In this document: one piece after another, positions 1 through 32,953 of the stretch
Position numbering within the stretch: position 1 is the stretch's first letter
How the letters are laid out: the number at the start of each line of letters is the position of its first letter
Made by a program: the position numbers and the translations under genes
From: Thauera sp.
Lineage (GTDB): Bacteria > Pseudomonadota > Gammaproteobacteria > Burkholderiales > Rhodocyclaceae
DNA: 32,953 bases
Reading direction: 5' to 3'
Assembly (NCBI GenBank): GCA_030603925.1
Contig: JAUVWV010000006.1
Span: 1 to 32,953 of the forward strand
Notes under the pieces: model-generated
Told to the model about the DNA's origin: nothing
Seen by the model: only the letters and a program-made list of their open reading frames with translations
Database searches by the model: none

Positions 1-128
1 GCATCCACCAGCCAGGCGCCTTCGCCGCGCACGATGGGCACCAGCGGCAGGGTCTCGTGACGCTTCATCTGGGTGCATGGATGCCAGACGGCGGCCAGCG
101 AGCGGCGGAGCAGGGCGGTTTGCGGCAT
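1..128 (-). CDS. bioA: Adenosylmethionine-8-amino-7-oxononanoate aminotransferase, N-terminal fragment (runs off window start)
   Basis: Reverse-complement reading from ATG at 128: [63 protein letters not shown] is typical of the BioA N-terminus. Not in the supplied ORF track because it is truncated. Confidence 0.85.
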
Positions 129-280
129 CGGCGGTGTACGGTGTGGAGGCAAAACCGGGCAATGGTGCGCAAACGCCCGGACGCTGTCAAACCGGACAGT
201 GCGCGCGGCCGGTCGACCGGTACGCTGGAGAGGGCGCGGTTTTGCTACCATCCTGCCATCCCCAACCCGAACGCCATGCC

Positions 281-1066
281 ATGCTTCTCGTCATTTCTCC
301 CGCCAAGGCGCTGGACTACGAAACGCCGCCGGTCACGCAGCGCCATTCCCAGCCCGAGTTCCTCGACCAGGCCGAACAGCTCATCGACCTCCTGCGCGCA
401 CTGGCGCCGCAGGAAGTGGCGCGCCTGATGGATCTGTCCGACCCGCTCGCCACGCTCAACGTGGCGCGCTATGCGAGCTGGTCGCGCCCCTTCGATACGG
501 CCAACGCCAAACAGGCGGTGCTGGCCTTCAACGGTGACGTCTACGAGGGGCTGGATGCCGCCAGCCTGTCGGATGCGGATCTTGCCTGGGCGCAGGACCA
601 TCTGCGCATCCTTTCCGGCCTGTACGGCGTGCTGCGCCCGCTCGACCTGATGCAGGCCTATCGCCTGGAAATGGGCACCCGGTTCGCCAACCCGCGCGGG
701 CGCAACCTGTACGCCTGGTGGGGCAGCCTCATCACCGATGCGCTCAAGGCGGTACTGGACGCGCAGCGCGCGGCGGGCGAACTGCCGGTGCTGGTGAACC
801 TGGCGTCGGAGGAGTACTTCAAGTCGGTCAAGGCGGACAAGCTTGGCGTGCGCATCGTGACCCCGCTGTTCGAGGACTGGAAAGGCGGGCGCTACAAGAT
901 CATCAGCTTCTACGCCAAGCGCGCGCGCGGCCTGATGAGCCGCTACGCGATCCGCAACAGGGCGGCCGATGTCGACGATCTGAAGGGTTTCGACAGCGAA
1001 GGCTACGCCTTTGCCGCCGAGGTATCGGACGACGACACCCTGGTGTTCCGCCGCCGGCTGGACTGA
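281..1066 (+). CDS. yaaA: Peroxide stress protein YaaA family (DUF328)
   Basis: [16 protein letters not shown]... and [23 protein letters not shown] motifs; the internal ATG at 281 is preferred over ORF start 77. Confidence 0.93.
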
Positions 1067-1088
1067 AACGCTTTACCCGGGAGCAATC

Positions 1089-2216
1089 GTGAGGATCAGT
1101 CACAACTTCGACGCAGGCGCCATCGAGGTGGTCGCACTCGCCGACCCGCAGGACATCCGCCTGCGGCTGCGCGCGGACAATGCGGCCGATTTCCGCCAGT
1201 GGTTCTACTTCCGCCTGCAGGATGCGGCGGGCGTGGCGCTGCGCATGGTGTTCGAGAACGCGGGCGAGGCCGCCTACCCGGACTGGCAGGGGTATCGCTG
1301 CGTGGCGTCGTACGACCGGCGGAACTGGTTCCGCATCGCCGGCACGCGCTATGAGGATGGCCGTCTGGTGGTGGAGCACACCCCGGAACGCAACAGCGTC
1401 TACTACGCCTATTTCGAACCCTATTCCCACGAGCGCCACCTCGATCTGCTCGGCTGGGCGGAGATGTCGCCGTATGCCGAAGTGCGCAACCTCGGGGCGA
1501 CCGTGGAAGGGCGCGACCTGGACATGGTGGTGGTCGGGCGGGCGCAGCCCAACCGCCAGCCGCTGTGGATCATTGCCCGCCAGCATCCGGGCGAGACCAT
1601 GGGCGAGTGGTTCGTCGAAGGCCTGCTCAAGCGCCTGCTCGATCCGGCCGATCCGGTGGCGCGCAAGGTGCGCGAACACGCGGTGCTGTACATCGTGCCC
1701 AACATGAACCCGGATGGTGCACTGCGCGGCAATCTGCGCACCAATGCGGCGGGGCGCAACCTGAACCGCGAATGGCGCGATCCCGATCCGCAGGCCGCTC
1801 CTGAAGTGGCCCTGGTGCGCCAGGCCATGATGCACACCGGCTGCCAGCTCTTTCTCGACATCCACGGCGATGAAGAAATGCCCTACGTGTTCTTCTCCAC
1901 CGCCGAGGAGGTGCCCAACTTCACCGCCGCGCTGGCCGAGCGGCAAGGGCATTTCATCGCCGCGCTGCGCGCCGCCAGTCCGGACTTCCAGACCGAACAT
2001 GGCTACCGGACCGGGCGTTTCGGCGAGGAACTGCTCACCCTCGCCAGCAAGTGGGTCGCCAACCACTTCGGCTGCGTGTCGCTGACCCTGGAGATGCCGT
2101 TCAAGGACAACGCCAACCTGCCCGACGGGCAGACCGGCTGGAACGGTGCGCGCAGCGAGCGTCTTGGGGCGGCCATGCTGAACGCGATACTGCGCCATGT
2201 GGAGGCGGGCTATTGA
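1089..2216 (+). CDS. M14 family zinc carboxypeptidase, cytosolic carboxypeptidase (CCP/AGBL)-like
   Basis: HPGETMGEWFVEGLL (HxxE), N-terminal beta domain, NMNPDGALRGNLRTNAAGRNLNR, LEMPFKD; GTG start at 1089 likely. Confidence 0.85.
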   Translation: MRISHNFDAGAIEVVALADPQDIRLRLRADNAADFRQWFYFRLQDAAGVALRMVFENAGEAAYPDWQGYRCVASYDRRNWFRIAGTRYEDGRLVVEHTPERNSVYYAYFEPYSHERHLDLLGWAEMSPYAEVRNLGATVEGRDLDMVVVGRAQPNRQPLWIIARQHPGETMGEWFVEGLLKRLLDPADPVARKVREHAVLYIVPNMNPDGALRGNLRTNAAGRNLNREWRDPDPQAAPEVALVRQAMMHTGCQLFLDIHGDEEMPYVFFSTAEEVPNFTAALAERQGHFIAALRAASPDFQTEHGYRTGRFGEELLTLASKWVANHFGCVSLTLEMPFKDNANLPDGQTGWNGARSERLGAAMLNAILRHVEAGY

Positions 2217-2232
2217 CCCGGCAATCAGATGC

Positions 2233-2284
2233 CGTTCGGGCTGAGCCCCTCGACAGGCTCGGTACAGGCCTGTCGACGCGAACG
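2233..2284. repeat. Imperfect nested palindrome downstream of the M14 peptidase gene
   Basis: cgttcg(2233-2238)/cgaacg(2279-2284) outer arms; cgacaggc(2251-2258)/gcctgtcg(2268-2275) inner arms. Confidence 0.65.
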
Positions 2285-2316
2285 CCGTTCCGCCCCGGAT
2301 TGCGTACTATCCATAG

Positions 2317-2345
2317 TTGCCCGGAACTATTACTTGAGTTATAAG
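2317..2345 (+). promoter_or_regulatory. Candidate promoter TTGCCC-N17-TATAAG
   Basis: -35-like TTGCCC 2317-2322, 17-nt spacer, -10-like TATAAG 2340-2345, in a locally AT-rich segment upstream of ORF 2386. Confidence 0.5.
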
Positions 2346-2385
2346 TCCCGACCATATCAGCCTTCCAGTTGGGAGTTGTCCGGGG

Positions 2386-2682
2386 ATGAATGCGTTAGCC
2401 CACGGCTGCCAGACCGAAACAGACACCCGTGCCCTGTATGCACGTTTCCCGCACCTGCGTCAGATCGATCTGATTTGGGGCAGCCGGGAATGCCGCAACT
2501 TCATCTTCAGACTCATGACGGATACGCGCGGCGGTACCCGCCAGGGCTTTCCCGCCGAGCATGCGATGACCATCATGAGCCTGCTGCTGGAGCACGACCG
2601 CCGTTTTCCCGAGTTCGAACAGGAGCCGCGCGAGTTCCGCTGGGGTGACGAACACCAGCGACGCGGCAGCGGACGCTACTGA
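2386..2682 (+). CDS. Small uncharacterised protein, 98 aa
   Basis: Intact ORF with own promoter-like upstream region and downstream terminator; no family recognised. Confidence 0.65.
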   Translation: MNALAHGCQTETDTRALYARFPHLRQIDLIWGSRECRNFIFRLMTDTRGGTRQGFPAEHAMTIMSLLLEHDRRFPEFEQEPREFRWGDEHQRRGSGRY

Positions 2683-2723
2683 AGCGCTTGAGGCGCGCGC
2701 AGCGCTCCCGCACCCCAAAAAGC

Positions 2724-2755
2724 ACAACGCCGGCTGTACGCCGGCGTTGTCGTTT
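2724..2755. terminator. Bidirectional intrinsic terminator between convergent genes
   Basis: Perfect 11-bp stem acaacgccggc(2724-2734)/gccggcgttgt(2740-2750), 5-nt loop, A-rich left and T-containing right flank. Confidence 0.85.
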
Positions 2756-2763
2756 CTGCGCAA

Positions 2764-4647
2764 TCAGCCCTTGTAGGGACGCTTGCCGGCCGTGCCGCCG
2801 AACGGCTTTCTGGCGGGCGCGCGGTCATCCGCACTGCGTGCGGGTTTGCCGGCGCCCTGGCCCTTGCGGTCGTCCCACTTGCGCGCCGGCCGCTCGCCGC
2901 CCGGTGCGCGATCGTCGCGCGCCGGAGCGCGGCGGCGCTCCGGCAGGCTGGCCGCCTCGGCCGCATCCAGCTCGCGGATGGCGAGCGGACGCTGACGCAC
3001 CCGCACCCGCTTGAGCAGGCCGAGCAGTTCGCCGGGCAGGGCTTTCGGCAGTTCCACCGTGCTGTACTCGTCGAACAGGTGGATCTGGCCGATGTAGCGC
3101 CCTTCGATGCCGCCTTCGTTGGCGATTGCGCCGACGATCTCCTTCGGTGTCGCGCCGTGCATGCGGCCGACCTCGATGCGGTAGCGCGTCAGCGCGCCTT
3201 CGGAGAAGGCGCGACGCCTCGCCAGGATCTCGTCACGGTTCTCGCGCGGCGCACGCTCGTCGCGCACGCCGCGCTCCTTGCGCTCGGTGGCGGCCGGTGC
3301 GGTGGCAATCTCCCAGCCGCGGCCGCTCTCCTCGATCTGCAGCGGACGTTCGCGTTGCGCCAGGAAAGCCAGTGCGGCGGCGATCTCGTGCGCCTTGATG
3401 CACTCTTCTTCCTCGATGCGGTTGATCACGTCCATGAAGAAGGCCAGGTCCTCTTTCTCCAGCGTCTCGATGATCTGCTGGCGGAACTGCGCCACGCGCC
3501 GTCCGGCCACGGCCTCGCGGGTCGGCAGGGCGATCGGCTCGATCGGCTGCCGGGTGGCGCGCTCGATGGCCTTCAGCATGCGGGTCTCGCGCGGCGCGAC
3601 GAACAGGATCGCGGTACCCTGCCGCCCGGCGCGCCCGGTGCGGCCGATGCGGTGCACATAGGCCTCGGTGTCGTAGGGAATGTCGTAGTTGATCACATGG
3701 CTGACGCGCGGCACGTCGATGCCGCGTGCCGCCACGTCGGTGGCCACCACGATGTCGAGCGAACCGTTCTTGAGCCGCTCGATGACCTGCTCGCGCAAGC
3801 CCTGGGTCATGTCGCCGTTCAGCGCCGCCGCTGCATAGCCGCGCGCCTCCAGGCGCTCGGCCAGTTCCACGGTGGCGGTCTTGGTGCGCACGAAGGTGAT
3901 CGCCGCATCGAAGTCGTCCTCGACCTCCAGGATGCGCGTCAGCGCGTCGAGTTTGTCTACCCCGCGCACCTGCCAGTAGCGCTGGCGGATCGCCGCCACG
4001 GTGGCGGTCGCGGCGCGGATCTTCACTTCCTGCGGTTCGCGCAGGTGGCGATGGGCAACGCGGCGGATCGCGTCCGGCATGGTGGCGGAGAACAGCGCGG
4101 TCTGCCGCTCGGCCGGCGTGTGCTCGAGGATCCATTCGACGTCATCGATGAAGCCCATGCGCAGCATCTCGTCCGCCTCGTCGAGCACCAGCAGGGAGAG
4201 CTCGTCGAGCACCAGGCTGCCGCGCTCGAGGTGGTCCATTACCCGCCCGGGGGTGCCGACGATGACCTGCGCGCCGCGTTTCAGCTGGCGCAGCTGCACC
4301 ACCATGCTCTGTCCGCCGTACACCGGCAGGACGTGAAAGTCCGGCAGGTGGTGGGCGTACTTCTGGAAGGCCTCGGCGACCTGGATGGCAAGCTCGCGTG
4401 TCGGCGTGAGCACCAGCACCTGCGGGTTGCGCTTGCGCATGTCGAGGCGCGCCAGGGCCGGCAGGGCGAAGGCTGCGGTCTTGCCGGTGCCGGTCTGCGC
4501 TTCGCCCAGCAGGTCGCGTCCGGCGAGCAGCTGCGGAATGCAGGCGGCCTGGATGGGCGAGGGCGTCTCGTAGCCCACTTCGGCCAGTGCGGTCAGCAGC
4601 GGGGCGGGCAGGTCGAGGTCACGGAAGCTTTCGATCGGAGTCGTCAT
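2764..4647 (-). CDS. deaD: DEAD/DEAH-box ATP-dependent RNA helicase, DeaD/CsdA-like with C-terminal RNA-binding domain
   Basis: AQTGTGKT, VLDEADEML, SATMP, HRIGRTGRAGR motifs; C-terminal GRMHGATPKEIVGAIANEGGIEGRYIGQI resembles the DbpA RNA-binding domain; basic RGG-poor tail. Confidence 0.93.
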   Translation of the reverse strand: MTTPIESFRDLDLPAPLLTALAEVGYETPSPIQAACIPQLLAGRDLLGEAQTGTGKTAAFALPALARLDMRKRNPQVLVLTPTRELAIQVAEAFQKYAHHLPDFHVLPVYGGQSMVVQLRQLKRGAQVIVGTPGRVMDHLERGSLVLDELSLLVLDEADEMLRMGFIDDVEWILEHTPAERQTALFSATMPDAIRRVAHRHLREPQEVKIRAATATVAAIRQRYWQVRGVDKLDALTRILEVEDDFDAAITFVRTKTATVELAERLEARGYAAAALNGDMTQGLREQVIERLKNGSLDIVVATDVAARGIDVPRVSHVINYDIPYDTEAYVHRIGRTGRAGRQGTAILFVAPRETRMLKAIERATRQPIEPIALPTREAVAGRRVAQFRQQIIETLEKEDLAFFMDVINRIEEEECIKAHEIAAALAFLAQRERPLQIEESGRGWEIATAPAATERKERGVRDERAPRENRDEILARRRAFSEGALTRYRIEVGRMHGATPKEIVGAIANEGGIEGRYIGQIHLFDEYSTVELPKALPGELLGLLKRVRVRQRPLAIRELDAAEAASLPERRRAPARDDRAPGGERPARKWDDRKGQGAGKPARSADDRAPARKPFGGTAGKRPYKG

Positions 4648-4722
4648 GGATGGGGTGGGGCCGGACAGGGGTGATTCAGTGTGGCAGGCGCACGGCGGAA
4701 TCGCCATATCGCCGGCCAGAAA

Positions 4723-4750
4723 GCAAAAAACGCGGCCGGAGCCGCGTTCT
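4723..4750 (-). terminator. Intrinsic terminator for the cold-shock gene
   Basis: On the minus strand: aacgcggc-tccg-gccgcgtt followed by a T run. Confidence 0.85.
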
Positions 4751-4768
4751 TTCATTGAGCGTTGTCGC

Positions 4769-4978
4769 TCAGAGGGCGCGAATGTTCGCAGCCTGCAGGC
4801 CCTTCGGGCCGGTCTTGACTTCGAACTCGACGCGCTGGTTTTCGGCCAGGGTCTTGAAGCCGGAGCCTTGAATCTCGGAGAAGTGGGCGAACAGGTCGTC
4901 ACCGCCGTTCTCCGGGGTGATGAAGCCGAAGCCCTTGGAGTCGTTGAACCACTTGACGGTACCGGTTTGAGTGCTCAT
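4769..4978 (-). CDS. Cold-shock domain protein (CspA family)
   Basis: [39 protein letters not shown]1 KGFGFI and RNP2-like LFAHF. Confidence 0.97.
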
Positions 4979-5177
4979 TTATAGCGTTCCATTTGAAGAT
5001 TGTGGGCCAAGGCGCCCGGGCGCAGGAACGATCAAGAATCGTGCGAGGGAATTCAAACCGACACCGTTCCCGGGGGAACGTACTGCAAGAAAACCGCTAG
5101 GACATACTGCTTGAATCGACTGCAGGGCGCAAGATACACGGTTTTTCGCGCCTGTGGTGTTTTTTTTGTATCGCGTC

Positions 5178-5206
5178 GTGCGCGGCGACCGAACGCCGCC
5201 GCGCAC
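5178..5206. terminator. GC-rich stem-loop downstream of the helix-hairpin-helix gene
   Basis: gtgcgcggcg(5178-5187)/cgccgcgcac(5197-5206), 9-nt loop; no clear minus-strand T run, so termination is uncertain. Confidence 0.5.
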
Positions 5207-5237
5207 GATGCCGGACGAATCGCGCGGGGGCAGCCGT

Positions 5238-5648
5238 TCAGTAGTGAATCGCGCGCGGCCGGGTCTTGGCCTGTGCCACCCACTTGGTGACCTCCGCCTC
5301 GGTGGGCACGCGCCGGGTGAGCTTCTTAGTTTCGTTGACCTCGGCCATGGCCTTGGCGAGGTTGGCGGCATTGCGCTGGGCGAGTTCCGGTACGGTGTCC
5401 ACGCCGGCCGCCTCGAGGAGCTCGGCATACTCGGAGGCCACACCATTGATGCGGTACAGATCGACCATGTTGGCGAACTTGAGCACCTGTTTGTCGCTCA
5501 GGCCCGCCTTTTCCGCGAGTTCCTTGCGCTGCGTGGCGCTCACGCAGGCCGCCAGCAGCGCATCGGTATCCTTGATGCCGACCGCGCGCAGCTTGCCGCC
5601 GATCACCTCGCCGATCCCTTCGACGTCCTCGATCTTCCTGTTCGCCAT
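5238..5648 (-). CDS. DUF4332-like helix-hairpin-helix protein
   Basis: MANRKIEDVEGIGEVIGGKLRAVGIKDTDALL (HhH-like) repeated around YRINGVASEYAELLEAAGVDTVPELA; GGAGAG-type RBS upstream of ATG 5648. Confidence 0.75.
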   Translation of the reverse strand: MANRKIEDVEGIGEVIGGKLRAVGIKDTDALLAACVSATQRKELAEKAGLSDKQVLKFANMVDLYRINGVASEYAELLEAAGVDTVPELAQRNAANLAKAMAEVNETKKLTRRVPTEAEVTKWVAQAKTRPRAIHY

Positions 5649-5803
5649 CGCACTCTCCTCATTTTCCGGAAACCGGTCAGCATGCCGAGCGGGCACCGAA
5701 ACCGTATCGGCATGCGCTGCCGACGTTTCACTCTAGCCGAGGCGGTCGATGGCGTCAGCCGTGCAATGATGAAATTCTGTGAAACGCAGCGTCATGTCCG
5801 GAA

Positions 5804-8800
5804 TCATCCGGCGCGCACCGCTTCGAGCAGTTCCTTCACCGCCTGCGCGCGCTGGCGCAGCTGCGGCATGGCCAGGCGACGGATCAGCTTGTCGGGCCCG
5901 GCCATGCGGGTGTTGCGGTCCTTCTGGATCAGCAGGATGACCTTGCCCGGGTCGCTTGCCGGGTTGGGGCCGAAGTGCACGCTGATCTGCGCCTCCGAGG
6001 CGTCGAGCTTGGCCACGCCGTATGGCTTCACCAGCAGGCGCAGGCGGTGCGTTTCGAGCAGCGCCTGGGTCTGCGGCGGCAGCTCGCCGAAGCGGTCGAT
6101 GAGCTCCTCCTGCAAGGCGCGCAGTTCGTCCTCGGTCTCGCAGTTGGCCAGGCGTTTGTACAGGGTCAGGCGCTCCTGCACGTCCGGGCAGTAGTCGGAG
6201 GGCAACAGCGCCGGGGTGTGCAGATTGATCTCGGAGACCACCTCCAGCGGTTGCGAGAGATCGGGCTCCTTGCCGGCCTGCAGGTCGCGCACCGCACGCT
6301 TGAGCATCTCGGTGTACAGGCTGAAGCCGACCTGCTGGATCTCGCCGGACTGGTTCTCGCCCAGCACCTCGCCGGCTCCGCGGATCTCCAGGTCGTGCAT
6401 CGCCAGGTAGAAGCCGGAGCCGAGCTCTTCCATCATGGTGATTGCTTCCAGGCGTTTCTGTGCCTGCGCGGTCGGTCTGGCCTCGGGGTCGGTGAGCAGG
6501 TAGGCGTAGGCCTGATGGTGGCTGCGTCCGACGCGGCCGCGCAGCTGGTGCAGTTGCGCGAGGCCGAAGCGGTCGGCACGGTTGATGATGATGGTGTTGG
6601 CGCTGGGGTTGTCGATGCCGGTCTCGATGATGGTGGTGCACAGCAGCAGGTTGGCGCGCTTTTGCGTGAAGTCGCGCATCACGCGCTCCAGTTCGCGCTC
6701 CGGCATTTGCCCGTGGCCGACCACGATACGTGCTTCGGGCAGCATCTCGGCGAGGCTGTTGCGCATGTTCTCGATGGTGTCCACCTCGTTGTGGAGGAAG
6801 TACACCTGGCCGCCGCGCTTGAATTCGCGCAGTACCGCCTCGCGCACGATGCCCTTCGACCAGCGCTGCACGAAGGTCTTGATCGCCAGGCGGCGCGAGG
6901 GCGCGGTGGCGATCACCGAGAACTCGCGCAGGCCTTCGAGCGACAGCCCGAGGGTGCGCGGGATGGGGGTGGCGGTCAGGGTGAGGATGTCCACCTCGCT
7001 CCTGAGGGTCTTCAGCGCCTCCTTCTGGCGCACGCCGAAGCGGTGTTCCTCGTCGATGATGACCAGGCCCAGGCGCTTGAACTTGACGTCCTTCTGCAGC
7101 AGACGGTGAGTGCCGATGATGATGTCCACCTTGCCTTCGGCCAGTTGCGCGAGCGCCTCGTTCTGCTCCTTCGCGCTGCGAAAGCGCGACAGCTCTGCGA
7201 CCTTGATCGGCCAGTCTGCGAAGCGGTCGGAGAAGGTCTGCCAGTGCTGTTCGGTGAGCAGGGTGGTGGGGCTCAGTACTGCCACCTGCTTGCCGTCGGC
7301 CACCGCGACGAAGGCCGCGCGCAGCGCGACTTCCGTCTTGCCGAAACCGACGTCGCCGCACACCAGGCGGTCCATCGGGCGGCCCGACTTCATGTCGGCG
7401 ATCACCGCGTCGATGGCGGCCTGCTGGTCCGGCGTGGTCTCGAAGCCGAAGCCCTCGGCAAAGGCGTCGAGGTCGTGCTGCTTGAAGTCGAAACGGTGGC
7501 CGGCGCGCGCGGCACGCTGGGCGTAGAGGGCGAGCAGCTCCGCAGCGGTGTCGCGCACCTGCTGGGCGGCCTTCTTCTTGGCCTTTTCCCAGTGCCCGGA
7601 GCCCAGGCGGTGCAGGTCCACCGCTTCCGGGTCGGCGCCGGCGTAGCGCGTGATCACATGCAGTTGCGCCACCGGCACGTAGAGCTTGTCGCCGCCGTTG
7701 TACTCCAGATGGAGAAACTCGGTGTCGCCTTCGCCCAGGTCCATGTGCACCAGACCGATGTAGCGTCCGATGCCGTGCGAGACGTGCACCACAGGATCGC
7801 CCGGCTTGAGTTCGGACAGATCGCGCAGCCAGCCCTCCATGGTGGAGGCGCGGCGGTTGTCGCGCCGGCTGCGGGTGCGCGCGGTGGCAGCGTACAGCTC
7901 GGCTTCGGTGACCACCGCCAGGCGCGCCTGCGGCAGGATGAAGCCGGCGGCGAGCGGACCGACGCCCAGCGCGAGCGCTGCGTCACCGTGCGCGAAGCCG
8001 GCAAAGTCCGCGCTCGGCGCAAAGGGCAGGGCGTACTCGTTGAAGTACTCGGCCATGGTTTCGCGCCGCCCGGGGGCGTCGGCGAGCACCAGCACGCGGC
8101 CTTCGAAACCGGCGCAGAAGGCTTTCAGGCGGTGCAGCGGGTCGCTCGCCTTGCCTTCCACCGCGACCGCCGGCAGCGGCACTGCGGCGGGCTCCGCGCC
8201 CTGCAGCGGCAGCTGGTAGCGCGCACGTTCCTTCAGTGCGACGAAGAAGGCTTCCTCGCTGAGAAAGAGGCTCTCCGGCGGCAGCACCGGGCGGCTGCGG
8301 TCGCCCTTGAGCAGGCCGTGGCGCGCACGGGTGTCGTTCCAGAACTCCGCGATTGCGGCGGGCACGTCGTGGTGCAGCAGCACCGGGGTGTCCGCCGGCA
8401 GGTAGTCGAAGAGGGTCGCGGTGTCTTCGAAGAACAAGGGCAGGTAGTACTCGATGCCGGCGGGTGCGATGCCGTTGGAGACGTCCTTGTAGATCGGGCT
8501 GCGCGTCGGGTCGCCTTCGAAGGTTTCGCGGAAGCGGCTGCGGAAGCGGCTGCGCGCCTTGTCGTCGAGCGGGAATTCGCGCGCCGGCAGCAGGCGGATC
8601 TCCTGCACCGGATACACCGTGCGCTGCGTGTCCGGGTCGAAGGTCCTGATGCTCTCGACCTCGTCGTCGAACAGGTCGATGCGGTAGGGCAGGGGCGAAC
8701 CCATCGGGTAGAGGTCGATCAGTCCGCCGCGCACCGAGACTTCGCCTGGGCTCACCACCTGGGTGACGTGGGCGTAGCCGGCCAGCGCCATCTGCGCGCG

Positions 8801-9265
8801 CAGCTGCTCCACGTCGAGCCGTTCGCCCTGCTTGAGGAAGAAGGTGTAGGCGGCCAGGAAGGCGGGCGGCGCCATGCGGTACAGCGCGGTGCTGGCCGGC
8901 ACCAGCACCACGTCGGCCTCGCCGCGGCCGATGGCGTAGAGCGTGGACAGGCGCTCGGAGATCAGGTCCTGGTGCGGCGAGAAGCCGTCATAGGGCAGGG
9001 TTTCCCAGTCCGGCAGCAGGTGCAGGCGCAGTTGCGGGGCGAGCCAGGCGATTTCCTCCTGCAGGCGCTGGGCGTCGATCGGGTCGGCGGTGACCACCAG
9101 CAGCATGCGCTCGCGCGTACCCAACTGGGCAATCGCCAGCGCGTCGGCAGAGCCGGCGAGTACGGGCAGTTCCACGCGCTGGCCGCTGCGCGCCTGCGGC
9201 AGATCGTGGAGCAGGCCGGCGGGCAGGGGGTGGGTCGGGGCAGGGGTCGGATCGGTGCTGGACAT
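5804..9265 (-). CDS. mfd: Transcription-repair coupling factor
   Basis: 1153 aa; GDPVVHVSHGIGRYIGL (RID), GDVGFGKTEVALRAAF, DEEHRFGVRQKE, LTATPIPRTL, GRVGRSHHQAYAYLL motifs. Confidence 0.98.
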   Translation of the reverse strand: MSSTDPTPAPTHPLPAGLLHDLPQARSGQRVELPVLAGSADALAIAQLGTRERMLLVVTADPIDAQRLQEEIAWLAPQLRLHLLPDWETLPYDGFSPHQDLISERLSTLYAIGRGEADVVLVPASTALYRMAPPAFLAAYTFFLKQGERLDVEQLRAQMALAGYAHVTQVVSPGEVSVRGGLIDLYPMGSPLPYRIDLFDDEVESIRTFDPDTQRTVYPVQEIRLLPAREFPLDDKARSRFRSRFRETFEGDPTRSPIYKDVSNGIAPAGIEYYLPLFFEDTATLFDYLPADTPVLLHHDVPAAIAEFWNDTRARHGLLKGDRSRPVLPPESLFLSEEAFFVALKERARYQLPLQGAEPAAVPLPAVAVEGKASDPLHRLKAFCAGFEGRVLVLADAPGRRETMAEYFNEYALPFAPSADFAGFAHGDAALALGVGPLAAGFILPQARLAVVTEAELYAATARTRSRRDNRRASTMEGWLRDLSELKPGDPVVHVSHGIGRYIGLVHMDLGEGDTEFLHLEYNGGDKLYVPVAQLHVITRYAGADPEAVDLHRLGSGHWEKAKKKAAQQVRDTAAELLALYAQRAARAGHRFDFKQHDLDAFAEGFGFETTPDQQAAIDAVIADMKSGRPMDRLVCGDVGFGKTEVALRAAFVAVADGKQVAVLSPTTLLTEQHWQTFSDRFADWPIKVAELSRFRSAKEQNEALAQLAEGKVDIIIGTHRLLQKDVKFKRLGLVIIDEEHRFGVRQKEALKTLRSEVDILTLTATPIPRTLGLSLEGLREFSVIATAPSRRLAIKTFVQRWSKGIVREAVLREFKRGGQVYFLHNEVDTIENMRNSLAEMLPEARIVVGHGQMPERELERVMRDFTQKRANLLLCTTIIETGIDNPSANTIIINRADRFGLAQLHQLRGRVGRSHHQAYAYLLTDPEARPTAQAQKRLEAITMMEELGSGFYLAMHDLEIRGAGEVLGENQSGEIQQVGFSLYTEMLKRAVRDLQAGKEPDLSQPLEVVSEINLHTPALLPSDYCPDVQERLTLYKRLANCETEDELRALQEELIDRFGELPPQTQALLETHRLRLLVKPYGVAKLDASEAQISVHFGPNPASDPGKVILLIQKDRNTRMAGPDKLIRRLAMPQLRQRAQAVKELLEAVRAG

Positions 9266-9312
9266 GGGCGGTGCACGGCTGGGCCGCGCCGGATGGGGCG
9301 TAGAGGGGGCGA

Positions 9313-9318
9313 ATTATA
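9313..9318 (-). promoter_or_regulatory. Candidate -10 box (TATAAT) for mfd
   Basis: Perfect TATAAT on the minus strand about 48 bp upstream of the mfd start; no strong -35 seen. Confidence 0.45.
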
Positions 9319-9380
9319 GGGGATGGGCGGTGCGTGATCAGCCGCGTGCGCCGGAAACCGGCACGCTGCCGCGGGCGCGC

Positions 9381-9977
9381 TCAGGCATAGGCGTCGATCA
9401 GCTGTCCTGTCTCGCTCGGCGCCAGCGCACCCGGGGCGAAAGCGCGGCGCGCCGCGGCACCGGCCGGGTCCGTGGCGCGTGCTTCGTCCGCTTGTGCGGC
9501 AATCTCCAGGCGCGCCTCCATCGCCATGCGGCCCGCCTGCGCGGCCACCGCATGGTCCTGCGGCGAGGGGTCGGCGGGCGCCATTGCCGCCGCGCGGATA
9601 CGTTCGGCCTTGGCGAGCGTTTCTTCGGGCGTGCGGCCCGGAGAAGTGTCGATCTGTACCTCGCCGCCGATGGCGTAGCGCTGGCCGTCCGGGCCGCGCT
9701 GATAGGTGTAGCTCGCCCCGCGTGTCACCAGCCCGGCACCGGCGGCGACATGGGCCATCTCGTGTGCGCGCACCTCGCGGTCGCGTTGCTGCAGGCGGGC
9801 GAGCAACTGGCGGTCCTCCGGACTCAGTTCGCCCGGATTGGCCGCGCCGGCGACGCCCCGCGCGCGCCCCGCAGCGCCTTCCGATGCCTCGCCGGAGGCC
9901 GATCTGCGCGCAGGCTCGCCACGCTGCATGGCTGCAGGCGTGTAGGCGGGAGCCTGGGCGGAGGCGGAAACGAGCAT
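9381..9977 (-). CDS. Putative metalloprotease, SprA-related/CJM1_0395 family
   Basis: VRAHEMAHVAAGAGLVTRGASYTYQRGPDGQRYAIGGEVQIDTSPGRTPEETLAKA; HExxH-type HEMAH. Confidence 0.8.
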   Translation of the reverse strand: MLVSASAQAPAYTPAAMQRGEPARRSASGEASEGAAGRARGVAGAANPGELSPEDRQLLARLQQRDREVRAHEMAHVAAGAGLVTRGASYTYQRGPDGQRYAIGGEVQIDTSPGRTPEETLAKAERIRAAAMAPADPSPQDHAVAAQAGRMAMEARLEIAAQADEARATDPAGAAARRAFAPGALAPSETGQLIDAYA

Positions 9978-10021
9978 GGCGGAAAGGCGCCGCTAAGCGC
10001 CTGAAACGAAACGGGCTGTGT

Positions 10022-10732
10022 TCAGCTTAGCCGCTGCGCGGCGGTGGCGAAACCGTCCACGGGCGCTTCGGCCTGAGCGGGCGCCGCGGGCGCACGGGGG
10101 TGGCGCAGCAGCCAGTCGGTGGCCAGGCCGGCGAAGTGCGACAGTGCGCCGGCGGCGGCAAAGCTGTCGTCGGACTCCGGGATGCTCTGCCAGTCGCGCT
10201 CGGCGGACATGTGATCATAGGACTGGCGCAGCATCGCCAGTCCCGGGTCACGCCCGCCGACCACGAAGCGCGTCGGGGTGCGCAGCGTGCCGAGCGGCTT
10301 GGCGCCGGCCAGGTCGGGGCGGCCGCCGCGGCACACCAGCGCGCTGTAGTGCTCCGGTGCGCGCGCCGCGGCCCGCACTGCGGCGCCGCACGCAGTGCCG
10401 GACGCCAGCAGGGCGACCTGCAGCGCGGCAAGATTCGGCTGGTGGGCGATCCAGTCGCGCACGCCTTCGGTGCGCAGGGCGAGCTGCGGGACGTTGAAGC
10501 GGGTATCCGGATCGCGCGCCTCTTCGTACGCGGTGAGCAGGTCCAGTGTCAGCGTGGCGAAGCCGGCCGCCTGCAGCCTGCGCGCCACGTCGTCCTCGCG
10601 CTCGGCCTCGGGCGGCGTGGAGTAGGGCTGCAGGATCAGTGCGAGGCCGTGCACGTCCGGCGCGTGGCACAGCAGGCCTTCCAGCCAGGTCTGGGCGGTG
10701 GGGATGCTGATCAGGGAGTGGCGTAGCTTCAC
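10022..10732 (-). CDS. Alpha/beta-hydrolase-fold (dienelactone-hydrolase-like) protein, possibly catalytically degenerate
   Basis: CRGGRPDLAG and LRTPTRFVVGGRD match the fold family; GTG start at 10732 or 10783. Confidence 0.65.
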   Translation of the reverse strand: MKLRHSLISIPTAQTWLEGLLCHAPDVHGLALILQPYSTPPEAEREDDVARRLQAAGFATLTLDLLTAYEEARDPDTRFNVPQLALRTEGVRDWIAHQPNLAALQVALLASGTACGAAVRAAARAPEHYSALVCRGGRPDLAGAKPLGTLRTPTRFVVGGRDPGLAMLRQSYDHMSAERDWQSIPESDDSFAAAGALSHFAGLATDWLLRHPRAPAAPAQAEAPVDGFATAAQRLS

Positions 10733-10812
10733 GTGGCGACCGGTGCGAGGAGTGCGGCGAGCATTGCATGGCGGATGCGTCACGGCAAGCCGAGCAATTC
10801 ACGCCCGCAGGT

Positions 10813-11883
10813 TCATTGGCGGTGGATGTCCACCGGGATGCGGCGCGAGCCGAAGGGCGCGGTGAACGCACCAAAGCGGCCGGCGAGCGCGGTGCCGCAG
10901 GTCGGGCACTTGCCGTCCGGCGTCAGCCGGTAGTCGAGGATCTCGTACCAGTCGCGCACGATCAGGGGCGCGCCGCACCCAGTGCAGCAGGTGGTGCCAC
11001 CCTCGCGGTCGTGCACATTGCCCGTGTAGACATGCTGCAGGCCGGCCTGTTGTGCGATGCGGCGTGCACGGCGCAGCGTGTCGGCGGGCGTGGCGGCGAT
11101 GTCGGTGAGCTTGAAGTCGGGATGGAAGGCGGTGAAGTGCAGCGGCACGGCGGTGCCCAGTTCGCGCGCGATCCAGCTCGACATGGCGGCCAGCTCGGCA
11201 TCCGAGTCGTTCTTGCCGGGGATCAGCAAGGTGGTGATCTCCACCCATACGTCGGTCTCGTGTACCAGCCAGACCAGGGTGTCGAGCACCGGTTGCAGGT
11301 GTGCGCCGCACAGCTGCACGTAGAAATCGTCGGTGAAGCCTTTCAGGTCCACGTTGGCGGCGTCGATCGGGGCGTAGAACTCGGCGCGCGCCGACTCGGT
11401 GATGTAACCGGCGGTGACCGCGACGGTCTGCAGGCCGGCGGCATGGCAGGCCAGCGCGGTGTCGATGGCGTATTCGGCGAAGATCACCGGATCGTTGTAG
11501 GTGAAGGCCACGCTGCGGCAGCCCCAGCGCGCCGCGGTACTGGCAATCTCCTGCGGCGAGGCGGCGTCCATCAGGCGGTCCATGTCGCGCGACTTGGAGA
11601 TGTCCCAGTTCTGGCAGAACTTGCACGCCAGGTTGCAGCCCGCGGTACCGAAGGAGAACACCGAGCTGCCGGGGTAGAAGTGATTGAGTGGCTTCTTCTC
11701 GATCGGGTCGATGCAAAAACCCGAACTGCGTCCGTAGGTGGTCAACACCATGGCGTCGCCTTCGCGCATGCGCACGAAGCAGGCGCCGCGCTGGTCTGCA
11801 TGCAGCTTGCAGTAGCGCGGACAGAGGTCGCACTGGATGCGGCCGTCCTCCAGTGCGTGCCAGTAGCGGGCCGGGTGGTTCAT
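10813..11883 (-). CDS. amrS: AmmeMemoRadiSam system radical SAM enzyme
   Basis: CDLCPRYCKL, CNLACKFCQNWDIS (CxxxCxxC), FTYNDPVIFAEYA, VDLKGFTDDFY; C-terminal CCTGCG...CPTCG. Confidence 0.95.
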   Translation of the reverse strand: MNHPARYWHALEDGRIQCDLCPRYCKLHADQRGACFVRMREGDAMVLTTYGRSSGFCIDPIEKKPLNHFYPGSSVFSFGTAGCNLACKFCQNWDISKSRDMDRLMDAASPQEIASTAARWGCRSVAFTYNDPVIFAEYAIDTALACHAAGLQTVAVTAGYITESARAEFYAPIDAANVDLKGFTDDFYVQLCGAHLQPVLDTLVWLVHETDVWVEITTLLIPGKNDSDAELAAMSSWIARELGTAVPLHFTAFHPDFKLTDIAATPADTLRRARRIAQQAGLQHVYTGNVHDREGGTTCCTGCGAPLIVRDWYEILDYRLTPDGKCPTCGTALAGRFGAFTAPFGSRRIPVDIHRQ

Positions 11884-11930
11884 GCGGACGCTCCTCGAGA
11901 CGGCATGCCCGAGCATGCCCTCATTTCACA

Positions 11931-12113
11931 CTAGCCCGCAATTCTCACACCGTCACGTCGCGAGGGGGTCGAGGCGCCGCCGTGGCGCGCCGCACGGACC
12001 GAGCGACGCCGAAGGCGTAGCCGACACTACGTCGAGGCGGCGTGAGGGAGTACGGCGTGCCACGGCGAGTGCATCGGCACCGCAGCAGGGGGGGTGTGAG
12101 AAATGCGGGCTAG
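11931..12113. repeat. Short non-coding element with 21-bp terminal inverted repeats (copy E1)
   Basis: Left ctagcccgcaattctcacacc (11931-11951) and right ggtgtgagaaatgcgggctag (12093-12113) are inverted repeats matching 20/21; related copy at 14985-15105. Confidence 0.8.
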
Positions 12114-12142
12114 CAGTTCGGCAGTCGATCGGTGGCGCGGAT

Positions 12143-12733
12143 TCAGCCGGCGTCCTGCGGCGCGGCTTCGTGCCACTTGTTGACCTGGTAGCGTGCCGCC
12201 ATCAGGCCATTCACCGGGCGCTCCGGCGACAGTCCGGCCTTGTGCTTGAGCGCGGCGAGAAAGGCGCGCGGTTCGGGTAGCTGCTCCCAGACCTGGGGCA
12301 GGAAGGTCGCGCTGCGGCAACCGGCGAAGAGAATCAACCCGTCCTGCCGGGGACGGAGCTGTTCGAGCAGTGCCTGCTCATCGGCGAATTCGAGAAACTC
12401 CGGTTCGGAGAGCAACGATACCTCGATCTGCACGGTGTCGAGTTCGGCCGCCTGCAGCGGGGCGAAGCGCGGATCGCGAATGGCCGCGGCCACAGCATTG
12501 GCCGCCACGTCCTCGCCCAACGGACGCTGGGGGCGCAGGCTGCCCATGCAGCCGCGCAGTTCGCCGTTCTTCTTCAGGGTGACGAAGGTCGCCGCACGGC
12601 GGGCGAGCGCCGGATGTTCGGCCAGCGGCGTCGTATCGCCGCAAAGTTGGCGGGCGATGGCCGCACGTGCATGCGCCAGCAGCAGCGCACCGAGGGCCTC
12701 GGCAGACGGTTCAGTGTCGGGCTGCGGCGACAT
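12143..12733 (-). CDS. amrA: AmmeMemoRadiSam system protein A (AMMECR1 domain)
   Basis: TFVTLKKNGELRGCMGSLRPQRPLGEDVAANAVAAAIRDPRFAPL, IEVSLLSEPE. Confidence 0.95.
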   Translation of the reverse strand: MSPQPDTEPSAEALGALLLAHARAAIARQLCGDTTPLAEHPALARRAATFVTLKKNGELRGCMGSLRPQRPLGEDVAANAVAAAIRDPRFAPLQAAELDTVQIEVSLLSEPEFLEFADEQALLEQLRPRQDGLILFAGCRSATFLPQVWEQLPEPRAFLAALKHKAGLSPERPVNGLMAARYQVNKWHEAAPQDAG

Positions 12734-13538
12734 GAGCGTCGGTTTCGCAGAATGCGATGCTGGCGTAGCCCACCACCCGCCCGCGGTCGCCCGCGGTATC
12801 GCCGGAGTTGCGCAGATCGAGCAGGTGCGGTTCCAGTCCGAAGCGGGCGGCGATTCGCAGCAGGCCGTTGACCGGGGTCGCGCCGCAGGCCTGATGGTGG
12901 TCCAGTCCGCCCTGCAGGGCGAGGATCTGGTCGATGGTCAGGCGGTCGCAGTGGCGCGCCTGCTCATAACCCAGGTAGTGGGAGAGGTCCGAGCTGATCA
13001 CGATCAACGTCTCCGGGCCGTCCCACAGCGCTTCCAGCACGCCGGCGACGTCCTCGGCGGACGCCCTGCCGACCAGCAGCGGCACGAGTTCGAAGCCGCC
13101 CAGCACGGTCTGCAGGAAGGGGAGCTGCACCTCCAGGCAGTGCTCGTCGGCGTGCGGGCGGTCATCCACGCACACGTCGGCGCGCCCCTGTAGCGCCAGC
13201 CAGTCGCTGCGGCTCAGCGGTACCGTGCCGAGCGGCGTGGAGAAGGCCTGGGTGGCGGGCAGGGCGAAGCCGTCCACGGCCATCCGGTGGGTCGGGCCGA
13301 GCAGCACCACCCGGCGCACCACGTCGCGCAAGCCGGCGAGCGCGGCATAGGCGGTGGCCGCCACCGGTCCGGAATAGATGTAGCCGGCATGCGGCACGAT
13401 GATGGCCTTGGGCGGCGGCACTGCTTCGAGGGCGACCGCAGTCGACAGCAGTTCGCTCAACTGCGCGTTGAGCACCAGGGGGTCGCGGGGATAGAACTGG
13501 CCCGCGACCGCGGCGGGTCTGATCGAGGCATTGGCCAT
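12711..13538 (-). CDS. amrB: AmmeMemoRadiSam system protein B (Memo family)
   Basis: MANASIRPAAVAGQFYPRDP, IIVPHAGYIYSGPVAATAY, LLGPTHR, DEHCLEVQLPFL, VISSDLSHY; overlaps the amrA start by 23 bp. Confidence 0.95.
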   Translation of the reverse strand: MANASIRPAAVAGQFYPRDPLVLNAQLSELLSTAVALEAVPPPKAIIVPHAGYIYSGPVAATAYAALAGLRDVVRRVVLLGPTHRMAVDGFALPATQAFSTPLGTVPLSRSDWLALQGRADVCVDDRPHADEHCLEVQLPFLQTVLGGFELVPLLVGRASAEDVAGVLEALWDGPETLIVISSDLSHYLGYEQARHCDRLTIDQILALQGGLDHHQACGATPVNGLLRIAARFGLEPHLLDLRNSGDTAGDRGRVVGYASIAFCETDAHVAAARH

Positions 13539-13576
13539 GGCGGCGCTCCGCAAGGCGGCGATAGCGGGAACTTGAA

Positions 13577-14851
13577 TTATAGGCCGGGCGCCCCGAGCAC
13601 GCTCCAGACGATGCCGCCGGCCAGGCCCACGGCGACCGCCCCCATGCCGCCCAGCACCTTCGCGCCGAGCGTACGCCCGCCGATCACTACCGCGAGTCCG
13701 GTCTTGAAGGCGAGGTTGGCGATCATGCCCAGGCCGATGACGATCACGGTGGGGGCCAGGGCAAGCTTGTCGAGCGCGAACAGACGCAGGCTGGACAGGG
13801 CAATGGCATCGATGTCGGTCAGGCCGGACACCACGGCCAGCACGTACAGCCCCCTGTTGCCGGCGAACTCGGAGAGCCAGGCGGCAATGAACAGCACCAC
13901 CGCGTAGAGCGCGCCAAAGCCGAGTGCGGTGCGCAGTTCGGTGGGGTTGGAGGTCTCCGGCAGCACCACTTCGCCGCCATCGGCCAGACGCCGCCAGTTC
14001 CACAGCAACGCCAGCGCGCCGAGCAGCAGCGCCGGCACCACCACGAACAGCAACTGGCCGACCACGCCGGGCGCGACCACCAGCGCGATGACGGTCACGC
14101 GCACCACCATCACCAGGTTGGCAAGCACGATCACCAGGGCCGCCATCGACGACATGGCCGGTGCGGCTCGTGCATTGCGCGCGTAAACCATGGTGGTGGC
14201 CGTGCTGGAGGCCAGTCCGCCGAACACGCCGACGAAGGCCGCACCGTAGCGCGCGCCCACCAGCTGCAGCGCGGCATACCCGGCCAGACTGACGCCCGAG
14301 ATGAGCACCACCATCCACCACACCTGGTAGGGGTTGAGCGCGCTGTAGGGGCCGAACTCCTCATTGGGCAGGATGGGCAGGATGACCAGCGAGAGCACGC
14401 CGAACTGCAGGATGGAGATCCAGTCGCGTGGTCCGAGGCGGGTGGCGATGCCGCGCAACTGCGCCTTGAAATACAGCAGGATGGTGGTGGCCACCGCAAG
14501 CATCACCGCGAGTTGTGCATAGCCGTACCACACTGCCGCGCCGAGGCAGAAGCACACCAGCAGCGCCGCCACCGAGGTGGTGCCCGGATCGGTGGGATCG
14601 GGGTGGCGCAGATAGGCCGCGATGATCATCGTGCCGATGATCGCCATGCCGACGGCGAGCGGTGCGATGCTGTCGAGGTGCTGTCCGAGCAGGCCGGCGA
14701 GGGCGCCGAGCATGGCCACCAGGCCGAAGGTGCGCAGGCCGGCGCGCGCCGAGGCGACGCGCTCGCGCTCCAGGCCGATCAGCAGGCCGATGCCTACCGC
14801 GATCAGGAAGGCCTCGCCTTGTGTGGTGTCGAAGGGCACCGAGAAGGGCAT
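13577..14851 (-). CDS. MgtC/SapB-DUF4010 family integral membrane protein
   Basis: FLIAVGIGLLIGLERERVASARAGLRTFGLVAMLGALAG followed by a multi-TM C-terminal region with FVGVFGGLASSTATT. Confidence 0.85.
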   Translation of the reverse strand: MPFSVPFDTTQGEAFLIAVGIGLLIGLERERVASARAGLRTFGLVAMLGALAGLLGQHLDSIAPLAVGMAIIGTMIIAAYLRHPDPTDPGTTSVAALLVCFCLGAAVWYGYAQLAVMLAVATTILLYFKAQLRGIATRLGPRDWISILQFGVLSLVILPILPNEEFGPYSALNPYQVWWMVVLISGVSLAGYAALQLVGARYGAAFVGVFGGLASSTATTMVYARNARAAPAMSSMAALVIVLANLVMVVRVTVIALVVAPGVVGQLLFVVVPALLLGALALLWNWRRLADGGEVVLPETSNPTELRTALGFGALYAVVLFIAAWLSEFAGNRGLYVLAVVSGLTDIDAIALSSLRLFALDKLALAPTVIVIGLGMIANLAFKTGLAVVIGGRTLGAKVLGGMGAVAVGLAGGIVWSVLGAPGL

Positions 14852-14984
14852 GACGATTGTCCGGGCAGGGTTGACGGGGCACGGCAGCCGCCCGCCTTGG
14901 CGAACGCCGCGCAGCCATTCGTTATTACCGAATACTGTATTGCATTGTGCTGGGCGAGTCGATGGCGCCCGACCGGCGACTGGC

Positions 14985-15105
14985 CTGGCCCGCATCTCTC
15001 ACATCATCCCTGTTGCCGGTGCCGATGCACTCGCCGCAGCACACCGTACCCCCTCACTGCGCCTTCGTCCCCGCGCGGCGTGCCCGGACGGGCAATGCGG
15101 GCTAG
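14985..15105. repeat. Second, diverged copy (E2) of the short repeat element
   Basis: ctggcccgcatctctcac...cggtgccgatgcactcgccg...tgcgggctag; matches the reverse complement of E1, with a 20-bp identical core (15017-15036 versus 12063-12082). Confidence 0.75.
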
Positions 15106-15108
15106 AAT
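15103..15108 (+). promoter_or_regulatory. Candidate -10 box TAGAAT for ispD
   Basis: gcgggcTAGAATcgcgcgccATG, close to ispD start 15117; overlaps the terminal CTAG of E2. Confidence 0.4.
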
Positions 15109-15116
15109 CGCGCGCC

Positions 15117-15818
15117 ATGCAGAACTTTCATCCACGTCACTTCGCCATCGTGCCCGCGGCCGGCAGCGGTACGCGCATGGGCGCCGAGCGCCCCAAGCAG
15201 TACCTGCCGCTGCTCGGCCGTCCGCTGATCCATCACTCGCTGGCGGTGCTGTGTGCCGCGCCGGAGATCGACAAGGTGTTCGTCGTGCTCTCGGTCGGCG
15301 ATGCCGAATGGGCGCGCCACGACTGGTCTGCGCTCGGGCCCAAGCTGGTGCCGCTGTTCTGCGGCGGCGCCACCCGTGCCGACAGCGTGTTGGCCGGGCT
15401 GCGCGCGATCTCCGCCGAGGCGGCGCAATCGGACTGGGTGCTGGTGCACGACGCCGCACGCCCCTGCCTGGCCGCCTGGCACATCGACAAACTGATCCGC
15501 GAACTCGCGCATGACGAGGCTGGCGGTCTGCTCGCCGTGCCGGTGGCCGATACGCTGAAGCAGGCCGATGCGCAACGCCGTGTGCAGCGCACCGTACCGC
15601 GCGACAGCCTGTGGCAGGCGCAGACGCCGCAGATGTTCCGCTACGTGATGCTGCGCCGCGCGCTGGAGAGCGCGCACGGCGTCACCGACGAGGCCAGCGC
15701 GATCGAAGCCGCCGGCCTGCATCCGCGCCTCATCGAAGGCGATGCCACCAACCTCAAGGTGACCTTTCCGCTCGATCTGCACCTCGCGGAATGGATCCTG
15801 CAGAACCGCGACCAGTAA
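15117..15818 (+). CDS. ispD: 2-C-methyl-D-erythritol 4-phosphate cytidylyltransferase
   Basis: [53 protein letters not shown]. Confidence 0.97.
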
Positions 15819-15832
15819 CAGGACGACCAACT

Positions 15833-16321
15833 ATGTATGTTCCGTTCCGCATCGGCCAGGGTTTCGACGTGCATGCCCTGGTGGCCGGCCGGCCGTTGAT
15901 CATCGGCGGCGTCCATATCCCCTTCGAGCGGGGCCTGCTCGGCCACTCCGACGCCGACGTGCTGTTGCATGCGCTCACCGACGCCTTGCTGGGCGGCGCC
16001 GGAATGGGCGACATCGGCCGCCTGTTCCCGGACACCGATCCTGCGCATGCCGGGGCGGACAGCCGGGTGCTGCTGCGCGAGGCCTGGCGGCAGGTGAGTG
16101 GTGCCGGCTGGCAGGTGGTCAATGTGGATGCCACGGTGATCTGCCGCGCGCCGAAGATCCTCCCCCATGTTCCGGCCATGGTGGCCAACATCGCGGCCGA
16201 TCTGGGTGCGCCGCCTGAGGCCATCAACATCAAGGGCAAGACCACCGAAAAACTCGGCTTCACCGGCCGCGGCGAGGGGATCGCCGCACAGGTGGTCGTG
16301 CTGCTCGCACGCAGCGTCTGA
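15833..16321 (+). CDS. ispF: 2-C-methyl-D-erythritol 2,4-cyclodiphosphate synthase
   Basis: [71 protein letters not shown]. Confidence 0.98.
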
Positions 16322-16414
16322 GCAGGCCGGCCGCCGAGTGCGCGGCGGCGGTTTGGCGTGGCGGCCGAAAACCGCGAGAATGGGCGCCCTCCGATCCATG
16401 TTCCGGGGTTACCG

Positions 16415-17305
16415 ATGCCCGCTTGTTTCAGCAGTGCCTTTCGCCTGAGCCTGGCCGCCGCAGTGGCCGGGCTGCTTTCCGCGTGCAGCGTCGAGGCGCC
16501 CGTGCCGCCGTTGCCCACCGCCGCCCAACCCGGCGTGCTGCTGGTCGGCAGCGAGCCGGGCGGTGCGCAGATCCGCATCGACGGTGAGCCGCGCGGCAGC
16601 ACGCCGGAGGCGCCTGGGGAGACGCTCTCGCTTGCGCTGGGGCCAGGTCGCTACCTGGTGGAAGCCCACAAGCCGGTGGACGAATTCGGCGAACTGGTGG
16701 CGCGCCACGAGGGCCTCGAGGTCGGCAGCACGCCCTTGCCGGCGCTGCTGCTGAAACTCGAATACCGCCTCACCGAGGCCGGCCGGGCACGCCGTGCGGA
16801 GGAGCAGGAGAACCTGCTGGCGCGCGACCAGGCCGCCATCGCGCGCTTCGAAGCGGCCGGCGAGGGCACGGTCATCGATACGGCCACCGGTCTGATGTGG
16901 ATGCGCTGCACCCTGGGTCAGCAGTGGACGGGCAGCCAGTGCACGGGCGAGCCGCAACGCCACAACTGGCCGCAGGCGATGGAACTGCAGGGCGCGGTCG
17001 ACTATGGCGGCTACAGCGACTGGCGTCTGCCCAGCAAGGACGAACTGCTGACCATCACCTGGTGCAGCAGCGGGCGGCGCTTTGCCACCGATGCCGATGG
17101 CGCGGGCGGCGCCTGCGCGGGTGATTTCCGCACCCCGGCGATCCTGCTCGAAGTGTTTCCCGACACCCCCGCCGGGCGCTTCTGGAGTTCCACCCCGGGG
17201 CACATGAACTTCGTCGCCTGGGGGGTGGCCTTCACCACTGCCGTGACCGGCACCGGCAACCGGGCGGACAAGGAGCACGTGCGCATGGTGCGCGAGGTGC
17301 GCTGA
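16415..17305 (+). CDS. Lipoprotein with PEGA-like and DUF1566 (Lcl C-terminal-like) domains
   Basis: Lipobox LSAC; PGVLLVGSEPGGAQIRIDGEPRGSTPE (PEGA-like); DTATGLMWMRC...YGGYSDWRLPSKDELLTI...FWSSTPGHMNFVAWGVAF (DUF1566). Confidence 0.85.
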   Translation: MPACFSSAFRLSLAAAVAGLLSACSVEAPVPPLPTAAQPGVLLVGSEPGGAQIRIDGEPRGSTPEAPGETLSLALGPGRYLVEAHKPVDEFGELVARHEGLEVGSTPLPALLLKLEYRLTEAGRARRAEEQENLLARDQAAIARFEAAGEGTVIDTATGLMWMRCTLGQQWTGSQCTGEPQRHNWPQAMELQGAVDYGGYSDWRLPSKDELLTITWCSSGRRFATDADGAGGACAGDFRTPAILLEVFPDTPAGRFWSSTPGHMNFVAWGVAFTTAVTGTGNRADKEHVRMVREVR

Positions 17306-17336
17306 GCAAGCCGGTTGCGGCGCGTGGTGGTGCACG

Positions 17337-17361
17337 AAAAGCGGGGCGCATAGCGCCCCGC
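17337..17361. terminator. Stem-loop terminator between convergent genes
   Basis: gcggggcgc(17341-17349)-ata-gcgccccgc(17353-17361), preceded by aaaa (minus-strand T run). Confidence 0.7.
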
Positions 17362-17426
17362 GGCTCTTCGGGGCGGCCTGGCGGCCGTCCCATCGTCTCC
17401 TGAAGGGAGACGCTCGAAGAAAAGGG

Positions 17427-17867
17427 TCAGAGATAGATGCAGCCGGCCAGGCGCTGCGCCAGTTCGGGTTCGGGTGTCTTGGTGTAGTCCTTTTCGAAGC
17501 GGTCGGAGACCAGTTGGGCCGTCGGTCCGTCCATGACCGAATTGAGCATGCCCATGAAGGCCGGTGGCGCGACCAGGATGGCCCGCCGGAAGGCGTTCTT
17601 GGCGCGTCCCAGGTAGAGCTCCTGGGCGATTTCCTGTGCAAATACCTTGGCTTCGTGTTGTTTCGGCAGAGTCTGCGGCTGCTTCGATCCGCTGCCCGAT
17701 CCGTTGACCGCCATGCTGCCCGGACGGTCGGTGACGAGGTCGGCGTTCTTCTGCCTGCTTTCCGGGTGGATCAGTTCCTTGACCAGCTTCATGCCCTTGT
17801 TTGGGCCGAGGTTTTCGTACAGCCTGCACAAGCTGGCGTTGGCAACCAGAATCCAGGTAATGGCCAT
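17427..17867 (-). CDS. Host attachment protein family (baeRF-like)
   Basis: ITWILVANASLCRLYEN...; AKVFAQEIAQELYLGRAKNAFRRAILVAPPAFMGMLNSVM; GGAGGA RBS before ATG 17867. Confidence 0.8.
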   Translation of the reverse strand: MAITWILVANASLCRLYENLGPNKGMKLVKELIHPESRQKNADLVTDRPGSMAVNGSGSGSKQPQTLPKQHEAKVFAQEIAQELYLGRAKNAFRRAILVAPPAFMGMLNSVMDGPTAQLVSDRFEKDYTKTPEPELAQRLAGCIYL

Positions 17868-18037
17868 GAGACATCCTCCGCGAATGGCTGTGCCGCACCG
17901 GGCGGCGAGGGTGTGCCCGCAGTGGGCCATACAAGCTTAGACAGCCCGCTTTGGGCCTGCCAAGCGTGGCATGTTTCACGTTATGGAACAGGTTTTCAGG
18001 GAGAGCCGGCGCCGGGCGGAAACCCGCAGTCCTGCTC

Positions 18038-18075
18038 GATTGCATTCGCCCGAATGAAACCGGGTGAATGCGATC
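18038..18075. repeat. Long stem-loop in the mtfA/host-attachment intergenic region
   Basis: gattgcattcgcccg(18038-18052)/cgggtgaatgcgatc(18061-18075), 15-bp stem counting two G-U wobbles, 8-nt loop. Confidence 0.75.
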
Positions 18076-18119
18076 CGGGTCGCCTCTCCGGCGGCACGGC
18101 CGGGTGCGGATTGCGGCCT

Positions 18120-18884
18120 TCAGCCTGACTGCCCCCGCTGCGCCGGGTCCATGCGGTAATAGGCCGCCAGCTGGGCGTACACCGCCGGGAAGCAATCCTG
18201 CAGGCCGTGCGGATCGAGGAAGAAGGTTTCCGAGGCGACGGCGAAGAATTCGCCCGGATGCTCGGCACCGTAGGGGTCAAGCACGGTCTCCTCGCCGTTG
18301 TCTACCTGCTCGCAGAAACGCTCGTAAGCGTCGCTGAAGGCCTCTGCCCAGGCCTTGCGCGACATGCCGGCGTGCAGCGGCGGGAAGCCGTCCACGCCGC
18401 CGTTCTCCATGTCCAGCTTGTGGGCGAACTCGTGGATCACCACGTTCACGCCCTCCGGTGCCTCATCCTCGTCGAACCAGGACAGCAGCACCGGCCCGCC
18501 TTCCCAGGCCTCGCCGAGCACCTCGTCGTCGTACTCGTGCACCACACCGTCCTCGTCCATCTCGCGGCGCGGAATGACGAAGTCGCCCGGATACACCACC
18601 ACGCCCACCCAGCCGCGGTAGGCCTGCAGGCCGATGTTGAGCACCGGCAGGCAGGCCTGCAGGGCGATGCCGAGCATCACCTCGTCGGTCACCTGGAAGC
18701 CGCGCGCCCCGTGAAACTGCTTGTCCACCAGAAAGTCGAGCGCCATCGCGCGCAGTCGCAGCCGATCGGCCGGCGGGAGAAAGTCGAGGAAGGGCAGGCG
18801 GCGCTCCACCGCGCGCCAGGTCGCCTCGGGTACCGTCGGATGCGGCCGCGTACGGCCGAACCAGCCGCGCAGCCAGCCCAGCAT
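18120..18884 (-). CDS. mtfA: Zinc-dependent peptidase MtfA (M90 family)
   Basis: VVIHEFAHKLDMENGGVDGFPPL; GEFFAVASETFFLDP; PFLDFLPPADRLRLR. Confidence 0.93.
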   Translation of the reverse strand: MLGWLRGWFGRTRPHPTVPEATWRAVERRLPFLDFLPPADRLRLRAMALDFLVDKQFHGARGFQVTDEVMLGIALQACLPVLNIGLQAYRGWVGVVVYPGDFVIPRREMDEDGVVHEYDDEVLGEAWEGGPVLLSWFDEDEAPEGVNVVIHEFAHKLDMENGGVDGFPPLHAGMSRKAWAEAFSDAYERFCEQVDNGEETVLDPYGAEHPGEFFAVASETFFLDPHGLQDCFPAVYAQLAAYYRMDPAQRGQSG

Positions 18885-19777
18885 CAGGCCTTCCCCTTGC
18901 GCGTGGTAAGGAAAATGCCGGCGAACACCAGCCCGATACCGGCAAAGTGGTACCACTGCGGCCGCTCGTCGAGGAAGATCGCCGCGAGGAGGGTGCCGAA
19001 CACCGGCATCAGATGGATGAACAGCGAGCCACGGCTGGGGCCTACCGCGGCCACCCCGGCGTTGTAGAACACATAGCCGAGAAAGCCCGGAAAGATCCCG
19101 GTGTACAGGATGCCGAGCAGCGACCCGGCGTGCAGGTCGATGCTGCGCCCGCTGCCGAGCTCCCAGGCATAGAAGGGCGCGAGCGCCGCCAGGCCGACCA
19201 CGGTGAAGGCGAACAGCATCACCATCGGGTCGAGTCCCTGCGGGCGCCACTGCAGGCCTACCGTGTAGAGGCCCCAGACCAGCACCGCACCCAGCATCCA
19301 CAGGTCGCCGGTGTTCAGGCTGAAGGCGAGCAGGGTGTCCAGGTCGCCGCGCCCGACGATGGTGGTCACCCCGGCGAGCGACACCACCACGCCCAGCGCC
19401 TCCAGCGCGCTCAGCCGCTTGCCCAGCAGCACGAAGGCCAGCGCGATGGTGGCGATCGGGATGAAGGAGTTCAGCAGGGTGGCGTTGGTCGCGGTGGTGT
19501 ATTGCAGCGCGATGTAGGCGAAGGTGTTGTAGCAGCCGACGCCGAGCAGCCCGAGCACAACCATCGGCCGCCAGTGCCGGCGCAGGGTCGGCCACTGGCT
19601 GCGCAGGAGGGGCAGGGCGAAGGGCAGCACCAGCGCCAGCGCGATCGCCCAGCGCCAGACCGCCAGCGAGATCGGCGGCACCGCCTCGCGCAGCCCGCGC
19701 CCGATGACCATGTTGCCGGACCAGAACAGCGCAGTGAGGGTGAGCAGCAGATAGGGGTTGGCAGAAAGACGCTTCAT
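18884..19777 (-). CDS. EamA/DMT superfamily transporter
   Basis: About 10 hydrophobic segments, duplicated EamA pattern; stop overlaps the mtfA start. Confidence 0.9.
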   Translation of the reverse strand: MKRLSANPYLLLTLTALFWSGNMVIGRGLREAVPPISLAVWRWAIALALVLPFALPLLRSQWPTLRRHWRPMVVLGLLGVGCYNTFAYIALQYTTATNATLLNSFIPIATIALAFVLLGKRLSALEALGVVVSLAGVTTIVGRGDLDTLLAFSLNTGDLWMLGAVLVWGLYTVGLQWRPQGLDPMVMLFAFTVVGLAALAPFYAWELGSGRSIDLHAGSLLGILYTGIFPGFLGYVFYNAGVAAVGPSRGSLFIHLMPVFGTLLAAIFLDERPQWYHFAGIGLVFAGIFLTTRKGKA

Positions 19778-19907
19778 TGCGTGGGATGTCGTTATTTTTC
19801 GAGCCGCCGATGATGGCACAGCACATCGCCTTTTTGGGCCTCCGGCAGAACACGCCCCTCGGCTCAGCCCGCCCAGTCCGCGATTGCGCAGTACGCTTCA
19901 CCGCAGG

Positions 19908-20013
19908 CCGCATCGCGGCCAAGGCCGCTCCCACCGGGGGCCGTAGGAGCGGGCTTGCCCGCGATGCAGCCTTGCAGGCGCCGACCGCCGCATCGCGGCC
20001 GAGGCCGCTCCCG
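19908..20013. repeat. REP/REPIN cluster 1 (three units), upstream of relA
   Basis: gccgcatcgcggccaaggccgctcccac (about 19908-19934), gtaggagcgggcttgcccgcgatgc (19943-19967), gccgcatcgcggccgaggccgctcccgc (about 19987-20013); alternating orientation. Confidence 0.85.
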
Positions 20014-20072
20014 CCTGCGGGAGCATGTCGGCGCGCATCATGACGGGCGGCCGATATGGGATAATCCGCGCC

Positions 20073-22274
20073 ATGGTTTCCGTGACCCATGCCCTCCCCA
20101 AGAACGACGCGCCGCCGCCCGTCGAGCTGCTCGCAGCCGGGCTGTGCGCCGACGAGCGCGCGCTGATCGAGCAGGCCGTGGAACTGGCCACCGAGCTCTA
20201 CGAGGATCACCTGCTCGGCACCGGCGAGGCGGTCTGGCCGCATGCCCTGGGAATGTCGCTGATCTGCGCCGCGCTGCGGCTGGATGCGGAAACCCGCATC
20301 GCCGCGCTGCTGTTCGCCGCCTGCGACTACCTGCAGGATGGCGAGGAGAAGATCGCCGCGCGGTTCGGTCGGCCGGTTGCGCACCTGGTCGATGGGCTGC
20401 GCAAGCTCAACGGCCTGCGCCTGATCACCCGCATGACCGCCACCGCCTCGGCGCCGGAAATCCGCACGCAGGCCGAAGTGTTGCGCAAGATGCTGCTTGC
20501 CATGGTGGAGGACATCCGCGTGGTGTTGCTGCGCCTGGCCTCGCGTACCCAGACGCTGCGCTACTTCACCGACCATCCGGTGGACGCGCGCGTGGACGTG
20601 GCGCGCGAGAGCCTCGACATCTATGCGCCACTGGCCAACCGCCTCGGCGTGTGGCAACTGAAGTGGGAACTGGAGGATCTCTCCTTCCGCTTCATCGAGC
20701 CCGACACCTACAAGCGCATCGCGAAGATGCTCGACGAACGCCGGGTGGAGCGCGAGAACTTCATCCAGGAGGCCATCGAGCGTCTCGGCCGGGAGATCGC
20801 CGCGGTCGGCATCAAGGCCGAGATCAACGGCCGTCCCAAGCACATCTACAGCATCTACAACAAGATGCGCAAGAAGGACCTCGCCTTCTCGCAGGTCTAC
20901 GACATCCGCGCGCTGCGCGTGCTGGTGGATGAGGTGCGCGACTGCTACACGGTGCTCGGCATCGTGCATCAGATCTGGCAGCCGATCAGCAAGGAATACG
21001 ACGACTACATCACCAAGCCCAAGGGCAACAACTACCAGTCGCTGCATACCGCGGTGCTGGCCGGCGACGGGCGCGCGCTGGAGGTGCAGATCCGCACCTA
21101 CGAGATGCACCGCCATGCCGAACTCGGCGTGGCCGCCCACTGGCGCTACAAGGAAGGCAGCGGCCACGGCGGCGACTACGACGAGAAGATCGCCCTGCTG
21201 CGGAGCCTGCTGTCCTGGCGTGACGAGGTGGCCGACTCGGCCGACTGGGTGGAGCGCTTCAAGCGCGCCTCGCTGGACGACACCCTCTATGTGCTGACCC
21301 CGCAGGGCAGGGTGGTGGACCTGCCGCGCGGCGCCACGCCGGTGGATTTCGCCTACCGCGTGCATACCGACCTGGGCCACCGCTGCCGCGGCGCCAAGGT
21401 GGACGGCCACCTGGTGCCGCTCAGCACCGCGCTGGAGAACGGCCAGACGGTGGAGATCACCGCCGCCAAGGAGGGCGGCCCCTCGCGCGACTGGCTGGAC
21501 CCGCGCCAGGGCTATGTCGCCACCAGCCGCGCGCGCAACAAGATCAAGCAGTACTTCAGCCAGCAGGAAGAAGAGGAACTGCTCTCGCGCGGGCGCAGCT
21601 TCGTGACCCGCGAGATGCAGCGCGACGGCCATGCGCAGGCCAACATCGAAGAGCTCGCCGGCAAGCTCGGCTTCAAGAACGCCGATGCGCTGTACGTCGC
21701 CGCCGGACGCGGCGAGGTCGGCCCGCGTGCGGTGCAGGTCGCGCTGCGCGAGGCCGATGCCGGCACCGAAGCCCCCGCCGAACCGGAAATCGTCGTCGGA
21801 CGCAGCCGCGCCGGCGACACCAGCGACAAGGTGCTGATCGTCGGCGTGGGCAAGCTGCTGACCTCGCTGTCGCGCTGCTGCCGCCCGGCGCCACCGGACG
21901 CCATCGAAGGCTTCGTCACGCGCGGGCGCGGCATCTCCATCCATCGCGTGGACTGCGAGGATTTCCAGCAACTCGCCAGGCGTCATCCGGAACGGGTGAT
22001 CGAGGCCGACTGGGGCGACCAGGCCTACAACAACCGCCAGGCCGTGTTCCCGGTGGATATCGCCGTGCAGGCCGCAGACCGCCAGGGCCTGCTGCGCGAC
22101 ATCTCGGAAGTGCTGTCGCGCGAGAAGCTCAACGTGATCGCGGTGAACACCCTGACCAAGAAGGGCACCGCCTTCATGCGCTTCACCATGGAAGTCGGCG
22201 GCGTTACCCAGCTGCAGCGCGCGATCACGCTGATCCGCGAGGTCCCGGGGGTGATTGACGCGCAGCGTCGGTAG
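20073..22274 (+). CDS. relA: RelA-type (p)ppGpp synthetase
   Basis: YDIRALRVLVDEVRDCYTVLGIVH, EYDDYITKPKGNNYQSLHT (ExDD synthetase-type motif), TGS and C-terminal ACT domain; HD hydrolase motif not conserved. Confidence 0.95.
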   Translation: MVSVTHALPKNDAPPPVELLAAGLCADERALIEQAVELATELYEDHLLGTGEAVWPHALGMSLICAALRLDAETRIAALLFAACDYLQDGEEKIAARFGRPVAHLVDGLRKLNGLRLITRMTATASAPEIRTQAEVLRKMLLAMVEDIRVVLLRLASRTQTLRYFTDHPVDARVDVARESLDIYAPLANRLGVWQLKWELEDLSFRFIEPDTYKRIAKMLDERRVERENFIQEAIERLGREIAAVGIKAEINGRPKHIYSIYNKMRKKDLAFSQVYDIRALRVLVDEVRDCYTVLGIVHQIWQPISKEYDDYITKPKGNNYQSLHTAVLAGDGRALEVQIRTYEMHRHAELGVAAHWRYKEGSGHGGDYDEKIALLRSLLSWRDEVADSADWVERFKRASLDDTLYVLTPQGRVVDLPRGATPVDFAYRVHTDLGHRCRGAKVDGHLVPLSTALENGQTVEITAAKEGGPSRDWLDPRQGYVATSRARNKIKQYFSQQEEEELLSRGRSFVTREMQRDGHAQANIEELAGKLGFKNADALYVAAGRGEVGPRAVQVALREADAGTEAPAEPEIVVGRSRAGDTSDKVLIVGVGKLLTSLSRCCRPAPPDAIEGFVTRGRGISIHRVDCEDFQQLARRHPERVIEADWGDQAYNNRQAVFPVDIAVQAADRQGLLRDISEVLSREKLNVIAVNTLTKKGTAFMRFTMEVGGVTQLQRAITLIREVPGVIDAQRR

Positions 22275-22383
22275 GCGCGGGCTTGCCCGCGATCACGGCG
22301 TCCGCTTTCCGTAGGCCGCATCGCGGCCAAGGCCGCTCCTACACACGGTCCGCGCCGGGTAGGAGCGGGCTTGCCCGCGATGC
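22271..22383. repeat. REP/REPIN cluster 2 (three units), between convergent relA and ppk1
   Basis: gtaggcgcgggcttgcccgcgatc (22271-22294), gcatcgcggccaaggccgctcctac (about 22318-22342), gtaggagcgggcttgcccgcgatgc (22359-22383). Confidence 0.87.
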
Positions 22384-22398
22384 TGCGTTGCGGCGGGC

Positions 22399-24480
22399 TC
22401 AGGTGGTGCCGACCAGTTCCCCCAGCAGGATCATCTGCGCGGTGCGTTTCACGCCGCGCGGGTGCTTGCGCCGGTAGCTGCCGTCCGGTTGCATGTCCCA
22501 GGCCTGGCAGTTGTCGAGCAGGTAGGCGCGCAGGCCTTCCTTCATGACGCGGCGCTTGAGGCGCGGGTCGAGCACCGGGAAGGCGATCTCGATGCGGCGG
22601 AAGAAGTTGCGGTCCATCCAGTCGGCGCTGGAGAGGTACATCTTGTCCTTGCCGTCGGCGTGGAAGTAGAAGATGCGGTGATGCTCGAGGAAGCGGCCGA
22701 TCACCGAGCGTACCCGGATGTTGTCCGACAGGCCCGGCACGCGCGGCTTCAGTGCGCAGGGGCCGCGCACGATCAGGTCGATCTCCACGCCGGCCTGCGA
22801 GGCCTCGTACAGCGCCTCGATCACCTCGGGTTCGAGCAGCGCGTTCATCTTGGCGATGATGCGCCCCTTGCGCCCGGCGCGGGCGATCTCGGCTTCCGCG
22901 TTGATGGCCGCCACTACGTTGGGCTGCAGGGCGAAGGGGGCCTGCCAGAGGTGGCGTAGCGAGCTCGCCTTGCCCAGGCCGGTGAGCTGCTTGAACACTT
23001 CGGCGACGTCCTCGCCGATCTGCTCGTTGCAGGTCAGCAGGCCGAAATCGGTGTAGAAGCGGGTGGTGCGCGGGTGGTAGTTGCCGGTGCCCAGGTGGAC
23101 GTAGCGGCGCAGACCCTGTTCCTCGCGCCTCACCAGCATCAGCAGCTTGGCATGGGTCTTGTAGCCGAACACGCCATAGACGACGTGTACGCCGACTTCC
23201 TCCAGGCGGTTCGCCCAGCTGATGTTGGCCTCTTCGTCGAAGCGCGCCATCAATTCCAGCACCACCGTGACTTCCTTGCCCTTCTGCGCAGCGCGCGCGA
23301 GGTGCTCCATCAGCACGGAGTCGGTGCCGGTGCGGTACACCGTCATCTTGATCGCCACCACCTGCGGGTCGTCGGCCGCCGCGCGCAACAGGTCGATCAC
23401 CGGGCTGAAGCTCTGGAAGGGATGGTGCAGCAGGATGTCGCTGTTGCGGATGGCGGCGAAGATCTCGCGCCGCTTGTCCAGCGCCTTCGGGATGCCGGGC
23501 AGGAAGGGGGTGTATTTCAGCTCGGGGCGGTCCACCCAGTCCGGCACCTGCATCAGGCGCACCAGGTTCACGATGCCCGGGGTGCGATACAGGTCGCCGC
23601 GCCCGAGGCGGAAGTGTTGCAGCAGGAAGTCGGCCATCTCGTCCGAGCAGTTGTCCGCCACCTCCAGGCGCACCGCGTCGCCGAAGTGGCGTTGCTGCAG
23701 TTCGCCCTTCAGCGAGGCGCGCAGGTCCTTGACCTCTTCTTCATCCACGAACAGGTCGGAGTTGCGCGTGACGCGGAACTGGTAGCAGCCGAGCACTTCC
23801 ATGCCGGAGAACAGTTCATCGACGTGGGCGTGCAGCACCGAGGAGAGGAAGACGAAGGTGTATTCCTGCTCGCAGATGTCGCGCGGCAGGCGGATCACCC
23901 GCGGCAGGGCGCGCGGCGCCTGGACGATGGCCGCGCCGGAGTCGCGTCCGAAGGCGTCGCGCCCCTTCAGTTCGATGGCGAAGTTGAGGCTCTTGTTGAG
24001 CACCCGCGGGAAGGGGTGGGCCGGATCGAGTCCGATCGGGGTGAGCACCGGCATCACTTCGCGCTGGAAGTAGTCGCGGATCCAGTCGCGCTGCGCATCG
24101 CTCCACAGACTGCGGCGCAGGAAAATCACGCCTTCGGCCTCGAGGGCGGGCAGGATGTCGTCGTTGAGCAGCTCGTACTGCTCGGAAATGATCTCGTGGA
24201 CTTCCTTGCTGACCCGCTCGAGCAGTTCGGTCGGCGCCAGTCCGTCGTTGCCCGATGCGCGGCTGCCCAGGCGGATCTGTTCCTTGATGCCGGAGACGCG
24301 GATCTCGAAGAATTCGTCCAGGTTGCTCGACACGATGCACAAAAAGCGCAGGCGTTCGAGCAACGGCACGTCGCGGTCGGCCGCCTGGGCCAGGACGCGG
24401 CGCTGGAACTGCAGCAGCGACAGTTCGCGATTGAAGAAGTGGTCGGTCGGATAGCTTTTCTTGTTCGTCGGGGTGTGCAT
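22399..24480 (-). CDS. ppk1: Polyphosphate kinase 1
   Basis: FFNRELSLLQFQRRVLAQA, SSNLDEFFEIRVSG, HHPFQSF, TVVLELMARFDEEANISWANRLEEVGVHVVYG, HLGTGNYHPRTTRFYTDFGLLT; start 24480 or 24522. Confidence 0.97.
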   Translation of the reverse strand: MHTPTNKKSYPTDHFFNRELSLLQFQRRVLAQAADRDVPLLERLRFLCIVSSNLDEFFEIRVSGIKEQIRLGSRASGNDGLAPTELLERVSKEVHEIISEQYELLNDDILPALEAEGVIFLRRSLWSDAQRDWIRDYFQREVMPVLTPIGLDPAHPFPRVLNKSLNFAIELKGRDAFGRDSGAAIVQAPRALPRVIRLPRDICEQEYTFVFLSSVLHAHVDELFSGMEVLGCYQFRVTRNSDLFVDEEEVKDLRASLKGELQQRHFGDAVRLEVADNCSDEMADFLLQHFRLGRGDLYRTPGIVNLVRLMQVPDWVDRPELKYTPFLPGIPKALDKRREIFAAIRNSDILLHHPFQSFSPVIDLLRAAADDPQVVAIKMTVYRTGTDSVLMEHLARAAQKGKEVTVVLELMARFDEEANISWANRLEEVGVHVVYGVFGYKTHAKLLMLVRREEQGLRRYVHLGTGNYHPRTTRFYTDFGLLTCNEQIGEDVAEVFKQLTGLGKASSLRHLWQAPFALQPNVVAAINAEAEIARAGRKGRIIAKMNALLEPEVIEALYEASQAGVEIDLIVRGPCALKPRVPGLSDNIRVRSVIGRFLEHHRIFYFHADGKDKMYLSSADWMDRNFFRRIEIAFPVLDPRLKRRVMKEGLRAYLLDNCQAWDMQPDGSYRRKHPRGVKRTAQMILLGELVGTT

Positions 24481-24587
24481 GTCTCGTCCATGCTTGGCGA
24501 TGGAGGCCCCATTATGTGACAAAGACGTTGCGAATGGATGACGGCGGGAAGCCGCGAATGCGCGAACGGCGGGCCGGTGCGGTAGGG

Positions 24588-24593
24588 TAGAAT
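24588..24593 (+). promoter_or_regulatory. Candidate -10 box TAGAAT for ppx
   Basis: gggTAGAATgcgcc about 42 bp upstream of ppx ATG; -35 weak. Confidence 0.4.
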
Positions 24594-24635
24594 GCGCCGG
24601 AACTGGACGGCCGCGGCCAACACCGACACCTTCAC

Positions 24636-26135
24636 ATGATGCAAGAACTGATCGCAGCGATCGACCTCGGCTCCAACAGCTTCCGCCTGCAGGTCGGGCG
24701 CATCGTCAATGACCAGATCTATCCGCTTGACGGTCTGAAGGAGTCCGTGCGTCTTGCCGCTGGACTGGGGCGCGACAAGCTGCTCGACGATGCCGCGCAG
24801 CTGCGCGGCATCAACGCGCTGCGCCGCTTCAACGAGCGCCTGAGCGGTTTTTCCGGCGATTCGGTGCGGGCGGTGGCGACCAACACCCTGCGGGTGGCGA
24901 AGAATTCGCCGGGCTTCCTGCTGCATGCCGAAGAGGCGCTCGGTTTCCCCATCGAGGTCATCGCCGGACGGGAAGAGGCGCGCCTGATCTACGTCGGCGT
25001 GGCGCACACCCTGCCGAACCCGCACCGCCAGCAGCTGGTGGTCGACATCGGCGGCGGCTCCACTGAGTTCATCATCGGCAAGAGCTTCGAGCCCATCCTG
25101 CTCGAATCGCTCTACATGGGTTGCGTAAGCTACAGCCTGAATTTCTTTCCCGATGGACGGATCGACAAGCGCAGCCTGAAGGAGGCCGAGATGGCCGCGC
25201 GGCGCGAGCTGCAGGCCATCGCCCACCCGTATCGCGAGGCGGGCTGGGAAGAAGCGGTGGGCTCCAGCGGTTCGGCCAAGGCGCTGGTCGAGATCCTGGT
25301 GCAGAACGGCTTTGCGGAGAGCGGCATTACGCGCGAGGGGCTGGAGCGCCTGCGCAGCGCGCTGCTGCGCGCCGGCAGCCTTGACCGCCTGGAGCTGGCG
25401 GGCCTGCGCGCCGACCGCCTGCCGGTACTGCTCGGCGGCTTTTCCATCATGAGCGCGGTGTTCAAGGAGTTCGGCCTGGAGCGCATGGTGTTCTCCGAGG
25501 GCGCACTGCGCCTGGGCGTGCTGTACGACCTGCTGGGCCGTTACCACCATCACGACCTGCGCGACGCCACAGTGGATGCCTTCATGGCGCGCTATGGCGT
25601 CGATCGGCGCCATGCCGGCGAGGTGGCCGACACCGCCTGCCATCTGCTGGCGCAACTCTCGCCGGAAGCGGCCAGCCCTGACCATCCGGACCACCGCTTC
25701 CTGCGCTGGGCGGCGATGCTGCACGAGATCGGTATTTCGGTGGCGCATTCGAGTTATCACAAGCACAGCGCCTACATCCTGGCCAATGCCGACATGCCGG
25801 GCTATTCGCGCATGGAGCAGGGGCGCCTGGCGCGCATCGTGCTGGCCCATCGCGGCAAGCTGGAGCGGGTCGCCGCGCTCGATCCGGCCAGCCCGGACTG
25901 GCTGCTGATCGCCTGCCTGCGCCTGGCGGTGGTGGTGCACCGTGCGCGCGACGGACGCGGCATCCCGCCGCTCACCGTCAGCCGCGAAGGGCGCAGCTTC
26001 GCCGTGGTGGCGGCGCCGGGCTGGCTGAAGCAGTTGCCGCTCACCGCCGCGGCGCTCGAAGAAGAACAGCGCCAGTGGCTGTCGGTCGGACGCGGGCTGG
26101 CGGTGCGCAGTGCGCCGGGATCCGTCGCCGCCTGA
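24636..26135 (+). CDS. ppx: Exopolyphosphatase (Ppx/GppA family)
   Basis: IAAIDLGSNSFRLQVGRI, VDIGGGSTEFIIG, GSSGSAKAL, C-terminal HD-like HEIGISVAHSSYHKHSAYI. Confidence 0.95.
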   Translation: MMQELIAAIDLGSNSFRLQVGRIVNDQIYPLDGLKESVRLAAGLGRDKLLDDAAQLRGINALRRFNERLSGFSGDSVRAVATNTLRVAKNSPGFLLHAEEALGFPIEVIAGREEARLIYVGVAHTLPNPHRQQLVVDIGGGSTEFIIGKSFEPILLESLYMGCVSYSLNFFPDGRIDKRSLKEAEMAARRELQAIAHPYREAGWEEAVGSSGSAKALVEILVQNGFAESGITREGLERLRSALLRAGSLDRLELAGLRADRLPVLLGGFSIMSAVFKEFGLERMVFSEGALRLGVLYDLLGRYHHHDLRDATVDAFMARYGVDRRHAGEVADTACHLLAQLSPEAASPDHPDHRFLRWAAMLHEIGISVAHSSYHKHSAYILANADMPGYSRMEQGRLARIVLAHRGKLERVAALDPASPDWLLIACLRLAVVVHRARDGRGIPPLTVSREGRSFAVVAAPGWLKQLPLTAAALEEEQRQWLSVGRGLAVRSAPGSVAA

Positions 26136-26136
26136 C

Positions 26137-27246
26137 ATGGCACAGCCCGACTTCGGCTATCGGAGCGAAACCGGCGTGGCACGCGTGCGGGGGGACTGGA
26201 CCCTGCGCGCGCTTGCGCCAACGGTAGGCACACTGCGCCGGCAGCTCGCCGGTGTGCCGCAGGATGCGGACTGGCGGCTGGACGAACTCGAGCGCCTCGA
26301 CAGCTTCGGCGCCACCTTGCTGTGGCGGGCCTGGGGGCGGCGCTGGCCGGCCCGCCTGCAGCTTGGCGACGAACAGCGCCGCTTGCTGGAGGACATTGCC
26401 GCGGCGAGCGCCCAGCCGGTGCCCGTTCCGCCGCGTTTCACCGCAGTCGACGCGCTGGTGCTGCTCGGCACCGCGGTGCTGGCCTTCCGCGCGCACCTGG
26501 CGGACTTCATCCGCCTGCTCGGCCAGTTGCTGCTCGATCTGCTCAGGCTGCTGCGCCAGCCGCGCGAATGGCCGCTGCTGGAGATCAGCGCCAACCTGCA
26601 CAAGGTCGGCGTAAAGGCGATGCCGGTGACCGCGCTGGTGGGCTTTCTCATCGGCGTGGTGCTGTCCTACCTGTCCGCCTTGCAGCTGCGCGCCTTCGGC
26701 GCGGACATCTTCATCGTGAACATCCTTGGCCTGGGCATCATCCGTGAACTCGGCCCGGTACTCGTGTCGGTGCTGGTGGCGGGGCGTTCCGGTTCGGCGA
26801 TGACCGCGCAACTGGGGGTGATGCGGGTCACCGAGGAGGTGGATGCGCTGTCGGCGATGGGCATCTCGCGCACCATCCGCCTGGTGCTGCCGAAGGTGAT
26901 CGCGCTGACCCTGGCGATGCCGCTGCTCGTGTTGTGGACCTCCGGCGTGGCGCTGTTCGGTGGCATGGTCTCGGCCTGGGTGCAGCTCGACCTGTCCTTC
27001 GGATTCTTTATCGACACGCTGCCGCGCGTGGTGCCGATCGCCAACCTCTACATCGGGCTCGCCAAGGGGGCGGTGTTCGGCCTGCTGATCGCCCTGGTGG
27101 CCTGCCACTTCGGCCTGCGCGTGGCGCCCAACACCGAGAGCCTGTCGTCCAATACCACGGCCTCGGTGGTCAGCGCGATCACCCTGGTGATCCTGGTCGA
27201 CGCGGTGTTCGCCATCGCCACGCGTTCCATCGGGGTGCCGGGGTGA
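26137..27246 (+). CDS. MlaE-family ABC transporter permease with N-terminal STAS-like extension
   Basis: GVKAMPVTALVGFLIGVVLSYLSALQLRAFGA, ELGPVLVSVLVAGRSGSAMTAQLGVMRVTEEVDAL; about 120-aa soluble N-terminal region. Confidence 0.92.
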   Translation: MAQPDFGYRSETGVARVRGDWTLRALAPTVGTLRRQLAGVPQDADWRLDELERLDSFGATLLWRAWGRRWPARLQLGDEQRRLLEDIAAASAQPVPVPPRFTAVDALVLLGTAVLAFRAHLADFIRLLGQLLLDLLRLLRQPREWPLLEISANLHKVGVKAMPVTALVGFLIGVVLSYLSALQLRAFGADIFIVNILGLGIIRELGPVLVSVLVAGRSGSAMTAQLGVMRVTEEVDALSAMGISRTIRLVLPKVIALTLAMPLLVLWTSGVALFGGMVSAWVQLDLSFGFFIDTLPRVVPIANLYIGLAKGAVFGLLIALVACHFGLRVAPNTESLSSNTTASVVSAITLVILVDAVFAIATRSIGVPG

Positions 27247-28022
27247 GCGCGGCGCCGGTCATCGAACTGCGCGACGTGGTGACCCGCTTCGGACGCAACC
27301 TGGTGCACGACGGCGTGGACCTCGCCGTAGCAGCCGGCGAGGTGGTCGCCCTGGTGGGGGGGTCGGGCAGCGGCAAGACCACCTTGCTGCGCCACATCAT
27401 CGGCCTTACCCGGCCGTCCGCGGGCACGGTACGCCTGTTCGGCGAACCGCTGCTGGACGGTCCGGCCGAGCGCGTGCGCGCCCTGCAGCGCCGCTTCGGC
27501 GTGCTGTTCCAGCAGGGGGCGCTGTTCTCCGCCTTCAGCGTGGCCGAGAACATCGCCTTTCCGCTGCGCGAGAGCAGGGTGGCGAACGAGGCCGAGATCC
27601 GCGACCTGGTCGCCCTCAAGCTGGCCATGGTGGAACTCGAGCCGGCGCATGCCCTGCTCAAGCCTGCGGAGCTTTCCGGCGGCATGGTCAAGCGGGTGGC
27701 GCTGGCGCGCGCGCTTGCCCTGGAGCCCGAACTGCTGTTGTTGGACGAGCCCACCGCCGGGCTGGATCCGGACCGCAGTGCCGCCTTCGTGGCGCTCATT
27801 CGCAGCCTGCAGCGGCGTCTCGGCCTCACCGTGGTGCTGGTGACCCACGACGTGGATACCCTGGCGGCGCTGGCGACGCGCGTCGCGGTGCTCGGGGAGC
27901 GGCGCATCCTCAGCTACGCTACGCTGGACGACACCCTCAAGGTGGACCACCCCTTCATCCGCCGCTTCTTTCACGGCGAACACGGCAGGCGCGCACTGGC
28001 GCGCGCCCAGGGAGGAGATTGA
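27243..28022 (+). CDS. MlaF-like ABC transporter ATP-binding protein
   Basis: LVGGSGSGKTTLLRHIIGL, ELSGGMVKRVALARALALEPELLLLDEPTAGLDP; GTG start overlapping the permease stop. Confidence 0.94.
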   Translation: MSAAPVIELRDVVTRFGRNLVHDGVDLAVAAGEVVALVGGSGSGKTTLLRHIIGLTRPSAGTVRLFGEPLLDGPAERVRALQRRFGVLFQQGALFSAFSVAENIAFPLRESRVANEAEIRDLVALKLAMVELEPAHALLKPAELSGGMVKRVALARALALEPELLLLDEPTAGLDPDRSAAFVALIRSLQRRLGLTVVLVTHDVDTLAALATRVAVLGERRILSYATLDDTLKVDHPFIRRFFHGEHGRRALARAQGGD

Positions 28023-28023
28023 T

Positions 28024-28980
28024 ATGGAAAACCGTGCGCACGCGCTGGCGGCGGGCGTCTTCGCAGTGCTGCTGGGCACCGCCCTGGTCGCCGCACTGTG
28101 GTGGTTCTCCGACGGGCGCGAACCGATGCGCGACTACATGTTGGTGTCCAACGGCAAGGTGACCGGTCTCAACGTGCAGGCCCAGGTGCGCTACCGCGGC
28201 ATCTCGGCGGGCAAGGTGACCGGCATCCGGGTGGATCCGGCCGACCCGCGCTACATCCTGGTGAGCATCCGCATCCGCGAGGAATTGCCGGTGACCCGCG
28301 GCACCCGCGCCAGCCTGGGCTACCAGGGGGTGACCGGGCTGGCCTTCGTCCAGCTCGACGACAGCGGCGAAGATCCCACGCCGTTACAGGCACCCGATGG
28401 CGGCATCCCGCGCATTGCGCTGGAGCCGGGCCTGATGGACCAGGTCACCGATGCGGCGCTGCATGCCATGCAGCGCTTCCGCGAGGTCGCCGACCGCACT
28501 GCGGCCTTCTTCGACGAAGACAACATTGAGCGCTTCACCAGCACGCTGGCACGCCTTGAGTCCGCCGCGGTCGGCGTAGACCGCACCTTCCGCGTGGCCC
28601 CGGAGGCCTTCGCCGCGGTGCGCGACACGCTCAATCCGGAGAACATGCGGCGCTTCTCGGCCACCCTGGAGAGCCTGGAGCGCGCCAGCGCGCAGGCCGA
28701 ACCGGCAGTGGTGGAGATGCGCGAGCTGATGGCGCGCGTCTCGGGCATGGCAGAACGGCTCGACCGGGCCGCCGCGGCGGCCAGCGATGGCGTGCTCGAC
28801 GACACCCTGCCGCAGCTCAACGAACTGCTCACCGAACTGGTCACCACCTCGCGCCGTCTCGGTCGCCTGATCGAGGACGTCGACAGCGCGCCGCAGATCC
28901 TGCTCACCGGACGCGGCAAGCGCCAGCCCGGACCGGGCGAGGAAGGTTTCGAAGCGCCGCGCGATGCGGCCGCACGCTGA
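28024..28980 (+). CDS. MCE/MlaD-family substrate-binding protein
   Basis: N-terminal TM plus VSNGKVTGLNVQAQVRYRGISAGKVTGIRVDP...VTRGTRASLGYQGVTGLAFVQLDD (MCE domain). Confidence 0.93.
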   Translation: MENRAHALAAGVFAVLLGTALVAALWWFSDGREPMRDYMLVSNGKVTGLNVQAQVRYRGISAGKVTGIRVDPADPRYILVSIRIREELPVTRGTRASLGYQGVTGLAFVQLDDSGEDPTPLQAPDGGIPRIALEPGLMDQVTDAALHAMQRFREVADRTAAFFDEDNIERFTSTLARLESAAVGVDRTFRVAPEAFAAVRDTLNPENMRRFSATLESLERASAQAEPAVVEMRELMARVSGMAERLDRAAAAASDGVLDDTLPQLNELLTELVTTSRRLGRLIEDVDSAPQILLTGRGKRQPGPGEEGFEAPRDAAAR

Positions 28981-29615
28981 TGAGGATGCGCATGCTGAAA
29001 CGCCTGACCCCATTGTTCGCCCGTTGCACGCTGGCCGCCGCGCTGGGTGGTTGTGCCGGACTGGGTACGCCGCCCAACGATCTGGCGCTGTTCGATCTCG
29101 GCCTGGCCGACCCGGTGCCGGTCAATGGCGTGGCGCGCCCCTCATCGGTGGAGGTGCGCGCGCCTTCCTGGCTCACCACCAGTGCGATGCAGTATCGCCT
29201 GGCCTATGCCGAACCGCTGCGCCGGCAGACCTACGCGCAGAGCCGCTGGGCCGCCACGCCTGCGGAGATGCTCACGCGCGCGCTCGATCGCGCACTGCTG
29301 GTGCCCGGTGCGGAACACAGCGGCTGCCGGCTGCGCGTCGAGCTCGACGAGTTCGCACAGGTCTTTGACAGCGCCGAGCGCAGCCATGTGCTGATCGCGG
29401 CGCGCGCGACGCTGCTGCCGCAGCGCGGCGAGAGCCCGGTGGCCGGGCGCGACCTGAACCTGCGCGTACCCGCCGAACCGGCCGATGCGCAGGGCGGCGT
29501 GCTGGCCGCACGGGCGGCGACACGCGCACTTGCCGCAGAGCTTGGCACCTGGTTCGAAAGCCTTGACCCTGGTGGCACGGCGGGATTGAATGGCAGGGCC
29601 GCTTGCCGGCCCTGA
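28980..29615 (+). CDS. ABC-type transport auxiliary lipoprotein (PqiC/DUF330-like)
   Basis: Lipobox LGGC near the N-terminus; LAYAEPLRRQTYAQSRWAATPAEMLTRAL; position after MCE gene. Confidence 0.8.
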   Translation: MRMRMLKRLTPLFARCTLAAALGGCAGLGTPPNDLALFDLGLADPVPVNGVARPSSVEVRAPSWLTTSAMQYRLAYAEPLRRQTYAQSRWAATPAEMLTRALDRALLVPGAEHSGCRLRVELDEFAQVFDSAERSHVLIAARATLLPQRGESPVAGRDLNLRVPAEPADAQGGVLAARAATRALAAELGTWFESLDPGGTAGLNGRAACRP

Positions 29616-29671
29616 GGCACGGCCCTGGGGACGGCGGCCACGGCACCGCACAAGGACAACGTGGAGACATC

Positions 29672-31324
29672 ATGAGCGCACCGCAATCGTCGCCTTACGA
29701 GCATGGCCTGCAACGCAACGCCGCCAATTACGTACCGCTCACGCCGCTGAGCTTTCTCGAGCGCAGCGCCTACGTTTATCCCGAGCGTAGTGCCGTGCTC
29801 CACGGCGCGCGGCGCTACACCTGGCGCGAGGTGCTGGAGCGCAGCCGCCGCCTGGCCTCGGCCCTGCGCCAGCTGGGCGTGCAGCGCAAGGACACGGTGG
29901 CGGTGGTGCTCAACAACACGCCGGAGATGTACGAATGCCATTTCGGCATTCCCGCCTGCGGCGCGGTGGCCAACACCATCAATACCCGGCTCGACGCGGA
30001 AACCATCGCCTTCATCCTGAACCACGGTGAAGCCAGGGTGCTGATCACCGACCGCGAGTACTCGCGCACGGTCGCGAAGGCCATCGAACTGGCCGGCCGG
30101 CAGGACATGATCGTGATCGACGTCGACGACCCGGAGTACAGCGGCCCGGGCGAGCGCGTCGGGCGCATGGACTACGAAGCCCTGCTGCAACTCGGCAGTC
30201 GGGACTTCGCCTTCGAGACGCCGGTCGACGAGTGGGACGCCATCTCGCTCAACTACACCTCGGGCACCACCGGCAACCCCAAGGGCGTGGTGTATCACCA
30301 CCGCGGCGCCTACCTCAACGCGCTGAGCAACATCGTGTCCTGGGGCATGCCGCCGCATGCGGTCTATCTGTGGACCCTGCCGATGTTCCACTGCAACGGC
30401 TGGTGCTTCGCATGGACCATGGCGGCCAATGCCGGCGTGAACGTCTGCCTGCGCCGGGTCGATCCGCGCCTGATCTTCGAGGCGATCCGCGCGCACGGTG
30501 TCACGCACTATTGCGGCGCGCCCATCGTGCATTCGATGCTGGCCAATGCGCCGGCCGAATGGCGCAAAGGCATCGACCACAAGGTGTACGGCCTGGTGGC
30601 CGCGGCCCCGCCCCCGGCGGCGGTGATCGAGGGCATGGCAAAGATCGGCTTCGACATCACCCACGTGTATGGCCTCACCGAAACCTACGGTCCCGCCTCG
30701 GTATGTGCCAAGCACGATGAATGGAACGCGCTGCCGCTGGCCGAGCAGGTGGCGAAGAACGGCCGCCAGGGGGTGCGCTATCACGCCCAGGAGGCGATCA
30801 CGGTGATCGACCCGCAGACCATGCAGCCGGTGCCGTGGGACGGCGAGACCATGGGTGAGATCATGTTCCGCGGCAACCTGGTGATGAAGGGTTACCTGAA
30901 GAACGAGAAGGCCACCGCAGAGGCCTTTGCCGACGGCTGGTACCACACCGGCGATCTGGCGGTGATGCAGCCGGACGGCTATGTGAAGATCAAGGACCGC
31001 TCCAAGGACATCATCATTTCCGGCGGGGAAAACATCTCGTCCATCGAGGTCGAGGATGCGCTCTACAAGCATCCCGCGGTGATGGCCGCGGCGGTGGTGG
31101 CCGCACCCGACGAGAAGTGGGGCGAGGTGCCGTGCGCCTTTGTCGAGCTCAAGGAGGGCGCCAGCGCCAGCGCCGAGGAGATCGCGGCGCACTGCAGGCA
31201 GCACCTGGCCGGCTTCAAGGTGCCGAAGAAGATCGTCTTCGCCGAACTGCCGAAGACCTCCACTGGCAAGATCCAGAAGTTCGTGCTGCGCGAGCGGGCG
31301 CGCTCGACCGCCGCAATCGAGTGA
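29672..31324 (+). CDS. Acyl-CoA synthetase (AMP-binding family)
   Basis: LNYTSGTTGNPKGVVYHHRGAY, HVYGLTETYGP, GWYHTGDLAVMQPDGYVKIKDRSKDIIISGGENISSIEVE, PKTSTGKIQKFVLR. Confidence 0.96.
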   Translation: MSAPQSSPYEHGLQRNAANYVPLTPLSFLERSAYVYPERSAVLHGARRYTWREVLERSRRLASALRQLGVQRKDTVAVVLNNTPEMYECHFGIPACGAVANTINTRLDAETIAFILNHGEARVLITDREYSRTVAKAIELAGRQDMIVIDVDDPEYSGPGERVGRMDYEALLQLGSRDFAFETPVDEWDAISLNYTSGTTGNPKGVVYHHRGAYLNALSNIVSWGMPPHAVYLWTLPMFHCNGWCFAWTMAANAGVNVCLRRVDPRLIFEAIRAHGVTHYCGAPIVHSMLANAPAEWRKGIDHKVYGLVAAAPPPAAVIEGMAKIGFDITHVYGLTETYGPASVCAKHDEWNALPLAEQVAKNGRQGVRYHAQEAITVIDPQTMQPVPWDGETMGEIMFRGNLVMKGYLKNEKATAEAFADGWYHTGDLAVMQPDGYVKIKDRSKDIIISGGENISSIEVEDALYKHPAVMAAAVVAAPDEKWGEVPCAFVELKEGASASAEEIAAHCRQHLAGFKVPKKIVFAELPKTSTGKIQKFVLRERARSTAAIE

Positions 31325-31423
31325 TCCGCGCTCGGAAACGGGCTGCGGAGGTGACCACGGCTACCGGGCGCGCTACCATGTTCGTCAGGTTGACGTGCAC
31401 GTAAACAAAACAGGAGGAGACCG

Positions 31424-32224
31424 ATGAGCGCCGTACCCGATGCTGCCGACCAACCCATGCTGCTGCGCCGTGACGAAGGCGGCGTGGCCTGGCTGACGCT
31501 GAACCGCCCGGGTCAGTTCAACGCGCTGTCGAAGGCGATGCTGGAGAACCTCATCGCCGCGATCGACGAGATCGCCGCCGACCGCAGCGTGCGCGTGGTG
31601 GTGTTGTCCGGGGAAGGCAAGGCCTTCTGCGCCGGGCACGACCTGAAGGAGATGCGCGGCAACCACAACCTGGCCTTTCAGCAGGAACTCTTCCGCCTGT
31701 GCGGCAAGTTCATGATGAAGCTCACCGAACTGCCGCAACCGGTGATCGCCCGGGTGCATGGCATCGCCACCGCGGCGGGCTGCCAACTTGTGTCGATGTG
31801 CGACCTCGCGGTGGCCGCGGATGTGGCCCGCTTCGCCGTGTCGGGCATCAATGTCGGCCTGTTCTGCGCCACGCCGAGCGTGGGGCTGTCGCGCAACATG
31901 GGGCGCAAGCAGGCCTTCGAGATGCTGGTGACGGGCGACTTCATCGACGCGGCCGAGGCGCAACGGCGTGGCCTGATCAACCGCGTGGTGCCGCTCGAGC
32001 AACTCGACGAGGAAGTCGGGCGGCTGGCCACCGCGGTGGTCGCCAAGTCGCCGCTGGCCATCCAGATGGGCAAGCAGATGTTCTACAAGCAGCTCGAGAT
32101 GGGACTGGACGCCGCCTACCAGATGGCGGCCGAGACCATGGCCTGCAACATGATGAGCGAAGACGCCGCGGAGGGCATCGATGCCTTCATCGCCAAGCGC
32201 AAGCCGGCGTGGCGCGGCAAGTGA
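31424..32224 (+). CDS. Enoyl-CoA hydratase/isomerase family protein
   Basis: VAWLTLNRPGQFNALSKAML, GEGKAFCAGHDLKEM, ARVHGIATAAGCQLVSMCDLAVAA; AGGAGGAGA RBS. Confidence 0.95.
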   Translation: MSAVPDAADQPMLLRRDEGGVAWLTLNRPGQFNALSKAMLENLIAAIDEIAADRSVRVVVLSGEGKAFCAGHDLKEMRGNHNLAFQQELFRLCGKFMMKLTELPQPVIARVHGIATAAGCQLVSMCDLAVAADVARFAVSGINVGLFCATPSVGLSRNMGRKQAFEMLVTGDFIDAAEAQRRGLINRVVPLEQLDEEVGRLATAVVAKSPLAIQMGKQMFYKQLEMGLDAAYQMAAETMACNMMSEDAAEGIDAFIAKRKPAWRGK

Positions 32225-32240
32225 GCCGCCCGACGGCGGC

Positions 32241-32953
32241 GTGCTGATCGACACCCACTGTCATCTGGACGCCGCCGAGTTCGACGCCGACCGCGCCGCG
32301 GTGCTGGCCGCGGCACGGTCGGCCGGCGTGCGTGGCATCGTGCTGCCGGCAGTCGATGTGGCGAGTTTCGCGCGCGTGGCGGCGCTGGCTGCGGCCCATG
32401 CGGAGATTCGCCCCGCCTACGGCATCCATCCGCTGTATGTGGACCGCGCCGCCGAGGCCGACCTGGCGCGTCTGGCGGACTGCCTCGCCACGCACGACGA
32501 TGCGGTGGCGGTCGGCGAGATCGGTCTGGACAACTACGTGCAGGATGCCGATCCGCAGCGTCAGGAGCACTTCTTCATCGAACAGCTCAGGCTTGCGCGC
32601 GCTTTCGATCTGCCGGTGATCCTGCACATCCGCCGCGCGCAGGATGCGGTGCTCAAGCAGTTGCGCCGCATTCCCGTGCCGGGCGGCATCGCCCACGCCT
32701 TCAATGGCAGCCGCCAGCAAGCGGACGCCTTCATCGCGTTGGGATTCAAGCTCGGTTTCGGCGGTGCGATGAGCTTCGAGGGTTCGCGCCGCATCCGCGA
32801 ACTGGCCGCCACGCTGCCGCTGGAGGCCATCGTGCTGGAGACCGACGCGCCGGACATGGCGCCGGCCTGGGGGCAGGGGCGGCGCAATGAACCGGCCAAT
32901 CTGGCGCGTTATGCGCAACTGCTGGCAGCGCTGCGCGGCCTGGATGCAGACGC
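32241..32953 (+). CDS. TatD family metal-dependent hydrolase, 5' portion (runs off window end)
   Basis: From GTG 32241: VLIDTHCHLDAAEFDADRAAVLAAARSAGVRGIVLPAVD...; later AVGEIGLD, LETDAPD motifs. Not in ORF track because truncated. Confidence 0.88.
   Translation, partial: MLIDTHCHLDAAEFDADRAAVLAAARSAGVRGIVLPAVDVASFARVAALAAAHAEIRPAYGIHPLYVDRAAEADLARLADCLATHDDAVAVGEIGLDNYVQDADPQRQEHFFIEQLRLARAFDLPVILHIRRAQDAVLKQLRRIPVPGGIAHAFNGSRQQADAFIALGFKLGFGGAMSFEGSRRIRELAATLPLEAIVLETDAPDMAPAWGQGRRNEPANLARYAQLLAALRGLDAD

Follow-up and report, generated by a model that had tools for sequence, protein, structure and literature searches.

A 175-bp non-coding hairpin element between amrA and amrS in Thauera sp. 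shares its ends and target duplication with IS1380-family insertion sequences

The amrA-amrS junction and the limits of the element

The window, meaning the whole analyzed stretch of 32,953 nucleotides of Thauera sp. DNA (assembly GCA_030603925.1, contig JAUVWV010000006.1), contains two co-directional genes that are transcribed leftwards on the minus strand. The gene lying upstream with respect to transcription is amrA (AMMECR1, AmmeMemoRadiSam system protein A; 12143-12733; TIGR04335 7.6e-56, PF01871 2.4e-45), and the downstream neighbour is amrS (AmmeMemoRadiSam radical SAM enzyme; 10813-11916; TIGR04337 3.1e-189). The longest amrS reading frame probably begins too early (11884-11916), and, judging from the relatives, the true start is probably the ATG at 11883 (MNHPARYW). 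The element described here lies in the gap between these genes.

The first-pass annotation had delimited a MITE-like interval of 183 bp with 21-bp terminal inverted repeats. The inverted match was confirmed at its exact positions (11931-11951 against 12093-12113, 20/21), and the 21-bp repeat has no other match in the window at up to 3 mismatches, with 0 expected from shuffles. The outer bounds were not retained, since the interval consists of a 175-bp element (11935-12109, plus strand) and a 4-bp target, CTAG, duplicated identically on both sides at 11931-11934 and 12110-12113. The terminal inverted repeats (TIRs) are accordingly 17 bp each, CCCGCAATTCTCACACC at 11935-11951 on the plus strand and CCCGCATTTCTCACACC at 12093-12109 on the reverse strand, and match at 16 of 17 positions, with 0 such pairs expected in the window. 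The element is well within the size of a MITE (below about 500 bp) and, as had been proposed, lacks a convincing ORF: the overlapping shadow ORFs match no coding family, and none encodes an IS1380 transposase.

A 2-bp TA target had also been suggested; this was wrong, and the duplicated target is a 4-bp YTAR, usually CTAG. The 4-mer can be read as a target duplication because empty orthologous sites carry one YTAG and occupied sites two, because three identical IS1380 copies in Thauera sp. 28 have matched flanks (CTAG/CTAG, CTAG/CTAG and TTAG/TTAG), and because matched flanks other than CTAG exist among the miniature copies (TTAA/TTAA, CTAT/CTAT and CTAA/CTAA), with no consistent direct repeat beyond the 4-mer. 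CTAG/CTAG flanks were observed in 42 of 79 pairs, a share that is partly biased, as many were found using a pattern ending in CTAG. CTAG itself is rare, with 5 occurrences in the 33-kb window, 3 of which flank the two copies located there. Flanking 4-mers differ by at least one base in many Pseudothauera copies, implying old insertions or other processes.

Copies and empty sites in the genus

The second, diverged copy noticed in the first-pass annotation proved to be real. It is found at 14985-15105 on the minus strand, inverted relative to the first and flanked by CTGG and CTAG, directly upstream of ispD (15117-15818, plus strand; TIGR00453 4e-70). It is internally deleted and decayed, with one damaged end and 84% identity to the first copy over 80 bp. 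In the source genome (G000) as a whole, 24 TIR-like ends were detected at no more than 3 mismatches, compared with 0 for a control pattern. One more full copy (C256) is 92% identical, and further copies are shortened to 102, 81 or about 70 bp. A possible TIR pair of insertion-sequence size, with no recognisable transposase, was also seen in C245 of this genome.

Elsewhere in the genus there are copies 92-95% identical to the window copy. At no more than 1 mismatch, 49 TIR ends were counted in Pseudothauera lacus and 12 in the congener G005, with 0 for the control pattern in both. About 14 full copies are present in P. lacus D20 (G003; G064 is a P. lacus record with the same coordinates), 4 in G005 and 1 in G001, and there are no full copies in the sister genomes G002 and G004. 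The copies are dispersed, and the outcome named in the first-pass annotation as speaking against mobility, a lack of further copies in the host genome, did not occur.

Five candidate empty sites with joined flanks were submitted to alignment; 2 were clean and 3 ambiguous, the intergenic sequence of the latter not being alignable. The occupied site of G001, CCCG-TTGG[element]CTAG-AATC, corresponds to an empty CCCG-TTAG-AATC in G000 and G002, and TTAG is also present in G005. The occupied site of G003, TTCCG-CTAG[element]CTAA-GTGGCGG, corresponds to TTCCG-CTAG-GGCGG in G004 and G005. At both congeneric sites a single YTAG is seen when the element is missing. These sister copies were therefore shown to be lineage-specific insertions with a 4-bp YTAR duplication. 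Copies are often found where a gene ends; in several, among them L034, L044 and L055, a long upstream reading frame terminates at the TAG of the left CTAG.

Empty orthologous sites were also sought at the amr locus itself. The element is absent from the amrA-amrS gap in 25 relatives having the pair, so that occupation of every orthologous amr locus, the other outcome considered beforehand, was not observed. In the relatives displayed, the junction ranges from an overlap to about 65 bp, with the exception of 406 bp in G005; for the other relatives, the positions of amrA and amrS leave no space for the element. The gap in G005 (L198 1095-1500) was widened by REP-like palindromes, and the junction has therefore been entered by two repeat types in different species.

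A hairpin interior with conserved structure

The interior of the element forms one long hairpin, the shape of which is conserved in several phyla while the letters differ. The strand folds at -128 kcal/mol, compared with -81.2 for shuffles (sd 4.1; z = -11.3). Two inner motifs are located on the plus strand, the left one, CGTCGCGAG (11956-11964; family form CGTMGCGAG), with a constant spacing from the TIR, and the right one, CGCAGCAGG (family form CGCAGYAGA), at 12081-12089. A central apical hairpin, GGCGTAGCCGACACTACGTC, occupies 12014-12033 on the same strand (columns 85-104 of alignment A1) and covaries across phyla. When one element per organism was taken from the TIR scan, giving 34 organisms among the matches listed, both motifs were present at their fixed distances in 21, and neither in 12 of the other 13. 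The chance of finding both is about 0.0006 per element.

Covariation was computed on 17 aligned elements, in which 90.5% of the cells of the long hairpin are paired, compared with 33-45% when slid. Compensated pairs, changed on both sides, number 37 of 59, and the doubly changed cells amount to 187, compared with 67.6 after shuffling and 37-51 after sliding. The structure had been derived from this very alignment and is somewhat favoured by that. Both sides vary in 32 of 38 pairs of helices 2-7, which lie away from the TIR. Correction of the palindrome during replication could be another source of restored pairing; unpaired conserved inner motifs should not persist under simple correction of this kind. 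The covariation is evidence for selection on structure, not proof. The description as a dispersed structured repeat, which the first-pass annotation had offered beside the mobile element, therefore also applies. Rfam 15 gave no match at or above the gathering score.

Distribution across bacteria

The hairpin of about 180 bp with its two fixed inner motifs occurs in about five phyla, Pseudomonadota, Acidobacteriota, Desulfobacterota, Verrucomicrobiota and Bdellovibrionota; the hosts are mostly MAGs, some of which could be misbinned, with Acanthopleuribacter pedis and P. lacus being isolates. A Halothiobacillaceae copy 90% identical to the window copy is suspected to come from such misbinning. 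The number of TIR ends reaches 680 in A. pedis (10.8 Mb), 247 in an Opitutia MAG, 205 in the gammaproteobacterium SZUA-41 and 151 in a Chromatiaceae MAG, with 0 for the control. The A. pedis copies have clean CTAG duplications. Some of them (L346, L348, L353 and L356) carry internal tandem expansions of about 13-19 bp (GGTCCGACCTTTC and so on) and are up to 349 bp long, and others are reduced to 51-58 bp. In an even sample of 399 Pseudomonadota genomes, the exact left end of the hairpin, a strict pattern allowing no mismatch, was found only in the source genome. The hairpin family is therefore rare and patchy, and abundant where present. Searches of plasmid and phage DNA gave no match to the element. 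Viral contigs contained no hairpin-type end; the TIR matched there at five isolated places, and for one of these a second end lay at a distance of about 260 bp.

Insertion sequences with the same ends

An insertion sequence (IS) sharing the TIR, the search for which had been recommended, was found in other genomes. A collection of genome contigs was scanned for TGTGAGAWWTGCGGGCTAG and the ends were then paired. Among the matches listed, this yielded many elements of 60-320 bp and at least 3 TIR-bounded elements of IS size (1.6-1.8 kb). The latter (L110, L123 and L167, 1.67-1.71 kb long and together from Thauera, Planctomycetota and Bradyrhizobium hosts among the matches listed) were found without selection for a transposase, and all 3 encode IS1380 transposases within the same TIR and CTAG flanks. 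Altogether, the same TIR and YTAR duplication enclose complete IS1380-family ISs (PF13701, NF033539, up to 6e-123) in Thauera, Planctomycetota, Bradyrhizobium, Chromatiaceae and conjugative plasmids, the last including pKF715A and pCB82_1. The Chromatiaceae MAG holds both such an IS and the hairpin element. PF13701 matches are present in 9 of 17 genomes with miniature elements of this TIR, 8 of these above the Pfam cut-off, and in G068, G069, G072 and G073 an IS1380 copy or relic begins with the same TIR after YTAG. One of the three identical copies in Thauera sp. 28 (L123 60-1880) lies apparently inside a spacer of a CRISPR array, with CTAG flanks. By tblastn, the Thauera IS has relatives at 60-65%, many on conjugative plasmids; megablast of this IS against plasmids gave no match.

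The element and this IS1380 subgroup have in common the terminal 14 bp or so (CCCGCATTTCTCAC) and the YTAR duplication, which are identical, and nothing recognisable beyond the outermost bases. The element has no transposase gene and the IS has no hairpin interior. The interior was shown to be a hairpin lineage of its own and not a deletion derivative of the known IS. Other TIR-bounded miniatures (L122, L115, L144, L130 and similar ones) lack the inner motifs of the hairpin family, and L122 seems to retain part of an IS1380 left end, so that several unrelated MITE types share this TIR.

Six Pseudothauera genomes, of which five are about 99% complete, gave no IS1380 transposase (PF13701); for the source genome this holds both at E 1e-10 and by PF13701. 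The autonomous relatives were found in genomes outside this genus. The element family therefore looks orphaned in Pseudothauera. In A. pedis, with its 680 ends, an IS1380 transposase was likewise not found. One locus of SZUA-41 (L328), in which a PF13701 transposase lies between 40-bp hairpin-type arms, was considered as an autonomous partner and rejected, since the IS proved to possess ends of its own, CCTARA...ATCAGTT, and to be enclosed by left-type arms forming a palindromic pair. This locus (1241-3011) thus holds a diverged IS1380-like IS, which scores 130.9 bits with NF033539 (cut-off 180) and is nested between the two arms, and the whole 1.76 kb is flanked by CTAG; it is possibly a composite movable with either set of ends.

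Discussion

By every defining feature tested, the element is a MITE. The dispersed copies, the lineage-specific insertions with a 4-bp duplication, the amr gaps without it and the ISs sharing its TIR all agree with the non-autonomous mobile element originally proposed. Its most probable origin, to which we assign a probability of about 0.85, is that of a gene-less mini-transposon moved in trans by an IS1380-type transposase, the source of which has since been lost, with an interior that is a hairpin lineage of its own. A DDE transposase of the IS1380 subgroup probably arrived from outside, such ISs being carried on conjugative plasmids. By binding in trans to the CCCGCATTTCTCAC ends it would have mobilised the element, and later loss of the source IS would have left orphan copies. 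As YTAR contains the stop codon TAG, copies would tend towards gene ends and intergenic sites. The hairpin may have been kept because transposition, or survival in transcripts, needs it. Since no IS1380 transposase was found in the six Pseudothauera genomes or in A. pedis, we infer movement by IS1380 from the shared ends and not from co-residence.

That same lack of an IS1380 transposase despite many copies, together with an interior unlike those of IS1380, would also suit movement by another transposase, such as a YTAR-targeting DDE family so far unnoticed. A 4-bp YTAR is also reported as the target of the IS5 group. We regard movement by another transposase as improbable, as each of the three IS-size elements collected irrespective of transposase proved to carry an IS1380 transposase gene between the same TIRs and CTAG flanks. 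A resident cis-regulatory or structural RNA of the amr operon (an attenuator, riboswitch or processing site) might be supposed from the very stable hairpin, the covarying stems and the position in a gap of co-directional genes. However, no relative examined has it between amrA and amrS, it is dispersed at many unrelated loci, Rfam offers no match, and it was inserted with a target duplication; such an RNA is very unlikely, and a role at the amr site co-opted later is possible.

Being palindromic, intergenic and multicopy, with GTAG or CGTC tetranucleotides in its inner motifs like the tags of REPs (PMC3733652), the element might also be taken for a REP/BIME-type palindrome moved by a RAYT (IS200-like) transposase. 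GTAG/CGTC-tagged REPs are likewise palindromic intergenic repeats, and Thauera is among the reported hosts of the GTAG type, but they are hairpins of 20-40 bp with an unpaired tag, RAYT-associated and without TIR or target duplication (PMC3733652). The element has 175 bp, 17-bp TIRs and a 4-bp duplication, and the REP-like repeats elsewhere in the window look different, so we give this assignment hardly any credence. Those repeats are short palindromic clusters at 19901-20014 and 22271-22391 (GTAGGAGCGGGCTTGCCCGCGAT, GCCGCATCGCGGCCAAGGCCGCTCC) and resemble GTAG-type REPs.

The element resembles the known bacterial MITEs NEMIS, RUP, Bcr1, ERIC and Nezha, which are also short, non-coding, multicopy and hairpin-forming, with TIRs and a target duplication, and lie beside genes (PMC3733652). 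Each of those is named for one genus or group, whereas this element crosses phyla with one covarying hairpin plan and fixed inner motifs. Among the papers searched, none gave the TIR sequence or described an IS1380/CTAG MITE of the same type. The element shares with piggyBac, which duplicates TTAA and to which IS1380 transposases form an outgroup (PMC10813416), a palindromic 4-bp target centred on TA and ends that start with CCC; it is bacterial and its target is mostly CTAG, and this is an analogy only, not membership.

Orphan repeats in a Pseudothauera genome are hereby tied to a transposase family and to an exact target, YTAR, and the origin of copies is now testable. With its 680 ends, A. 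pedis shows how strongly intergenic DNA can be shaped by elements of this kind. It is the covarying hairpin across phyla that raises the element above a routine MITE, as one secondary structure with compensating changes would hardly be expected of MITE interiors that serve as neutral filler. A more speculative reading, which we consider rather less likely than not, is that the interior is a functional, structure-selected nucleic acid, representing one old non-coding mobile lineage, with stems and unpaired motifs required for movement or maintenance. It might, for example, serve in a hairpin-dependent step that involves a host factor or an IS1380 transposase, or act as a functional transcript. 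If the interior is indeed selected for its structure, bacterial MITEs would not always be passive remnants of insertion sequences.
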